Positions 1 to 64,000 of a stretch of DNA of 64,000 nt are shown here, piece by piece (the first letter of the stretch is position 1; each line of letters begins with the position of its first letter). The position numbers and the translations under genes were made by a program. The stretch is from Proteiniphilum propionicum (GTDB taxonomy: Bacteria > Bacteroidota > Bacteroidia > Bacteroidales > Dysgonomonadaceae), in NCBI RefSeq assembly GCF_022267555.1, contig NZ_CP073586.1, forward strand, positions 2,471,501 to 2,535,500, given 5' to 3'. A model generated the notes under the pieces. The model saw only the letters and a program-made list of their open reading frames with translations. It was not told the origin of the DNA and did no database searches.

Positions 1-379
1 ATGGGTTGGCCTCGCAGGCTTTCTGCATTGCCAGTGCTCGTGCATATACCAGCCTAAGGCCGTCCTCAAACGACAAAGCTCCAGCTGCCACTAAAGCGGA
101 GAATTCACCCAGTGAATGTCCGGCGGCCATATCCGGTTTAAACTCGTCTCCCAGACTCTTTGCAAGGATCACCGAGTGAAGGAAGATTGCCGGCTGGGTC
201 ACCCTGGTCTGACGAAGGTCCTCTTCCGTTCCCGCAAACATCAGGTCTGTAATCCGGAACCCCAGTACCTCGTTTGCTTTCTCGAAAAGCTTCTTCGCTA
301 AGGGCAATTTATCATATAACTCTTTTCCCATACCCACAAACTGGGCCCCCTGTCCGGGGAATACGTATGCTATTTTCAT
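1..379 (-). CDS. fabD: Malonyl-CoA:ACP transacylase, N-terminal part (runs off the window)
   Basis: FabD moves the malonyl group from CoA to acyl carrier protein at the start of type II fatty-acid synthesis in the cytoplasm. Reading the complement from the ATG at 379-377 gives 126 residues before the window edge. The protein begins MKIAYVFPGQGAQFVGMGKE, the usual FabD start with the FPGQG motif, and contains GHSLGE near residue 90, the nucleophile elbow carrying the active-site serine. The C-terminal half, with the catalytic histidine, lies outside the window. No Bacteroidetes-type promoter is obvious in the 175 bases upstream. The identification is firm; only completeness is unknown. Confidence 0.93.
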   Translation of the reverse strand, partial: MKIAYVFPGQGAQFVGMGKELYDKLPLAKKLFEKANEVLGFRITDLMFAGTEEDLRQTRVTQPAIFLHSVILAKSLGDEFKPDMAAGHSLGEFSALVAAGALSFEDGLRLVYARALAMQKACEANP

Positions 380-481
380 AATTTTAAATACTTTATTTTC
401 GTTCAGATATTTATAAAGACACAAACGGGCTAAGCCAGGTTATGTTCAATTTTTGCTCTCAATTATGATTGCTGGATGGCG

Positions 482-557
482 ACCTCCGACAGCTGGTTGC
501 TGACCTCCTACCTCCGACAGTTGGTCGTACGTTGGCGAGCACCGGCCTCCGACTGCT
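482..557. repeat. Three short GC-rich repeats beside the ligase stop codon
   Basis: The 16-base motif ACCTCCGACAGCTGGT at 482-497 recurs with one mismatch at 510-525, and a shorter form, GGCCTCCGACTGCT, lies at 544-557. The last copy covers the stop codon of the acyl-CoA ligase. The stretch is much richer in GC than the rest of the 380-555 intergenic region. No stem followed by a T-run is visible, so it is not an obvious terminator. Confidence 0.5.
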
Positions 558-2211
558 ATTTATTTTTTTCCCTTATTTCAACCCGACGTATCTTCCCGCT
601 TATTGTTTTAGGAAGCTCATCAACAAACTCAATAACACGCGGATATTTGTAGGGAGCCGTAACATTCTTCACATGTGTCTGAATATCCTTTGCCAGTTCA
701 TCACCCGCTTTTGTTTTATACTCCTCCGCCAGCACAATGGTCGCCTTTATGACCTGCCCCCTTATATCATCCGGTACACCTGTTATTGCACATTCAACCA
801 CAGCCGGGTGCGTCATTACGGCACTTTCCACCTCGAACGGGCCAATGCGGTAGCCCGAGCTTTTGATCACATCATCGGTACGACCTACGAACCAGTAGTA
901 GCCATCCTCATCGCGCCATGCCATATCGCCCGTGTGGTAGATATTGTTGGCATAAACCTCTCCGGTAAGCTTCTCGTCACGGTAATATCCCATGAACAGT
1001 GAAAGAGGATGCTTCCCGTCGGTATGGAAAACTATCTCTCCCTGTTCACCGTCCTCGGCCGGTCGCCCGTCGTGCGTGAGCAGGTCCATATTGTACAGCG
1101 GGTTTGGAACACCCATAGATCCCGGTTTCGGCTCCATCCACGGGAAAGTGATAATTGTAGGAGCAGTTTCGGTCTGGCCGAAAGCCTCCATCATCTTTAT
1201 ACCTGTCTGCTTATAGAATGTTTCAAATACTGACGGGTTAAGTGCTTCGCCCGCTGTGGTACAGTATTGCAGCGAAGAGAGGTCGTATTTGCTCAGATCT
1301 TCACGGATAAGGAATCGGAATATTGTTGGAGGTGCGCAAAACGACGTCACCTTATAGTCAGATATCATCCGCAGCATATCCTTGGGGATAAAATGGCCTT
1401 CAAAGTCGTACACGAAAACGCAGGCCCCCACTATCCACTGTCCGTATAGCTTCCCCCATACCGCTTTGGCCCATCCTGTATCTGCCACGGTGAGGTGAAT
1501 ACTATCCTCGTTAAGATTGTGCCAGTATTTGGCTGTGGTAATGTGTCCGAGAGGGTAGGTAAAATCGTGTATTACCATCTTGGGTTGACCTGTTGTGCCC
1601 GATGTGAAGTAGAGTATCATGATATCGTTGTTACTGTTTACCTTTCCCGGCCTCACAAAGGGGGCTGCCTCCTCTACTCCCCGGTGAAAATTGATCCACC
1701 CTTCGGGAGTATGTTCGCCCACCATAATACGTTGTTTTACAGTAGGTGATTTTGGCATAGCCAGGTTCACGTGCCCTATAAGGTTATCGTCTTCAGTAGC
1801 CACAATCGCTTTAATACTTGCCGCGTTATTGCGATACACTATATCCTTATCGGTAAGCAGATGCGTTGCCGGAATGGCTATTGCCCCAATCTTATGCAGA
1901 GCCAGGATGGTTTGCCAGAACTCAATTCTACGTTTGAGTATAAGCATAACCATATCTCCTTTTCCAATGCCGAGCGACTGAAAGAACGACGCTGTTCTGT
2001 CAGAGAGCTTCTTTAGCTCACCGAAGTTCAGGTCGCGATGCACTCCTTTGTCATTCGTCCAGCAAAGGGCGCGTTTTTTGGGCTCCGTCACGGCCCATTC
2101 ATCCACCACATCGTACGCGAAATTGAAGTTTTCGGGTACATCAATTTTGTAATTGTCAATAAAATCCTGATGCGATGTAAAAGTAGTTTTCTTTACAAAT
2201 TTTTCTAACAT
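556..2211 (-). CDS. Acyl-CoA synthetase, AMP-forming (acetyl/medium-chain type)
   Basis: A 551-residue member of the ANL adenylating-enzyme superfamily, which activates a carboxylic acid with ATP to an acyl-AMP and then forms the acyl-CoA thioester. The phosphate-binding motif YFTSGTTGQPK is at about residues 201-211, followed by FGQTET, YHTGDMAW and the C-terminal KTISGKIRR loop with the catalytic lysine. Length and motifs fit the acetyl-CoA synthetase/medium-chain ligase group, but the substrate cannot be read from sequence. The HTH-cupin regulator ends 14 bases upstream on the same strand, so the pair is probably one transcription unit in which the regulator may respond to a related acid or thioester. 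That last point is inference. Confidence 0.88.
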   Translation of the reverse strand: MLEKFVKKTTFTSHQDFIDNYKIDVPENFNFAYDVVDEWAVTEPKKRALCWTNDKGVHRDLNFGELKKLSDRTASFFQSLGIGKGDMVMLILKRRIEFWQTILALHKIGAIAIPATHLLTDKDIVYRNNAASIKAIVATEDDNLIGHVNLAMPKSPTVKQRIMVGEHTPEGWINFHRGVEEAAPFVRPGKVNSNNDIMILYFTSGTTGQPKMVIHDFTYPLGHITTAKYWHNLNEDSIHLTVADTGWAKAVWGKLYGQWIVGACVFVYDFEGHFIPKDMLRMISDYKVTSFCAPPTIFRFLIREDLSKYDLSSLQYCTTAGEALNPSVFETFYKQTGIKMMEAFGQTETAPTIITFPWMEPKPGSMGVPNPLYNMDLLTHDGRPAEDGEQGEIVFHTDGKHPLSLFMGYYRDEKLTGEVYANNIYHTGDMAWRDEDGYYWFVGRTDDVIKSSGYRIGPFEVESAVMTHPAVVECAITGVPDDIRGQVIKATIVLAEEYKTKAGDELAKDIQTHVKNVTAPYKYPRVIEFVDELPKTISGKIRRVEIREKNK

Positions 2212-2225
2212 GATAACCTATTTAT

Positions 2226-2786
2226 TCACGGGTATAAAATTACCGCGAGAAACTTCACCTGTTTGTTGTCAAGTGCTTTCATGCCATGAGGAAGCGACGA
2301 GTCAAAATAGATACTGTCACCTTCTCTGAGAATCAGGTTTTTTCCGTTTATATTCATTATCATGCTCCCCTCAAGGATCATATTGAACTCCTGCCCCGCG
2401 TGGATGTTCTGGTAGAAATCGGCCTCCATTGGCTTGGGCTCCACTGTTACCACAAACACCTCCGCCACATTGTTTGTGAATCCTGAGGTAAGCGACTGGT
2501 ATCTGTAGGCCGATACTCTCTCCACGCTTACACCCTTGTCTTTTCGGGTAATAAAGTATGAATTCATTCGCGGTTCAGTGCCGAACATCAGCGTTGAAAG
2601 GTCTACACTGAACTCTCTTTCAATGCGTTGCAGGAAAGAAACGGAAATATCTTTCTCACCCGATTCATACTGCAGATAATCATCTACATCCACTTCCAGC
2701 TTGTGTGCCATTTCATCAGGGGTGAAATCGAGTGCATCCCTTAACCCTTTTATCCTTTCGCCTATTTGTTTTAAGTCAGTCTTCAT
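2226..2786 (-). CDS. XRE-family regulator with C-terminal cupin domain
   Basis: This 186-residue protein has an N-terminal helix-turn-helix (about residues 5-60) of the XRE/lambda-repressor type and a C-terminal cupin_2 beta-barrel (about 105-180) with the metal-site pattern HAGQEFNMILEG and a later DSSLPHG. The family comprises small-molecule-sensing transcription factors. The ATG at 2786 is preferred over an in-frame start 22 codons upstream because the extra residues are hydrophobic and unlike the family. It lies directly upstream of the acyl-CoA ligase, with a 14-base gap. The linked ligase suggests control of acyl-CoA metabolism, which I infer from context only. Confidence 0.85.
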   Translation of the reverse strand: MKTDLKQIGERIKGLRDALDFTPDEMAHKLEVDVDDYLQYESGEKDISVSFLQRIEREFSVDLSTLMFGTEPRMNSYFITRKDKGVSVERVSAYRYQSLTSGFTNNVAEVFVVTVEPKPMEADFYQNIHAGQEFNMILEGSMIMNINGKNLILREGDSIYFDSSLPHGMKALDNKQVKFLAVILYP

Positions 2787-2844
2787 AGCTGTTTTAGTGT
2801 TGAGCAAGTAATTATATAAATCAATAACAAATGTACATAAAATT

Positions 2845-3639
2845 TTATACAAACAAATAAAGGCTTAAAGCCATCACGCCCATCCCCCCAACCATCCCTA
2901 TGATTGAGAGGTGGTGCTTGCCATATTTCTCGGCGCTGGGCAGCAGCTCATCCAATGAAATAAAGACCATTATGCCTGCAACCATTGAAAGTATTATCGC
3001 ATCCAGTACAGGGCTCCAGAAAGGCAGAAGAAACAGATAGGCTATAAACGCACCCATCGGCTCTGCCAATCCCGAAGCAAACGAAAGCCAGAATGCTTTT
3101 TTCTTGCTCCCGGTGGAGTGATAGATGGGTACTGCCACCGCTATTCCTTCGGGGATATTGTGTATGGCTATGGCTGCCGTAATGGGGATAGCCACCTCCA
3201 TCGAGGTCAGCGCCGACATAAAAGTAGCAATACCTTCAGGAAAGTTGTGAATGGCAATGGTGATGGCAGTGATAATTCCTGTTTGTTTAAGTCGGTGATT
3301 CGATTTCATCTCCTCCACGCCATGCATCTCGTGCGGGTTTCTCGACTCGGGAACCAGAAAGTCTATCAACGCTATTAGCGCTATGCCCCCGAAAAATCCC
3401 AAAATCATGTAAAGCGTAGCCGGCTTCTCACCATAAGCTCCCATGAGTGAGTCGAGTGACTTTGGAAGCATCTCCATAAATGATACATAAATCATTACGC
3501 CTGCCGACAGTCCCAGCGAGAGGCTCAGAAAATTAGTGTTCGTCCGTTTGGCGACGAAAGCAATAAGGCTGCCGATCCCGGTGGAGAGGCCCGCAAATAG
3601 CGTCATTAAAAAAGCAATTGTTACTGTCTGGCTATCCAT
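2845..3639 (-). CDS. zupT: ZIP-family divalent metal transporter
   Basis: A 264-residue inner-membrane protein with about eight hydrophobic segments. The two ZIP signature helices are visible: HNFPEGIATF and, about 35 residues later, HNIPEGIAVAVP, whose His, Pro and Glu residues form the metal path in ZIP transporters. A charged loop with HEMHGVEEMKSNHR separates the third and fourth helices. This matches ZupT, which takes up zinc and other divalent cations. Its ATG overlaps the stop codon of the phosphatase gene, so the two are probably cotranscribed. Metal specificity cannot be told from sequence. Confidence 0.9.
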   Translation of the reverse strand: MDSQTVTIAFLMTLFAGLSTGIGSLIAFVAKRTNTNFLSLSLGLSAGVMIYVSFMEMLPKSLDSLMGAYGEKPATLYMILGFFGGIALIALIDFLVPESRNPHEMHGVEEMKSNHRLKQTGIITAITIAIHNFPEGIATFMSALTSMEVAIPITAAIAIHNIPEGIAVAVPIYHSTGSKKKAFWLSFASGLAEPMGAFIAYLFLLPFWSPVLDAIILSMVAGIMVFISLDELLPSAEKYGKHHLSIIGMVGGMGVMALSLYLFV

Positions 3640-4424
3640 CAGTTACCTTCTATTATTGATCTCATTATCTCCTCGTGTATTAACCCGTTAGATGCCACTA
3701 TTTCCTTCCCGAAAACGTAGTTGTCTCCTCCGGAGAAGTCGCTGCATTTACCACCTGCACAATGCAGGATAAATGCCCCTGCTGCCACATCCCATGGCGA
3801 CAGTCCCGTATGGAAATACGTGTCGCTTATGCCGGCAGCCACGTAACAGATCTCCAGTGCGGCAGATCCTTTTATGCGGAAGCTGCATTTACGGAACTGT
3901 CTCATCGCATTCTTCAGCACCTGTTCACCTCTCTCATCCAGGCTATATGGAATTCCGAAACCTATGTATCCGTTCTCCAGTGTTGCCTGGCTACTCACTT
4001 TCAGTGGTGTTCCGTTCAATAAAGCCTCTCCCTTCCCCGTTGCGTAATACATCTCATCGGCTACAGGGTCGTACACCACACCCATTATTACCTCTTTCTT
4101 TCTCATAAGGGCTATGCTTACCGAATAAGGCTTGTCGCCATGCACATAGTTTGTTGTACCATCAAGCGGATCTATCACCCAGGTGTACTCTTTCTGTTCA
4201 AACTCAACCGTATCCTCTTCGGTCAGGAATCCGGCTTCAGGCAACAAAACATTCAACCCCTTCACCAGGCGGCTTTCAGCCTCTTTATCGACATAGGTCA
4301 CATAGTTCCGTGTCCCTTTAAGTTCAATATCTTTTTTCTTTAATGCTGCCTGCTCAGTTTTCAGGAACTCTCCCGTTGCGCTAGCCAGCATTTTCACTTC
4401 ATTACAAAGATTTTTCAGATTCAT
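3639..4424 (-). CDS. Inositol monophosphatase family protein (SuhB/CysQ-like)
   Basis: A 261-residue Mg-dependent, Li-sensitive phosphatase family member. The metal-binding motifs are present: EED at about residue 73, IDPLDGTTNYVHG around 84-96, and SPWDVAAGAFI around 208-218. Family members hydrolyse inositol-1-phosphate, 3'-phosphoadenosine-5'-phosphate or similar small phosphates; which one is used here is not clear. The stop codon overlaps the zupT start by one base, indicating an operon. Three evenly spaced copies of a 10-base motif lie just upstream of the start codon and may be regulatory. Confidence 0.88.
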   Translation of the reverse strand: MNLKNLCNEVKMLASATGEFLKTEQAALKKKDIELKGTRNYVTYVDKEAESRLVKGLNVLLPEAGFLTEEDTVEFEQKEYTWVIDPLDGTTNYVHGDKPYSVSIALMRKKEVIMGVVYDPVADEMYYATGKGEALLNGTPLKVSSQATLENGYIGFGIPYSLDERGEQVLKNAMRQFRKCSFRIKGSAALEICYVAAGISDTYFHTGLSPWDVAAGAFILHCAGGKCSDFSGGDNYVFGKEIVASNGLIHEEIMRSIIEGN

Positions 4425-4449
4425 ATTTTATAGACTTCTTCACATTTCT

Positions 4450-4503
4450 GCTTTCAAACTTTAAATGCAACGCTTTCAAACTCCAGGACCTATGCTTTCA
4501 AAC
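4450..4503. repeat. Three 10-bp motifs at an exact 22-bp period
   Basis: GCTTTCAAAC occurs at 4450-4459, 4472-4481 and 4494-4503, each exactly 22 bases after the previous one, while the 12-base spacers differ. On the minus strand this is GTTTGAAAGC, 26 to 80 bases upstream of the phosphatase start codon and downstream of the S9 peptidase stop. Conserved motifs at about two helical turns with unconserved spacers look more like protein-binding sites on one DNA face than a decaying tandem repeat. Confidence 0.55.
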
Positions 4504-4516
4504 ATCAGTGCCAGCG

Positions 4517-7060
4517 TTACTTTTCCGGGTACATTGAATCCCACCAGCGTGAGTCCCCCTTGAGCCATTTGGCGAACCAGGCATAAATAGCATTATTCCA
4601 TGCAATACGCTTATCGTAATTGTAGATGGCGTGGTTTTCACCCTCTACCTGAATAAATTCCACCGGTTTTCCCAGCAGTTTCAGTGCCGTATACATCTGT
4701 ATGCTTTCACCAATGGGGACATTGGTGTCAGCTGTTCCGTGCAATAACAGCAGAGGAGTGTTAATTTTATCGGCATAAAAGAGCGGGCTTTGCTCTACAT
4801 AGAGCTTGGGATTGTTCCATGGATAGCTTCCCGCGCTTGCTCCTGCGCCGTAGGAATAACCCCAGTATCCTTCTCCCCAGTAGCTGGTGATATTGCTAAT
4901 CCCCGCGTGCGACACCGATGCGGTGAACAGATCGGTTTTGGTGATAAGATACTGCGTCATGAATCCGCCATACGACGCACCTATATTACCTATCTTTGAG
5001 CCATCAACAAAGGGGTGAGCGGCAACGAATGCCTTTACTCCCTCAATTATTTCTTCAGCGGTTTGTTCACCCCAGGCATTCACGTGGCGTGCAGAAAACT
5101 CCTGCCCGTAGCCTGTAGTACCGCTCGGCTGCAGAGTGTAAACCACATAATCCTGTGCTGCGTAAACATGTAACGGGTATGTACTTTCAAATGTTCTCGA
5201 TGTGGGGCTGGTCCCCCCGTAATAGTAAACAATAAGCGGGTATTTTCTGTCCGGGTTAAAGTCGGGCGGCAGGTAATAGCGACCTTCAACCACATCGCCG
5301 AAGGAACTTTTAAAACTCCAGTCCTTAACATCACCCAGGTTTAGCTTGCTTAATCTCTCTGAATAGGGATCAGAAATAAGCGTCGACTCCATTGTCTTCA
5401 GGTTCAACAGGTAGCTCCTGTTTGAGTTTGATGTGCTTACACCCGTATATGTTGCCCAAGCTGCATTATCGGCAATATCAAATGAGCGGATCACATCCTC
5501 TTTGAGCGGAAGGCGTTCAAATTTTTTTGTTTTATGGGAGTACCTGTACATATTCACCCGGTCACCCTCTTCTACGCGGTAGTATATTAAATCATCCAGC
5601 TGATTCCACTCTTGTGCGTTTATGGTGGGATCAAAATTCTTGGTTACCGGGTCCACCCGTTTTGTTGCCAGATCCATGATGAACGACTGTGTATCGTAGC
5701 TGTTGGCAATCTGTCCTGGATCGATATTCTGTCCTATACCACCGAATGCTTCTGGAGCCCCGTGGATGAGCAGTTTTTTTCCATCGGGTGAAAACTGTGC
5801 CGAATAGGTATATTTCTCATCTTTCCATATAGTATCAACAGCCATTGTCTCTAAGTTCAGCATATACATAGAACTTTTTCTGAACGGGCGCTCGGTGAGG
5901 TACTCGTCAGATGTGCTGAAGAGCAGGTATTTCACGTCGTGTGTCACATCGTTGAGCGATGCCGTCTGACGCCCGAAGGTGAGGTGCTGCGTAAGTCCCG
6001 TATCAAAGAAGTAGCGATACAGGAAGTAACGGTCGCGATAACTCGACTGCCTGTCGTCTATTCCTATCAGACGCTTCAATCCCCCCGGGTTGCTGATGGT
6101 TATTGTTTCTTTCGAAGAAAAAAACATCGATTTCTCATCAGGCGAGATATGAAAATTCTCTTTTGGCAGGTTCTCTGCCACAGTCCGGGTTTCCAGGGTC
6201 AGCGGGTCAAGCGTGTAGAGAGCTCTTCCGTTGTTGTTGTCAGTCACGAAGTATAGCAGATCAGATTTAGGCATCCAGCCCAGTTGTGGCCGTCCTCCAG
6301 GTTCGGAGAAGATAATCCGTTTCTGTTTCGCATCGTATATTTCGGAGTAGTTACGGTTGTCGCCGCCCGGCAGAGTTTCGCGAAGGCTCAGCAGTACAAA
6401 CCGGCCGCTTGGCGAAATTGATGAGTTGCTTACACGTTTCCCCTCCAGTATATCTTTAATATTGATCCTTCGTTCATTTACATTATTAAATGTGTAGTTA
6501 AGCAGAGAATCTTCTTCACCCTGCTTAAGCTCGATTTTTACGGCGGGATCAAGTTTGTTCCCTGCAGATGTGAGCATTTTAATAACGATGCGGGCGTTGT
6601 TTGTAAATCCGTTCAGGTTGGTGTCAACCGATCCAGAATGATGAAGGCTATCGTTCACCTGTGTCTTGGTGGCCCGTTTCACATCGTCTATCCATAATTC
6701 CAGCGGGTTGGGCGATGTTATGGTAAGCTTTCCCTTGCCGTAACGGTCGCCCGAAACACAAAGCGATAGCAGCTGAAGTGCCTCCCCATCCTCAGGTTTA
6801 TCTAAGTGGAAAAATCCGGCACTATCGGGCGTCAACTCTGTGGTAAAACGTTCCTGTTCCGGGAAAGAAACAGAATAGGAGAGGAGCATCTCTTCCGAAA
6901 AGGGAGTGTCGTTCAGGTTCACACTATCCAGCAAAACCGGCCTCTGCACGGGGATGGAGCCAAAGGAATATAGTTTTAGCGGCGTTACTGCCTGTTGTGC
7001 TGAAAGGTGCATATTGAGCACCCCCAGCACGGTAAAACACCAAAAAAGTTTTTTGTTCAT
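4517..7060 (-). CDS. S9-family prolyl oligopeptidase/dipeptidyl-peptidase-like serine peptidase, exported
   Basis: An 847-residue exported peptidase with a beta-propeller region and a C-terminal alpha/beta-hydrolase domain. With the ATG at 7060 the protein begins MNKKLFWCFTVLGVLNMHLSAQ, a good signal peptide. A longer reading from 7192 adds a lysine-rich, non-secretory leader and overlaps ispE, so I reject it. The catalytic serine is in GASYGGF (about Ser696), with Asp778 in GTADTNVP and His810 in GENHAIY. WD/DPP-type repeats fill the middle. Such enzymes cleave dipeptides or short peptides in the periplasm or at the cell surface of Bacteroidota. Exact specificity (DPP IV, V or prolyl tripeptidyl) is not resolvable by eye. 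Confidence 0.9.
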   Translation of the reverse strand: MNKKLFWCFTVLGVLNMHLSAQQAVTPLKLYSFGSIPVQRPVLLDSVNLNDTPFSEEMLLSYSVSFPEQERFTTELTPDSAGFFHLDKPEDGEALQLLSLCVSGDRYGKGKLTITSPNPLELWIDDVKRATKTQVNDSLHHSGSVDTNLNGFTNNARIVIKMLTSAGNKLDPAVKIELKQGEEDSLLNYTFNNVNERRINIKDILEGKRVSNSSISPSGRFVLLSLRETLPGGDNRNYSEIYDAKQKRIIFSEPGGRPQLGWMPKSDLLYFVTDNNNGRALYTLDPLTLETRTVAENLPKENFHISPDEKSMFFSSKETITISNPGGLKRLIGIDDRQSSYRDRYFLYRYFFDTGLTQHLTFGRQTASLNDVTHDVKYLLFSTSDEYLTERPFRKSSMYMLNLETMAVDTIWKDEKYTYSAQFSPDGKKLLIHGAPEAFGGIGQNIDPGQIANSYDTQSFIMDLATKRVDPVTKNFDPTINAQEWNQLDDLIYYRVEEGDRVNMYRYSHKTKKFERLPLKEDVIRSFDIADNAAWATYTGVSTSNSNRSYLLNLKTMESTLISDPYSERLSKLNLGDVKDWSFKSSFGDVVEGRYYLPPDFNPDRKYPLIVYYYGGTSPTSRTFESTYPLHVYAAQDYVVYTLQPSGTTGYGQEFSARHVNAWGEQTAEEIIEGVKAFVAAHPFVDGSKIGNIGASYGGFMTQYLITKTDLFTASVSHAGISNITSYWGEGYWGYSYGAGASAGSYPWNNPKLYVEQSPLFYADKINTPLLLLHGTADTNVPIGESIQMYTALKLLGKPVEFIQVEGENHAIYNYDKRIAWNNAIYAWFAKWLKGDSRWWDSMYPEK

Positions 7061-7170
7061 ATTAATCAGATCATTAATTTCTAACCATGTCTGTTTTTGA
7101 TTCTTTTCACTCCCGTCACTGTTGTTTTTTTCTCTCTTTTTTTGTTTCATAATTTTTGAAAAGAGATCAA

Positions 7171-8007
7171 TTACAAGTCCTGATCGTTCCATACAAAACA
7201 GTTTTCAAACATGTCTCCCGGCTCCGGCTTCGAAAGGAAAAGGCCGAAGACCGATGAACCCGATCCGCTCATGGCAGCATATACTGCACCCAGATCGTAC
7301 AGTTGTTGTTTGATTTTACAAATTTCGGGATATTTTTTGAAAATAGCTGCCTCAAAATCATTTTTCATCCACTCCTTCCAATCTGAAACTGGCCTTTTTA
7401 CAATTTCTTTAAGCGATACCTCCGGTTGCCTGGGGGTAATCATATCAAAAGCCTCTTTTGTGGAAACCTCAATATCCGGTTTCACTAACAAAACCCTGTA
7501 ATTACTTAAATCGAGTGCTACCGGCTCCAGAATATTACCCGTGCCAGTGGCAAACATTGGGGTGTTGAGTATAAAAAAGGGACAATCGGCACCAAGCATT
7601 TCAGCGAAGCGCAAAAGGTCATTGCCCGAGTAGCCCAGCTCATAGCTGTCGTTCAGCAGTCGTAACATGAAAGCAGCATCCGACGATCCTCCTCCCAATC
7701 CTGCTCCGAGAGGGATCTTTTTTAGCAGGTAGATATCAGTACCGGGTATCTCCCTCCCGGCAGAAACCAGCTTAAAAGCCTTTATTACAAGGTTGTCCTC
7801 TTCGTTACCAGTGACAGGGATGCCAGTCTGGAAAAATCTGAATTTCCGGCTGAGCTTAGTACTCACACCAACAGGTGTGGGTATAATCTCTAATGCATCC
7901 TTTAAGGCAACAGGATAAAAAACGGTTTCGAGATTGTGGTATCCGTCCTGCCTGCGGGAGACAATATGAAGGCCAAGGTTGATTTTCGCGTTAGGAAAAC
8001 AGATCAT
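7171..8007 (-). CDS. ispE: 4-diphosphocytidyl-2-C-methyl-D-erythritol kinase
   Basis: IspE phosphorylates CDP-methylerythritol at the 2-hydroxyl in the non-mevalonate (MEP) isoprenoid pathway in the cytosol. The 278-residue protein starts MICFPNAKINLGLHI, the usual IspE N-terminus (PNAKINLGL), and carries the GHMP-kinase ATP loop PLGAGLGGGSSDAA at about residues 99-112 and a C-terminal MSGSGSSVFGL motif. A TATCTTTG -7 element lies 18-25 bases upstream of the ATG. The S9 peptidase gene starts 110 bases downstream on the same strand. Confidence 0.96.
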   Translation of the reverse strand: MICFPNAKINLGLHIVSRRQDGYHNLETVFYPVALKDALEIIPTPVGVSTKLSRKFRFFQTGIPVTGNEEDNLVIKAFKLVSAGREIPGTDIYLLKKIPLGAGLGGGSSDAAFMLRLLNDSYELGYSGNDLLRFAEMLGADCPFFILNTPMFATGTGNILEPVALDLSNYRVLLVKPDIEVSTKEAFDMITPRQPEVSLKEIVKRPVSDWKEWMKNDFEAAIFKKYPEICKIKQQLYDLGAVYAAMSGSGSSVFGLFLSKPEPGDMFENCFVWNDQDL

Positions 8008-8024
8008 CTGACGTTAGTTTTCTG

Positions 8025-8032
8025 CAAAGATA
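8025..8032 (-). promoter_or_regulatory. Bacteroidetes -7 element of ispE
   Basis: On the minus strand this reads TATCTTTG, matching the -7 consensus TAnnTTTG of the Bacteroidetes primary sigma factor. It lies 18 bases upstream of the ispE ATG, giving a leader of only about ten bases. No clear TTTG -33 box is visible. Confidence 0.6.
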
Positions 8033-8620
8033 CTGATTTTATTTTTAACTTTTCGGCATTACGAATCTCTCATTTCACAACTAATCACAACTATTCTGCA
8101 TTGTTCATTTCTCACAACTAACTTTCCTCATTAATCAATACGTACCTCTTACTTCACCTCTCACCTTCTTCAACTCTAAACAAAGAGTAAAATATGCTGA
8201 CCATATCCGGGGATTCTTTTTAACACAGCATCCTACTACAATACTGCCATTGTCAATTAAGAAGATCGGGAAAACTTATCACCACTTTAGTACCGCATAC
8301 TACTGCAGTACCTGCTCTTCCCGTGCAACAACAACCCACTAAGTCATCAGTATGCCATACATATATTTAGCCATATTTGCATGAACCTTCTTTGAAACCT
8401 CTGAGAATTAACAAAGATTATTTATAATATATTAAAGATCAATATATGTTTTGTTCCGATCGGGAAAAAAGAGATTTTTGTGAAGAACTCACTCATTTAA
8501 TGGGTAGATGCTACTAAATGAACAAATACTAAATTTTCAGGAAGATACTAAAAGAGAATGAAAAAGCAACGTATGCTATATTAGCCGGTGTTAGCTCATT
8601 GAATTGGCAAATGCAAAAAT
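8033..8620. other. AT-rich intergenic region without a recognisable gene
   Basis: This stretch between ispE and the MITE-like element contains only short open frames with stop codons in every frame. I see no tRNA, no strong hairpin with a T-run and no long repeat. A run of cytosine- and thymine-rich short words (CTCATTTCACAACTAATC, CATTTCTCACAACTAAC) near 8068-8120 is mildly repetitive. Confidence 0.6.
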
Positions 8621-8729
8621 GAGTCTGCTCCGAAAATCCCCAAATCCGGTTTTAATAGTTTTCAACTCGCTGAAAATCAATGATAATTTTGGAAAATTTT
8701 CAGTAGAAAAGAGTTATCGGAGGGGACTC
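8621..8729. mobile_element. MITE-like element, copy 1
   Basis: A 109-base non-coding element bounded by GAGTCTGCTCCGA and TCGGAGGGGACTC, which are imperfect 13-base terminal inverted repeats. It is flanked by a perfect 6-base direct repeat, AAAAAT, immediately outside each end, as expected of a target-site duplication. Its reverse complement aligns along its whole length with the element at 36539-36646. It lies just beyond the stop codon of the DUF5686 gene. It is too small to encode a transposase, so it would have been moved in trans. Confidence 0.8.
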
Positions 8730-8742
8730 AAAAATTAAACTA

Positions 8743-10896
8743 TTAAAACTCAAATGCAGCACGTACACCAGCCTCTTTAAACCCTGTCTTGTGGAACGCT
8801 ACAAACAACCCGGCATTGAAGAATCTGTTTCCTATACCATACCCCAGCTCGCTGTATGATTTTATTTGCGGTGTGTAAAGCTGACTAAAGTACACCCTTT
8901 CCTTGTCGGCGAAGTCAGATATGAAGTGAATATTCTTAAGTATCAGAAAAGGTGTCTCTAACATTGCATGTGCCTGAATATAAGTATCAGACGCGTTGTA
9001 CAGGTCCCTGCTAAGCAAATTAAAGCCCCCGCCCAGTCCATCGTCCCAGTTCTCGGGGAAGTTGCTTTTGGAAAAATAGACAAAATCGAGAAAGTACTCA
9101 GTTTTTTGGTTAACAAATCGTCCTGCACCAATATGATACTGTAGTGAACTCATCAGCCCGAATGGAATATTATGGCTTATATCCAGTTCAATGCGGTTAT
9201 ATTGAGATGTGCTACCCAGAAAATCCTTTATACTTCTTGAAAACTCAAGTTTAAAGGTCGGATAATCGGAGCGAACATATATCTTCTGCCTCCCCTCATA
9301 CCTGTAATATTGCTGCGGGGTCCAGCTGATACGTATAAACGGGGCAAATGACTTTCTGTTAACGAACAGATTCTCAATATGCTCGCTCTCCTCGTTAGTA
9401 GATCGAAGCACAGCGCGGCTGTTTTTATTTTTACGTATGTGATAATCAATTCCCGTCTGTAAAAGCAGTCCGTTAGTCACCTCCAGGGTGTTGAATATTT
9501 TCAGGTAATAATCCCTGTAATAGTTCATGGATATATCTTCAAAAGCTAGTCCGTGGTTTTTCAGGCTATCCTGAATCTGTTCCACAAACAATGAACTGTA
9601 TGTGGGATTCCCGTTTCCTATAGAAATGGTTGTGCTTCCCAAGTGATAAGGTTCGTAGTTCAGAGTAGTTGTCAGGTCCGTAAAAAACTCCCTGCGTCTG
9701 ATCATATACCCTGCAAATGCATTTATATTAACCGAACGGCTCTTTTTCAGATCTATGTTGAACGAGAGCTTCTGGCGATAGGTAATACCATCGTTTGTTG
9801 TATATCCAAGCATCAGCGGGTTTAGTAATCCCGAGTATCCTATACCGGTTGACATGTACTTGTAATTTGAATTCATCACCATACGTTGTGCTACCTGCTG
9901 GGCAATATTGCGGTTTCCATCCAATTCTCCATTTGCCTTTCGCTCCTCTTTCTCCTTCTGCCTCCGGTTATACTCGGCAATCACGTCTCTCTCCATTGCC
10001 TGCAAAGGGATGGGCCTTTTTTCATTCCAAAAGAGAGAGTCGCTTCTTACCGGCACCGAATCTAGGCGCACCATATATATATCGCTGATGTTGAGCGATT
10101 TCCCTGGCTCTGTGTGTTGACGAAGCTCTATCTCCTTGTAGTCGATCTTTGCCAGATGCCTGCTTGCTAGCACATTGCCAAGGTATGATGAAGTCTGGTA
10201 TATAGTGAAGCTCACCGGAAGGTAGTTTGTTACCCACTCATCTCCCATTGTTATCTCAAATGAGAAATCGGAGAATATACCCAATCCCTCTCCTCTGAAG
10301 AAAATAACTCGCCATGTACCTTTCTCAACGGTAAACGATCCCTTCAGCAATTTTGGATTTTCGTAGATAGGATTGAATTGAATAATGTAGTAGGTTTTAT
10401 TGTTCTCATTAAATGTACTGTATATGTTATACCTGTAATATTTCGATGTGCTTGTCCTTATAGGCATAAAGAAGCTCTCATCGTTGGTGGTCTCACCATA
10501 AATATTAATGTTCAGAAGCTCAAAAGGTATCATATCAATATCCTTTCTTCCAATGAGTGTTCCTGTAACATGTCTAATATCACGCATGTAGTTGTTAGGA
10601 AATTCATATCTGAAATCGCTTATAGTTTCAATCAGAGCTTCATCGTTGTAGGGGTCGTGCAAAACAAAATTGGGAATCAGGCGTGTATGTTTATATAGCA
10701 TGTTTTTTTTCACAGTCTGTACATACGTTCTCGTATAAACCTCAGCCGAGTAGCTGTCAACCAGATAATTGTATTTTTCGGCAGCACTCATTGCCCTGCT
10801 CAGTATTGTATCCTCTGGCAAATCGTAATCATTTGCCAAAGCATTGAACATTGAGCTAAAAAGAAAAAAAATAATTATGATATTTTTTTTTTGCAT
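8743..10896 (-). CDS. DUF5686-family outer-membrane beta-barrel protein
   Basis: A 717-residue protein with a signal peptide (MQKKNIIIIFFLFSSMFNALA). The first 330 residues form a beta-rich periplasmic region, including YTRTYVQTVKKNMLYKHTR and the RGEGLGIFSDFSFEI stretch typical of DUF5686. The second half shows alternating aromatic/hydrophobic beta strands of a barrel and ends in phenylalanine (AGVRAAFEF), the usual terminal signature for outer-membrane insertion. I see no N-terminal carboxypeptidase-regulatory-like domain, which many relatives have. Function is unknown. The divergent neighbour is a Crp-like regulator. Confidence 0.8.
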   Translation of the reverse strand: MQKKNIIIIFFLFSSMFNALANDYDLPEDTILSRAMSAAEKYNYLVDSYSAEVYTRTYVQTVKKNMLYKHTRLIPNFVLHDPYNDEALIETISDFRYEFPNNYMRDIRHVTGTLIGRKDIDMIPFELLNINIYGETTNDESFFMPIRTSTSKYYRYNIYSTFNENNKTYYIIQFNPIYENPKLLKGSFTVEKGTWRVIFFRGEGLGIFSDFSFEITMGDEWVTNYLPVSFTIYQTSSYLGNVLASRHLAKIDYKEIELRQHTEPGKSLNISDIYMVRLDSVPVRSDSLFWNEKRPIPLQAMERDVIAEYNRRQKEKEERKANGELDGNRNIAQQVAQRMVMNSNYKYMSTGIGYSGLLNPLMLGYTTNDGITYRQKLSFNIDLKKSRSVNINAFAGYMIRRREFFTDLTTTLNYEPYHLGSTTISIGNGNPTYSSLFVEQIQDSLKNHGLAFEDISMNYYRDYYLKIFNTLEVTNGLLLQTGIDYHIRKNKNSRAVLRSTNEESEHIENLFVNRKSFAPFIRISWTPQQYYRYEGRQKIYVRSDYPTFKLEFSRSIKDFLGSTSQYNRIELDISHNIPFGLMSSLQYHIGAGRFVNQKTEYFLDFVYFSKSNFPENWDDGLGGGFNLLSRDLYNASDTYIQAHAMLETPFLILKNIHFISDFADKERVYFSQLYTPQIKSYSELGYGIGNRFFNAGLFVAFHKTGFKEAGVRAAFEF

Positions 10897-11134
10897 GCAC
10901 GAAAGTTAGAAATTTCTCGGGTACAATATGATCCGGGCAGACTATGTAGCTATAACTATTAATAAAAGATATTTGATAGATACGCATACAAATTTACATG
11001 ATTTTTTGTTTTACTGAAAAAAATGACCGGGTGATAAAACTATTTAACACAATTTATTTCAGAATGAACTTTATATTTAAAACTGTAAAAGAAAAAAATA
11101 TTGTTTTTTTTGTTATTAATTGCAAAAAAACTTT
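10897..11134. other. Divergent intergenic region between DUF5686 and the Crp-like gene
   Basis: This AT-rich spacer separates the two divergent starts. On the minus strand TAACTTTC (near 10909-10916), preceded by ATTGTACC, is a weak match to the -7/-33 pair and could drive the DUF5686 gene. Long A/T runs fill the remainder. I see no other gene or hairpin. Confidence 0.45.
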
Positions 11135-11142
11135 TACATTTG
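11135..11142 (+). promoter_or_regulatory. Bacteroidetes -7 element of the Crp-like gene
   Basis: TACATTTG fits TAnnTTTG. A TTG in a T-run at 11110-11112 could serve as the -33 box. The position implies transcription from about 11149, so the coding start must be downstream of it. This supports the ATG at 11171 over the in-frame codon at 11120. Confidence 0.6.
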
Positions 11143-11170
11143 TGTTTTAGAACATAGTTTTATAACATTA

Positions 11171-11872
11171 ATGCAGGGAAAGAAGAAAGATGTGATAAAT
11201 TTATCCTCTACACTGCCCGACATTTGGAGGATACTTTCTGACGTTGAGCGTGAACAGTTGCGCAGCAATGCCCGGGTCCTACAGTTCCAAAAAAATGATC
11301 TCATATATATCGAGGATGAAATACCCAAATTTCTGATGTGCCTTTTTTCGGGCAAGGTTAAGATCTTTAGGAGTGGAGTAGGTGGCAGAAGTCAGATAAT
11401 CAGAATAATAGGGCCAGTGCAATATTTCGGTTACAGGGCCTATTTCGCCCGTGAGCCATACGTCACTGCCGCTTCGGCTTTCGAAGCTTGCACAGTCTGC
11501 ATGATTCCTATGGAACTGATTGAGAAGTTTCTCCGCAAGAACGGCAATCTTGCAATGTTTTTCATTCAAATGTTGTCTGTTGATCTGGGTATTGCTGATC
11601 AGAGGGTAGTAAACCTCACACAGAAGCATGTACGCGGACGGCTTGCAGAGTCCCTGATTTTCCTTAAAGAGAGTTACGGACTGGAGGAAGATGGTGCCAC
11701 CATCAATATTTACCTTGCCCGTGAAGATCTGGCAAATCTCTCCAATATGACAACATCTAACGCCATAAGGACACTCTCCAACTTCGTAAATGAACGCATA
11801 ATAGCTATTGATGGACGTAAAATAAAGATAATTGACGAAGACCGGCTTCGTAAAATAAGCCATATAGGATAA
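11171..11872 (+). CDS. Crp/Fnr-family transcriptional regulator
   Basis: This 233-residue protein has an N-terminal cyclic-nucleotide-binding-like beta-barrel (about 20-135; FSGKVKIFRSGVGGRSQIIR) and a C-terminal winged helix (about 150-230), where LAREDLANLSNMTTSNAIRT is the recognition helix region. The cysteine cluster of Fnr is absent, and the arginine/serine pocket residues that bind cAMP in E. coli CRP are not apparent, so the ligand is unknown. The start is set by the promoter just upstream. It is divergent from the DUF5686 gene, which it may control. Confidence 0.88.
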   Translation: MQGKKKDVINLSSTLPDIWRILSDVEREQLRSNARVLQFQKNDLIYIEDEIPKFLMCLFSGKVKIFRSGVGGRSQIIRIIGPVQYFGYRAYFAREPYVTAASAFEACTVCMIPMELIEKFLRKNGNLAMFFIQMLSVDLGIADQRVVNLTQKHVRGRLAESLIFLKESYGLEEDGATINIYLAREDLANLSNMTTSNAIRTLSNFVNERIIAIDGRKIKIIDEDRLRKISHIG

Positions 11873-11900
11873 TTTTTTTCATTATTTGTGATTTTATTTT

Positions 11901-11930
11901 TTTGTATTCCGGAACTCCTGTCTACCTTTG
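11901..11930 (+). promoter_or_regulatory. Bacteroidetes promoter of the GH3-like gene
   Basis: TTTG at 11901-11904 and TACCTTTG at 11923-11930 are separated by 18 bases, close to the TTTG-N19-TAnnTTTG consensus. The ATG at 11953 follows 22 bases later, which rules out the longer open frame that begins inside the promoter. Confidence 0.7.
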
Positions 11931-11952
11931 CAAAACAATAGACAGGAAAGGA

Positions 11953-13464
11953 ATGATTCGAAAAATAGCAAGGTCTATACTTACATCCTATTACAAACCG
12001 GTGGAGAAATTTATTGAGGATCCCTTCGGTACCCAACAAAGAACTCTCGAATATTTACTCGAACACGGCAGGAATACCCTCTACGGGCATGAAAAAAACT
12101 TTAATGAAGTATTCAACGATGAGGATTTTCGTGCTAGGGTCCCGCTTATATCATATGAGGAGTTACGCGACTATCTCAGGATGATCATTGTTGACAAAAA
12201 GGAAAATGTACTATGGGATACCCCGGTAAAATGGTTCGCCATGTCGTCAGGAACAACCGAGGACAAAAGCAAGTATATCCCTGTCACACGCGAATCGCTG
12301 TTCAATGGGAACTACCGTGCCGGCTACCACATGCTTGGATCATATTCGGCACATCACCCCGATACGGCTTTTATCTTGGGTAAAACGCTGGTTATGGGTG
12401 GTAGCCGACAAGTGAACCATATTGGCGAAGGTGTTTATACCGGAGATATTTCGGCAATACTGATGAAGAATCTGCCCCGGGCAGTGAAAAGGAGAAGGAC
12501 TCCAGAGAAAATTGCACTTCTGCCCGACTGGGAGGAGAAACTGCAAAAGCTTGCAGATTATGCTATTCATACCGACATACGTGCTTTGGTTGGAGTACCT
12601 TCATGGATGCTGGTACTCCTGAAAAAAATTGTAGATGAGACAGGACTCTCCATTACCACCATATGGCCGAATCTTGAAGTGTTTTTTCATGGAGGTGTTA
12701 GCTTTCCCCCTTTCCGGGAACAGTACGAAAAGATCATCCCTTCGGGAACAATGAACTACTGGGAGACCTATAATGCTTCGGAAGGATTCTTCGGCGTTCA
12801 GTATTCGCCTGGCTCAGGCGATCTACTTCTTTTACTCGACAATGAGGTCTATTACGAATTTATACCAGCTGGTGAGTGGAACAAGGAAAATCCCGAAATA
12901 GTACCCCTTAGCGGTGTGGAAACCGGTAAGCAGTATGCAATGGTGATAAGTACCAGTGGCGGCTTGTGGCGATACAAGTTAGGTGATACCATTCAGTTTA
13001 CCTCTACCGCACCCCACCTGTTCAGGTTGACCGGTCGCACAACACAGTTTATAAATGCTTTCGGTGAAGAGCTTATTGTAGATAATGCCGACAGGGCTGT
13101 AGGCGAGGCATGCCGTCAAACAGGTGCAAAAATCACCGAATATACAGCCGCACCGGTCTATTTTGGCGATAACAGTAACGGCGCACACGAATGGATTGTA
13201 GAGTTTGATACCTATCCTTCTGATATGGGCATGTTTGTGGAAGTGCTGGATGAAAGCCTTAAAAAGCTCAATTCCGATTATGAAGCCAAGCGCTCCTATA
13301 ATCTTTCATTAGGCCTCCCAGTAGTAAGGCCGGTTGAAAAAGGCGCTTTCTACAGCTGGATGAAACAAAGAGAGAGAGCAGGAGGCCAGAATAAGGTGCC
13401 AAGACTATCTAACGACCGTAAATATGTCGAAAGCATATTGAATTTTGTTGCATCCAATTCCTAA
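11953..13464 (+). CDS. GH3 auxin-responsive promoter family protein (acyl-adenylating)
   Basis: This 503-residue protein belongs to the GH3 family of the ANL superfamily. Plant members join amino acids to acyl acids such as jasmonate or indole acetate through an acyl-AMP; the role of the many Bacteroidota members is unknown. Visible motifs are the ATP-binding SSGTTEDKSKYIPVT (about 97-111), the YNASEGFFG motif for adenine contacts, and the YKLGDTIQF hinge motif. The start at 11953 has a purine-rich AGGAAAGGA ahead of it and lies downstream of a good promoter. The product is probably cytoplasmic, as there is no signal peptide. Confidence 0.86.
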   Translation: MIRKIARSILTSYYKPVEKFIEDPFGTQQRTLEYLLEHGRNTLYGHEKNFNEVFNDEDFRARVPLISYEELRDYLRMIIVDKKENVLWDTPVKWFAMSSGTTEDKSKYIPVTRESLFNGNYRAGYHMLGSYSAHHPDTAFILGKTLVMGGSRQVNHIGEGVYTGDISAILMKNLPRAVKRRRTPEKIALLPDWEEKLQKLADYAIHTDIRALVGVPSWMLVLLKKIVDETGLSITTIWPNLEVFFHGGVSFPPFREQYEKIIPSGTMNYWETYNASEGFFGVQYSPGSGDLLLLLDNEVYYEFIPAGEWNKENPEIVPLSGVETGKQYAMVISTSGGLWRYKLGDTIQFTSTAPHLFRLTGRTTQFINAFGEELIVDNADRAVGEACRQTGAKITEYTAAPVYFGDNSNGAHEWIVEFDTYPSDMGMFVEVLDESLKKLNSDYEAKRSYNLSLGLPVVRPVEKGAFYSWMKQRERAGGQNKVPRLSNDRKYVESILNFVASNS

Positions 13465-13512
13465 AATTGAATAAAATCGGTCATCCCTTGCCTATTAATG
13501 AGAAAGATTCAG

Positions 13513-13520
13513 TAAATTTG
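13513..13520 (+). promoter_or_regulatory. Bacteroidetes -7 element of the bamD operon
   Basis: TAAATTTG matches TAnnTTTG and lies 25 bases upstream of the bamD ATG. CTTG at 13487-13490 is a possible -33 box at a slightly long spacing of 22 bases. Confidence 0.55.
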
Positions 13521-13545
13521 CGGTCTAAAACCGACTTGTAACGAG

Positions 13546-14361
13546 ATGAGAATAAAATCTGTATATTTTTTACTGCTTGCCTTGGTGCTGAGTTCCTGCA
13601 ATGAGTACAATAAAATTTTGAAAAGTACCGACAGAAACCTGAAGTACACTTATGCGAAAAAATACTTCGAAGAGGGTAAATACAGTCGGTCAATCACACT
13701 ACTTGAAGAGCTTGTAGCCTTCATGAAAGGTACGTCAGAGGCCGAGGAGTCATTGTATCTGTTGGCTCAGAGCCATTATAATTCAAGAGATTATATTTCA
13801 TCTACGCAGGTGTTTACAACCTATTACACTACTTATCCCAACGGTACTTATGCCGAGCCTGCCATGTTTTACTCAGCCTATGGCATGTATCTCGATTCGC
13901 CTGATGCCCGTTTGGATCAGACAAAAACATATACGGCTATTGCTGAGTTTCAAAAATATATTGAACGTTATCCACAGACTGAACGTTCCGAACAGGCAAA
14001 GGGCTATCTGTTCGAGCTTCAGGAGAAGCTGGCCTATAAAGAGCTTATGTCGGCCAGGCTATACCTGAATCTCGGCAACTATATGGGTAATAATTACGAG
14101 TCTGCAGTTATTACTGCACGCGAGGCAATGAAGATCTACCCCTATTCAAAATATCTGGAGGAGTATCAGATCACCATCCTTAGGGCCCGTTACGAGTATG
14201 CTCAGCGCAGTACACTTAAAACGCAGCCTGAACGTTACCGTATGGTTGTTGATGAGTTTTTCAACTATACAAACACATTCCCGGAAGGGAAGTACACCAA
14301 AGAGGCGGAAGAGTATTACCGCGAAGCTCAAAAAAAGATTGAAGTGCTGCCCACAACATGA
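13546..14361 (+). CDS. bamD: Outer membrane assembly lipoprotein BamD
   Basis: A 271-residue lipoprotein with the lipobox LVLSSC near residue 18, so Cys18 is the lipidation site. The mature part is built of TPR-like helix pairs with recurring A-x-x-Y-F-E-E-G-K-Y and Y-P-x-T/S patterns, e.g. ALLPQSHY-like positions near 65-75 and FQKYIERYPQTERS near 143-156. Length and layout match Bacteroidota BamD, a periplasm-facing partner of BamA in the beta-barrel assembly machine. It heads an operon with rpoZ and a DUF4293 gene that ends at a strong terminator. Confidence 0.9.
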   Translation: MRIKSVYFLLLALVLSSCNEYNKILKSTDRNLKYTYAKKYFEEGKYSRSITLLEELVAFMKGTSEAEESLYLLAQSHYNSRDYISSTQVFTTYYTTYPNGTYAEPAMFYSAYGMYLDSPDARLDQTKTYTAIAEFQKYIERYPQTERSEQAKGYLFELQEKLAYKELMSARLYLNLGNYMGNNYESAVITAREAMKIYPYSKYLEEYQITILRARYEYAQRSTLKTQPERYRMVVDEFFNYTNTFPEGKYTKEAEEYYREAQKKIEVLPTT

Positions 14362-14448
14362 TATTCATGTGAGTATCCTTCTTCAGGCCACCACTCCCTG
14401 TTCACAGGCACTCACGTCAACAGAAAACAATTAATATACATAATAATA

Positions 14449-14784
14449 ATGGACTATAGAAAAATTGCTGCAAGCTCAAATACGGAAACCCGCGATGTGA
14501 TGAAACTCGCTGAAACCGTAGGAAACGTATATGAAATGGTTATGATCATCAGTAAGAGGGCTAATCAGCTCTCTATTGAGATGAAGCAGGACCTTGATGC
14601 AAAACTGCAGGAATTTGCTTCATATACCGATAATCTGGAAGAAGTATTTGAAAATCATGAGCAGATAGAGATTTCGCGTTTCTATGAAAAGCTTCCAAAA
14701 CCCTCACTGCTTGCCATTGAGGAGTGGAATGAAAACGAGATCTATTATCGCAACCCTGCTAAGGAAAAAGAAATGTTCGGATAA
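14449..14784 (+). CDS. rpoZ: RNA polymerase omega subunit (Bacteroidetes type, Rpb6-like)
   Basis: This 111-residue protein starts MDYRKIAASSNTETRDVMKL. In Bacteroidota the omega/Rpb6-like subunit regularly sits directly downstream of bamD, as here. The segment VGNVYEMVMIISKRANQLS fits the conserved omega helix that clamps the beta-prime subunit. The C-terminal half is acidic and specific to the phylum. It probably stabilises RNA polymerase. The DUF4293 start codon lies one base past its stop, showing tight coupling. Confidence 0.8.
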   Translation: MDYRKIAASSNTETRDVMKLAETVGNVYEMVMIISKRANQLSIEMKQDLDAKLQEFASYTDNLEEVFENHEQIEISRFYEKLPKPSLLAIEEWNENEIYYRNPAKEKEMFG

Positions 14785-14785
14785 T

Positions 14786-15241
14786 ATGCTGCAACGGATA
14801 CAAACGGTTTTTTTACTTCTGGCTTCTGCCGCCATGCTTGTCGCTACTGTTACACCTCTTGCCATTTTTATGTATAATGGTGACAGCGTTGTATTTGAAG
14901 CGATGGGAATCTACGTTAACGGCGAAATCAACGACTCTACCTGGGGCCTGTTCGCTATTGGTACTATCAGCGCGGTGCTGGCACTGATAACTGTCTTCCT
15001 CTACAGGCACAGAATTTTGCAAATACGCATATCCATCTTCAATATTGTAATGATGGTAGGTTTTTACCTCTATTCCGGTTTTATCATCTTTAAACTGTAT
15101 CCCTTCGAGAGCTTACAGTTTCAAAAAATAGGAGTGGGTATCATCATGCCTGTCATAGCAATTATCTTCACTATCCTTGCCATTCGCAAGATAGGTGCTG
15201 ATGAAACCCTAATCCGCTCACTTAACAGACTAAGAAAATAG
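14786..15241 (+). CDS. DUF4293-family integral membrane protein
   Basis: A 151-residue protein starting MLQRIQTVFLLLASAAMLVA with four hydrophobic segments (about 5-25, 50-72, 82-102 and 110-135). This fits DUF4293, a four-helix inner-membrane family restricted to Bacteroidota and often linked to rpoZ. Function is unknown. The ATG at 14786 is one base after the rpoZ stop; a longer open frame overlapping rpoZ is rejected because its extra residues have no family resemblance. A perfect-stem terminator follows 28 bases after the stop. Confidence 0.82.
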   Translation: MLQRIQTVFLLLASAAMLVATVTPLAIFMYNGDSVVFEAMGIYVNGEINDSTWGLFAIGTISAVLALITVFLYRHRILQIRISIFNIVMMVGFYLYSGFIIFKLYPFESLQFQKIGVGIIMPVIAIIFTILAIRKIGADETLIRSLNRLRK

Positions 15242-15268
15242 TGTTCACTGACAATACGCTATTTTTTC

Positions 15269-15307
15269 AAGGTAACTTATAATACGGGATTATAAGTTAC
15301 CTTTTTT
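15269..15307 (+). terminator. Rho-independent terminator of the bamD-rpoZ-DUF4293 operon
   Basis: AAGGTAACTTATAAT (15269-15283) pairs perfectly over 15 bases with ATTATAAGTTACCTT (15289-15303) across the loop ACGGG, followed by a run of T to 15307. Confidence 0.9.
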
Positions 15308-15353
15308 CAATTCTACCTTTTCCAAATTTTCATTTGAAAACTGTCGGAAAATT

Positions 15354-15456
15354 AAACCTCTTTTGAGGAAAAATGTTTAATAGGTGGCAGCGGTAAGCTA
15401 TGAAGAGATCGAAACAGCAAACATCTTTTGATGAAAACTGTTTAATTAAGTAGCAG
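15354..15456. repeat. Repeated 37-38 bp hairpin motif upstream of the M48 gene
   Basis: Two related segments lie at 15354-15390 and 15419-15456, offset by 65 bases. Both start AAAC, then a small hairpin (CCTC-TTTT-GAGG in the first, CATC-TTTT-GATG in the second), then a shared GAAAA-x-TGTTTAAT and end AGxxGCAG. The single change in the left arm is matched by a complementary change in the right arm, so pairing is kept. The motif lies upstream of the -7 box for the M48 gene, so it would act in DNA or in another transcript. Confidence 0.65.
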
Positions 15457-15486
15457 TCATCTGATTAATTATTTCAGTTTTTTTTA

Positions 15487-15494
15487 TACTTTTG
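15487..15494 (+). promoter_or_regulatory. Bacteroidetes -7 element of the M48 peptidase gene
   Basis: TACTTTTG fits TAnnTTTG and is 61 bases upstream of the ATG. A T-run precedes it, but no clear TTTG -33 box is seen. Confidence 0.5.
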
Positions 15495-15555
15495 TTCACT
15501 GATTGAGGTTTAAAAATGTATTCAACAGGGAAAAATCATATTATAAGCAACAACT

Positions 15556-16470
15556 ATGGAAAAAGTTAATTCATACAGAGTAGCAAAATTCTCATTTGCT
15601 CTGTTTTTAATGATGCTATTACTCGCATCGTGCAGCAGCGTTCCATTTACTGGTAGAAGACAATTGCAACTGGTATCAAATCAGGAAGTTATTGCTTTAA
15701 GCTTGCAGCAGTATCAGGATTTTATGCGTACTGCTCCCGTGGAGAGGGGCAGCGACGAAGCCAAGATGGTAACGCGCATTGGCAGTCGTATAGCCAGCGC
15801 AGTAGAGACATTCTATACCAATAAAGGTTATAAATCTGAACTTGAGAATTTTTCTTGGGAATTTAACCTTGTCAAGGATAATAGCGTAAATGCTTTTGCT
15901 ATGCCCGGTGGTAAAGTGGTTATTTTTACCGGCCTGCTGCCTGTAACTCAGACAGAAGATGCACTGGCAGTGGTTATAGGGCACGAGATAGCACATGTGC
16001 TTGCCCGTCATTCCAACGAGAGGCTCAGTCAACAAGTGGCTCTGCATTACGGAGGCAGTATTGCCGGTGGACTTCTTGGTAACTCGCAGGCCACCAAACA
16101 ACTAGGCAACACAGTATTCGGGCTTGGTGCTCAGTTTGGCGTTATGATGCCCTACGCCCGCAAGCAGGAGTATGAAGCTGATGAGATAGGGCTAATTATC
16201 ATGGCTATGGCAGGCTATAACCCACAGATCGCAGTACCTTTCTGGACAAGAATGGCACAAAGTTCAGGGGGTGCAAATGTTCCCGAGTTCCTTAGCACTC
16301 ACCCAACAGACAGTAAGCGCATTGCAAACATTGAGATGATTATGCCAAATGTGATGCAATACTACAAAGGCTCCGGAGTGCAAAATACCACTACCGCACC
16401 TGTCAAAACCAAAACCACCGTGCCTGTAGAACCCCGTAAAGAAGCAACATCAAAGGATTGGACCTTCTGA
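15556..16470 (+). CDS. M48-family zinc metallopeptidase, lipoprotein
   Basis: A 304-residue predicted lipoprotein: the leader ends LLLASC (Cys26), and CSSVPFTGRRQLQLVS follows, as in the YcaL/LoiP/BepA-like group. The zinc motif HEIAHVLARH (HExxH) lies around residues 142-151, and EYEADEIG near 207-214 supplies the third ligand. Members degrade or help refold misassembled outer-membrane proteins in the periplasm. There is no TPR domain, so it is closer to LoiP than to BepA. The tail from about 275 is threonine/lysine-rich and probably disordered. Confidence 0.9.
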   Translation: MEKVNSYRVAKFSFALFLMMLLLASCSSVPFTGRRQLQLVSNQEVIALSLQQYQDFMRTAPVERGSDEAKMVTRIGSRIASAVETFYTNKGYKSELENFSWEFNLVKDNSVNAFAMPGGKVVIFTGLLPVTQTEDALAVVIGHEIAHVLARHSNERLSQQVALHYGGSIAGGLLGNSQATKQLGNTVFGLGAQFGVMMPYARKQEYEADEIGLIIMAMAGYNPQIAVPFWTRMAQSSGGANVPEFLSTHPTDSKRIANIEMIMPNVMQYYKGSGVQNTTTAPVKTKTTVPVEPRKEATSKDWTF

Positions 16471-16504
16471 AAAAGACAGAAATATCTTCATAATAAATAT
16501 CCTG

Positions 16505-16562
16505 AAACAGGAGTTGGCTGATGATACGAAATTAATGCCACATCAACAATTCCTGTTTTTTT
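16505..16562 (+). terminator. Probable terminator after the M48 gene
   Basis: AAACAGGA (16505-16512) pairs with TCCTGTTT (16551-16558), with an inner GTTG/CAAC pairing, followed by a T-run. The loop is long, so confidence is moderate. Confidence 0.55.
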
Positions 16563-16566
16563 CTAT

Positions 16567-16597
16567 TTTGAAATTATCCCTAAATTCTATATCTTTG
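16567..16597 (+). promoter_or_regulatory. Bacteroidetes promoter of the topoisomerase gene
   Basis: TTTG at 16567-16570 and TATCTTTG at 16590-16597 are separated by exactly 19 bases, an exact match to the primary-sigma consensus. The leader to the ATG at 16696 is about 90 bases. Confidence 0.8.
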
Positions 16598-16695
16598 AGC
16601 AATTTTTCAAACAAAAACAAGGCCATAATAAGAACGGTTTTTCGATTGCCGGCAACCAAGCCTGCCACTTGAAATTTCGTTTATTAAATTGATAT

Positions 16696-19395
16696 ATGTC
16701 TCCTAAATTACCTGACAACAACGATATTACTGACAACAACGAGTATGATGATGTGGAGGAGATCACTTTCTCTTCCAAAACCCCATCCGGCTCCAAAGTA
16801 CCTGTGAGGTTGGGCGACGAGAGTACGCTCAACCTTTCGAAGATGTATCAGAACTGGTTTCTCGACTACGCTTCATACGTAATTCTGGAGAGGGCTGTAC
16901 CTCATATTTCCGATGGTCTTAAGCCTGTTCAGCGGCGCATTCTTCATTCTATGAAACGGATGGACGACGGGCGATACAATAAGGTGGCCAACATCATCGG
17001 AAACACCATGCAGTTCCACCCGCACGGCGATGCTTCAATAGGTGATGCCCTGGTACAGATTGGACAGAAAGAGCTGTTAGTTGATTGTCAGGGAAACTGG
17101 GGAAACATCCTCACCGGCGACGGTGCTGCTGCACCTCGTTATATCGAGGCAAGGCTGACTAAGTTTGCTCTGGAGGTACTGTTCAATCCCAAGACCACAG
17201 AGTGGAAAACCTCATACGATGGCCGTAACAAGGAGCCTGTAACACTGCCTGCAAAATTTCCGCTGCTGTTAGCACAGGGAGCCGAAGGTATTGCAGTGGG
17301 CCTCTCTTCAAAAATTTTGCCTCACAACTTCAACGAACTGTGCAGCGCTGCTGTTTCATACCTCCGCGGCGAAGAGTTTAAGCTCTATCCCGATTTTCAG
17401 ACAGGCGGATTCATCGATGTGGAGAGATATAACGACGGTGAACGAGGCGGATCGGTTAAGGTCAGGACAACCATCACAAAGTTAGACAACAGAACCCTTG
17501 TCATAAAAGATATACCTTATGGAAAGAATACTGCCGCTCTGGTAGACTCCATCCTAAAGGCCAACGATAAAGGGAAAATAAAGATCAGGAAGGTAGATGA
17601 TATCACAGCTGAAAATGTTGAGATACATGTTCAGCTCGCACCCGGTGTCTCTTCCGACAAAACCATTGACGCACTTTACGCTTTCACCGACTGTGAGATA
17701 AGTATCTCTCCCAACTGCTGCGTTATCAGCGACGATAAACCTCATTTTCTCACTGTAAGCGATGTCCTGCGGGCATCTGTCGACAGGACAAAAGAACTGC
17801 TTCGCCTGGAACTTGAGATTGATAAAAACGAAAAGCAAGAAGCACTTCTGTTCTCTTCGTTAGAGAAAATATTTATCGAAGAGCGTATCTACAAGGATAA
17901 GGAATTTGAGAATGCCAAAAATATGGATGCCGCGGTAATGCATGTAGATAATCGGCTTGAGCCGTACAAGTCTTCATTCATTCGCGAGATCAACCGTGAT
18001 GATATCCTCAGGCTCATGGAGATCAAGATGGCACGTATCCTGAGATTCAATTCCGACAAGGCCGATGAGTTGATAGCAAAACTGCTTGATGATATCGATG
18101 AGATAAACCATAACCTCGATAAACTGGTCGATTATACAATCTCCTGGTATCTCAGACTCAAGGAACGCTACGGCAAAAACTATCCCCGAAAGACCGTTAT
18201 TCGCAGTTTCGAAAGTATCGAGGCTGTGAAGGTAGCTGTAGCCAACGAGAAACTCTATATTAACCGCGAAGAGGGATTCATCGGCACCGGAATGAAGAAA
18301 GATGAATTTATTTGCAACTGTTCCGATATCGATGATATCATTGTCTTCTTCAAGGATGGAAAATATAAGGTGGTAAAAGTAAGCGAAAAGATGTTCGTAG
18401 GTAAAGGCATCCTCTATGCGGGAGTTTTCAAGAAGAACGATAAACGCACTATCTACAACGTTGTTTACCGTGATGGGAAAATATCACCTCATTACATCAA
18501 ACGTTTTGCAATTACCGGCGTTACGCGCGACAAGGAGTACGATCTTACTAAAGGAAAAGCTGGATCCCGCATCGCCTATTTCAGTGTAAACCCCAATGGT
18601 GAGGCCGAAACAATCAAGGTAACCCTTAAACCAAAGCCGCGTTTGCGTATCCTGCAGTTTGAGAAAGATTTCAGTGAAATAGATATCAAGGGAAAACAGG
18701 CAATGGGGAATATCCTCACCAAGGCCGAGGTTCACCGCATTCAGTTGAAACACAAGGGCGTCTCAACCCTGGGAGGTCGTGAAGTATGGTACGACCCCGA
18801 TGTGTTCAGGCTCAACTACGAGGGCAGCGGCAAGTTTCTTGGCGAGTTTCAGGGCGATGACATGATACTGGTAATTGAAAAGAATGGCGATTTCCATATC
18901 TGCAATTTTGATCTCAGCAATCATTTCCCGTCCAACCTTTATCATATTGAGAAGTTCGATGAGGGCAAAGTGTGGTCTGCGGCACTGTTCGATGCCGATC
19001 AGGGATATGCTTACCTCAAGCGTTTCACCTTCGAAGCATCTGAAAAACCGCTCAATTTTCTAGGAGAAAACCCAGAATCGAAATTATTTTTACTCACAGA
19101 TGTTGTTTATCCGCGGGTAAAAGCTATCTTTGGCGGTAACGACGATTTCCGTGAGCCCATAGAGATAGATGTCGATGAGTTTATCGGGGTCAAAAGTTAC
19201 AGGGCAAAAGGTAAACGCATCTCCAACTTCGAGGTTGAGAAAGTGGAAGAGCTTGAACCTTTACGTTTTCCAGAGTCCGAAAATGAGCGACAGGTATCTA
19301 TGAAGGTCGAGATTGATGACGAGAACGGCGACAGCGATATCTCAAATATCGATCTTATCGATGAAATCACGGGACAGATGAAGTTGTTCGACTAA
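16696..19395 (+). CDS. parC: DNA topoisomerase IV/gyrase subunit A
   Basis: An 899-residue type IIA topoisomerase A subunit, the DNA-cutting and wrapping half of the A2B2 enzyme that decatenates or supercoils DNA. ERAVPHISDGLKPVQRRIL (about 65-83) opens the cleavage domain. The quinolone region HPHGDASIGDAL (108-119) has Ser114, and the DNA-linking tyrosine is Tyr149 in AAAPRYIEARL. The C-terminal half has beta-pinwheel repeats but no canonical GyrA box that I can see, which favours ParC over GyrA. The B-subunit gene is not in the window. A good promoter lies upstream. Confidence 0.92.
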   Translation: MSPKLPDNNDITDNNEYDDVEEITFSSKTPSGSKVPVRLGDESTLNLSKMYQNWFLDYASYVILERAVPHISDGLKPVQRRILHSMKRMDDGRYNKVANIIGNTMQFHPHGDASIGDALVQIGQKELLVDCQGNWGNILTGDGAAAPRYIEARLTKFALEVLFNPKTTEWKTSYDGRNKEPVTLPAKFPLLLAQGAEGIAVGLSSKILPHNFNELCSAAVSYLRGEEFKLYPDFQTGGFIDVERYNDGERGGSVKVRTTITKLDNRTLVIKDIPYGKNTAALVDSILKANDKGKIKIRKVDDITAENVEIHVQLAPGVSSDKTIDALYAFTDCEISISPNCCVISDDKPHFLTVSDVLRASVDRTKELLRLELEIDKNEKQEALLFSSLEKIFIEERIYKDKEFENAKNMDAAVMHVDNRLEPYKSSFIREINRDDILRLMEIKMARILRFNSDKADELIAKLLDDIDEINHNLDKLVDYTISWYLRLKERYGKNYPRKTVIRSFESIEAVKVAVANEKLYINREEGFIGTGMKKDEFICNCSDIDDIIVFFKDGKYKVVKVSEKMFVGKGILYAGVFKKNDKRTIYNVVYRDGKISPHYIKRFAITGVTRDKEYDLTKGKAGSRIAYFSVNPNGEAETIKVTLKPKPRLRILQFEKDFSEIDIKGKQAMGNILTKAEVHRIQLKHKGVSTLGGREVWYDPDVFRLNYEGSGKFLGEFQGDDMILVIEKNGDFHICNFDLSNHFPSNLYHIEKFDEGKVWSAALFDADQGYAYLKRFTFEASEKPLNFLGENPESKLFLLTDVVYPRVKAIFGGNDDFREPIEIDVDEFIGVKSYRAKGKRISNFEVEKVEELEPLRFPESENERQVSMKVEIDDENGDSDISNIDLIDEITGQMKLFD

Positions 19396-19453
19396 CAGAG
19401 TAGAAACTGAATCCGGAGTGTAATATATTATCCGGTTTTAAATATGCTATCCA

Positions 19454-20293
19454 ATGAAAATAGTACCGCTACTGGTAAGCCTATGTTTTTTTTATTTCTG
19501 TGCGCTGTTTTCTCAGGATAATAGCACTTTTACACCGCTCAAAACGGTAAATGAATCTACCCTTTTTGGCGTTGGAAAGACTTTTCTTGACGATACTTAC
19601 CTGTCTCCTCTCACATACAACGGTTTAAGTATGACACTTTTGCACGACCGCATCAGAGCAACGCGCCATTTCAATGGAAGCATGCTTCTTCAGCAACAGT
19701 TCAGCATACAGGTAGCAATCACCAAAAACCCAACAGCTTCAGCTTCTGAGTACTACGGCAATCTCGATTACATTTTAAGCGGTTATTATCCTGTTGCCCG
19801 ATCATCACGTTTCCTTCTCTATGGCGGCGGGGGAGGGGAGGCATCGCTTGGAGGCATCTACAACGAAAGGAATACCAACAATCCCGGTTCCCTTAAAACA
19901 TCCCTAAACCTTAACCTCTCAGCTATGGCTGTGTACAACTGGCAAAACATCACTTTTCGCTGGCAACTTTCCACACCCTTCCTGGGCATATTTTTTTCTC
20001 CCGAGTACGGGCACTCATATTACGAAATATTCACTCTTGGCAACAACAAGGGAACCGTCCATCTAGGCTCATTCCATAACCGCTGGTCGCTTCGGAACTA
20101 CTTCACTGTTGATATCCCAATGGGTAACATAACCCTGCGTACAGGCTATCTTGGAGATTACTGCCGGACTAATGTCAATTTGCTGGATACAAAGATTATA
20201 TCTCATCAGTTCTTGATAGGTATGAAAGTGGAGTCGCTCAATTTCGGAGGTAAAAAAGCTAGGAATAATAAACATATTGAGAGTGTTTTCTAG
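19454..20293 (+). CDS. DUF3316-family exported protein
   Basis: A 279-residue protein with a signal peptide (MKIVPLLVSLCFFYFCALFSQ). The mature part is rich in aromatic beta strands and includes a GGGGEASLGG turn near residue 124 and a SPEYGHSYYEIF stretch. The layout resembles the Bacteroidota-specific DUF3316 family, whose members are likely outer-membrane or periplasmic beta proteins of unknown function. It begins 58 bases after the topoisomerase stop. I assign the family from general resemblance; a profile search would settle it. Confidence 0.65.
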   Translation: MKIVPLLVSLCFFYFCALFSQDNSTFTPLKTVNESTLFGVGKTFLDDTYLSPLTYNGLSMTLLHDRIRATRHFNGSMLLQQQFSIQVAITKNPTASASEYYGNLDYILSGYYPVARSSRFLLYGGGGGEASLGGIYNERNTNNPGSLKTSLNLNLSAMAVYNWQNITFRWQLSTPFLGIFFSPEYGHSYYEIFTLGNNKGTVHLGSFHNRWSLRNYFTVDIPMGNITLRTGYLGDYCRTNVNLLDTKIISHQFLIGMKVESLNFGGKKARNNKHIESVF

Positions 20294-20326
20294 CACTCAT
20301 ACACACTATAGTTCAATCAGAGTCAC

Positions 20327-21499
20327 ATGCAATATAATTTTGATGAGGTTATTGACAGAAGCAGCACCGACAGTGTTAAGCTTGAAAAGATGAAGGCCAT
20401 TTTCGGTCGCGACGATCTTATACCGTTATGGGTAGCCGATATGGACTTCAGGTCGCCCCCGGCAATAACAAATGCACTTATAAAGAGGGTTGAGCATGGC
20501 ATCTTTGGTTATACCCTCCCTTCCGATGCCTATACAGCATCCATTGTCAGTTGGCTGTCAAGACGCCATGACTGGAGGGTCGCGGAAGAAGATATCAACT
20601 TCATACCCGGAGTGGTAAAAGGTTTTGCCTTCGCCATCGATGAATTCACTTCTAAGGGAGATAAGATTATTATACAACCGCCTGTATATCATCCCTTCCG
20701 ACTGGTGACGCAGGCGCTTGAAAGAGAGGTGGTTAATAACCCCCTTATACTTGACGATGGCGGTTATAGGATGGATTTCGACGGGCTCCGGAAGATTGTT
20801 TCAGAAAACAGCTGTAAGATGTTTATCCTGTGCAATCCCCATAACCCGGGCGGCAGAGTGTGGACACCCGATGAGCTCTATGAGCTTTCTGAGTTATGTT
20901 ACAGCAACAATATACTGGTTGTTTCAGACGAGATACATTCCGATATGGCACTACCCGGATATCGTCACACCCCCTTCGCCACCGTTTCAGACATGGCTGC
21001 AGACAATAGCATCACATTGATGGCACCCAGCAAAACATTCAACATAGCAGGCATAGTAAGCTCCTTCGCTGTAATTACCAACAAGACGATACGCCAGAGA
21101 TACCTTGCCTATCTCCAACCGCGTGAGCTGCATCAGGGAACTCTGTTTGCCTATACTGCTACCCGTGTAGCATATGATGAGTGCGAGGACTGGCTCGATC
21201 AGATGATCAGATATGTGCAGGGTAATGTCAATTTCGTAATCAGTTATTTAAGTGAATTTATTCCACAGATAAAAGTTATAAAGCCGGAAGCTTCATTTTT
21301 AGTGTGGCTCGACTGCCGTTCACTGCAGCTACCACAACATGAGCTGGTTAAGCTTTTTGTTGACAAAGCACAGCTGGCGCTAAACGACGGATCCATTTTC
21401 GGCCCGGGAGGGGAGGGTTTTATGCGTCTCAATGTAGGCACATCAAGGAAGGTCCTCGAAAGAGCTCTTAATAATTTAAAAAATGCGCTCACGCTATAA
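20327..21499 (+). CDS. patB: PatB/MalY-family PLP-dependent cystathionine beta-lyase
   Basis: A 390-residue fold-type I PLP enzyme. Its start, MQYNFDEVIDRSSTDSVKLE, and PLWVADMDF (33-41) are hallmarks of the MalY/PatB branch of C-S lyases, which cleave cystathionine or cysteine conjugates to thiol, pyruvate and ammonia. The PLP lysine is about Lys236 in APSKTFNIAG. CNPHNPGGR (169-177) and SDEIHSD (200-206) are the usual cofactor contacts. It begins 33 bases after the DUF3316 stop and is followed by a UUCG-loop terminator. Confidence 0.92.
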   Translation: MQYNFDEVIDRSSTDSVKLEKMKAIFGRDDLIPLWVADMDFRSPPAITNALIKRVEHGIFGYTLPSDAYTASIVSWLSRRHDWRVAEEDINFIPGVVKGFAFAIDEFTSKGDKIIIQPPVYHPFRLVTQALEREVVNNPLILDDGGYRMDFDGLRKIVSENSCKMFILCNPHNPGGRVWTPDELYELSELCYSNNILVVSDEIHSDMALPGYRHTPFATVSDMAADNSITLMAPSKTFNIAGIVSSFAVITNKTIRQRYLAYLQPRELHQGTLFAYTATRVAYDECEDWLDQMIRYVQGNVNFVISYLSEFIPQIKVIKPEASFLVWLDCRSLQLPQHELVKLFVDKAQLALNDGSIFGPGGEGFMRLNVGTSRKVLERALNNLKNALTL

Positions 21500-21539
21500 A
21501 TATCAAAAAACTTACAGTTGTTACCAGATAGTATTTTAC

Positions 21540-21560
21540 AATACTTCGGTATTTTTTTTA
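21540..21560 (+). terminator. Short UUCG-loop terminator after patB
   Basis: AATAC-TTCG-GTATT (21540-21553) forms a short stem with a stable TTCG tetraloop, followed directly by a run of T. Confidence 0.6.
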
Positions 21561-21696
21561 AATAGTTCTTATAATTCACTGAATATCAATAGAGTATGAC
21601 ACTCCTTGAGGATCTGACATAAATCGTTGACTGTCAGTATTATAAATGAAGTTTTAACGAAGCATTAATTTTAATTACAATTCAAAAAATATTTAA

Positions 21697-22293
21697 ATGA
21701 AAATTTCAGAAAATAAATACGTTACCCTCACCTACGATCTGAATGTGGGTGATGGAGATGAGCGTGAACTGATGGAACAGGCTACCGTTGAGCAGCCTCT
21801 TGAATTCATCTTCGGGACCAACTCAATGCTCGAAGCATTCGAACGCGGTATTGAAGGCCTTTCCGAGGGTGATTCATTCTCCTTTAAGCTGAGGCCTGAA
21901 GAGGCATATGGAGACTATGACGATGCTAAAGTGGTTGAGCTGTCCAAAAACATCTTCGAGATAAACGGCAAGATAGATGATGAGGTAATCTTCGAAGGCA
22001 ATTCGGTACCGATGATGGATTCATCAGGCAACAGGCTTATGGGCTCTGTGGTATCCATTGGTGACGATGCTGTGGTTATGGATTTCAATCACCCGCTTGC
22101 TGGAGAGACCATGCATTTCGACGGCATGGTGAGAAATGTTCGCGAAGCCTCTGCCGAAGAGATCGCGGCTCTTTTCTCGGGAGGCTGCGGCGGTTGCGGT
22201 TGCGGTTGCGGTGAAGACGACGGTAACTGCGGCTCTGGCAGTTGTGGTGAAGACGACGGCAACTGCAGCTCTGGCGGTTGCGGCAACTGCTGA
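21697..22293 (+). CDS. slyD: SlyD-like FKBP peptidyl-prolyl isomerase with Cys-rich tail
   Basis: A 198-residue FKBP-type prolyl isomerase and chaperone. It has the SlyD pattern: a split FKBP domain (about 1-70 and 120-152) with an insert-in-flap domain between, and the motifs YDLNVGDGDE, LEAFERGIEGL and LRPEEAYGDYD. The last 36 residues hold nine cysteines, many glycines and acidic GEDDGN units, where E. coli SlyD has a His/Cys-rich nickel-binding tail. Here histidine is missing and a 12-residue unit is tandemly duplicated. It probably acts in the cytoplasm in folding and metal handling. The metal bound is unknown. Confidence 0.88.
   Translation: MKISENKYVTLTYDLNVGDGDERELMEQATVEQPLEFIFGTNSMLEAFERGIEGLSEGDSFSFKLRPEEAYGDYDDAKVVELSKNIFEINGKIDDEVIFEGNSVPMMDSSGNRLMGSVVSIGDDAVVMDFNHPLAGETMHFDGMVRNVREASAEEIAALFSGGCGGCGCGCGEDDGNCGSGSCGEDDGNCSSGGCGNC
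22210..22281 (+). repeat. In-frame 36-bp tandem duplication in the slyD tail
   Basis: Two adjacent 36-base units, 22210-22245 and 22246-22281, encode GEDDGNCGSGSC and GEDDGNCSSGGC. They differ at only a few bases, implying a recent duplication that added three cysteines. Confidence 0.85.
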
Positions 22294-22383
22294 AAACCGT
22301 TTTTAAACGCAGTCTGTTATACTGCGAAATTAATCATTCCCGATTTCACAGTCCGGAAACGGGACAAATATGTATAGTTCTCA

Positions 22384-24639
22384 ATGTTATCTGCACTCAA
22401 TATTTCATTGCCTATAGCCAACCCTACGGTTCAGTTTCTTATTTTGTTCGTCATAGTACTGTTCGCACCCATACTTTTCAACAAGATCAGGATACCTTCG
22501 CTTATAGGGCTCATTATTGCCGGTGCTGTAATCGGTCCTTATGGAATAGGACTTATGCTGCGTGACAGCAACATGATAATGCTGGGTAATGCCGGACTGC
22601 TCTATATCATGTTCCTAGCAGGCATCGAGATTGATGCAGCAGAGTTTAGGAAAAACAGCTCAAAGAGCCTTGTGTTCGGATTACTAACCTTCTCCATCCC
22701 AATGCTCATAGGAACTTTTGCAGGCATCTATCTGCTTAATATGCAGCTCATCTCTGCCATTCTCCTGGCAAGTATGTTCGCCTCCCACACGCTTGTGGCA
22801 TACCCCATTATAAGTAAACTTGGAGCAGGCAAGAACAGGGCTGTAACTGTCGCCATAGGGGGTACGATGATTACCGATACCCTTGCGCTATTAGTGCTGG
22901 CTGTTATTGTTGCTATGAACCGCGGAGAGGTGACACCTGCATTTTGGACAAAGATGACAATATCAATGACGGTTTTCGTGCTGATTGTCATCTTCCTTTT
23001 TCCTTTTATAGGAAGGTTGTTCTTCAAGAAGTTTCAGGATAGCACTTCTCAGTTTATCTTCGTCATGACCATAATATTCATGGGAGGTTTCCTCGCCGAA
23101 CTGGCGGGAATCGAGGCTATTATAGGCGCTTTTCTTGCCGGGCTTTCCATGAACAGGCTTGTGCCAAACGTCTCCTCTCTGATGAACAGGATAGATTTTG
23201 TGGGTAACGCCATCTTTATCCCCATCTTTCTTATCAGCGTAGGTATGCTTATCGACTACCACGCTTTCGTCTCGGGGTGGGAGACCGTTAAAGTGGCTGT
23301 CATAATGACTGCAGTAGCAATGCTGGCTAAATACCTGGCAGCGCTTATTACACAGAAATTATTTGGCTATTCCAATGCCGAGAGAATGCTCATCTTTGGC
23401 CTCAGCAACGCACAGGCAGCCGCCACTCTTGCGGCTGTAATGGTCGGGCATCGTGTGGGACTGCTCGATGATAGTATCCTCAACGGAACCATTGTCATGA
23501 TCCTGGTCACCTGTACCGTAGCTTCGTTCCGTGCACAGAAGGGTGCGGTGGAAGTAAGCTTCTCCGAAGGGATGGAAAATGAGAATGAGGCCAACCGCGA
23601 GGAGAGGATACTTATCCCGGTCGCCAACAAAGACACTCTCAAAGATCTTATCGATCTGAGCCTTGTGCTCAAATCGAAAACCAACACTCGGAACCTCTAT
23701 GCCCTTAACATTATTAAAAGTTCCGAGACCACCCTTCATGTCGAGAAAGAATCACACAAGCTGCTGGAGGAGGCTGTAAAGCTTGGCGCAGGAGCCGAAA
23801 CGGTGATTCAGCCCCTGCGCCGTTACGATATGAACATCCTTAACGGAATTCTGGGCGTGGTTAAAAAATACGCCATAACCGATATTGTGATGGGCCTTCA
23901 TCAGGAACAGGAGATATCTAAGTCTTTCCTGGGTAACCTTGTCGAAGGTGTACTCAACAAGTGTCAGTCCACCCTTTTTGTTTATAAAGCTCTACAGCCC
24001 CTTTCCACTGTCAGAAGACGGCTGGTAATAATTCCGCCTGACGCCGACAAGGAGATTGGTTTCCCTCTCTGGCTATCAAAGATATGGAATTTGGGGCGTA
24101 ACTCGGGTGCCAGATTCACATTCTATGGCAACAGCGATATACTTGAAATTCTAAGATATGTACACAAGGTGCATCCTATTAATGCCGACTTTAGTGAGTT
24201 CAGCGATTGGCGCAATTTTCTGAGTCTCACCAGTGAGGTTGGAAAGGATGAAGGGCTGGTAATAGTTATGAGTCGCTTGCGGAAGGTATCGTACGATTAT
24301 ACCATGCGGAATATTCCCGATTATATCAACAAGAATTTCAAGAACTGCAACTTCATACTGCTCTACCCGGTGCAGTCGGCGTCTGTTGAAGATTATCACA
24401 ACGACATGGCCAACGCCTCAATCATGAACTCAATACAGAGCTTGGGGGGATTCGGCGAAACCATTCTTTCCTCCCTGAGAGAGAAGCAAAACCGGGATAA
24501 GGAGAGGGAGAAAACGCGTGAGCAGGGGCAGGTATGGGAGAAAGATCCCGGGCATAAGCACGAGAATGAACGTGAAAAAGGGCAGGGGCAGGAGACAGGG
24601 CTGGAACAGGAGCGTGAAAGCGTAGAGGTGGTTGAGTAA
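22384..24639 (+). CDS. Cation:proton antiporter (CPA2) with C-terminal UspA-like domain
   Basis: A 751-residue protein. Residues about 10-385 form twelve or so membrane helices of the Na+/H+ exchanger/KefB group, with GLIIAGAVIGPYGIG near 40 and the ion-site region MFLAGIEIDAAEF and TMITDTLALLVLA. A cytoplasmic region follows, with a universal-stress-protein-like fold (RILIPVANKDTLKDLIDLS, about 410-540) and a second alpha/beta segment. The last 50 residues are a low-complexity run of E, K, R, Q and G. It probably exchanges Na+ or K+ for protons at the inner membrane. The cation is not determinable. Confidence 0.87.
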   Translation: MLSALNISLPIANPTVQFLILFVIVLFAPILFNKIRIPSLIGLIIAGAVIGPYGIGLMLRDSNMIMLGNAGLLYIMFLAGIEIDAAEFRKNSSKSLVFGLLTFSIPMLIGTFAGIYLLNMQLISAILLASMFASHTLVAYPIISKLGAGKNRAVTVAIGGTMITDTLALLVLAVIVAMNRGEVTPAFWTKMTISMTVFVLIVIFLFPFIGRLFFKKFQDSTSQFIFVMTIIFMGGFLAELAGIEAIIGAFLAGLSMNRLVPNVSSLMNRIDFVGNAIFIPIFLISVGMLIDYHAFVSGWETVKVAVIMTAVAMLAKYLAALITQKLFGYSNAERMLIFGLSNAQAAATLAAVMVGHRVGLLDDSILNGTIVMILVTCTVASFRAQKGAVEVSFSEGMENENEANREERILIPVANKDTLKDLIDLSLVLKSKTNTRNLYALNIIKSSETTLHVEKESHKLLEEAVKLGAGAETVIQPLRRYDMNILNGILGVVKKYAITDIVMGLHQEQEISKSFLGNLVEGVLNKCQSTLFVYKALQPLSTVRRRLVIIPPDADKEIGFPLWLSKIWNLGRNSGARFTFYGNSDILEILRYVHKVHPINADFSEFSDWRNFLSLTSEVGKDEGLVIVMSRLRKVSYDYTMRNIPDYINKNFKNCNFILLYPVQSASVEDYHNDMANASIMNSIQSLGGFGETILSSLREKQNRDKEREKTREQGQVWEKDPGHKHENEREKGQGQETGLEQERESVEVVE

Positions 24640-24675
24640 TTATGATTAGTTACATACATCATAAAAAATAATGAT

Positions 24676-25749
24676 ATGAACACATTCGGAACAATATACA
24701 GGTTAACATCGTTTGGCGAATCGCACGGTCCCGCCGTAGGAGGTGTGATAGACGGTTGTCCGCCGGGACTGGAGCTGGATATGGATTTTATACAGTCAGA
24801 GCTCGACAGAAGGCGGCCGGGACAGTCGCGTATAACCACTCCCCGCAAGGAGCCCGACAGGGTTGAATTTCTTTCAGGAGTATTCAACAACATAACCACA
24901 GGGGCACCCATCGGGTTCATCGTGCGTAACGAAAACCAGCAGTCGTCAGACTACGATAATATTAAAGATGCTTTTCGCCCGTCGCACGCCGATTTTACCT
25001 ACCAGCAGAAATATGGTATTCGCGACTACCGTGGCGGAGGTCGTTCCTCAGCCCGGGAGACTGTCGCCCGCATCGTTGCTGGTGCCGTAGCCAGGCTCTG
25101 GCTCAGGCAGTATGATATCGGTATTATTGCTTATTCCTCACAGGTGGGAGATATCGCTCTTGAGAACGACTATACCAAATACGACCTCACTCGTGTTGAA
25201 GATAATATGATGCGTTGTCCCGATCAGTCAAAAGCTGAAGAGATGATCAGGCTCATTCAGGAGGTACGAAACCAGGGCGATACCATAGGTGGTATAATCA
25301 CCTGCGTAGTCAGAGGTACACCTGCCGGCTTGGGCGAACCGGTTTTCGGTAAGCTTCATGCCATGCTCGGATCGGCAATGCTAAGCATTAACGCTGTCAA
25401 GGGATTCGAATATGGCACCGGGTTCAATGTTTCCCGTCGCGGTTCCGAAGTGAATGATGTATTCTTCAACGACAACGGCAAAATAAATACCCGTACCAAC
25501 CACTCGGGTGGCATCCAGGCGGGTATCTCCAACGGGCAAGATATCTACTTTCGTGTCGCCTTCAAACCGGTATCCACTATCCTGAGAGAGCAGGAGACAG
25601 TTGATATTCATGGGCACGACACCATTATCAAAGCCCGCGGAAGGCACGATCCATGTGTATTGCCACGTGCCGTCCCCATTGTTGAAGCCATGGCAGCGAT
25701 AACCATAATGGATGCTTTTCTGCTTGCCAAAGCCGGTAAACCACTATAA
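24676..25749 (+). CDS. aroC: Chorismate synthase
   Basis: AroC converts 5-enolpyruvylshikimate-3-phosphate to chorismate with reduced FMN, the last step of the shikimate pathway. The 357-residue protein carries the first signature [18 protein letters not shown] (13-30), the [15 protein letters not shown] flavin/substrate region (about 47-61), [19 protein letters not shown] (about 115-133) and [17 protein letters not shown] near the C-terminus. Length is normal. It starts 36 bases after the antiporter gene. Confidence 0.97.
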
Positions 25750-25858
25750 TAATTCCGCCTGTTTTGCTAACTTGGCTCAACCCTTTTTTAAACTTTTTCC
25801 AGAAGAAACCATCAAAGCAGTAATAAAAGAAGAAAAAGAAATCCTAAAACTTAGAATT

Positions 25859-26527
25859 ATGAAAAAGATAATAACTGCTTTAGCTATAATGATGATATCT
25901 GTAACTCTGATGGCACAGGCAGACTTCAGGCAGTTTGCAGTAGATATAAGAAGCTACTCCAACTCATATAGCAACAACCAGATAGTTGCACTTTATGAGT
26001 ATCACTATGGTGTGCCCCGTAACACTCTGATAGAGCTTTACGGCAGCTTCGGGAACAACTGGGGCAACGTGTTGCTGGGACTTGAGTTCAGTAGCTTTTT
26101 AGGAGTACCGGTAAGGGATATCGTAAGTCATTATCACCGCTATCCGCAAGGTAACGGATGGGGTGTATTGGCACAGAGTTACGGCATAAAGCCCGGTTCT
26201 GCCGGTTTTCACCGGATGAAAAACATGATGAGAGATAAAAACCGCTACTGGAGAAATATCTTCTACGACTATGGACGACATCGCGATCCGGTTATCGCCC
26301 GGCGTAGCGGTGTTATTTTCGACAACGGAGTGGTAATATACGGTCCTGTTTCTCACAAGGAGGTGAAAAAGATAAATAAGCAGATTGAAAAACGGAACAA
26401 GGAGATCTACAAACAGGAGAAGAAAGAAATGAAGGAGTGGGAAAAAAGGGATAAAAAAATCAGGAAACAGAATGAAAAGTGGCGCAAGGAGGACGAAAAG
26501 CGAATAAAGAAAATGAATAAATGGTAA
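25859..26527 (+). CDS. Secreted protein of unknown function with charged coiled tail
   Basis: I do not recognise this 222-residue protein. With the ATG at 25859 it has a clean signal peptide (MKKIITALAIMMISVTLMAQA); the longer in-frame reading from 25712 lacks one. The middle is rich in Tyr, Asn, Gly and Trp, with two similar passages around LYGSFGNNWGNVLLGLEF and YPQGNGWGVLAQSYG. From about residue 165 to the end it is a lysine/glutamate-rich, probably helical tail with repeating KxxKQxEK patterns. It may be a periplasmic or surface protein. It lies between aroC and a DUF1460 gene. Confidence 0.75.
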   Translation: MKKIITALAIMMISVTLMAQADFRQFAVDIRSYSNSYSNNQIVALYEYHYGVPRNTLIELYGSFGNNWGNVLLGLEFSSFLGVPVRDIVSHYHRYPQGNGWGVLAQSYGIKPGSAGFHRMKNMMRDKNRYWRNIFYDYGRHRDPVIARRSGVIFDNGVVIYGPVSHKEVKKINKQIEKRNKEIYKQEKKEMKEWEKRDKKIRKQNEKWRKEDEKRIKKMNKW

Positions 26528-26560
26528 CAAAATGGTGACGAAATGACAAGCCGGTAATCA

Positions 26561-27409
26561 ATGAAGACGATCTGTATAACCCTCGCAATAATTTTGTCTG
26601 CCGGAGCAGTCTCAGCACAGCCGAAGGCCTTTTATACACCTGAGGATGTGAAAATATTTCATGAATACATCTCATATATCGCTCCCTGGCAGACACAGCC
26701 TACCGGTAAGTTGCTGGAAAAGACAGCTGCTTTCTTTCTCGATAAACCTTATGCTGCCCATACATTGGAAATAAACGATGAAGAGGTACTGGTGGCCAAT
26801 CTGCGCCTATTCGACTGCACCACCTATGTTGAGACAGTTATTGCGCTAACCCGTGCCGTCCGTTCCGGATACCCCGCTTTCGATACATTCCTTAACGAGT
26901 TGCAGCGTATTCGTTACAGAGAGGGAAAAGTGGAGGGGTATCCCTCGCGTTTGCATTACACAACAGACTGGTTATACCACAACGAAACAAAGGGAATACT
27001 TAAGAATATCTCCGCGGAGCTGGGTGGTGTACGCTTGGAGAAAACCATCAATTTCATGACCTCAAACCGTGAGTCATACCGTCAGTTGAAGTCCAATGAC
27101 ACTATGCTCACAGAGATGGCGGCAATAGAAAAAGATATCAGTGACAGGGGGGGATTCAATTATCTTCCAAAAGCAAATATCGCCATCACGGCACCATTAA
27201 TCCCCCATATGTCGGTTATTGCTTTTACTACCTCTATAAACGGCCTTGATGTAACCCACACGGGCTTCGCCTATCAGGAAGAAGAGAGACTTACCTTTAT
27301 TCATGCCTCCTCGGCACAAAAAAAAGTAGTTATAGACACTAAAACGCTCAGTGACTACTGTGCTTCACAAGCGGTATGTACCGGAATTATCATCGCAAAT
27401 GTAGAGTAA
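26561..27409 (+). CDS. DUF1460 protein (NlpC/P60-like amidase), exported
   Basis: A 282-residue protein with a signal peptide (MKTICITLAIILSAGAVSAQ). It carries the DUF1460 core, with the likely nucleophile Cys86 in LFDCTTYVE and a later histidine in VTHTGFAYQ. This family has a papain-like NlpC/P60 fold and is thought to act on peptidoglycan peptides or related amides. The nearby SRLHYTTDWLYHN segment is also conserved in the family. It is probably periplasmic. It begins 33 bases after the preceding secreted protein, so the two may be cotranscribed. Confidence 0.85.
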   Translation: MKTICITLAIILSAGAVSAQPKAFYTPEDVKIFHEYISYIAPWQTQPTGKLLEKTAAFFLDKPYAAHTLEINDEEVLVANLRLFDCTTYVETVIALTRAVRSGYPAFDTFLNELQRIRYREGKVEGYPSRLHYTTDWLYHNETKGILKNISAELGGVRLEKTINFMTSNRESYRQLKSNDTMLTEMAAIEKDISDRGGFNYLPKANIAITAPLIPHMSVIAFTTSINGLDVTHTGFAYQEEERLTFIHASSAQKKVVIDTKTLSDYCASQAVCTGIIIANVE

Positions 27410-27435
27410 CCCTGAATTCAGGTAACGGCCATTGT

Positions 27436-27903
27436 TTACTCAAAGTCCTCATTACCGCCCTGCTTCTTCTCTTTGCGATCCTTTATAAACCACTTGTCCA
27501 TCTTTTTAAAAGAGAGATTTATCAAAATCACCATTGCCGTGGAGACCGCCAGCTCCCAGTACATCCCGAACCCGGCAAGGCAGCCCAGTGCAGCGCTGCA
27601 CCAGACTGTAGCGGCAGTGGTCAGCCCCCGCACATTCGTGCCCCTATGCAGGATTACCCCGGCACCAAGAAATCCTATTCCGGTCACTATTTGTCCCACT
27701 ATACGCGTTGGATCGCCATCCGAACCCTCAATCACCCGACCGGCAATAAGCACATAAATACATGCACCCACTGCCACAAGTGTGTTTGTCCTTAGGCCTG
27801 CGCTTTTATTGCTCGTCTCCCGTTCCAGGCCTACAGCACCCCCGGCAATGGTCGCCATTAACAGGCGTACAACAAACATCAGCGTAAACATTTTAAATAT
27901 CAA
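27436..27903 (-). CDS. MgtC/SapB-family membrane protein
   Basis: A 155-residue inner-membrane protein with four to five hydrophobic helices. The family hallmark GLERE, with SAGLRTNTLVAVGAC after it, is at about residues 25-46, and GIGFLGAGVILH with VRGLTTAATVW follows. MgtC proteins help bacteria grow under low magnesium and modulate the F-type ATP synthase in some pathogens. This form lacks the C-terminal cytoplasmic ACT-like domain of Salmonella MgtC, as is usual for the shorter SapB type. Its stop faces the DUF1460 stop 26 bases away. Confidence 0.9.
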   Translation of the reverse strand: MIFKMFTLMFVVRLLMATIAGGAVGLERETSNKSAGLRTNTLVAVGACIYVLIAGRVIEGSDGDPTRIVGQIVTGIGFLGAGVILHRGTNVRGLTTAATVWCSAALGCLAGFGMYWELAVSTAMVILINLSFKKMDKWFIKDRKEKKQGGNEDFE

Positions 27904-28016
27904 ATTATAAGATACTTAAAGGTAGAATATGGCATAACTCAATAAAGAAACCGAACAGGAGATACTCGACAATCTGAAAGCTCAAAGGCGGAGCATGGAA
28001 TACCTCAATCTAAGCT

Positions 28017-29729
28017 TTAAGAGTATTGATTTTTCAGCTTCTCCTTTATCTCTTTTGCAGGAGGTACATTAGCGGGCAAAGGCTTAAGCGCCGACTGGTA
28101 CATATCCCGGTCCTTCAGCACCTCCACAGCTTTTTCGAACACCTTATCTCTTGAAAGCTGGTGGAGAAGTACCCCCTTCTTATAGTAATAACGCTGCACT
28201 ATTTCCGATTCGATCATCGATTTTATATCACCCTTAAAAAGCTCCAGGTCGTTGTCCAGGTTAGGGTGCAACTTAGCCTCCAGCGCCTTGAACTCATCAG
28301 ACGCTACATTCAGATAACCTTCGAACTCCATCACACTCTTCAGTTGTTTCAGCGACTGTTCACTTATCTTATCGTACTCGAAATTCCTGGACTTCACGAA
28401 CTGTTTAAACGACTCATAGTCCGTATCAGATATTCTAAACTGTGCGGGTGGAGCAATCTCCTTGTTTTTCTGAACCCATTCTGTTACATAGTCGAAAATA
28501 ATGTTCTGTGTCATCAGGTAATAGGCAATGGTCCCCCCCGACTCCTGAGGTAGAGTAATGTCGGGCGTTATACCGCCCCCGTCACGCACGTGGCGGCCGC
28601 TCCTTGTCTTAAACACGTTAGTCAGTGAATCGGGCACCCTTGCCACACTGCCATCCGGGTTACGGTGCGAGTAATCCAGAGCCTGAATGCATCGTCCGCT
28701 TGGTATGTAATACTTCGATGTGGTGATTTTAATGTTTCCGCCATAGGGAAGGTCTCGCGGGGTCTGCACCAGCCCTTTTCCAAAAGAACGATTACCCACT
28801 ACAACAGCTCTGTCCAGGTCTTGTAATCCCCCTGCCACGATCTCCGATGCTGAAGCCGATCCCGTGTCTATAAGCACCACAATGGGTATAATCTCATCCA
28901 GCGACTGATTCTGTGTATAATATACTCTGTCCCATTGTTTCACTTTGCCTTTCGTCGCTACAATCTCTTCACCTTTCGGCACAAACAGGTTTACCACGTT
29001 CACTGCCTCATCAAGTATTCCACCCCCGTTTCCGCGGAGATCCATGATAAGCGATTTGGCCCCCTTGTTCTTCAGATCGGTAACCGTCTCCTTTACACGT
29101 TCTGAACTTTTAGTTGTGAAGCTGCCGAAATGAAAGTACCCTATACTGTCATTCATCACTCCTGCGTAAGTAACAGGATCCATCTCAATCTTTTCGCGAA
29201 AGATGGTCAATGTTCGTTCACTCTTCTCACCCGGGCGCTTGATCTTCAGCTTCAAGGTAGTTCCGGGTGTGCCTTTTAACCTTTCGCTCACCTCTTTTAC
29301 ATTGGCTTTGCGCATATCATCACCATCAATCTCCAGGATAGCATCGCCCGCTTTAAGTCCCGCTTTATCTGCCGGGAGCCCTTCGTAGGGTTCATTGATA
29401 ACCACTTGTCCGTTGTTATATGATATAATGGCACCTATACCGGCATATTCTCCCGTGGTAAGAAACTTCAGGTCCCCCATGCTCTCTTCAGGATAGTACT
29501 CGGTATATGGATCAAGCCTGGCAAGCATATTCACTATAGTGCCCTGTATCAGTTTGTCAACCTCAATGCTGTCAACGTAGAACATGTCCAGCTCCCGCAG
29601 CACAGAATTGAAAATATCAATGTTTTTGTTGATATCGAAGTAGCGCCGGTTTTTATCATCTGCCTGATTTTGTGCTGAAGTGTGCATCACTGTAAGAGCA
29701 AGCAGCACAAAAAGAATACTTTTTCTCAT
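28017..29729 (-). CDS. S41-family carboxy-terminal processing protease
   Basis: This 570-residue exported protease (signal peptide MRKSILFVLLALTVMHTSAQ) has a PDZ domain at about 88-170 (GLPADKAGLKAGDAILEIDG) and the tail-specific protease core. The active serine lies in the GSASASEI motif (about 290-297) and the partner lysine is Lys318 in SFGKGLVQ. It cleaves proteins from their C-termini in the periplasm. The C-terminal 170 residues form a helical extension typical of Bacteroidota members. The 113 bases between it and mgtC hold no clear gene. Confidence 0.93.
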   Translation of the reverse strand: MRKSILFVLLALTVMHTSAQNQADDKNRRYFDINKNIDIFNSVLRELDMFYVDSIEVDKLIQGTIVNMLARLDPYTEYYPEESMGDLKFLTTGEYAGIGAIISYNNGQVVINEPYEGLPADKAGLKAGDAILEIDGDDMRKANVKEVSERLKGTPGTTLKLKIKRPGEKSERTLTIFREKIEMDPVTYAGVMNDSIGYFHFGSFTTKSSERVKETVTDLKNKGAKSLIMDLRGNGGGILDEAVNVVNLFVPKGEEIVATKGKVKQWDRVYYTQNQSLDEIIPIVVLIDTGSASASEIVAGGLQDLDRAVVVGNRSFGKGLVQTPRDLPYGGNIKITTSKYYIPSGRCIQALDYSHRNPDGSVARVPDSLTNVFKTRSGRHVRDGGGITPDITLPQESGGTIAYYLMTQNIIFDYVTEWVQKNKEIAPPAQFRISDTDYESFKQFVKSRNFEYDKISEQSLKQLKSVMEFEGYLNVASDEFKALEAKLHPNLDNDLELFKGDIKSMIESEIVQRYYYKKGVLLHQLSRDKVFEKAVEVLKDRDMYQSALKPLPANVPPAKEIKEKLKNQYS

Positions 29730-30100
29730 ATTTATAATGATACCTGTTAATATGTTATCTTCCTATGATTTTGTAGCAAAGGAACAAATTTTTTGCGAGA
29801 ATATATTCTTCTTTTCGTTATATGTTTATAAATAGGCTAAAGGAACAGGCGTTATTCTCAAAAAAAAATATATTTATTCAACTTTCGCTTTATCCATTCA
29901 ACAAGCATACAGCAAGCCGGCTTCGATAAAACCATTGCGATAATATTTCCGTCAAGTGATTGAAATAGAAGACAAGTCTGGCACAGGCAATACCATTGCT
30001 GTTATCATAACACATCTGAAAATTCATTGTCAAAAGCAACAAATATGCAAGTTGTTCAAATTTTCGCGACCTTAATTGTGCTAAATTATGTGATTGATAT
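29730..30100. other. Intergenic region upstream of the S41 and vanZ genes
   Basis: This divergent spacer of about 370 bases is AT-rich. It contains an A-run at about 29862-29870 and the minus-strand word TTCCTTTG near 29779-29786, which resembles a -7 box with one mismatch. I see no tRNA, repeat pair or convincing hairpin. Confidence 0.5.
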
Positions 30101-30108
30101 TATCTTTG
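30101..30108 (+). promoter_or_regulatory. Bacteroidetes -7 element of the vanZ-like gene
   Basis: TATCTTTG fits the consensus and lies 25 bases upstream of the ATG at 30134. TTG at 30076-30078 is a possible -33 box, 22 bases away. Confidence 0.6.
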
Positions 30109-30133
30109 TGGCTAATGTTAAAATTATAAATTG

Positions 30134-30541
30134 ATGCGCACCTTGCTCCGATACACAATAATCCCGTCTCTGGTCGGCCTTGTTATTTTCATCGCGACCT
30201 GCATTCTGGGTCCCGGCAGCATCCCCGATATGCCGCATGGTATTCAATGGGATAAGTTTGCCCACTTCGGGATGTTTTTCCTGCTATCGGCTGTCTCTCT
30301 CTACGATTATTACAAAATGTGCAACGGCAACCCTCTTGTTTTACGCTGGGTTTTCTGGGGATTTATTTTACCGGTGATTTACGGTGGCACAATCGAACTT
30401 ATGCAGAAATATATATTTACATCGCGAAGCGCTGAGTGGGGAGACTGGATTGCAGATATACTTGGTTCTCTGGTAGCTATGGCAGTAGCAATTATTTTAC
30501 TGAGGATAAGGAAAAGAAAGAGAAAAAACATATCTTTGTAG
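30134..30541 (+). CDS. VanZ-family membrane protein
   Basis: A 135-residue inner-membrane protein with four hydrophobic helices. It shows the VanZ-like pattern: WDKFAHFGMFFLLSAVSL in the second helix and the later GGTIELMQKYIFTSRSAEWGDWIADILGSL, where the Glu, Arg and Asp residues are conserved. VanZ of enterococci gives low-level teicoplanin resistance, but most family members have no known role. The start is the ATG at 30134, one codon after a TTG. The C-terminus is arginine/lysine-rich. Confidence 0.85.
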   Translation: MRTLLRYTIIPSLVGLVIFIATCILGPGSIPDMPHGIQWDKFAHFGMFFLLSAVSLYDYYKMCNGNPLVLRWVFWGFILPVIYGGTIELMQKYIFTSRSAEWGDWIADILGSLVAMAVAIILLRIRKRKRKNISL

Positions 30542-30560
30542 TTGATTTAACCCTTTAAGC

Positions 30561-30701
30561 TTATATGATCTTAAGGGGTAGCATCATCGGCGGTCATATC
30601 AGTTGATTCAACAAAAAACCTCCTGATATGGGTTGCACCCGTCACCTGCTTACTGGAGGTTATATCAGTAGATTCAGCTCATAGAGTTTATATGATCTTA
30701 A
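30561..30701. repeat. Nested short repeats and hairpin upstream of the tlpA-like gene
   Basis: TTATATGATCTTAA occurs at 30561-30574 and again at 30688-30701, and a 19-base word (GGTCATATCAGTTGATTCA) at 30592-30610 recurs with two mismatches at 30658-30676. The order is A-B-B-A. Between the B copies, AACCTCC (from about 30617) can pair with GGAGGTT (ending at 30661), enclosing a small GGGT-TGC-ACCC hairpin. This may be a structured leader or a relic of a small element. No known riboswitch motif is visible. Confidence 0.55.
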
Positions 30702-30785
30702 AAATGGAAGTATCACCGATAGCGAAAATAATATCAACAACCCTCTATGTGATTTAGGATGGGTACAAATTTTAAAAATTACAGC

Positions 30786-31382
30786 ATGTTTAAACAGATA
30801 CTATTCAGCCTGCTCGCACTCACCCTTCTTGCATCGTGCGGCAGATCCACAGAAAAGAGATCAGGCGATACAAATATTATTGCCGGCGATACAACAAACA
30901 GAGCAGTGCTGCCAGTGGCCGGTACCGACCGGCAATATCTTGTGAAAGTGGGAGACCAGGCTCCCGATTTTGAAATGAAGCTGCCAGATGGCAGCAGCGT
31001 TACACTCTCCTCGTTGCGCGGGAAGGTGGTGATGTTGCAGTTCACCGCCAGCTGGTGTGGTGTATGCCGCAAGGAGATGCCATATATTGAGTCGCGTATA
31101 TGGCAGCGTCATAAAGCTAACCCGGGTTTCGCTCTCTACGGTATTGATCGTGATGAGCCTGCCGAAAAGATAAAAGAGCTTATTGAAGCCACCAGGGTAA
31201 CATATCCTATCGGCTTTGACCCCAATGCCGACATATTCGGGTTGTATGCCGAGAAAGAAGCAGGTATAACCCGTAATATTATAATCAACAGGGAAGGAAA
31301 AATTGTGATGCTCACGCGACTTTTTGAAGAAGAAGAGTTTAATCGGATGGTAGAGACTATTGACAGACTTCTTCTTGATTAG
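30786..31382 (+). CDS. TlpA-like thioredoxin-fold lipoprotein
   Basis: A 198-residue lipoprotein, starting at 30786, with the lipobox LTLLASC (lipid on the cysteine near residue 17). A thioredoxin/AhpC-TSA fold follows: GDQAPDFEMKLPDGSSVTLS, then the redox site WCGVC at about residues 87-91 (CxxC) and a cis-proline region AGITRNIIINREG. TlpA/ResA-type proteins reduce disulfides in the periplasm, for example in cytochrome maturation, or handle oxidative stress. I choose the internal ATG because it directly precedes a proper signal. A structured, repeat-containing leader lies upstream. Confidence 0.9.
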   Translation: MFKQILFSLLALTLLASCGRSTEKRSGDTNIIAGDTTNRAVLPVAGTDRQYLVKVGDQAPDFEMKLPDGSSVTLSSLRGKVVMLQFTASWCGVCRKEMPYIESRIWQRHKANPGFALYGIDRDEPAEKIKELIEATRVTYPIGFDPNADIFGLYAEKEAGITRNIIINREGKIVMLTRLFEEEEFNRMVETIDRLLLD

Positions 31383-31438
31383 TGAAAGCCGGCACGAACG
31401 GCAGTCAATCAAAAAAACAAATCAAAAAAATCAAACCT

Positions 31439-31906
31439 ATGAAGTACGAAGATCTGAAAATTCTCGACGAATTACGTGAAAAAGGAAGTATTACCGAAGA
31501 GGAGTACCAGCGTGAAAAAGAAAAAGTACTTAAGAGCGAAGGCAACGTCTTCAGCAAGGCAGGCAGAAGGCCCTTGTTCGGCCTTACGGAGAATACCTAC
31601 CTTATGCTCATGCATCTGTCACAGCTATCGGGGCTTATCGTACCCCTTGCCGGCTTCATCGTCCCCGTAGTCATGTGGGTTACCAACAAAGAGGAGAATG
31701 CTAAAGTAGATCTCCATGGCAAGAATGTGGTCAATTTCATGATCAGCTACGTTATCTATGCTTTGGTGTTATGCATTACCCTCATTGGAATACCTTTAGC
31801 AGTCGTCATCGGTATTCTTTACGTCGTTTTTGTGATCCTGGCCAGCGTCAAGGCAAACAATGGCGACTACTGGAAATATCCGTTTACGATACAATTCATC
31901 AAATAA
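31439..31906 (+). CDS. SHOCT-DUF4870 membrane protein
   Basis: A 155-residue protein. Residues 1-30 (YEDLKILDELREKGSITEEEY) are a SHOCT motif, a short helical segment often fused to membrane proteins. The rest is a DUF4870-like domain with three to four hydrophobic segments and the typical VDLHGKNVVNFMISYVIY passage. Role unknown; DUF4870 relates to small Tic20-like membrane proteins. The ATG at 31439 is favoured over a start at 31382 that would overlap the tlpA-like stop. It is probably cotranscribed with the tlpA-like gene. Confidence 0.82.
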   Translation: MKYEDLKILDELREKGSITEEEYQREKEKVLKSEGNVFSKAGRRPLFGLTENTYLMLMHLSQLSGLIVPLAGFIVPVVMWVTNKEENAKVDLHGKNVVNFMISYVIYALVLCITLIGIPLAVVIGILYVVFVILASVKANNGDYWKYPFTIQFIK

Positions 31907-31971
31907 TTCAACTTTAGCATGTGTTATTATTACAGCCCTATCGATTCATGCAAAGGTTCAGTAAAAAATTA

Positions 31972-32643
31972 ATGGTACAGGAACAGTTAGTAAATTATTC
32001 AAACGTACAGCTTAACAGGGGGGAGAATGTTATTCTCCGCGATATAAATCTCACGTTGAACCGTGGCGATTTTCTTTACATAATAGGTAAGGTGGGATCA
32101 GGGAAAAGCACGCTCATGAAGAGCATGTACGCCGAGCTGCCCATCGAGTCGGGTAGTGCCCGGGTGTTCGACTATGAGCTTGCAACTATCAAACGCAGGC
32201 TCATCCCCTTTCTCAGAAGAAGGATTGGAATAGTCTTTCAGGATTTTCAACTGCTTATCGACCGAACGGTAGAGAAAAACCTTGAGTTTGTGCTTCGTGC
32301 CACAGGCTGGAAAAACCGGCAGGAGATAAGAGACCGTGTCAACGAAGTGCTGGTGCAGGTGGGTATGCAAAACAAGGCTTACAAGATGCCGCACGAGTTG
32401 TCGGGAGGTGAGCAACAGCGTGTGGTTATTGCGCGTGCGCTCCTTAATTCGCCGGCTCTTATCCTGGCCGATGAGCCCACGGGTAACCTCGACCCTGAGA
32501 CCGGCAGTCAGATCATTGCTCTTCTGCAGGAGATCTCTAGCCGCGGTACCGCTGTAATCATGTCAACACACAACTACTCCATTGTTCAGGCATTTCCCGG
32601 GAGGATTAATCGCTGTGAAAACATGAGCCTTGTTGCTATATAA
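31972..32643 (+). CDS. ftsE: FtsE-like ABC-transporter ATP-binding protein
   Basis: A 223-residue ABC ATPase with Walker [10 protein letters not shown] (about 37-45), signature LSGGEQQRV, Walker [13 protein letters not shown] and the H-loop STHNYS. The start [19 protein letters not shown] and the length fit FtsE of Bacteroidota, which pairs with FtsX to control cell-wall hydrolases at the division septum. No ftsX is next to it, as is common in this phylum. Two upstream in-frame starts (31921 and 31948) are possible but add residues not expected in FtsE. A LolD/MacB-type exporter ATPase remains an alternative. Confidence 0.8.
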
Positions 32644-34326
<1,683 letters not shown>

Positions 34327-34381
34327 ACCCTTAATAAAAAGAGAGATTTATTGTCGCTACTACGCGGCAGTTGCACAAAAA

Positions 34382-36412
34382 ATGGATAAAAATACAGTTA
34401 TAGGATTACTTCTGATTACCGGCATCATAATAGCCTTTTCCATATACAACAGGCCGAGCAGGGAGCAGTTGGAAAAACAAAGGAGCATGCGAGATTCCAC
34501 TGCCCTGGTGGAGGCACAGCGTGCCAGACTTGAGGCAGAAAAAAAATCAGCAGAAATAGACTCCGGCTCCTCTTCCCTGGACCAGGGCAGCAACGTTGGA
34601 GACTTTTTCAGCGCTGCCTCAGCCACATCATCAGTTCAACCCGCTTTGACTGATACGTCATCCATTGCCCGGGACGAAGCCATCACAGCCGATTCACTAC
34701 TCACAGCCGGTTCACTCTCGTCTTCCTCAATCTCATCGCAGGCCGATGAGCAACCAGTTATGCTGGAGAACGAACACATACGATTGCTGCTTAACCCCCG
34801 TGGCGGTTCCATCTATTCCTTACAGCTGAAAGATTTCCTTCAATATACAGAAGACAGCCTCTATCTGTTTGAAGGTGATGAAGCACGTTTCAATCTCGAC
34901 CTTTTCAACCGGAACAGTGTACGCCTCTCTACCGAGGATGTGCTCTTTACCCCCATACGCAGCGCAGACGGTCGTTCTGTCACAATGCGCCTGCAGCAGA
35001 CGCCGCAGCAATATATCGATTTTGTTTATACTCTTCCTGCCGGCGAGTACATGATGGATTTCGATATACGTGTAGCAGGAATGAAAACCGGCCTTCATCC
35101 TGAAAGTCTTACCAACTTCAGAATCAACTGGGAGCAAAAAATACGACAGCAGGAGAAAGGTCGCCTATTTGAGAACCGTTTCACACGCATCCACTATAAA
35201 TACGACAAACAGGATGTACAGAAGATGAGTGAGAACAAGAACGACCGCAGGGAGCTCTCCGAGCCGCTTAAGTGGTTTGCTTTCAAGGATCAGTATTTTT
35301 CTGCCATAATCATAGGCAAGCAACCTTTCAGCAACACCATCCTCACTTCTGAAATGCTCAGCAATAGCCCTAATTACACAAAAGATTACAAAGCAGAAAC
35401 ATGGGTACCCTGCGTGGTGAGTACCGACAGCGATCTTATAACTGCAGGCTTCAACTACTATTTCGGGCCTGCACACTATAACACTCTTAAAGAGTACGAC
35501 AAGGATGTGGTAAACAGTGCCGACAAGCTTCAGCTTGAGGAGGTAGTATATCTCGGCTATCGCTGGTTGAGCTGGGTCAACAAATGGTTTGTGATACCCG
35601 TATTCAACTTTTTCCTTTCACTCAATTGGGGTATGGGGCTTATAATACTTATCCTCACCTTAATGGTAAAAGCAGTTACACTGCCCCTCACATACAAGTC
35701 GTTCATGTCATCTGCAAAGATGCGGGTGCTCCGACCACAGATACATGAGATAGAAAAGAAATACCCCGGCAACGAACAAGACATGATGATGAAGCGTCAG
35801 CAGGCAACCATGGAGCTATACAGCAGAGTAGGGGTTAGCCCTATGAGCGGCTGTCTTCCTATGCTCATTCAGATGCCTGTTCTGCTTGCTCTTTTCTTCT
35901 TCTTCCCATCAGCCATTGAACTTCGTCAGCAGGCATTTCTTTGGGCCGATGACCTATCCACATATGACTCCATTATCTCCTGGAGCGGTAATATACCCTT
36001 AATAACACGTTTCCTTGGCAACCATATCAGTATTTTCTGTCTCCTTATGACCGTAGTAAACGTTATATACACCAAATACAATATGGCCATGTCCGATACC
36101 GGGCAGCAGTCCATGCAGGGAATGAAGTATATGCCTATATTCATGTCCATATTCATGTTTTTCTTCCTCAACTCTTATCCTGCAGGACTCAACTACTACT
36201 ATTTTCTCTCCACTCTTATCACCATTATCATCACCACCATCATGAAACAGGTGATCGACGAAGATAAGATTCTTGCGCAGCTGGAAGAGAACAAAAAGAA
36301 ACCGAAAAAGAAATCGGGATTTATGGCACGCCTTGCTGAAGCACAGAAACAGCAGGAGAAAATGGCGCGCGAACAGGCAAAACAGAATGCCAAGCGCAAC
36401 TATCGCCGCTGA
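34382..36412 (+). CDS. yidC: Membrane protein insertase YidC
   Basis: A 676-residue YidC of the long Gram-negative type. The ATG at 34382 gives MDKNTVIGLLLITGIIIAFS, the N-terminal helix; a longer frame overlapping pyrG is rejected. A serine-rich linker and a large periplasmic domain (about 130-380) precede the five-helix insertase core (about 410-610), which includes WGMGLIILILTLMVKAVTLPLT and GCLPMLIQMPVLLALFFFF. The C-terminal tail is lysine/arginine-rich (KKPKKKSGFMARL), as needed for ribosome contact. It inserts membrane proteins alone or with SecYEG. A strong terminator follows. Confidence 0.96.
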   Translation: MDKNTVIGLLLITGIIIAFSIYNRPSREQLEKQRSMRDSTALVEAQRARLEAEKKSAEIDSGSSSLDQGSNVGDFFSAASATSSVQPALTDTSSIARDEAITADSLLTAGSLSSSSISSQADEQPVMLENEHIRLLLNPRGGSIYSLQLKDFLQYTEDSLYLFEGDEARFNLDLFNRNSVRLSTEDVLFTPIRSADGRSVTMRLQQTPQQYIDFVYTLPAGEYMMDFDIRVAGMKTGLHPESLTNFRINWEQKIRQQEKGRLFENRFTRIHYKYDKQDVQKMSENKNDRRELSEPLKWFAFKDQYFSAIIIGKQPFSNTILTSEMLSNSPNYTKDYKAETWVPCVVSTDSDLITAGFNYYFGPAHYNTLKEYDKDVVNSADKLQLEEVVYLGYRWLSWVNKWFVIPVFNFFLSLNWGMGLIILILTLMVKAVTLPLTYKSFMSSAKMRVLRPQIHEIEKKYPGNEQDMMMKRQQATMELYSRVGVSPMSGCLPMLIQMPVLLALFFFFPSAIELRQQAFLWADDLSTYDSIISWSGNIPLITRFLGNHISIFCLLMTVVNVIYTKYNMAMSDTGQQSMQGMKYMPIFMSIFMFFFLNSYPAGLNYYYFLSTLITIIITTIMKQVIDEDKILAQLEENKKKPKKKSGFMARLAEAQKQQEKMAREQAKQNAKRNYRR

Positions 36413-36438
36413 TAGCTAATATAATTCTCTTAGATACT

Positions 36439-36474
36439 AAAAGCCCGTAAGACTCACCTTTTACGGGCTTTTTT
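36439..36474 (+). terminator. Rho-independent terminator after yidC
   Basis: AAAAGCCCGTAA (36439-36450) pairs with TTACGGGCTTTT (36461-36472) over 12 bases, followed by T residues. The loop is ten bases. Confidence 0.9.
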
Positions 36475-36538
36475 ACTGCATTTCCTTCATGCTTAATCCT
36501 CCCCCTCAATCAATCCATCACTTCACCTTTTAATATTT

Positions 36539-36646
36539 GAGTCTCCTCCGATAAGTCTTTTTTCTTGAAAATTTCACAAGATGATCATTGATTTTCAATA
36601 AGTTGAAAACCAATAAAATTGGGTTTGAGGTTTTCGGAGAGGACTC
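36539..36646. mobile_element. MITE-like element, copy 2
   Basis: A 108-base element with termini GAGTCTCCTCCGA and TCGGAGAGGACTC, an imperfect 13-base inverted repeat. It is flanked on both sides by the perfect 6-base repeat ATATTT. It aligns end to end, in opposite orientation, with 8621-8729; the shared core includes ATCATTGATTTTCA and AGTTGAAAAC. Different target duplications at the two sites show that each copy inserted independently. Confidence 0.82.
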
Positions 36647-36758
36647 ATATTTCATGTACATAACATTAAAAAAGCCGTATGCATCACACTATGTAGAGAA
36701 AAACAACATTGTAGTGAAAAAAGTGGTTCAGTTGTCTAACGTGTGAACTTATTTTTTC

Positions 36759-36766
36759 TATCTTTG
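36759..36766 (+). promoter_or_regulatory. Bacteroidetes -7 element of the acidic-protein gene
   Basis: TATCTTTG fits the consensus and lies 42 bases upstream of the ATG at 36809. It excludes the longer open frame that begins upstream at 36743. The nearest TTG (36732-36734) is rather far for a -33 box. Confidence 0.6.
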
Positions 36767-36808
36767 TTCAACATTAAAGTAAGTATCTTTATTAAAAAAA
36801 AGACTATT

Positions 36809-37135
36809 ATGAGCGAGGAAAACAAAGTACTTGAGTATGACGAGGACGATTCATTGAAGTTCATCCGTGAATTTCTTCCGGAAGAGATGAAAAACGAGTT
36901 CTCCGATGATGAGATCAATTACATTGTAGATCTTATTTACGAGTTTTATGAAGAGAAGGGATTCCTCAACGAGGATGATGAAGACTCTGAAATTGAGATC
37001 GATGAAGACGAGCTGCTGGAGTACATTTTTGAAAATGTCCGTAAGGATAATATCAGAGACTATACCGATGAGCAGATAGAAGCAATAGTCGCCGGCGAGT
37101 TGGCATACTGTGATACTCTGAATCTGTTTGATTAA
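36809..37135 (+). CDS. Small highly acidic protein of unknown function
   Basis: This 108-residue protein is unusually acidic: roughly a third of its residues are Asp or Glu, with clusters such as NEDDEDSEIEIDEDELLE. It looks all-helical, with no signal peptide or membrane segment, and ends YCDTLNLFD. Short acidic proteins like this are conserved in Bacteroidota without a known role. DNA mimicry, ribosome or polymerase binding, or metal buffering are possible, but nothing in the sequence decides between them. It has its own promoter. Confidence 0.75.
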   Translation: MSEENKVLEYDEDDSLKFIREFLPEEMKNEFSDDEINYIVDLIYEFYEEKGFLNEDDEDSEIEIDEDELLEYIFENVRKDNIRDYTDEQIEAIVAGELAYCDTLNLFD

Positions 37136-37171
37136 TGTCGGAAAAGTTTATTTTAAAAAGTAAGTATATAC

Positions 37172-37233
37172 AATATGAAATAAACAGAATAAACGAAAAG
37201 ACAAAAAGGACATAAATATTTTTATTTCATATT
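37172..37233. repeat. Perfect 13-bp inverted repeat upstream of the OmpA lipoprotein
   Basis: AATATGAAATAAA at 37172-37184 and TTTATTTCATATT at 37221-37233 are perfect reverse complements with 36 bases between. The pair ends 27 bases upstream of the lipoprotein ATG. It could be an operator or a leader stem. No T-run follows, so it is not an ordinary terminator. Confidence 0.6.
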
Positions 37234-37260
37234 AATAATTCATTAATACATAAACTAACT

Positions 37261-37941
37261 ATGAAGTTTTTTTCAAATTTATTTGCTGTCGCCCTGTTGG
37301 GCGGAGCTTTGGTATTATCGGGCTGTGGAGCCAGTAATACTGTTAAAGGTACAGGGATTGGAGCCGGAGCTGGAGCTGCAGTAGGTGCAGGTATTGGAGC
37401 CATTGCCGGAGGAGGCCGCGGAGCCGCATGGGGCGCCGGTATAGGCGCAGTTGTCGGAGGTTCTGCTGGTGCAATAATCGGCAACAAGATGGATAAACAG
37501 GCCGCCGAACTGGAGAGGATAGAAGGTGCACAGGTAGAGAAGGTGAACGAAGGAGAGGCCATCAAGGTCACATTTGAGTCAGGAATTCTTTTCGCTACCA
37601 ACTCAAGCACACTCAACACCGCTTCCCGTGCGTCACTCGATAAGTTTGCCACTTCACTTCAGAACAACCCCGATACAGATGTAAAGATCTATGGTCATAC
37701 CGACAGCACCGGTAGCGATGCCATCAACAATCCGCTTTCACAGCGCCGCGCCGAGTCGGTTTACAACTATTTAATGTCTAAAGGTGTTTCCGGATCTCGT
37801 ATGATGTCGCAGGGTTTTGGCTCCACACAGCCAGTTGCCGACAACAGCACCGTATCAGGCAGGGAACAAAACCGCCGCGTTGAGGTATTTATTTTCCCTA
37901 ACGCCAAGATGGTACGCGAAGCACAGGAACAAGCACGATAG
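37261..37941 (+). CDS. OmpA-family lipoprotein with glycine zipper
   Basis: A 226-residue lipoprotein: the leader ends LVLSGC (Cys22). Residues about 28-80 are a glycine-zipper segment of repeating GAGAGA/GxxxG, probably membrane-inserting. The OmpA C-terminal domain (about 100-220) binds peptidoglycan and shows YGHTDSTGSDAINNPLSQRRAESVYNYL and GREQNRRVEVFI, with the diaminopimelate-contacting Asp and Arg. The architecture resembles YiaD or Pal-like stability proteins tethering the outer membrane to the wall. A strong terminator follows. Confidence 0.92.
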   Translation: MKFFSNLFAVALLGGALVLSGCGASNTVKGTGIGAGAGAAVGAGIGAIAGGGRGAAWGAGIGAVVGGSAGAIIGNKMDKQAAELERIEGAQVEKVNEGEAIKVTFESGILFATNSSTLNTASRASLDKFATSLQNNPDTDVKIYGHTDSTGSDAINNPLSQRRAESVYNYLMSKGVSGSRMMSQGFGSTQPVADNSTVSGREQNRRVEVFIFPNAKMVREAQEQAR

Positions 37942-38022
37942 ACTATTGCACCATTGCAATACGTTGTGCAGTTTAATTTTTTTAATTTTTTCATAAAACT
38001 AATAGAAATTTAATTAGTGAGG

Positions 38023-38054
38023 TCGCGTTGTCCGTGAGGACAGCGCGATTTTTT
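38023..38054 (+). terminator. Terminator after the OmpA lipoprotein gene
   Basis: TCGCGTTGTCC (38023-38033) pairs with GGACAGCGCGA (38038-38048), with one T-G wobble, across a GTGA tetraloop and followed by six T. Confidence 0.9.
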
Positions 38055-38095
38055 AAACACTCAACATTTCTTTTTTTCAAACACATTATAAAGTC

Positions 38096-38569
38096 ATGTC
38101 AGAAGAGTTACATATTCCACACGGTGCTCCCAAAGAAGAGAAATACACTCTGCTCCTTCCTCAGCTGCAGGCGCTCACAGAGGGTGAATCCGATCTTATT
38201 GCCAACATGGCAAATATCTCTGCGGCCCTGAAAGAGGTGTTTGGCTTTTACTGGGTAGGTTTTTACAGGGTATCTGATCGCCATCTGGTGCTTGGCCCAT
38301 TTCAGGGCCCCATAGCCTGCACAACCATTGCTTTCGGCAAGGGTGTATGTGGTACAGCATGGAAAGAAGGACGCACCCTCATTGTGCCCGATGTCGCCCT
38401 GTTTCCGGGGCATATAGCTTGTAGCTCCCTTTCCCGTTCCGAGATCGTTGTACCTGTCATGCGTGAGGGTGAAATAATTGCTGTTCTCGATATCGACAGT
38501 GATTATCCCGATACGTTCGATATGGTTGATGCCGCTTTTTTGGAAAAAATTTGCGCCCTGATCCGGTAG
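38096..38569 (+). CDS. msrC: Free methionine-(R)-sulfoxide reductase (GAF domain)
   Basis: A 157-residue single GAF-domain enzyme of the fRMsr type, which reduces free methionine-R-sulfoxide with thioredoxin. The family's three cysteines are all present, in GPIACTTI, GKGVCGTAW and HIACSS, along with the FYWVGFYR and LDIDSDYPDTFD motifs. It is cytoplasmic, with no signal. Neighbours give no pathway context beyond the OmpA lipoprotein upstream and the tRNA gene downstream. Confidence 0.93.
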   Translation: MSEELHIPHGAPKEEKYTLLLPQLQALTEGESDLIANMANISAALKEVFGFYWVGFYRVSDRHLVLGPFQGPIACTTIAFGKGVCGTAWKEGRTLIVPDVALFPGHIACSSLSRSEIVVPVMREGEIIAVLDIDSDYPDTFDMVDAAFLEKICALIR

Positions 38570-38585
38570 ATTTCGATAGCAAAAT

Positions 38586-38616
38586 TTTGGGATAATAAAA
38601 CTAAAGGTTATCTTTG
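38586..38616 (+). promoter_or_regulatory. Bacteroidetes promoter of the tRNA-Gly region
   Basis: TTTG (38586-38589) and TATCTTTG (38609-38616) are separated by exactly 19 bases. Transcription should start near 38623, just before the tRNA-like fragments, and run into the intact tRNA at 38758. Confidence 0.8.
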
Positions 38617-38648
38617 CACTCTCAATCGCGGCAGTAGCTTCGCGGCGA

Positions 38649-38686
38649 GCGGAAGTAGCTCAGGATAGGTAGAGCACGACCTTGCC
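38649..38686 (+). pseudogene. Truncated 5' copy of tRNA-Gly
   Basis: GCGGAAGTAGCTCAG, then a short altered D-loop and TAGAGCACGACCTTGCC reproduce the intact tRNA-Gly up to and including the anticodon, then stop. A still shorter fragment, GCGGCAGTAGCT, lies at about 38629-38640. After the break, GGCAAGGT (38715-38722) can pair with ACCTTGCC (38679-38686), so a hairpin may replace the missing half. It lacks the T arm and acceptor 3' strand, so it cannot be a working tRNA. Confidence 0.8.
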
Positions 38687-38757
38687 CCAAAGAATCAGGA
38701 AATGGAACCGGCCTTGGCAAGGTAAAGAAAGAGAAATAATTGGTTTATTGATATATT

Positions 38758-38830
<73 letters not shown>

Positions 38831-38856
38831 CAGATTAAAACCCTCCAGGTTTTCGG

Positions 38857-38882
38857 AAAAGCATTCATTGAATGCTTTTTTT
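38857..38882 (+). terminator. Terminator after tRNA-Gly
   Basis: AAAAGCATTC (38857-38866) pairs with GAATGCTTTT (38870-38879) over ten bases with a three-base loop, followed by T residues. Confidence 0.8.
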
Positions 38883-39041
38883 ATTTATATATAGAGCATG
38901 GTATTAAGCGTGCAGGATAAAAGTTCCTGTATGCATGAGTTGATAGGAAGCGTTAGTCAAAGACAAGGGGGTTGCGCGCGACCGCAAATCGGAACGTTTT
39001 TTATTATATTCCGTACATTTTTGTTCATATCCGGACTGTTC

Positions 39042-40139
39042 TCATTCAATAACAAAGTTAACCAATGCTGTCGCTTTAAGGTACCAGTCGTACATCTTTT
39101 TCACCCCCTCTTCAATCTCAATAGAGTGCTTCCATCCCAGGTTGTTCAGCTTCGAGACATCCGTCAGCTTTCGCATCGTCCCGTCTGGTTTAGAAGCATC
39201 AAAAACAATGTTACCCCGGTATCCTACAGTCTCCCTGATGAGGTATGCCAGGTCGCGTATGCTGATCTCCTTCCCTGTACCTATATTTATATGGCAGTTT
39301 CGCACCTCACTGCCGGAACCTTTCAGGTCGGCAAAATCAACCCTCTCCATTATAAAGACGCAAGCATCTGCCATCTCCTCGCTCCACAGAAATTCCCGTA
39401 GCGGCTTCCCTGTGCCCCACAGCTCAACTCTGTCGGCATATATGCCATACCTGTTAAGCAGGGCGGTTATCACCTCATCCGGTGCACTGCCAGGCACACC
39501 CTCTGCAGGTCGCGCGTTCAAGTCTTTCCGTATCTCGTCATGGTCACCCTCCATTAGGCATTTCGCAAGATGAATCTTCCGGATCATTGCCGGCAGCACA
39601 TGACTCTTTTCCAGGTCGAAGTTATCGTTCGGCCCATACAGGTTTGTAGGCATCACCGCTATAAAGTTGGTCCCGTGTTGCAGGTTAAAGCTTTCACACA
39701 TCTTGAGCCCCGCTATTTTAGCTATCGCGTACGGCTCGTTGGTGTATTCCAATGGTCCCGTCAGCAGCGCATCTTCCGTCATTGGCTGAGGCGCCTCTTT
39801 CGGGTATATGCATGTGCTTCCAAGGAAAAGCAGTTTCTTCACCCCGTTGCGCCAGCTCTCCCCAATAACATTGTTCTGTATTTGCAGGTTCTGGTATATA
39901 AAATCAGCCCGGTAGGTGTTGTTGGCGATGATACCCCCCACGTGTGCTGCCGCCAGAAACACATATTCCGGCTTCTCCTCCTCGAAGAACCGTGATACCG
40001 CCTCTGCATCCAGCAGGTCCAGCTCTTTATGTGTCCGCCCCGTCAGGTTTGTATAACCTTTCTCCAGCATAATCTTCCATATAGCCGAACCCACCAGTCC
40101 CCTATGTCCCGCGACATATATTTTCGAATTTTTATTCAT
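39042..40139 (-). CDS. fcl: GDP-L-fucose synthase
   Basis: A 365-residue short-chain dehydrogenase (GMER/WcaG) that epimerises and reduces GDP-4-keto-6-deoxymannose to GDP-L-fucose with NADPH. The Rossmann start is [15 protein letters not shown]. The family motif [15 protein letters not shown], the catalytic YxxxK in [13 protein letters not shown], and LYGPNDNFD are present. It is slightly longer than the E. coli enzyme because of an insert around residues 205-225, seen in Bacteroidota forms. The gmd gene lies 115 bases upstream on the same strand and makes its substrate. Confidence 0.95.
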
Positions 40140-40254
40140 CGTTGTAAAATTTACATTTAGGCTTTTTCAAATAGAAAATAAACCTCTGAGAATTGAATAT
40201 CAGGCATTGTTTTCCGGCAAGAAGAGCACGAATTAACAACCCTTATCGCCTATC

Positions 40255-41340
40255 TTACTTGACAGTCGAGTTAAGTTTTAACTTTCTGACAAACCTCATA
40301 TCATGCTCCACCATTTTCCTGATAAGATCGGGGAACGATGTTTTGGTAGGGTTCCATCCCAGTATCGTACGTGCTTTGGTGGGGTCCCCAAGTAGCTGCT
40401 CCACCTCGGCGGGACGAAAATATTTAGGATCCACCTCCACCAGTATTCTGCCGGTATTCCTGTCCACACCTTTTTCATCTATACCCGAGCCCTCCCATCG
40501 CAGATTGATACCTACTTCGGCAAAAGCCAGAGTACAGAACTCGCGCACCGAGTGCATCTCTCCAGTGGCAATAACAAAGTCCTCCGGCTCAGCGTGTTGC
40601 AGCATCAGCCACATACACTCTACGTAATCCTTCGCGTAGCCCCAGTCCCGTTTCGCATCAAGGTTACCCAGGTACAACTTATCTTGCATACCCTGTGCTA
40701 TACGTGCCACCGCAATCGTTATCTTTCGTGTCACGAATGTCTCGCCACGCCGTTCACTCTCGTGGTTGAAAAGGATCCCGTTTACCGCGAACATACCATA
40801 TGACTCCCGGTAGTTCTTCGTTATCCAGAAACCGTACAGTTTAGCCACCCCGTAAGGGCTTCGCGGGTAGAAAGGCGTCGTCTCTTTCTGCGGCACCTCC
40901 TGCACCAGTCCGAACAGCTCCGAGGTCGATGCCTGGTATATCCGCGTCTTCTTCTCTAATCCCAGTATTCGTACCGCCTCCAGCAGCCTCAGTGTACCCA
41001 CCGCATCCGTTTCGGCCGTGTATTCCGGCACATCAAAGCTCACCTTCACATGGCTCTGTGCCGCCAGGTTGTATATCTCATCAGGTTGTATAGCCTGTAT
41101 CACCCTTATAAGCGAGCTCGAGTCAGTCATATCAGCGTAATGCAGGTTTATCAGCCGCTGTTGTTTCATGTCACGTACCCACTCATCTAAGTAGAGATGT
41201 TCAATTCGTCCCGTGTTGAACGATGACGAGCGCCGCAGAAAACCATGCACCTCGTATCCTTTGTCAATCAGCAATTCCGCCAGATAGGAGCCGTCCTGTC
41301 CTGTTATTCCTGTTATAAGAGCTGTCTTTTTCATAATCAT
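40255..41340 (-). CDS. gmd: GDP-mannose 4,6-dehydratase
   Basis: A 361-residue enzyme converting GDP-D-mannose to GDP-4-keto-6-deoxy-D-mannose, the first step of de novo GDP-fucose synthesis. Motifs: the NADP-binding [14 protein letters not shown] near the N-terminus, STSELFG with the catalytic Thr/Ser, [10 protein letters not shown] as the YxxxK pair, and [15 protein letters not shown], a GMD hallmark. It is followed by fcl. A -7-like palindrome lies about 20 bases upstream of the ATG. Confidence 0.96.
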
Positions 41341-41352
41341 ATTTTATAATTC

Positions 41353-41370
41353 TTATCTTTGCAAAGATAA
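41353..41370. promoter_or_regulatory. Palindrome carrying -7 boxes on both strands, upstream of gmd
   Basis: TTATCTTTGCAAAGATAA is a perfect 18-base palindrome. On each strand it contains TATCTTTG, the -7 consensus, so it may fire toward gmd (minus) and possibly also rightward. For gmd, TTG at 41387-41385 on the minus strand is a possible but close -33 box. Confidence 0.6.
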
Positions 41371-41433
41371 AATATAACTTTGTACAATGGAAATAGTTCA
41401 AATAATAGATCGATAAATTTACTTATACAAAAT

Positions 41434-41537
41434 AAGTTTCCTCCAATAAGTCTTTTATGCACAAAATTCACATAAATACCCTGGCAAACATTATTATGCA
41501 ATCCGTTAAAATCGGTTTTGTTTTTTACTGATTCGAC
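41434..41537. mobile_element. Possible degenerate relic of the MITE-like element
   Basis: AAGTTTCCTCCAATAAGTCT at the left end closely matches the first twenty bases of the element at 36539, and AAAATCGGTTTTG-TTTTT toward the right matches its later AAAATTGGGTTTGAGGTTTT. The right terminus is poor (TTACTGATTCGAC) and no target duplication is seen. The similarity is partial, so this is a tentative call. Confidence 0.35.
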
Positions 41538-41565
41538 CCGAAAATTGATATTCTTTTGTTTGGAC

Positions 41566-41657
41566 TTGCTGTGCATATCAGCTGGTTATAACATTGGCTC
41601 CGGGGTTGGAGGAAAATGACTTAAAACAGCTTGCAGTGCATATCACCCGGTTATAAC
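41566..41657. repeat. Pair of 27-bp direct repeats downstream of fkp
   Basis: TTGCTGTGCATATCA-GCTGGTTATAAC (41566-41592) recurs at 41631-41657 with three mismatches, a 65-base offset. It lies in the 399-base spacer between gmd and fkp, which otherwise holds no gene. Confidence 0.6.
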
Positions 41658-41739
41658 GGATAAATATCAACAACCCCGGCACAATCACGGTTTACATTAG
41701 GCAATCATGCCAGGGCAATGAATTATTAGTGTGAAACAA

Positions 41740-44595
41740 TTACGAGCGTGAAACCCGGAACCCTTTACCTGATAGCTCCATATCCACAAATCTTGCCTTG
41801 TCGTTAGGCCTGTATTCGTTAAGAATCCTTCGGATATGTCCGGCGGCATCAGGATCTTTCGCCACCATGTATAGATACCCGCCTCCTCCGGCACCGGGCA
41901 GCTGGTACCCCAGAGTATAATCTCTGATAAGAGCAATAATCTTTTCCACATCGGGAGTATTGGTACCGCAGTCTATCATCTTCTTTTGTTCCCATGTTTT
42001 AAGCACCAGCTTACCATACCTCTCAAAATCGCCAGTCTGAATGCAGTCCGCCATCTCCGTCGCATGCACCTTAATATCATTCAATATCGACAGATGGTTC
42101 GCCGAGTTAAGAAACATCCCCCGCACTATCTCTCCCAGAATACTCTTTGCAACGCGTGTAATTCCTGTGTAATAAAGCAGGTGGCAACTTCTGTAAGCCC
42201 CATCTGTGAACAGGAAGTCGGGCAGCCATCCTATCTGTGGTTTCTGCATGAATCCCCGTTCCGACTGCAGCATTTTAACCCCGTGAAAAACACCTCCGTA
42301 CTGGTCCTGCCATCCACCTCCGCTTGTCAGCAGTTGCTCCAGCACCAGCGTGTTTGTACATATACCCTGTTTTGTCCACTGCAGTCCGCAGAAATCGTTT
42401 AGTGCACCCAGTACCGTGGAAGCCAGTATAGAACTCGTCCCTAACCCCGATCCGGCCGGTATTGCTGCAAGCAGTGTCAGCTCCATTCCCGATCCGAAAG
42501 CCTGCAGCTGCTCCTTCAGTGAGCAGTACCGTTCGGCAGAAAATTCAGGTATGAATCCGCACAGCGCCAAAGCCGCTTTTGGTATCGAGAATGGCGATCC
42601 CAGCCTCCTGTAATCCCTCAGCTCCTCATAGCTCTCCACCGTCTCCATAGCCCCCATATCAATTGAGCGCATCACAATCTGGTATTCCCTGCAGGGTTTA
42701 ATGTACACCTGCAGCGGCTGCTGTCCGTTCAGTTCTATAGCTGCGTTCACCACGTTCCCTCCAGAGTAGAGCGAGAAAGGCGGCGTATCTGTCCATCCTC
42801 CCGCCAGGTCTATCCTCACCGGGCTCCTTCCCCACACAATCTGGTCAGGCAAAGCAGATAGCCGCGGCGTCCGCTTCATATTTTCCACAGCCTCCGCCAT
42901 AGCGTTGCGCAACAGCTTAAAAGCCTCCTGTTCCTCTGTGTCCGCCTTTGCCGCGTCACCTTGCAAGGAGAATATCCTCGATCGCAGCATCCTGTTATGT
43001 ATCTGCTGCATCTCATCTGCCATTGGAGAAAGTGTCTCCGGTGGCGGCAGCCCCATGAAGCTATAATCCTTTGCCACATCACTCAGATCAAGCTGGTAGA
43101 AAATACTCTTTTCAAAATTCCTTTCCAGCATCACATAGTTTTTTCTTCTGAATTTCTCTCGCTGCTCATACAGTCTCAACAGCGAAGCTCTCTCCATCAG
43201 TTCGTCCGCAGATAGCTTTTGTGAGTCCAGCCATATTTGTCTTCCTTCATCATCAGCTCCATCAGTGCCTATCATCCATTTCAGCACCATCTCCATCTTC
43301 TGCAGCGACTCCATGCAGGGGAACAGCCTGCAGTGCTGAATATCTCCTGTGCCGCCCTGCAGGACAGTAATATCCATTCCCCGCTCATTCAGCCACTGCG
43401 TAACCGGTCGTCCCATCCACAACGTCGCCGGCGAGCCTATCTCCCCTTTGAACAGGTCCTCCATCCCGTATGGCCTGACCGCGTATTTCTGTTCACCCAC
43501 AGGCACAACATCAATGCAAATTCCCTCAGGCACCACCATTCGCCAGTTGTTCACGGGCACTCCTGTGATCACGTTATCCGAAGAGATGCTCCATCCGCTT
43601 CCAATGCAAGAGTTCTCAATCCATATGTTATGGTTTTCCTCAGTGAAAGGGATGCCGATATCAGCGTTTTGCGTAAAGATAGCAGGGTTAGGTTTTATCT
43701 TCCTGTGCATAATCAGCCGCTGATCGCACACCTTGTTCTGTATCGCCAGGGTTGATGATATCATCTCGCGTGTAGTACCGTAATGGTAAAACTCACCACC
43801 CAGTAGAGGCATTATCTTTACCGACAGTTTATTTATCTCCTTGTCCTTTATCTTCGGATGTGTACCCAACGCCGGACCAAAGTCGCTGTACAGATCGTAG
43901 TACTTTAACGATCCATCCTCCTTTTTTGATCGCTCCATTAGCAGTTTCACCGCCCTGTCGCTTAGCAACCACAGCCCAATATCCATAAGGAAAAAATGCG
44001 AATGCGAGAGGCTCTCCAGCTCTTTCAGCGATGGCTTTTGCATCATCCTTTCCAGCACTTCCGGCCTGTCCCTTCGTGCCGAAAAAACCCCATGGCGTGT
44101 CGCCAGTGATGAGTCGGCCCATAATCCGTAGCACACCACGTCAGCCTCAGGAATCTCTTGTAACGCCATTTCAGTACGAATCAGCACATCCCCGCTCACA
44201 ATGAAGGTACGCAACGAATCAGGTGCCAGCATCATTATCTTTTCGTACAACGCCAGCTGCAACGATATCAGATCCTGTTGCAGCCTCTGTCCTCTTGCCC
44301 ATCGGAACACCGGTACCGGGAGTCCAGCCTTACCTGTTACAGCATATGCAGGCAGTCTGCGGCTCTGTCCCCCCGCGTGTATAAGTATCCGTTTCTCTGC
44401 TGCGAGCCACGTGTCGAAGTCCGTTCCGGCAGCTTCATTCCTATGGCACTCCTCCATCAGCCATGTTGTACCGCTCCCCGAACCCAGTCGTTTCTCCTTC
44501 GGATCCGATGTACAGAACCACTCATTACGGCTGCGTCCATGCAGCTCGTGATAATTATCAACCGCATTTTGCGGCAGTGACAGCAGCTTCTTCAT
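41740..44595 (-). CDS. fkp: Bifunctional L-fucokinase / fucose-1-phosphate guanylyltransferase
   Basis: A 951-residue fusion like Fkp of Bacteroides fragilis (949 residues), which turns free L-fucose into GDP-L-fucose for capsule and glycoprotein fucosylation. The N-terminal half is the pyrophosphorylase, with the nucleotide motif HAGGQSRRLPAYAVTGKA near 72-90. The C-terminal half is a GHMP kinase, with SPVRIDLAGGWTDTPPF near 590-605 and the ATP loop PAGSGLGTSS near 720-730. A mutarotase gene sits just upstream, and gmd-fcl just downstream, so both routes to GDP-fucose are encoded within about 6 kb. Confidence 0.95.
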   Translation of the reverse strand: MKKLLSLPQNAVDNYHELHGRSRNEWFCTSDPKEKRLGSGSGTTWLMEECHRNEAAGTDFDTWLAAEKRILIHAGGQSRRLPAYAVTGKAGLPVPVFRWARGQRLQQDLISLQLALYEKIMMLAPDSLRTFIVSGDVLIRTEMALQEIPEADVVCYGLWADSSLATRHGVFSARRDRPEVLERMMQKPSLKELESLSHSHFFLMDIGLWLLSDRAVKLLMERSKKEDGSLKYYDLYSDFGPALGTHPKIKDKEINKLSVKIMPLLGGEFYHYGTTREMISSTLAIQNKVCDQRLIMHRKIKPNPAIFTQNADIGIPFTEENHNIWIENSCIGSGWSISSDNVITGVPVNNWRMVVPEGICIDVVPVGEQKYAVRPYGMEDLFKGEIGSPATLWMGRPVTQWLNERGMDITVLQGGTGDIQHCRLFPCMESLQKMEMVLKWMIGTDGADDEGRQIWLDSQKLSADELMERASLLRLYEQREKFRRKNYVMLERNFEKSIFYQLDLSDVAKDYSFMGLPPPETLSPMADEMQQIHNRMLRSRIFSLQGDAAKADTEEQEAFKLLRNAMAEAVENMKRTPRLSALPDQIVWGRSPVRIDLAGGWTDTPPFSLYSGGNVVNAAIELNGQQPLQVYIKPCREYQIVMRSIDMGAMETVESYEELRDYRRLGSPFSIPKAALALCGFIPEFSAERYCSLKEQLQAFGSGMELTLLAAIPAGSGLGTSSILASTVLGALNDFCGLQWTKQGICTNTLVLEQLLTSGGGWQDQYGGVFHGVKMLQSERGFMQKPQIGWLPDFLFTDGAYRSCHLLYYTGITRVAKSILGEIVRGMFLNSANHLSILNDIKVHATEMADCIQTGDFERYGKLVLKTWEQKKMIDCGTNTPDVEKIIALIRDYTLGYQLPGAGGGGYLYMVAKDPDAAGHIRRILNEYRPNDKARFVDMELSGKGFRVSRS

Positions 44596-44632
44596 TATAA
44601 ATTATATTTAGTTGTTCAGCCCAAAAATCGTT

Positions 44633-44968
44633 TCAGTCGTTCAGCCCAAAAATTTGCTCCATCAATCTCCACTTCTTATATGATGGCTGTTCCGGTTGTG
44701 ACGCCTGATATTTCGACATATGCTCTTCCCACTCTTTCTGGCGTGGCAAAGAAGCCAGCCGCGCATTATCTTTTTCCCAGTCGAAATCGTCCACTGTATC
44801 CACAATCATAAACAATCTGTTACCAAGAAGATAGATTTGCATATCCAGGATACCCACTTCGCGGATCCCTTCTAATATCTCCCCCCACACATTTTCATGC
44901 TCCTCCACATATGCGGCAATCAGTATCGGATCATCTTTCAAGTCCAGTGTCTGGCAATACCTTTTCAT
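44633..44968 (-). CDS. L-rhamnose/L-fucose mutarotase family protein
   Basis: A 111-residue member of the RhaM/DUF718 mutarotase family, a dimeric alpha/beta-barrel fold that interconverts sugar anomers. Motifs include YVEEHENVWGEILEGIREVGI and the WEEHMSKYQ region. In E. coli RhaM acts on L-rhamnose. Directly upstream of fkp, a role in giving the right L-fucose anomer to the kinase is likely, but that is inference. The last 15 bases of the gene are repeated just downstream (GTTCAGCCCAAAAAT on the plus strand at about 44613 and 44638), a small 3'-end duplication. Confidence 0.85.
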   Translation of the reverse strand: MKRYCQTLDLKDDPILIAAYVEEHENVWGEILEGIREVGILDMQIYLLGNRLFMIVDTVDDFDWEKDNARLASLPRQKEWEEHMSKYQASQPEQPSYKKWRLMEQIFGLND

Positions 44969-44990
44969 AGAATATATTGAGTTAGTTAAT

Positions 44991-45046
44991 AAAGTTCATC
45001 AGACAGATTCAATATTTTAAACATATGAACTTTACTTACAAATGTA
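44991..45046 (-). promoter_or_regulatory. Promoter and inverted repeat upstream of the mutarotase-fkp genes
   Basis: On the minus strand TACATTTG (45046-45039) fits the -7 box. AAAGTTCAT (44991-44999) and ATGAACTTT (45025-45033) form a perfect 9-base inverted repeat covering the expected transcript start, a plausible operator. No clear -33 box is seen. Confidence 0.5.
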
Positions 45047-45130
45047 ACTAATATTTTCAGTAATTTACTTCTCTTAGAGTAACTTTACAAATTTCAACGC
45101 CCAAGATTCATATTCTGGTTTTTTCCGGCA

Positions 45131-46078
45131 TTAACGCTCGCCAGCCGGGACAAGGGGAAGATCCCGTGACCGGGAAACATAGTCGTAATCGTAATCAATA
45201 TATTTATAATCAATGCTATTGTCATTGTTCACATCAATCAGTACAAAGCCCTTTTCCATTTCATTCATTTTTCCTATCCACCATTTGCCGGAAAATGAGG
45301 GAGCCGAGATCACCGTCGTCCTGTTCAGTATATGCAAAACCTCGTAGTAATGAATATGTCCCTGTAGTATCAGCCGTAGATTTTTATTTTTGAACAGCCT
45401 GATAACCTCCTCGCTGTTCTCAATGGCAATTTTATTATTGTTAGCATTCGTTCCTCCCCCGTACCACTGAGAAAGAGTTGTAACCAGTGGCACATGCACC
45501 ATCACGGCAACCGGAATTGTATCTGCAATTTGGCCGATATCTTTTTTAAGCCACTCCAGCTGAATGGAATCGATCCTTCCCTCATAACTTCGCCCTTCGG
45601 TCAGTACAATATCATCCAGCGTAATAAAATGCCATCCCTTATGGTCAAAAGAGTAGTAGCGGGGACCAAAATACTTCTCATAGAATTTTTTGCCGAAGAG
45701 AGAGTGACTAAGCCCTGTATTCCTGTCGTAAACGCCAAAATGATCGTGATTGCCAATAGCGTAATAGAGTGGGGCGTTCAGTTTTGCAGCTTTTTCCAGA
45801 AACAGCGAGGCCTGTCCTTCTGCATCGTCCTGCGACCTTCTCAGAGCATCATATACAATATCTCCGCCAACCATTATAAAGTCCGGATTCAGCTTGTTGA
45901 TCGAGTCAATAGCCGCATCGATGGCTCGTGGTGCATCGTTTTTATCGTGATAATGCACATCAGCCATGAATACAAACCGGAATTTTTTTTGAGCATGCAA
46001 GTTGAATACATAAGAGCTGAATATAAAGGAGCCGAATATGCAAAAGATAATTAGCAGCGTGTTAGTTTTTTTTATCAT
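45131..46078 (-). CDS. Calcineurin-like metallophosphoesterase, exported
   Basis: A 315-residue metallophosphoesterase with all five metal-site motifs in order: DVHYH (about 40), GGDIVYD, GNHDHFG, MVHVPLV and GHIHYYE. The N-terminus (MIKKTNTLLIIFCIFGSFIFSSYVFNL in part) is a signal peptide or membrane anchor, so the enzyme works outside the cytoplasm. Substrate unknown; relatives include acid phosphatases and phosphodiesterases acting on nucleotides or lipids. It is not tightly linked to its neighbours. Confidence 0.88.
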   Translation of the reverse strand: MIKKTNTLLIIFCIFGSFIFSSYVFNLHAQKKFRFVFMADVHYHDKNDAPRAIDAAIDSINKLNPDFIMVGGDIVYDALRRSQDDAEGQASLFLEKAAKLNAPLYYAIGNHDHFGVYDRNTGLSHSLFGKKFYEKYFGPRYYSFDHKGWHFITLDDIVLTEGRSYEGRIDSIQLEWLKKDIGQIADTIPVAVMVHVPLVTTLSQWYGGGTNANNNKIAIENSEEVIRLFKNKNLRLILQGHIHYYEVLHILNRTTVISAPSFSGKWWIGKMNEMEKGFVLIDVNNDNSIDYKYIDYDYDYVSRSRDLPLVPAGER

Positions 46079-46116
46079 AAGGGTATCTCTTTTTTATTGA
46101 AAGAAATTAAAATGAG

Positions 46117-46154
46117 GAAAGGGTTCAACCCGATATAGACAGTCAAACCCTTTC
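46117..46154. terminator. Hairpin between two minus-strand genes, possible terminator
   Basis: GAAAGGGTT (46117-46125) pairs with AACCCTTTC (46146-46154) over nine bases. On the minus strand it follows the lipoprotein gene by about 95 bases, with T-rich DNA after it; on the plus strand ATTCTTTTT follows. Either strand could use it. Confidence 0.45.
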
Positions 46155-46248
46155 ATTCTTTTTATACGCTATGTTATAAGCGACCGGAAGTCATTATTGA
46201 CAGGTCAGCACAGCTTTCATTCCACTCATAAGCTATGGAACAGCAGCC

Positions 46249-47715
46249 TTATTGTCCGGGTGCATCATATTTATAGCTAAAAATCTTACGGCTCTTTGTA
46301 AATACCAGGTAAGCCTTGCCATCGGGAGCAAACCCGAGGTGCAGATCATTTGCTTCGTTCGCTTCCAGTACAAGAGGAGTAGTCCAATCCTGTGTATCCT
46401 TATCGAGGGACACCACCGTGGGGAAATTGGTTTCGTTCCGATAGAAGAGGTACGGTACGCCCAGCGGGGAAAGGGCCAGGTCAAATTTGAGCGACGATCC
46501 CGTGGCGGCGCTGATCGGGTTGCCTACCGGCGTCACCTGTTTTGTCTCCGCATCCACTTTAATCACCCTGCTTTTTTCCGCCCCGTCGTTGCTGTTGTCG
46601 GAAAAGGCCACGTACACGTCACCCTGCTGATTCACGGCGATGTCGAAATCTCTCAGGCTGATAGCCGTCGCTTTCTCGTCGCTCCACTTGTCAAGAAGCG
46701 TCGTCCAGTTGTTGTTGGCATATTTATACACCGAAATACTGTTGGGCGAGACGGCATTGTAGACACCCAGGTAGAGAACATCACCCAGTGTTTCCGACAC
46801 CTGCAGGTATGCCACCAGGTCCGACGCCCTTCCCGGGATCGTCGTATTATTGGTCCAGGTACCATTTTCGAATGTGTTTACGCTCAGTTCTCTTCTGGCA
46901 AGGACATTGTCTTTGGCATCGTACGTAGCCAGCAACATCAGTTTATTATCATTCAAATAGTTGATGGTGTGGTAGCTAACCTTATTAGTAGTAGCTGTAG
47001 CACCACCAACGAAACTCCATGTGGAACCGTTCAGTACTTTCACCGATGCCTGCTGGGAGATTTTATTCGTATAATCGACATACGAAACGGTCGGCATGCC
47101 CGCCGCGTTGAACGCCATGTCCATGTAGGAGCCCACGCGTCCTTCCGATACCTTTCCGAGCGACGACCAGGTGCCATCCTTCAGTGCCAGTACGCCGAGC
47201 GCTTCATCCGCCGAAGTTTCCCTTTCCATCTTGTAGGCAATATATGGCGTACCGTCGGGGCTCACTTTCATAACTAGCGATACTGCCGAGTCCCCTGTTA
47301 CCGGAGGCAGCGCCGTCCATACATAAGCGGGAGCTTTGCCAATTGTTACTGTGTACTTAACGTTTGTAGTACCTTCCGACACAAAATAATCTACCGGCAC
47401 CGTGAAGTCATTTGCTGTCACGCCGCTTTGTTGCACAACGTCACCCACTTTAACAACATCATTATCTGTGACAGTAAAACGTGCCACCAGCTTGCTTTTA
47501 TCCACTTCCTCAGGAAGCAGAACTGTGATGTTCGTTTGTGTCACCGGGGATACTTCATAATCCTGAACAATCAATCCCTTATTGTCTTCAACATAGAATC
47601 CGAAGGAGGTCATTCCGGCCTCATATACAATCACCTCCGGATCATCGCTTGAGCAGGAGGCCAGTATGCCGGCCAGTAAAATACCGGCAGACAGAAATAA
47701 ACTTTTCAATTTCAT
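46249..47715 (-). CDS. Surface lipoprotein with Ig-like and beta-propeller-like regions
   Basis: A 488-residue lipoprotein whose leader ends GILASC, followed by SSDDPEV, an acidic stretch of the kind that exports lipoproteins to the cell surface in Bacteroidota. Residues about 30-130 resemble the DUF5018-like Ig-fold domains (YTVTIGKAPAYVWTALPP). From about 135 on there are six or so repeats of about 50-55 residues with patterns such as DGTPYIAYK, AGMPTVSYV, QGDVYVAFSD, LGVPYLFYR and DGKAYLVFT, as expected for blades of a beta-propeller. Function is unknown; ligand or glycan binding is possible. Confidence 0.78.
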   Translation of the reverse strand: MKLKSLFLSAGILLAGILASCSSDDPEVIVYEAGMTSFGFYVEDNKGLIVQDYEVSPVTQTNITVLLPEEVDKSKLVARFTVTDNDVVKVGDVVQQSGVTANDFTVPVDYFVSEGTTNVKYTVTIGKAPAYVWTALPPVTGDSAVSLVMKVSPDGTPYIAYKMERETSADEALGVLALKDGTWSSLGKVSEGRVGSYMDMAFNAAGMPTVSYVDYTNKISQQASVKVLNGSTWSFVGGATATTNKVSYHTINYLNDNKLMLLATYDAKDNVLARRELSVNTFENGTWTNNTTIPGRASDLVAYLQVSETLGDVLYLGVYNAVSPNSISVYKYANNNWTTLLDKWSDEKATAISLRDFDIAVNQQGDVYVAFSDNSNDGAEKSRVIKVDAETKQVTPVGNPISAATGSSLKFDLALSPLGVPYLFYRNETNFPTVVSLDKDTQDWTTPLVLEANEANDLHLGFAPDGKAYLVFTKSRKIFSYKYDAPGQ

Positions 47716-47734
47716 AATTACATCTGTTTATTGA

Positions 47735-50551
47735 TTAGTGATTAGTCTGTTTTTTTTGTTTTGGAAGCAATATAGCTTCAATCATACTGTCTTCATTGTA
47801 GTAAGCAGCAAGGAAGTCCGACAACTCCTCTGCGCTAATACCGCGCACAATATCCGGGAAGTTGGAAATATAATCCCAGTCGTTTTCTTCATTAAACGTT
47901 GTGTTTCTTATATAAGAACTCCAGTAGGTATCCCGCTGCACGTTCACTGCCATGTCGTTGATCAGGCTCAGCTTCACATTTTCCAGTTCCGGGACAAAAC
48001 TCTCCGGGTTTGCGGCCATCTCGTTCAGGATGGTTCTGACCTGGTCTATCAGCAACCGGCTGTTTTCGGGATTTGTGGCAAAGGAGATCGTGTTCCGTGC
48101 CAGTTCGGCAGGATATTTCCGCAAGCCGGCGCTCACGCTTACACTGTACACCATGCCCATCTTCTCGCGAAGCTCCGCGAGAAGCTTCGTTCGCAGCACG
48201 CCACTCATCAGGTCGCTTTGCAGGCCAAAGCGTTGCGTATCGTCCGGTATGTCGGAATACTGAAAGATCAGCGAGACAACGCCCCGTTCCGAATCGCCGG
48301 CGGCACGTGTCAGCTGCGCGGCAGTGGTCCTTATTTTTCCACCGTCGTACCGGTACGGCGTTTCGTGGTTCCCCTCCGATGCGGGCAGTGAAGCAATGTA
48401 TCTCTCTATGTAGGGAGTCAGCTTGTCGAGCCCCATGTCCGAAATAATCACAAAGGTGAACCCGTTGGCATCACCAAAGGCCTGATGGTATAACGGCACC
48501 ATGCGGTCGAACTGCAACTGGGCTTCCATCACCGAGTCGGTCATCTCCCTTGTCACATAATCTTCTCCCTTCATAAGGTAGTTCAGATCCCTGAAAAAAA
48601 TGGTCTGATCGGTAATATTTTTACTCTGGTAGTTTTCTATTGATCTTTTTTTTGCCAGTTCAAATACCGAACGGTCTGCTTTGGGCTGTGTCCATTTTAA
48701 ATACAATAGCTGAAACATTGTTTCAATATCTTCAGACGATGATCCCGCAACCATACCGGCTCTGGTACTCTCAATCAGCAGCCTCACCGAGGCAGAGCTG
48801 CCGGCGAGATAATATGAAAGCTCATCTCTGGAGAAATTACCTGCCCCGCTAAGAGATATCACATTGGGAGAGAAAACGCCATTCACATAGTCGGTTGAAT
48901 CCAAAGCAAACAAACCGCCTTTCCTGTATGCCGACATGCTTATCCTTTCTTTAGCCGACACCGATTCTTTGTATATCAGCCTTATTCCGTTGGACAAGAG
49001 AAGCTCTGTTCCTTTAATCGCCGGTATCTCTTTTTCGCTGACAATTCGTCCCGCTACCGGTTCCTCCTCCAGTAACTGAGAGGGCACTTCAATCTCAATA
49101 TGATAGGGGTCAATCGCCTTGTTAAGGACGGAATCCACAAACTGAAGCAACCGCACAGAATCGGCTATGCTGTTCTCTTCAAAGGATGAAAATATATAAT
49201 GAGTCCGGGCGGGGTCAGCCAGCTGATGTAACTCATCGACTATGGATACCGAGTCGATACAGTCTATATATTTTTTTGTCAGGCGATACTCTTCCTCCGG
49301 GGTTGTAATCATGTAGTCCTTGTAGAAATCGGCATAGACCTCGTCCATCAGTACTGAAGAGCTGGTCGGTTGTGTCGATTTTGCAGCCCTTTCTTTTGAA
49401 CTGATGAATGCTCTTTTCACCTTTTCAATCTCTGCGGGAAGAAAGCCGTACTTGTATATTTGTGACAACTGTGATGTAAAGAGTGAGACACCCTCTTCAA
49501 TTTTGTTAGGCATCAACTCTACCGATGCCATCAGGATACCTTTTGTATTCAAAAAGTCTGAAATACCAACGCTCCCTTTTGCATAGCTGTTATTTGTAAA
49601 TGAAAGGGCATTCAGCCTGTTTCTGAACAACCTGTTCAAAAGAGTGCGTTGCAGATATGGATAATACTCGCTTTCCTTTCTTACCGGCTCCGAGAGAGGA
49701 ACAAGCTGGATCATTGTCAGATCAGGTTTTTGGAGATCCTTGTTTATAACCACCCTTGCTTCCGCCCTGGCGTAATCGGGTATGGAGTGTTCTGCCGGAT
49801 TATCCCTGTTTATGTCTTTCATCCCCGAGAACTTACTTTTTATCATCTTCTCAACCTTCACAGGGTCAATATCACCTACAACCGCAACGGCAGTAAGCCC
49901 GGGACGGTACCACGACTCGTAATAATTACGCAGTGTTTTGTATTTAAAATTTTGGATAACAGCCGTGTCTCCGATCACTTTTCTCTTTCCGAATATCGAG
50001 TTGTTCATCAGCTCATCCAGCAGCACGTCACTCACTTCTGCTTCCGGTTTCTGCTTTGAGAGCCACTCAGACATAATCACACCCCGCTCCGAATCAATCT
50101 CCTCCTCTTCCAGCAGCAACCCATCCAGCCAGTCGGCAAGTATGGTCAGTGTTGTATCCACCATGCCTCCAGTTGTAGGAAGCTTTAATTTATACACGGT
50201 TTCGTTATACGAGGTGTGGGCGTTCAGGTCTCTGCCGAATTTAGCCCCCTTTGACTCCAGAAAGCTAACTATCTCATTCCCGTGAAAATGTTTTGTCCCA
50301 TTAAAGGCCATATGTTCCAGAAAGTGGGCAAGCCCTCTCTGTTCATCCGTTTCATTTACCGATCCCGATTTGATAAACAGCCGGTATACAGCCTCCCCCT
50401 TGGGGTAATCATTTGGATAGATATAGTATGTAAGCCCGTTTTTAAGAGTACCTTTTATTAATTGGGGATGCTGTTGAATATCTTTTGCAAAAACAGTCCC
50501 CGCAAAGAGGAATATAATTATTAGAACAAGTGGCTTTTTCTTGAAATGCAT
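47735..50551 (-). CDS. M16-family zinc peptidase (PqqL/pitrilysin type), exported
   Basis: A 938-residue two-lobed inverzincin. The signal peptide is followed by the inverted zinc motif HFLEHMAFNGTKHF (HxxEH, about residues 80-84); a further Glu about 75 residues later (SERGVIMSEW) is the third ligand. The second M16 domain, without the zinc motif, spans roughly 520-930. PqqL-like enzymes degrade peptides in the periplasm. Its ATG overlaps by one base the stop codon of a truncated upstream reading frame, so it was probably the second gene of an operon now broken by IS66. Confidence 0.92.
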   Translation of the reverse strand: MHFKKKPLVLIIIFLFAGTVFAKDIQQHPQLIKGTLKNGLTYYIYPNDYPKGEAVYRLFIKSGSVNETDEQRGLAHFLEHMAFNGTKHFHGNEIVSFLESKGAKFGRDLNAHTSYNETVYKLKLPTTGGMVDTTLTILADWLDGLLLEEEEIDSERGVIMSEWLSKQKPEAEVSDVLLDELMNNSIFGKRKVIGDTAVIQNFKYKTLRNYYESWYRPGLTAVAVVGDIDPVKVEKMIKSKFSGMKDINRDNPAEHSIPDYARAEARVVINKDLQKPDLTMIQLVPLSEPVRKESEYYPYLQRTLLNRLFRNRLNALSFTNNSYAKGSVGISDFLNTKGILMASVELMPNKIEEGVSLFTSQLSQIYKYGFLPAEIEKVKRAFISSKERAAKSTQPTSSSVLMDEVYADFYKDYMITTPEEEYRLTKKYIDCIDSVSIVDELHQLADPARTHYIFSSFEENSIADSVRLLQFVDSVLNKAIDPYHIEIEVPSQLLEEEPVAGRIVSEKEIPAIKGTELLLSNGIRLIYKESVSAKERISMSAYRKGGLFALDSTDYVNGVFSPNVISLSGAGNFSRDELSYYLAGSSASVRLLIESTRAGMVAGSSSEDIETMFQLLYLKWTQPKADRSVFELAKKRSIENYQSKNITDQTIFFRDLNYLMKGEDYVTREMTDSVMEAQLQFDRMVPLYHQAFGDANGFTFVIISDMGLDKLTPYIERYIASLPASEGNHETPYRYDGGKIRTTAAQLTRAAGDSERGVVSLIFQYSDIPDDTQRFGLQSDLMSGVLRTKLLAELREKMGMVYSVSVSAGLRKYPAELARNTISFATNPENSRLLIDQVRTILNEMAANPESFVPELENVKLSLINDMAVNVQRDTYWSSYIRNTTFNEENDWDYISNFPDIVRGISAEELSDFLAAYYNEDSMIEAILLPKQKKQTNH

Positions 50552-50703
50552 TATGATTTTGTTATAGTTAGTTCCGATTGATTCTGCGCCGGTCCGGGTA
50601 ACCCTATTGAGTAGCCTTTGTCATTGCTGATCAATCTTATTTTAATCGTATTATCTTTTGCCGGATCCACAGTATTGGCAATCCATTGGATGCGGATTGG
50701 CAT
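50551..50703 (-). pseudogene. C-terminal remnant of a gene cut by IS66
   Basis: On the minus strand an open frame of 50 codons runs from the IS66 junction to a TAA that overlaps the M16 start (TAATG). It reads MPIRIQWIANTVDPAKDNTI and continues to an end of SELTITKS, a protein-like sequence with a beta-strand pattern. I read it as the tail of a gene that used to precede the M16 peptidase. The family is not recognisable. It could be translated as a short ORF, as there is an ATG at the junction. Confidence 0.55.
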
Positions 50704-50935
50704 ATCGTATATTCGTTTCAAACAGGGAGAGCTGGCCCGGATCCAGTTGCGAGAGTTTCTCGCTTTTACGCCCGTAGAACTGGCGGGTGAACCAGGCGAT
50801 CTGTGCCAGCAGCTTATCCATCCGCTGCTGCATCCCGGTGAGCTGTCCGGATAGCTTCGCGTTAGCCTCAGTGAGCTGACGGATTTGTTCCGCCTGCGAT
50901 TGTATGAGGAGCTCTACTGCTTGCATCTGGTCCAT
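50704..50935 (-). pseudogene. IS66 transposase TnpC, N-terminal fragment
   Basis: About 75 residues of the DDE transposase N-terminus remain: a leucine-zipper-like coiled coil (LLIQSQAEQIRQLTEANAKL, then SGQLTGMQQRMDKLLAQIAW) and FYGRKSEKLSQLDPGQLSLFE, the conserved IS66 passage. Full-length proteins have about 500 residues with the catalytic DDE triad, all absent here. Reading continues briefly into non-IS DNA to a stop at 50651. Confidence 0.85.
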
Positions 50936-51030
50936 TTACCGGGCTTTTATTCAGTCATAAAAATACTAAAAAAACCTGATCTGGACAAGCTTTCAGGAGA
51001 TTATTCTCACTCTTTTCCCGATTATTTTTA

Positions 51031-51390
51031 TCACCCGTGTCTCATCGCTTTGAGCCTCTTCAAGCGGCTTCCCGGATCATCCTGTATCCCTTCCACCATC
51101 ATCACCAGATCGCGCCACTGCATGGGATAGGAACGACTCTTTTCATCGTACGCGGGTATGCGGAAGGTACCCTCCTCGAGCCTTTTCATGTACAGAACCA
51201 ACCCTCCATCTTCCGCATGCAAAAGCTTCATGGTTGTACGGTTTCGATTGATGAAGATGAAGACATCACCCATGCGGACATCATATCCCATCAGGTTTTG
51301 AACCACACCACAGAGCGAGTTCATCCCTTTTCGCATGTCTGTCTTTCCCGGACACAGGAAATAGCGCATGGTGTCATTCAGGCAGAACAT
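51031..51390 (-). CDS. tnpB: IS66 accessory protein TnpB
   Basis: A 119-residue protein of the IS66 Orf2 family: YFLCPGKTDMRKGMNSLCGV, GDVFIFINRNRTTMKLLHAEDGGLVLYMKRLE and the FRIP motif are all typical. It is needed for transposition of IS66 elements by an unclear mechanism. Its start overlaps the end of the tnpA-like gene by 17 bases, the usual translational coupling. It appears intact, although the element is truncated. Confidence 0.92.
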   Translation of the reverse strand: MFCLNDTMRYFLCPGKTDMRKGMNSLCGVVQNLMGYDVRMGDVFIFINRNRTTMKLLHAEDGGLVLYMKRLEEGTFRIPAYDEKSRSYPMQWRDLVMMVEGIQDDPGSRLKRLKAMRHG

Positions 51391-51751
51391 GGCGTGAGCA
51401 GATTTGATTCAGTAAATTGATCGCGAGCTCTGCCTGGGCAGTGCCAATGAAACTAACCTGAATACCTCCCGGGAGCTTGATCCTGATCTCTCCCTGACTG
51501 CTGCGTGGTGATGAAGCCGGCGAGGATACAGGGGCTTTAACGGGAAGATTGATACTGATCGGTGCCAGCGTACTCGTGGGTGCCTCCGGTGCATAATTGT
51601 TATAGGGACGGGTGAGTCCGAACTTGGTTTTCCAGTAGTGAAAGCTGGAGACCGTATAGGACTCGTTCGCACAAAAGTCCTTGATGCTTAACCCGCTTTT
51701 CTGTTGGCGTTCCAATATTTCCAGGAATTCTTCTTTGCTTACAGGCTTCAT
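51374..51751 (-). CDS. tnpA: IS66 accessory protein TnpA-like (Orf1)
   Basis: A 125-residue protein with an N-terminal helix-turn-helix (EEFLEILERQQKSGLSIKDF, CANESYTVSSFHYWKTKFG), as in Orf1 of Bacteroidota IS66 elements, and a Pro/Ser/Ala-rich linker before a C-terminal beta segment (IRIKLPGGIQVSFIG) typical of this family. The ATG at 51751 is chosen; the ORF extends seven codons upstream. Confidence 0.85.
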   Translation of the reverse strand: MKPVSKEEFLEILERQQKSGLSIKDFCANESYTVSSFHYWKTKFGLTRPYNNYAPEAPTSTLAPISINLPVKAPVSSPASSPRSSQGEIRIKLPGGIQVSFIGTAQAELAINLLNQICSRHVLPE

Positions 51752-51823
51752 AAAAAATAGGTTTGCCGGCAAAGATCGAAAAAAACCATTTACGCTAAAA
51801 TGGGTATTTTATCGGGGGCTTAC

Positions 51824-52225
51824 AATATACTCATGATCAGGATCAAATTTTTGCTAATTTTACAGACTTTACTTCTGCCGATGAGGATATTGATCCCATC
51901 TGCTTAAAAGGTAAAGAGTGGGAGTTGATAAAATTGGATTTTGTGGAGATACGAGTATAACTTTGCTTATAGTCACTTTGCAGGTAACCGGTAATGGAAG
52001 GGCGAGTTTTGAGTTACCTAGAAAGAAAGTAGTACTTTCCTGATGGGGGATGACCACCAAAAGTGACGAAGAACCGGTATGCTCCGGATTATCCACCTGC
52101 GGGGCAAATCCGGAAAGATATCCCTGAGAATCTATGAAGAACGGGAAAACAAGGTCGTTTTGGTGGCAGAAGATGTCGTTGAATATGACCAGACCCCGTC
52201 AATTTCGAAGACCGGAGATCATTGA
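51824..52225 (+). pseudogene. Frameshifted remnant of an unrecognised gene
   Basis: On the plus strand three consecutive protein-like stretches lie in three different frames: one from the IS66 edge to the TAA at 51958-51960 (ends KEWELIKLDFVEIRV), one ending at the TGA at 52041-52043 (LQVTGNGRASFELPRKKVVL), and one from the ATG at 52079 to the TGA at 52223-52225 (IHLRGKSGKISLRIYEEREN and onward). This suggests one gene decayed by frameshifts and cut at its 5' side by IS66. I cannot name the family. The last piece overlaps the nuclease gene tail to tail by seven bases. Confidence 0.4.
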
Positions 52226-54570
52226 GCGTCCCGCATGATTTTGGATTTAAGCACTTCCGATAAAGTCGCTGAGAACGGTTTGGCCGAATTTCTGTATGTC
52301 TCAAATTGGGTCAATCTCCTTAAATCGATTCTTATTTTTTCAAAATCGTCAGAAGCATCTCTCTCGAGTTGAAAAACGACATACAGCTCACCTCTGGGTT
52401 CAGGATAGCCCTTTTTCAGTAAATCATTTCTGGAGAAGATTCTCGGGCCTTTGGCAGTTAGCTTGAAAATCTTGTCTGTCTCCAGTTCATCTTTCCCGTG
52501 AAGAATCAGGTATTTTGCATGAAGGTGCATGTCGGACAGGGGAAGCGACCCTCTATCGGTACCGGTACGGAAGTTATAAAGATTGTTCTTCAAGATCCAT
52601 TGCAGATGTTCAGCGTTCTTATAGAATCCGATCAGGACAGATACTTCATCTGCAAAGACCTTCTCTTTATCTACATACTCGGGTATCCGTTCGTGCAGGA
52701 CATTATCATCCTCCTTGGGCACTTTGAATATATGATAGGTCTCGTCCGATAACTTTTCACGCTGGGAAGTTCTGTCGAGTAGGTGGTCGATCACCAGATC
52801 GATAAAATCCGACAACCCCTTTATATCCGCATTACTGGGAGATGGATTCACCGAAAAAGCCCCTAAGCCGGGAATAATTTCGTGAAAACCTCTGAAGGTT
52901 TCATCGGTTGCTCCAGGATATAAGATATAGGCTCCTCCCGAACGACGGATGGCATCTTTATAGGCATGCATCTTGAGTAGATCTACATTCTTGTAGGTGC
53001 CTTTTCGTTCGTCGATCTTCGTCTGGTCAAGAGCATGTTCTAGTTCCGTACCTTCCAGATCCGGTTGAACCGTCTGGTAGAAATTGTCGATCTTGTATTT
53101 TGCATCGAAGTGGATATGGACAATCGATTCGTTCCCTTCCGCCTCTTTCTCGGAAAAGATTTTCGGCCAGATACTTAATGTGTAGTCAGGCCTGAGAGGA
53201 GCGGTCCAGGTTCCACTGTTCTTATTCTTATAATTCACCCCGCCTTTGAAGGTCCTGTTATAGGAAAATTTGATGCTTAGATCCCGGTTCCTTTTTGTAA
53301 AGGTTCCTTCCAGTGCTGTCTGTTTCCCCGATTTCAACATCACATTTAAACCGTCATTCGTTGGTTCTATCAGATGTTTGTAGGCTTTGCCATCAAATGA
53401 AACGGAATCGATCTCGAATTTCTCCTTCACCAAATCATACAGGGTGAAGAACAACCAATACTCATACAAAGTGGCGATATCCTTTTTGCCAGCCTTGTAG
53501 ACATCATCCCCTCCCTTCCATACTAGTCTGGATGCAAAATCGAATTGTAGCCAGCGATTCAGGATTTCCCTGTATCCGCTTCTTTTCTGCAGAACGGGAC
53601 TGTTGAGTTTAAGGGAAGTAGGTGAATTGATATTTTTGAAGAAAGGATGTTTTAGGTGAGTCTCCAGTTTGTTGATGAGGTATGCCGCTTCTTCAGTCGG
53701 TTTGGTCATTCTGAATTTCTCGAAGACTGCCAGACATTCTTCACAAAACCGTTTGAATGTTTCCAGTACATGTTTGATAAATCTGTTTTCGGCCGTATCG
53801 ATATTCTCGATTTTCCGGAAGCTGTCTATCCTCATCGGGATTGAACCGATCCCGCAATTCCTCATTGAATGGCTCGAGGGCAAATCTACGCGATTTGTGC
53901 CCGAGATAATCTGACGAAGCAGATGATTATTGATCCGTCCGATTTTTCGGATGTCGGTCGATTCGGATTCCTCCTCCCAATTTGTTTTGGGGTTACTGAT
54001 GATTCTTTCTACCGATTCGGTGAAGATCGGATTGTGGATGATGGAATGCACAAAACAAAAGCGTTGATATACCGTTCCCTCGTCACAATCAAAATCAATC
54101 TCAAAAGTTTGATAGACAGGCGTGTTTATCTGCATCAACAGTTCGGAGCACTTGTCCGTGATGTTTTCCAGCATGAATCGGTAATTCTCCCGGTAGCTTT
54201 TATCGATCTCCTTGTTGAATTTCGTGGCCAATACCTCCAGATTCAACGTGTCTATAAACTTGTCGTTCTCGCCATCTATGATTTCCAGGGCCAACGTGCC
54301 TACGTAGATATTCGGGATGATCCTTCCAGAAGAAGCGTGTTTTTTTGATGGAATAACGATGCCCGGAATATTCGTTTTGAGTTGATAAGAACTTTTACTG
54401 AAACCGTATTCGTAGGTATTGCCTTCCAGAATCTGATAAGCGCTTTCTGAAAACTCCTTGGCATCGAGAGCGTCAATTAACCGGAAATCGGAATTTCCTT
54501 CCGGATAAATCGAAAGTGTTAATCCGGACTCAATCTCATCCAAAGGTATTTGCAGACAACGCTCTTCCAT
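52219..54570 (-). CDS. DUF2357 / PDDEXK_7 nuclease, McrC-like partner of module 2
   Basis: A 783-residue protein. Residues about 80-300 fit DUF2357 (ENRFIKHVLETFKRF near 261), the N-terminal domain of a group of McrC-like effectors. A PD-(D/E)XK nuclease core of the PDDEXK_7 (DUF524) type follows: TLYEYWLFFTLYDLV near 368, PDYTLS with Asp462, and HFDAKYK with Asp489 and Lys491 as catalytic residues. A further domain at about 640-740 (VLIGFYKN, AKYLILHGK, ELYVVFQLE) looks like a PUA/EVE-type or related reader, which I infer. It lies three bases after the AAA gene and would be the nuclease of an McrBC-type system acting on modified or foreign nucleic acid. Confidence 0.82.
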   Translation of the reverse strand: MEERCLQIPLDEIESGLTLSIYPEGNSDFRLIDALDAKEFSESAYQILEGNTYEYGFSKSSYQLKTNIPGIVIPSKKHASSGRIIPNIYVGTLALEIIDGENDKFIDTLNLEVLATKFNKEIDKSYRENYRFMLENITDKCSELLMQINTPVYQTFEIDFDCDEGTVYQRFCFVHSIIHNPIFTESVERIISNPKTNWEEESESTDIRKIGRINNHLLRQIISGTNRVDLPSSHSMRNCGIGSIPMRIDSFRKIENIDTAENRFIKHVLETFKRFCEECLAVFEKFRMTKPTEEAAYLINKLETHLKHPFFKNINSPTSLKLNSPVLQKRSGYREILNRWLQFDFASRLVWKGGDDVYKAGKKDIATLYEYWLFFTLYDLVKEKFEIDSVSFDGKAYKHLIEPTNDGLNVMLKSGKQTALEGTFTKRNRDLSIKFSYNRTFKGGVNYKNKNSGTWTAPLRPDYTLSIWPKIFSEKEAEGNESIVHIHFDAKYKIDNFYQTVQPDLEGTELEHALDQTKIDERKGTYKNVDLLKMHAYKDAIRRSGGAYILYPGATDETFRGFHEIIPGLGAFSVNPSPSNADIKGLSDFIDLVIDHLLDRTSQREKLSDETYHIFKVPKEDDNVLHERIPEYVDKEKVFADEVSVLIGFYKNAEHLQWILKNNLYNFRTGTDRGSLPLSDMHLHAKYLILHGKDELETDKIFKLTAKGPRIFSRNDLLKKGYPEPRGELYVVFQLERDASDDFEKIRIDLRRLTQFETYRNSAKPFSATLSEVLKSKIMRDAQ

Positions 54571-54573
54571 GGA

Positions 54574-55909
54574 TTAAGCTTCCGCATAGCTGGTAAAACC
54601 ATTATCCAAGGCATTCCTATACATGCGGACCAGTTTTTCGAAAGTTATCGGATAAAGGATCTCCTCCGGTTTTATCTCGTCGCTTTTTGCAATGGTGAAT
54701 GATACCCCTTCTTTTAGACACAAGCTGATCAACGCATCCAATACTTTGGATATTTTACTTCTTGAACCGTGAAGTTTGGGAAGTAATTTCTGCATCAAGG
54801 CAATATCTATACACTGTTCTTTGGTGAATTCCCCGACAGTGTTCAGTTTCTTGATTAATAACAGCATTTCGATAGCGGTCCTATAGCCGAATTCCGCACC
54901 TATTTTCTTTAACTCGTTAAAGAACTTCACAAAGGTTTCGGTATAGATCTTGTCCTGCTCAATCTGATTGTCTTTCGCCAATGCCAGGAAATGTTGAGCC
55001 ATTGACGCCCCTTTACCATCCAGAACCGATAAATCAATTTTTGACGGCTGCTCTAAAAAGTTCTTGATGTGATTGTCGTCAATACGGAACTCTATGGTAT
55101 TGGCCCTATCCAGTACTTTTGGGCTGAACATATATGTTGTCTCATCGATATTTACCGTACCGATCACAAACAAATTTTGCGGCCAGGAAATCTTGTCTGG
55201 CACCTCTATCCCATCCGAGCTTTTTCTTTGTTTTCCGGAGTAGAGCATAATCTCTTCATCCGACTCCATTACGCTAAGGAAGTCGGCAAAATAACGCTCG
55301 ACGTGACTTAAATTCATTTCGTCAAGGATCAGGAAGTAAGGCTTCCGTTGGTTTTCCTCTTTCGATGCTTCAATGATTAACCTCAAAGCTCCTGAATCGG
55401 GTAGGATATATTCATCGGTATCTAATCCGTTGGGATAACCCAATAACGGCTCCCTGTTCGTCCAGTCTGAGCCGACAGGGATAATTTTGTATTGACTTTT
55501 ATTGTTACTAATCCATCGGGCAAAACTCTGTGCAATTTTTGTTTTTCCTGAACCGGACAGACCTGTCAATAGCACGAATGGCTTTGTCAGCAAAGAGGCA
55601 ACAAAACGGCTGATGAGTGTGCCGGAGAAGACTAGGCCAGATTGGGAAATGTAGGACCGTAATTTAACTACGGAGAAGTTTTCTTTGCGTTCAGCTGTTA
55701 CAGTTTTTGTTTTAGGCTGGACGTCTTCCATCTGGTTTGTATATATATTGATAATATTTTCTAAGTCGGATTCTAAAATATCTTTAGGAGGTAGTTTATT
55801 CACATCATATACTTTGTAGATATATGAACTCCCGTATCTATCTGGTTTTTTAGAAAAATTCGTTGCAAAATATTCATTAATAGTCTGTTTGTGTAACCTT
55901 CCCTATTTG
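54574..55909 (-). pseudogene. McrB-like AAA+ ATPase, C-terminal part (interrupted by IS3)
   Basis: The largest surviving open frame, 54574-55803 from a GTG, encodes 409 residues with Walker A GLSGSGKT (81-88), Walker B LILDEMN (158-164) and NIDETT (218-223) where classic McrB has MNxxDRS. The frame stays open upstream to about 55902, reading HKQTINEYFATNFSKKPDRY and then YKVYDV, typical of the end of a DUF3578 domain. That domain's start is found across the IS3 element at 57242-57546. I conclude one DUF3578-AAA gene was split. An N-truncated ATPase might still be made from the GTG. Confidence 0.8.
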
Positions 55910-55938
55910 TAGGACAGTTCCGAGTTAGACAAAATTAT

Positions 55939-55946
55939 TAACTTTG
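55939..55946 (+). promoter_or_regulatory. -7 element of the IS3 transposase
   Basis: TAACTTTG fits TAnnTTTG and lies 18 bases before the ATG at 55965, making that ATG the likely orfA start rather than the TTG at 55944. Confidence 0.5.
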
Positions 55947-55964
55947 TTTGGCATAGGAAATAAA

Positions 55965-56231
55965 ATGAAAAAAAAAGTACACAGTGAGTCAGAGAAGGTA
56001 AAGGCAGTCCATCAACTTGAAAGTGGGGTGGATGCCGCAGTTGTAGCTCGTGACTACAATATATCCAGGGCTACCCTTTATAATTGGAAGTCCAAGTATA
56101 GTGGAATGGAGATCAGTCAGGTTAAACGTCTCAAAGAGCTTGAAGATGAGAACCGCACGTTGAAACAGATGTATGCTGACCTTGCACTTGACAACAAGAT
56201 ACTGAAGGAGGTCATCGAAAAAAAACTCTAG
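55965..56231 (+). CDS. IS3 transposase OrfA (helix-turn-helix)
   Basis: An 88-residue protein. An HTH_Tnp_1 domain (KVKAVHQLESGVDAAVVARDY, then NISRATLYNWKSKYSG) precedes a leucine-zipper-like coil (LKELEDENRTLKQMYADLAL). It ends EKKL at TAG 56229-56231. Eight A residues at 56218-56225 just before the stop form a slippery run; orfB is in the -1 frame, so a fused OrfAB transposase is expected by programmed frameshifting, as known for IS3 elements. Confidence 0.92.
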   Translation: MKKKVHSESEKVKAVHQLESGVDAAVVARDYNISRATLYNWKSKYSGMEISQVKRLKELEDENRTLKQMYADLALDNKILKEVIEKKL

Positions 56232-56251
56232 AGCCCGAGGTAAAGAAGGAA

Positions 56252-57055
56252 TTGGCAGGAGATATAGTGGAAGAATATGGTGTAAGCATCTCTCGGGCGT
56301 GCAAGCTGATGGACATCCATCGCTCCTACTTCTATTATACTGACAAGAAAGATGACACTGAAGTTGAAGACGCAATCCGTGCTGCCGCCAACTTCGGTGA
56401 TGGCTTCTGGAAGATTTATTCAAGGCTGAGACGTGAGGGTAAGACATGGGACCACAAGAAGGTTTACAGGGTTTACAAGGCAATGCACTATGAGAAGCGA
56501 AGCCGTTTGAAGAAACGTCTGCCTGCAAGGGTGAAGAATCCTCTGGTTATGCCTAAAGAGCCCAATGTTACCTGGTCCATTGACTTTGTCAGTGACAGGA
56601 TTGAGTGCGGAAGACAATTCCGTGTTCTTAATATCATAGATGATGCCTGCAAGATTGCCGTGACACAGGAGATATCGATGTCCATGCCGGCAAAGCGTGT
56701 CATCAAAGTTCTGGAAAAGGTCATATGGCTTAATGGCAAACCAAAGAACATACGCTGCGACAATGGTCCTGAGTTTATCGCCCAGGTGTTCAAAGATTGG
56801 TGTAAAGGCAATGAGATAAACATTATGTATACTCAGCCTGGTAAACCCACCCAGAACGGCTACATTGAACGCTTCAACGGAAGCTACAGAAGGGCTGTAC
56901 TTGACAGATACATTTTCCGAAACTTGTCTGAAGTCAGGGAACTGACAGAAGCCTGGCGGAATGACTACAACGAAGAACGGCCCCATGAGGCGTTGGACAA
57001 CATGACACCCTTTGAGTATAGGGAAGAACTGATAAAACGAAAGGAAGCAGTATGA
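56252..57055 (+). CDS. IS3 transposase OrfB (rve integrase domain)
   Basis: A 267-residue product when read from the TTG at 56252; in the fusion it continues from the A8 slip site. HTH_21 (SISRACKLMDIHRSYFYY) comes first, then the retroviral-type integrase core with the DDE triad: Asp in WSIDFVSD, Asp in RCDNGPEF and Glu in GYIERFNGSYR. It ends NDYNEERPHEALDNMTPFEY, typical of the IS3 family. The frame is intact, so the element could be active. Confidence 0.94.
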   Translation: MAGDIVEEYGVSISRACKLMDIHRSYFYYTDKKDDTEVEDAIRAAANFGDGFWKIYSRLRREGKTWDHKKVYRVYKAMHYEKRSRLKKRLPARVKNPLVMPKEPNVTWSIDFVSDRIECGRQFRVLNIIDDACKIAVTQEISMSMPAKRVIKVLEKVIWLNGKPKNIRCDNGPEFIAQVFKDWCKGNEINIMYTQPGKPTQNGYIERFNGSYRRAVLDRYIFRNLSEVRELTEAWRNDYNEERPHEALDNMTPFEYREELIKRKEAV

Positions 57056-57241
57056 CAGATGTTTTGACAAGCAAAGGTAACACTAGCCACTACAGCGGTC
57101 AAGGCCAAGACGAGTGCCCTGGCGGGCAGTCTTGCCCGCTGTATCGTCTAGTATTGGGAGTGGCTTATCAAAAATCTGTCCGACATCATAACATTGTATA
57201 CATAAATAACTAATTTAGCAGTCTAATCAAAGACTGTCCTA

Positions 57242-57546
57242 AAAAGGGGTAGCTTACATTTGGATTTTATATCTTCCCAGTTGTTGGCAGGAGCAGTTGT
57301 TTCGCTTATACCATAGGCCAGTATGAGAATATTGTTCTCCTTGTAATAAAGATAGACAGGATAAATTCCATGACTTGTGGTGTTCGGCTCTTTCAAAAAA
57401 GATATCCATGGAATTTTTGCGGGAACACCTTGTCCAAAACTAACCTTTACTTTGATATTTAAATACTCGGATTTATAATGTTTTGTTTTAAGATTACCAG
57501 TATTTGCTTGTTCCAGAAATTTTTTGAGTTCTTCAAAGTATCCCAT
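57242..57546 (-). pseudogene. McrB-like gene, N-terminal DUF3578 part (interrupted by IS3)
   Basis: On the minus strand 101 host-coded residues begin MGYFEELKKFLEQANTGNLK and run to KCKLPLF, where IS3 starts; six more IS-derived codons lead to a stop at 57223. The passage PWISFLKEPNTTSHGIYPVY, then YYKENNILILAYGISET, is characteristic of DUF3578 (MrcB_N), the N-terminal specificity domain of many McrB proteins. The missing rest of that domain reappears on the other side of IS3 (55909 downward). The two host halves join in compatible frame, with a stop codon at the junction that may derive from the insertion. Confidence 0.78.
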
Positions 57547-57688
57547 GATTCCTTATTTTACAATATATATAATGCAAAATTATGATTTAATATCAATATT
57601 GAAAAGACAAATGCGTATTTCCGTAAAAAAGTTGTTTCATGTTTGTTTTTCGTTTGGAGTAGCTCATAGTTGTTTGTCAGAATCGTCT

Positions 57689-58717
57689 TCATACTACAAT
57701 CTTAAGTAATTCTGTCCGTATATTTTGCCAATCTTGATTTAAGTTTATAGACATAATTCTTATTCTATGTTTTTTGTATTTGAAAGAATGGACAAAATTA
57801 TTTTGAACTGAAGGATATAATAAAATCCCTTCGCAGTTTACCGTAAGGTCAGAATCAGTCTCTTGATTTTTTAAATATGCAAATAGTTGATATAAATTAC
57901 CCGAATTTATTTTTTGTTTATCATATCTGGTTTGAAATGCATCCTTGTAATACTTTGTGTCAATTATTATTTTTTGATTTTTGGTTTGTAAGGTTATGTC
58001 TGTCAGCATTGTAGGTAACATTTCTAAATCCTCTGCAAATTCTGACTCAAACTGCCATGTAATTGAGTCACTTGAAACAGAAAGGTCAGTTTCAACCTTA
58101 TAAAAATTTCTTACAAAAGCTTCAAATAACCTTGCCATTGACTTCTCTTCCCGAGTAAAATCTTTGAATTTATAGTTTCCTTTGGTCTCGTCAATAAATA
58201 GATTTTCATTTACAATTTGGCATACTTTTAAAATGAAATCATAGTGATAATTATTGCGATGTAGCCTAATTTGATTAAATAAAGACTTCCGAATAACTAT
58301 TTCGGAGATGGGCGGCAATTTCACATAAATTTTATGTAACTCTTCTTTTAATGATGAATCTAGATTCTTTGTTCTTAATAATTTACCGATTGTCGTTTTT
58401 AGAATTTGGTTGTGTAAAATATCGTAATCAAACTCATCGTAAATACAACTTGTTTTACTTAATGGAAGAACATTTTGTTTTATTGTTGCTGAAAAATTAA
58501 ACTTCCCTTTAATGCCCATTATTGTATCTTCGTGCTCAACGTAATATCTATCCAAACCCTGTTTTAATAATCGTGAACAACTATTTGAAAGGACTTTTGC
58601 AAATAAATCTATTAGTTCGGTAGAATCAATTTCATTTACATTGACTATGTCACTTTCTTCAAGCTTATTCCAGGCATAACATAGCAAATAATAGATATTT
58701 TGAATTGGTATTTGCAT
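57689..58717 (-). CDS. mcrC: McrC-family nuclease subunit (module 1)
   Basis: This 342-residue protein fits McrC, the nuclease partner of McrB. The N-terminal part (IQNIYYLLCYAWNKLEE; GIKGKFNFSATIKQNVL near 68) is the usual McrC adaptor domain that stimulates the McrB NTPase. The C-terminal PD-(D/E)XK core shows LFEAFVRNFY (about 197), Asp240 in MLTDITL, and Asp253/Lys255 in IIDTKYY, with a Q-motif NLYQLFAYL after it. All catalytic residues are present, so it looks active. It starts two bases after the McrB gene and ends 142 bases before the start of module 2. Confidence 0.9.
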   Translation of the reverse strand: MQIPIQNIYYLLCYAWNKLEESDIVNVNEIDSTELIDLFAKVLSNSCSRLLKQGLDRYYVEHEDTIMGIKGKFNFSATIKQNVLPLSKTSCIYDEFDYDILHNQILKTTIGKLLRTKNLDSSLKEELHKIYVKLPPISEIVIRKSLFNQIRLHRNNYHYDFILKVCQIVNENLFIDETKGNYKFKDFTREEKSMARLFEAFVRNFYKVETDLSVSSDSITWQFESEFAEDLEMLPTMLTDITLQTKNQKIIIDTKYYKDAFQTRYDKQKINSGNLYQLFAYLKNQETDSDLTVNCEGILLYPSVQNNFVHSFKYKKHRIRIMSINLNQDWQNIRTELLKIVV

Positions 58718-58719
58718 AA

Positions 58720-61296
58720 TTACGACAGAAGCAGATTTATTTCATGATTAACTTTTTCACTATCATCAAACCAGTATTCCTCCAATAAGGGTTTTATCTC
58801 AAACTTTACAATATTATCGAACCACTTTCTTTCATTTTCAGAATTTGCATTGCAAAAAAAACTATGCCCTATCAAAAAGCCGGAGCCTAAATTTTTATCG
58901 GATTTTATTTTTGCATTAAGTAAATTAAGCTTTGAAGATATTTCCTGTATAAAATCTCTTGAAAATCCTTTAGAGCCGAGGAAATCTTTAAACCTGCTGT
59001 TAAATTTAGGTTCCAAAGTAATAAACCTGAATCGCCTACGTAAAGCATAGTCAACAATAGCTAATGAACGGTCGGCAGTATTCATTGTACCAATTAGATA
59101 TAGGTTCTCTGGAACTGAAAATAAGGCATCATCCTTTTCGGAGTAGGTTAACGGAACGCTGTATTTACCTCTTTTATCAGACTCAATTAGCATCATTAAT
59201 TCACCAAAAATCTTACTAAGATTCCCTCTGTTTATTTCGTCTATTATAAAGAAGAACTTTTGGTCAGGCTCTGATTCTGCCTTTTTACAAAAATCATAGA
59301 AAATGCCATTTTTAACCTTGAAACTTTTTTCCGAAGGTCGAATTCCTTGAATAAAATCTTCATATGCATAAGACTGATGAAATTGAATCATCCTGATTTT
59401 TGTATCATCGGTATTTTTCATCATTTCATAAGCAATCTTTTTTGCTACGAATGTTTTTCCAACTCCGGGAGGCCCTTGAAGGACAATATTCTTCTTAATT
59501 TCAAGTGAATGAATGATTTCGTTTATTTCATGTCCTTCCAAAAATGGTTTTTCGGGGTCATCTGAAAATGAATAGTCCCTTATTTCGACTTTCTCAATTG
59601 CCTTTTCAGTAATGATGTTCTTTTCATCAATTAAATCACGTATTATGTCGAATTCATCAGCTGTGAGTTTAAATAAACTTCCTTGATTATTTATAAAGAC
59701 TTCGCATTTTTCAAGTCCTTTAGTTTCCTTTAATTCATCCCATAAAATGGGGTCCTTGACAATTTCTTTAATTTCAAAGCTTATTATTTCTCCTTCATTA
59801 TCATCAATGTGCAACCCTTCAGTAATTTCAAAGATTGCTTTAATTTGTTTAACCGGTGTGCTCTCGTATCCAATTACCAAATCACCTGGTTTTACTTCTT
59901 CAAAATATTTATAAATTCTGCGTTTGTTCCCTTTATCGTTATGTGATGTATAAGATTGAATATCTCCAAGTTCGTAACTGTCAATACGCCAGATTTTAGG
60001 ATTAGCATTTAACCACCAAAAATTCTGTGATTCAGAGTCTTTTGGTAATGCTTTTGGTGGTGGCAGTATATCCTTTCCTGATTCTAAGTCGTTAAAAATT
60101 TTTTCGAATGCAGGATTGCTTCGAACGTATTTCTCTTTTATATTGCTCCATTTTAAAGTTGGTGTAAAGGTGTCAGGCCTGAAAATGGTCTTTTCAAAAT
60201 CAACCAATTGATTGATTAACCATTTCACCTTTCTGATATGTTTGTTTTCTTTCCTTTCAGGTTTATACTCGTATTCGCCAGTTATGACACCAATCCCAAG
60301 GGCCTTGCTTTTTCCTTTATTGGCTATAACAACATCTCCAATACTTGCATCCCGAAAATTCTCAATATTCCAGATCTGATTAGAATTATCTAAATTCTCA
60401 ACGCCTAAATCTTCTGCAAGTGTTTCTGTTGTATAAGTCTTTAAGTCGGCTAAATCATCCCAACCAATAGCAATTATATTTTCTTTATAAAACTCATCCC
60501 AATAGACACCGTTTTCTCCTGGTGCGAATTTCCAATAATTAATTAAAGCATTATTTTTTCTTTCAACAGTTTCTTTTGAAGCTTTAAGTTTTTCAACAAC
60601 TTCTTCTATTAAACTAAAATCCTCAAGAGTGTTAGATGTTTTATCATTAATATCCCAGCCTGCTAAAATTCCAGCTTCAATTTTCTCAGCACTAATTTTT
60701 AGAAATAACTGATATGCTTTTCTGTGAGAAATCTTTTTTTCTGGAAAACTAGCAATCCAACAATATGATGTGCCGTAATTTTGAGGTCCATCAAAATCGA
60801 CAATATGACTTTTGTAATTTTTCAGTTTTAATACTTTCTGAAGTCCATTTACAACTTTACTTAATGCAGAACTTGTTTCATTCTTTATTGGATTAGTATA
60901 AAAGAATGGAAAGAAAATACAATAATTCCTTTGCCAGTTAACGAAAGGAGATTTCTTTTTTTGAGGATAATTTGTTAAAGCATTTACTAATATGTCACCG
61001 TACTTTGAAAAATATTCTTTGTCTTTCTCAATTATTCTAGACTTAATATTTTCAACAGTTTCAGAACTAATTTGAACACCTTCTCTCAATAAATGAAGAA
61101 TGTCAAACCGCAATAAGTTAACAGGTTGAAATAGAGTTGCGGAAAAATCAGAACGGACAAAGCTGAAATCACTTATCAATCCTTCAATTTCAGATTTAGA
61201 TTTAGTATTCAAGGAATCGAAGAGATATTGTTCACTTTGTTCTAGTTTTTTTAGCTCTTTTGCGTGTTTTTGTATTATATCAATTTCTTTCTGCAT
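58720..61296 (-). CDS. mcrB: McrB-family NTPase with tandem EVE-like domains (module 1)
   Basis: An 858-residue protein. After about 250 residues of helical and DUF3578-like sequence come two EVE/PUA-like domains: one at about 253-385 (INYWKFAPGENGVYWDEFY, IAIGWDDLADL, GDVVIANKG) and one at about 426-560 (NFWWLNANPKIWRI, VKPGDLVIGYEST). EVE domains read modified bases such as 5-methyl- or hydroxymethylcytosine. The C-terminal AAA+ has Walker A GPPGVGKT (608-615), Walker B DEINRG (686-691) and the McrB signature MNTADRS (738-744). With the adjacent McrC it should form a type IV restriction complex cutting modified DNA. It is AT-richer than the host genes. Confidence 0.9.
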   Translation of the reverse strand: MQKEIDIIQKHAKELKKLEQSEQYLFDSLNTKSKSEIEGLISDFSFVRSDFSATLFQPVNLLRFDILHLLREGVQISSETVENIKSRIIEKDKEYFSKYGDILVNALTNYPQKKKSPFVNWQRNYCIFFPFFYTNPIKNETSSALSKVVNGLQKVLKLKNYKSHIVDFDGPQNYGTSYCWIASFPEKKISHRKAYQLFLKISAEKIEAGILAGWDINDKTSNTLEDFSLIEEVVEKLKASKETVERKNNALINYWKFAPGENGVYWDEFYKENIIAIGWDDLADLKTYTTETLAEDLGVENLDNSNQIWNIENFRDASIGDVVIANKGKSKALGIGVITGEYEYKPERKENKHIRKVKWLINQLVDFEKTIFRPDTFTPTLKWSNIKEKYVRSNPAFEKIFNDLESGKDILPPPKALPKDSESQNFWWLNANPKIWRIDSYELGDIQSYTSHNDKGNKRRIYKYFEEVKPGDLVIGYESTPVKQIKAIFEITEGLHIDDNEGEIISFEIKEIVKDPILWDELKETKGLEKCEVFINNQGSLFKLTADEFDIIRDLIDEKNIITEKAIEKVEIRDYSFSDDPEKPFLEGHEINEIIHSLEIKKNIVLQGPPGVGKTFVAKKIAYEMMKNTDDTKIRMIQFHQSYAYEDFIQGIRPSEKSFKVKNGIFYDFCKKAESEPDQKFFFIIDEINRGNLSKIFGELMMLIESDKRGKYSVPLTYSEKDDALFSVPENLYLIGTMNTADRSLAIVDYALRRRFRFITLEPKFNSRFKDFLGSKGFSRDFIQEISSKLNLLNAKIKSDKNLGSGFLIGHSFFCNANSENERKWFDNIVKFEIKPLLEEYWFDDSEKVNHEINLLLS

Positions 61297-61435
61297 AATA
61301 ATATTTTTAAAAGTCTTTCAATTTATCACTTTCTTTTCAATGAAACGGTATGTTAGTAAAAAAATATCATTAGTGTCCACTAAAAATTCGCAAAAGCTCT
61401 TTGAAATTATTGAATATTAGATGGTTGTAGCGTCT

Positions 61436-61466
61436 TTTGGGGTGCGACGATTTCAATTTATCTTTG
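61436..61466 (+). promoter_or_regulatory. Promoter of the IS4 transposase
   Basis: TTTG (61436-61439) and TATCTTTG (61459-61466) are exactly 19 bases apart, a consensus Bacteroidetes promoter 19 bases before the transposase ATG. Confidence 0.75.
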
Positions 61467-61485
61467 TATTGATATACAATACATT

Positions 61486-62649
61486 ATGCATAAAGAGAAG
61501 TTCGTTTTTGCCCAATTAGTCGAGTTCCTAAATGCCGACAAGTTCAGGCATATCGTGGATAAGTACCAAGGAAACCGCTATATCAAGTCTTTCACCTGCT
61601 GGAATCAACTGCTTGTTCTCATGTTCGGCCAACTCTGCAATAGAAAAAGCCTGAGGGATCTGGCAATGGCTATTGGTGCACATCGGGGAAAAGGCTATCA
61701 TCTCGGGTTTGGCAGTGATGTCAAACTAAGCAATCTATCCAAAGCAAATACCAATCGTGACTATCGGATCTTTGAAGAATTTGCATACTACATGGTTGGC
61801 AAAGCCCAATCAAAACGTATGGACAATATCTTCAAGCTGGGAGGAAAAGTCTATGCCTTTGATTCTATCACCATTGACCTATGTTTGAACGTTTATCAAT
61901 GGGCTCGTTTCAGAAAGACCAGGGGAGGAGTTAAAATCCATACCCTGTTTGATCTGGAAACCCAGATCCCAACGTTTTTCCATATCACTCCCGCAGCAGT
62001 CAATGATGTAAATGCTATGGATGTCATTCCCTATGAACCCGGCTCCTTCTATGTCTTCGACCGTGGCTACAATGACTTCAAACGCTTGTTTAAGATCAAC
62101 GAGATTCGATCAATGTTTGTGGTGAGAGCCAAGAACAATCTGCAATGCAAGGCTGTAAGATGGAAAAGAAGGATGCCCAAAAACGTTCGCTCAGATTGTG
62201 TGGTGATATTCACCGGATATATGAGCGAAAAGCATTACCCGAAACCCTTGCGAAAAATTGTCTTCTACGACGAAGATCAAGACCGGGAGTTCACGTTTCT
62301 TACCAACGTTTTTAGCCTTGGCGCATTGCAAGTTGCACTTCTTTACAAGAACAGATGGCAGATTGAGCTGTTTTTCAAATGGATGAAACAGCATCTCAAT
62401 ATCCAAAAATTCTGGGGTGTAACTGAGAATGCAGTCCGTATCCAGATATACTCAGCGATCACCACTTACTGTCTTGTGGCTATCGTACATCATGATTTGA
62501 AACTCGAATGCACCGTCTATGAGATGCTTCAAATACTCAGCATGTCACTAACGGACAAGGCCAATTTAAAAGACTTGCTCAACAAATCTAACTTCAATAA
62601 TGTCAATGAACGATGCGGTTCAAGTGAACCAAGTTTGTTTGTTTTTTAA
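61486..62649 (+). CDS. IS4-family DDE transposase (DUF4372 type)
   Basis: A 387-residue transposase. The N-terminus (FVFAQLVEFLNADKFRHIVD) matches the DUF4372 domain found in Bacteroidota IS4 relatives. The catalytic residues fit: Asp in YAFDSITIDL (about 125), Asp in FYVFDRGYND (about 191), and Glu in the Y-R-E-K region YKNRWQIELFFKWMKQHL (about 286-303). Full length and intact, so probably functional. Confidence 0.93.
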   Translation: MHKEKFVFAQLVEFLNADKFRHIVDKYQGNRYIKSFTCWNQLLVLMFGQLCNRKSLRDLAMAIGAHRGKGYHLGFGSDVKLSNLSKANTNRDYRIFEEFAYYMVGKAQSKRMDNIFKLGGKVYAFDSITIDLCLNVYQWARFRKTRGGVKIHTLFDLETQIPTFFHITPAAVNDVNAMDVIPYEPGSFYVFDRGYNDFKRLFKINEIRSMFVVRAKNNLQCKAVRWKRRMPKNVRSDCVVIFTGYMSEKHYPKPLRKIVFYDEDQDREFTFLTNVFSLGALQVALLYKNRWQIELFFKWMKQHLNIQKFWGVTENAVRIQIYSAITTYCLVAIVHHDLKLECTVYEMLQILSMSLTDKANLKDLLNKSNFNNVNERCGSSEPSLFVF

Positions 62650-62752
62650 TATTTATACAGTGCCAATTTTTTAGTGGACACTAGTGGTTTATTATATCTA
62701 TTGCAGAATCTATAAGAGGGGTAATTTTATTTGCAACTGTGTATTTCTGATA

Positions 62753-62784
62753 GTGCCACTCTTTTCGGTTCAAACCGTGCCACT
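62753..62784. repeat. Repeated GTGCCACT words, possible IS21 end relic
   Basis: GTGCCACT occurs at 62753-62760 and 62777-62784, separated by TCTTTTCGGTTCAAACC. IS21-family elements of Bacteroidota carry multiple short repeats of this kind at their ends, so this may be the trace of a lost element. That link is from memory, not from a search. Confidence 0.35.
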
Positions 62785-63231
62785 ATAATTCATATTTTTT
62801 CTACCTATTTGAAAGATCATTGACAAAGTTAATAATTTTATTCAGTTGTACTTATTTTTCCTTTTCTAAGTCTATGCGTAAAAGAAAGAAAAAATAAATT
62901 ACATTTGTGAGTGAAGACATACAGCTCATTATGCAGTACTGTTTGCAGAGACTCCTCGGTACCGTTACGAGCGACGCAGTAGTACGATTACATCGACGTT
63001 ATCGGTTACTTTTACCTCTGGAAATAAATGAATGTAGTCTGCAATAAATTTCACCTCTCAATGCGTTAATAAAAGTTATATTATTGTTAAATATCAGGTT
63101 TTATAACAAATATTTAAAATATTCTTCATTTATTTGTCAGACAAATCAGATTAATAATATCTGTTGTGCATTTTTATCTGAAAACATCGCTCATTTTTAA
63201 GTGAGAAAATATATTTGAAAATAATCTTACG
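62785..63231. other. Intergenic region upstream of the FadR-like regulator
   Basis: No gene is seen in this AT-rich spacer. TACATTTG at 62900-62907 is a consensus -7 box that could give a 320-base leader for the regulator gene, though without a clear -33 box. A locally GC-richer segment at about 62950-63015 (CGGTACCGTTACGAGCGACG and following) stands out, but I find no clean stem in it. Confidence 0.45.
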
Positions 63232-63972
63232 ATGGAAAGGCTTAGGATTCAAAACAATTCAACTACACTGGTAGATCAGGTCGAGGACAGGCTTTTGAAC
63301 TATTTCAAAGAGAAGGACTTGCAAAAAGGAGATGCTATTCCTAATGAAATGGAATTAACCGTCTCATTGGGGGTGTCGAGGAGTGTAGTACGGGAGGCAT
63401 TAAGCCGACTGAAGATGATGGGAATAGTGGAGACACGCACACGACGGGGCATGGTACTTTCCGAGCCTTCTATATTCGGCGGAATGAAACGTGCTGTTGA
63501 TCCGAGAATTCTAAGTGAAGATACCCTCTTTGATATTCTCGGATTTAGGATTGTTCTTGAAATAGGCATTTGTAGTGAAATATTCCGAAAAATTACTCCT
63601 GATGATATTGCAGATCTGGAAGAGATTGTGAATGTAGGAATCATGTATGAAAACAACGAATATGCTCCTTTTAGTGAATTTGCTTTTCACACAAAGCTTT
63701 ATAAAATAACTGGCAACAAAACTATCTCCGAATTCCAGAATATCATTCATCCTGTGATGACATTTGTGAAGGACAAATTTCAGGAGTTTCTGGCACCCAT
63801 TAATATCCGTTTAAAAGAGGAAGGGCGGATTGTAACCCATCAGGACTTGCTACAGTTACTAAAAGATGGAGACGAAGACAGGTATAGAAAGGCCTTGGAG
63901 GAGCATTTTGAGGTTTACAGAATTTTTATCAGTCAAAGAAATCAATATCACATTGCTCAGCAAAACGGTTGA
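63232..63972 (+). CDS. FadR/GntR-family transcriptional regulator
   Basis: This 246-residue protein has a GntR winged helix (about 10-75; GDAIPNEMELTVSLGVSRSV then VREALSRLKMMGIVET) and an all-helical FCD ligand domain (about 95-235) with metal-site residues such as His in FAFHTKLYKITGN and HQDLLQLLKDGD. FCD regulators usually bind acids or sugar acids and repress nearby catabolic genes. In Bacteroidota they often precede sugar-acid or sulfatase/SusCD loci, but the target here is beyond the window. It begins the region after the mobile island. Confidence 0.9.
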   Translation: MERLRIQNNSTTLVDQVEDRLLNYFKEKDLQKGDAIPNEMELTVSLGVSRSVVREALSRLKMMGIVETRTRRGMVLSEPSIFGGMKRAVDPRILSEDTLFDILGFRIVLEIGICSEIFRKITPDDIADLEEIVNVGIMYENNEYAPFSEFAFHTKLYKITGNKTISEFQNIIHPVMTFVKDKFQEFLAPINIRLKEEGRIVTHQDLLQLLKDGDEDRYRKALEEHFEVYRIFISQRNQYHIAQQNG

Positions 63973-64000
63973 TTTGATCGGTACAGTGCGATGTTGCTAT

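Follow-up and report, generated by a model that had tools for sequence, protein, structure and literature searches.

The repeated motifs found upstream of an M48 metalloprotease gene in Proteiniphilum propionicum are two copies of a promoter-like DNA element, of which many relatives carry one before the same gene. The element is conserved, keeps one direction relative to the M48 gene, has no further significant copy in its own genome and holds no conserved hairpin. At about even odds (a probability of roughly 0.5), its sequence features point to an alternative promoter of the ECF-sigma type for the protease, duplicated here, with a sigma-A box 41 bp downstream. The window, i.e., the whole 64,000-nucleotide stretch that was analyzed, belongs to a 3.9-Mb genome in a single contig, and the element copies, terminator, sigma-A box and M48 gene described next lie on its forward strand.

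The 38-mers at 15344-15381 and 15409-15446, spaced 65 bp apart, are identical at 31 of 38 bases (82%); across 1000 dinucleotide shuffles of 15230-15560, no 38-base match exceeded 27 (mean 22.3) and 0/1000 reached 31, so the repetition described in the earlier note is well founded. The C-to-A and G-to-T pair of changes that it saw between the motifs is likewise present in the sequence, and the AGxxGCAG flank it took to be shared does exist, albeit with a one-base indel. Copy 1 of the element (15353-15380) has TAAAC at 15353-15357, followed by CTT, TGTT at 15374-15377 and a terminal TTTAA, with the proposed -35/-10 pair among these. Copy 2 (15418-15445), 65 bp 3' of it, has CAAAC at 15418-15422 and TGTT at 15439-15442, with one mismatch to the element pattern. 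With a sequence-only model (R1) the two score 39.7 bits (E 1.6e-9) and 30.8 bits (E 9.4e-7) in their own genome, both being in the training set of that model and in the alignment (A1) discussed below. An A-tract at 15337-15340, 5' of copy 1 in a position like that of an UP element, is kept at copy 1 and partly lost at copy 2. The supposed third, weaker form of the motif (TTTGAAAACTGT, 15333-15344) is better read as flank, its AAAA at 15337-15340 being the A-tract position of copy 1. A terminator after the DUF4293 gene (15269-15308, a 15-bp stem at 15269-15303 plus a T-run) separates the element from the upstream genes, and the M48 gene follows at 15556-16470 (Pfam PF01435, E 4.5e-37), which confirms the location between a strong terminator and an M48 gene. 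The housekeeping sigma-A-type -7 box (TAnnTTTG) TATACTTTTG stands at 15485-15494, 41 bp after copy 2. The M48 protein, which by eye has a lipoprotein-like start, is weakly BepA/LoiP-like, scoring far below the cut-offs of both families (111 bits against 570 for NF052400 BepA; 56 bits against 365 for NF052399 LoiP), and its nearest relatives are in the genus Proteiniphilum of the family Dysgonomonadaceae.

Searches with this protein gave a match in 35 of 41 genomes and, in a named genome collection, 217 loci of which the best 80 were kept; the resulting upstream set comprises 55 distinct regions from the window species, its genus, Petrimonas, Seramator and near kin, together with 42 outgroups (97 in all). 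The conserved pattern is linear and directional—an A-tract, about 13 bp, TAAACtaCTT, 11 bp and TGTT. Its core, AAACnnCTT-N11-TGTT, occurs forward in 32 of the 97 M48 upstream regions, namely in 32/55 from Proteiniphilum, Petrimonas, Seramator and near kin and 0/42 from outgroups, and reversed in none of the 97; the looser AAAC-N16-TGTT occurs 33 times forward and three times in reverse. A fuller consensus reaches best-match scores of 23-26 of 26 in 20/55 regions and never more than 20 in 1100 shuffled regions. Only the window has two copies among the upstream regions compared, the other carriers having one each. The alignment A1 consists of 28 distinct elements chosen by similarity, with identical rows merged; L018 and L020, with scores of 19 and 18 and degraded boxes, were omitted, L066 (score 17) was included, and L070 and L072 are absent. 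Across rows chosen in this way, columns 22-25, 28-30, 39 and 42-45 are invariant (AAAC-N2-CTT-N8-A-N2-TGTT), with TAAAC exact in 27/28, TAAAC-N16-TGTT in 27/28 and AAAC-N16-TGTT in 28/28. In the A-tract, out of 30 distinct elements, 27 have A at column -16, 27 at -15 and 25 at -14. The outer arms AAAC/GTTT form a dyad, three pairs of which are complementary in 28/28; the asymmetric columns 26, 27 and 28 complement columns 42, 41 and 40 in just 1, 2 and 0 of the 28 rows. On the M48 tree (55 rows), the history of the element takes six changes, at least four of them forced by well-supported branches (tree shuffles average 17.9, with 0/500 as low as 6). We read this as an old element that has been lost several times; by eye, its place has often been taken by a sigma-A box. 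The earlier proposal of a repeated cis-regulatory element, possibly a protein-binding site, survives in the form of a putative regulatory element that is duplicated, conserved and M48-linked.

All ten other element-bearing loci of the genus from the 41-genome search (L010-L015, L017, L019, L025, L028) show, by eye, a divergent parC start upstream of M48 with the element in between; in the window, M48 is turned round and lies after DUF4293, both pointing the same way, and here too the element, located past the terminator, is 5' of M48. It is found 5' of M48 in both gene orientations. The inversion of M48 relative to DUF4293 and parC, as compared with the other element-bearing Proteiniphilum loci, is seen at 15242-16695 of the window, and the same orientation recurs in L021-L024, whose M48 genes are without the element. 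Two further peculiarities of these loci are roughly 1.3 kb of additional DNA, holding by eye a transporter-like frame, between DUF4293 and the M48 3' end in L017 and L019, and an array in which the 8-bp unit TGATTTAA is repeated exactly in tandem, 28.8 times, 5' of M48 in L021 (1223-1452; genome G014). This array sits between a sigma-A-type box and the M48 start, is represented by a few units only in the close relatives L023 and L024, and could tune or vary expression.

In its own genome, no copies besides the two were found at three or fewer mismatches, and model R1 gave nothing beyond them better than E 0.015; with no further significant model match, a dispersed repeat or genome-wide array is rejected. 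Two-mismatch searches returned 16 sites in this genome against 29 for the reversed control, giving no sign of a regulon, and 19 against 42 in a Petrimonas genome, again no excess; the single exact match in the latter is at M48. Across 41 genomes, the model with strict filters yielded, among the matches listed, 12 below 1e-6 in 11 genomes, all 5' of M48, and a best other match at E 0.002; the elements of those 11 genomes helped build the model, such that only the absence of other sites is informative. The strict pattern has 11 sites in the 41 genomes (control, three), eight at M48 and three elsewhere (in G002, G025 and G036). The G036 site (L243, G036:C266:8365-8391), in another family, gives a near-perfect match to the element (TAAACATCTT-N11-TGTTAT) and stands about 90 bp 5' of a non-M48 ORF; it also matches the model at E 0.0025 and could be either a chance occurrence or a promoter of this kind serving a different gene. 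The A-tract combined with TAAAC-N16-TGTT is found at eight sites, copy 1 among them, versus two in the control, a weak excess in mixed contexts. A search of the open-access literature found no title on this element.

ECF-type promoters have AAC in the -35 box and a spacing of about 16 bp to the -10 box, and A1 displays a matching arrangement, with an AAC-containing candidate -35 box and a short candidate -10 box an almost constant distance apart (N16 after AAAC). We propose that each copy may act as an alternative ECF-type promoter driving the M48 gene, in which TAAAC(TACTT) would be the -35 and TGTT the -10 box, 16 bp apart, and the A-tract would bind the alpha subunit of RNA polymerase. A/T-rich UP elements at -35 to -60 aid ECF promoters (PMC3817407); the A-tract, 13 bp before TAAAC, is in the UP position if TGTT is the -10 box. 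The asymmetric columns, moreover, hold a constant orientation toward M48, which a promoter requires. A further point in favor is PM2, a second promoter class of Bacteroides thetaiotaomicron with boxes at -10 and -30 and TGTT near -10, which is proposed to be ECF-read. TAnnTTTG is neither inside nor downstream of the element in 11/34 rows (L010, L011, L013, L049, L058, L062, L064, L066-L069), and in L014 the element is only 32 bp from the gene, so promoter function may have to come from the element. An envelope-stress signal would then increase the amount of a quality-control protease of the periplasm or outer membrane, with the downstream sigma-A box of the window probably providing basal expression; we infer the promoter nature, the ECF class of the sigma factor, the stress signal and the location and role of the protease. 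Certain observations pull against this proposal. ECF factors are mostly autoregulated (PMC3817407), yet TAAAC-N16-TGTT is in 0/26 upstream regions of ECF genes in the own genome (26 of 27 matches over the cut-off, one with a 530-aa frame being excluded), and a looser ECF pattern is in 6/26 against 4.0 by shuffling, with 55/300 shuffles as high. Conservation of the spacer columns (TACTT, AAAA) goes beyond what a plain sigma promoter would require, the outer-arm dyad would also suit a dimeric regulator, and the sigma-A box TACTTTTG lies inside 11/28 elements.

The dyad raises the main, though less probable, alternative, in which a transcription factor dedicated to this gene, such as a dimer of the TetR type, would use the element as its operator, with TTAAAC-N17-GTTTAA as the site. 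Such a factor would repress M48 in the relatives where the site overlaps a sigma-A -7 box (TACTTTTG is inside the dyad in those 11/28 elements), and act from 38-41 bp 5' of the sigma-A box in the window and one subclade. In keeping with this, the inner TTT/AAA accompanies the invariably paired outer arms in 20-28 of 28, and TAnnTTTG follows the element by 38-41 bp, a spacing suiting an activator site, in 12/34 rows (window copy 2, L017, L019, L025, L028, L048, L051, L054, L056, L057, L059, L065). The genome has only three exact outer-arm sites, copy 1 among them, and a motif private to one gene is what a dedicated regulator would have. Nonetheless, Petrimonas-like rows alter the right arm (GTTAT) and keep the left, conservation is asymmetric with a fixed orientation, the outer dyad at one or fewer mismatches is no commoner than in the control (30 vs 39 sites), and the 11/34 rows devoid of TAnnTTTG leave no such box to regulate.

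At a distant locus of this genome, a TetR-family gene with a tolC-like gene after it favors an operator in that the site 5' of the TetR gene agrees in outer arms and spacing (12/12) and is well kept in orthologs. By eye this site is a 29-bp palindrome, TTAAACAwwTGATTwAATCAwwTGTTTAA (L240; G000:C1:2948741-2948769), of which 10-12/12 outer-arm bases are kept near the start in 12 of the 15 loci read, its own included; through it an efflux regulator likely controls its own gene. Within the 64-kb window, a model of these sites scores highest at copy 1, but the M48 elements score only -19.6 to 10.5 against 33.0-43.2 for the TetR sites and are missing their inner TGATT/AATCA, and we reject the tolC-linked TetR as the binder; another dimeric regulator is possible. 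Orthologs of this TetR (at least 66% identity), sought in 16 genomes of the genus, are present in 6/6 with the motif (G000, G003, G006, G009, G011, G015) and 3/10 without it (G001, G002, G008; G013 of the ten being without an M48 match), a co-occurrence that follows ancestry as much as function. No relative of it was found among viral contigs. Short interspersed repeats of the type CAGCAGACTGTCCCTAAAA occur 5' of the TetR palindrome in L253.

A more prosaic but improbable alternative is that the element is just the housekeeping sigma-A promoter of M48 in a form inherited in common, of which the window retains degenerate remnants. The consensus of sigma-A(Bfr) promoters is TAnnTTTG / TTTG (PMC7366714). 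Consistent with such an origin, TACTTTTG is at one fixed place inside the elements that have it, L018 and L053 keep TACATTTG though TAAAC and TGTT are lost, and element-less clades show, by eye, boxes such as TTAATTACTTTTG or TATACTTTTG. Against it, TAnnTTTG at this fixed place is restricted to 11/28 aligned rows and is in neither window copy; the Petrimonas-like rows, L010, L011, L013, L043 and the window lose the TTTG or TA of the -7 box and keep AAAC and TGTT; and the invariant columns differ from the sigma-A consensus.

The starting point of the earlier note was a pair of hairpins, CCTC-TTTT-GAGG (CCTCTTTTGAGG, 15357-15368, inside copy 1) and CATC-TTTT-GATG (CATCTTTTGATG, 15422-15433, inside copy 2), whose pairing appeared to be selected. 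Neither is conserved as a stem. All four stem pairs are formed in only 9/28 aligned elements and none or one in 12/28, and the covariance check among relatives, over these 28 distinct elements, finds 57.1% of stem cells paired; on these orthologous elements the conserved hairpin is rejected. Rows whose left arm is CCTC/CCAC as in copy 1 (L010, L011, L013, L043; M48 80-82% identical) form 0 or 1 pairs, and L012 and L055 (81-82%) form three. Pairing in A1 does exceed that of shuffles (reached by 1/500; the covariation score by 10/500) and of stem versions slid by 1-3 columns (21-38% of cells), although kinship alone, or taking the stem from one row, can produce such an excess. The nine fully paired rows are the two window copies and seven CTAC/GTGG rows that fall in one clade of the M48 tree. 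The double change between the copies is one event, read after the fact, and since the full stem is missing from most rows and the fully paired ones come from the window and a single clade, it is best seen as drift between the two copies. Perfect hairpins with 4-bp stems and 4-nt loops number six in this AT-rich stretch against a shuffle mean of 2.6. Taken with an unremarkable RNA fold of 15305-15480 (z -0.95; 35/200 shuffles as good), no Rfam family match at the motifs (at gathering scores the sole match in the window is a tRNA) and a distance from element to M48 match of 32 to 181 bp among rows with intact boxes (measured to the protein-match start and in some cases overstated), these results largely refute a structured RNA element or small transcript with selected hairpins, which we regard as highly improbable despite the two copies and their one double change.

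The element is ordinary but tidy cis-regulation. A bolder and rather unlikely reading is a private promoter. The Dysgonomonadaceae would have an alternative sigma factor or a dedicated regulator whose sole target is the M48 envelope protease, and it would act through a 40-bp element kept in three genera, staying with the inverted gene and duplicated here to raise or sharpen the response. To our knowledge, the regulation of envelope quality-control proteases in Bacteroidota is little charted, and a single-gene promoter-like element with clear boxes, common to three genera, offers a direct experimental handle. It also illustrates that a difference between two repeats which looks compensatory can lose that appearance when orthologs are aligned.

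Among known systems, the tolC-linked TetR site shares the outer arms TTAAAC-N17-GTTTAA with the element, whereas the inner TGATT/AATCA is confined to the TetR site. The sigma-A(Bfr) promoter resembles it through the TACTTTTG of 11/28 elements, the -7 box being missing from the other 17, and differs in that the invariant bases of the element include AAAC and TGTT. PM2, the second promoter class of B. thetaiotaomicron, has boxes centered at -10 and -30 and precedes 75 coding genes in the study that describes it, in contrast to the one gene before which the M48 element was found (PMC7366714). This class has TGTT near -10 and is proposed to be ECF-read (PMC12596196). The likeness to PM2 comprises box positions, TGTT and the distinctness from TAnnTTTG. 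SM6 of Flavobacterium psychrophilum (PMC9723704) has CGT rather than TGTT in the -10 region and another gene set, being linked to secretion genes, and nevertheless offers a parallel in the form of an ECF-type -10 box in a Bacteroidota genome.
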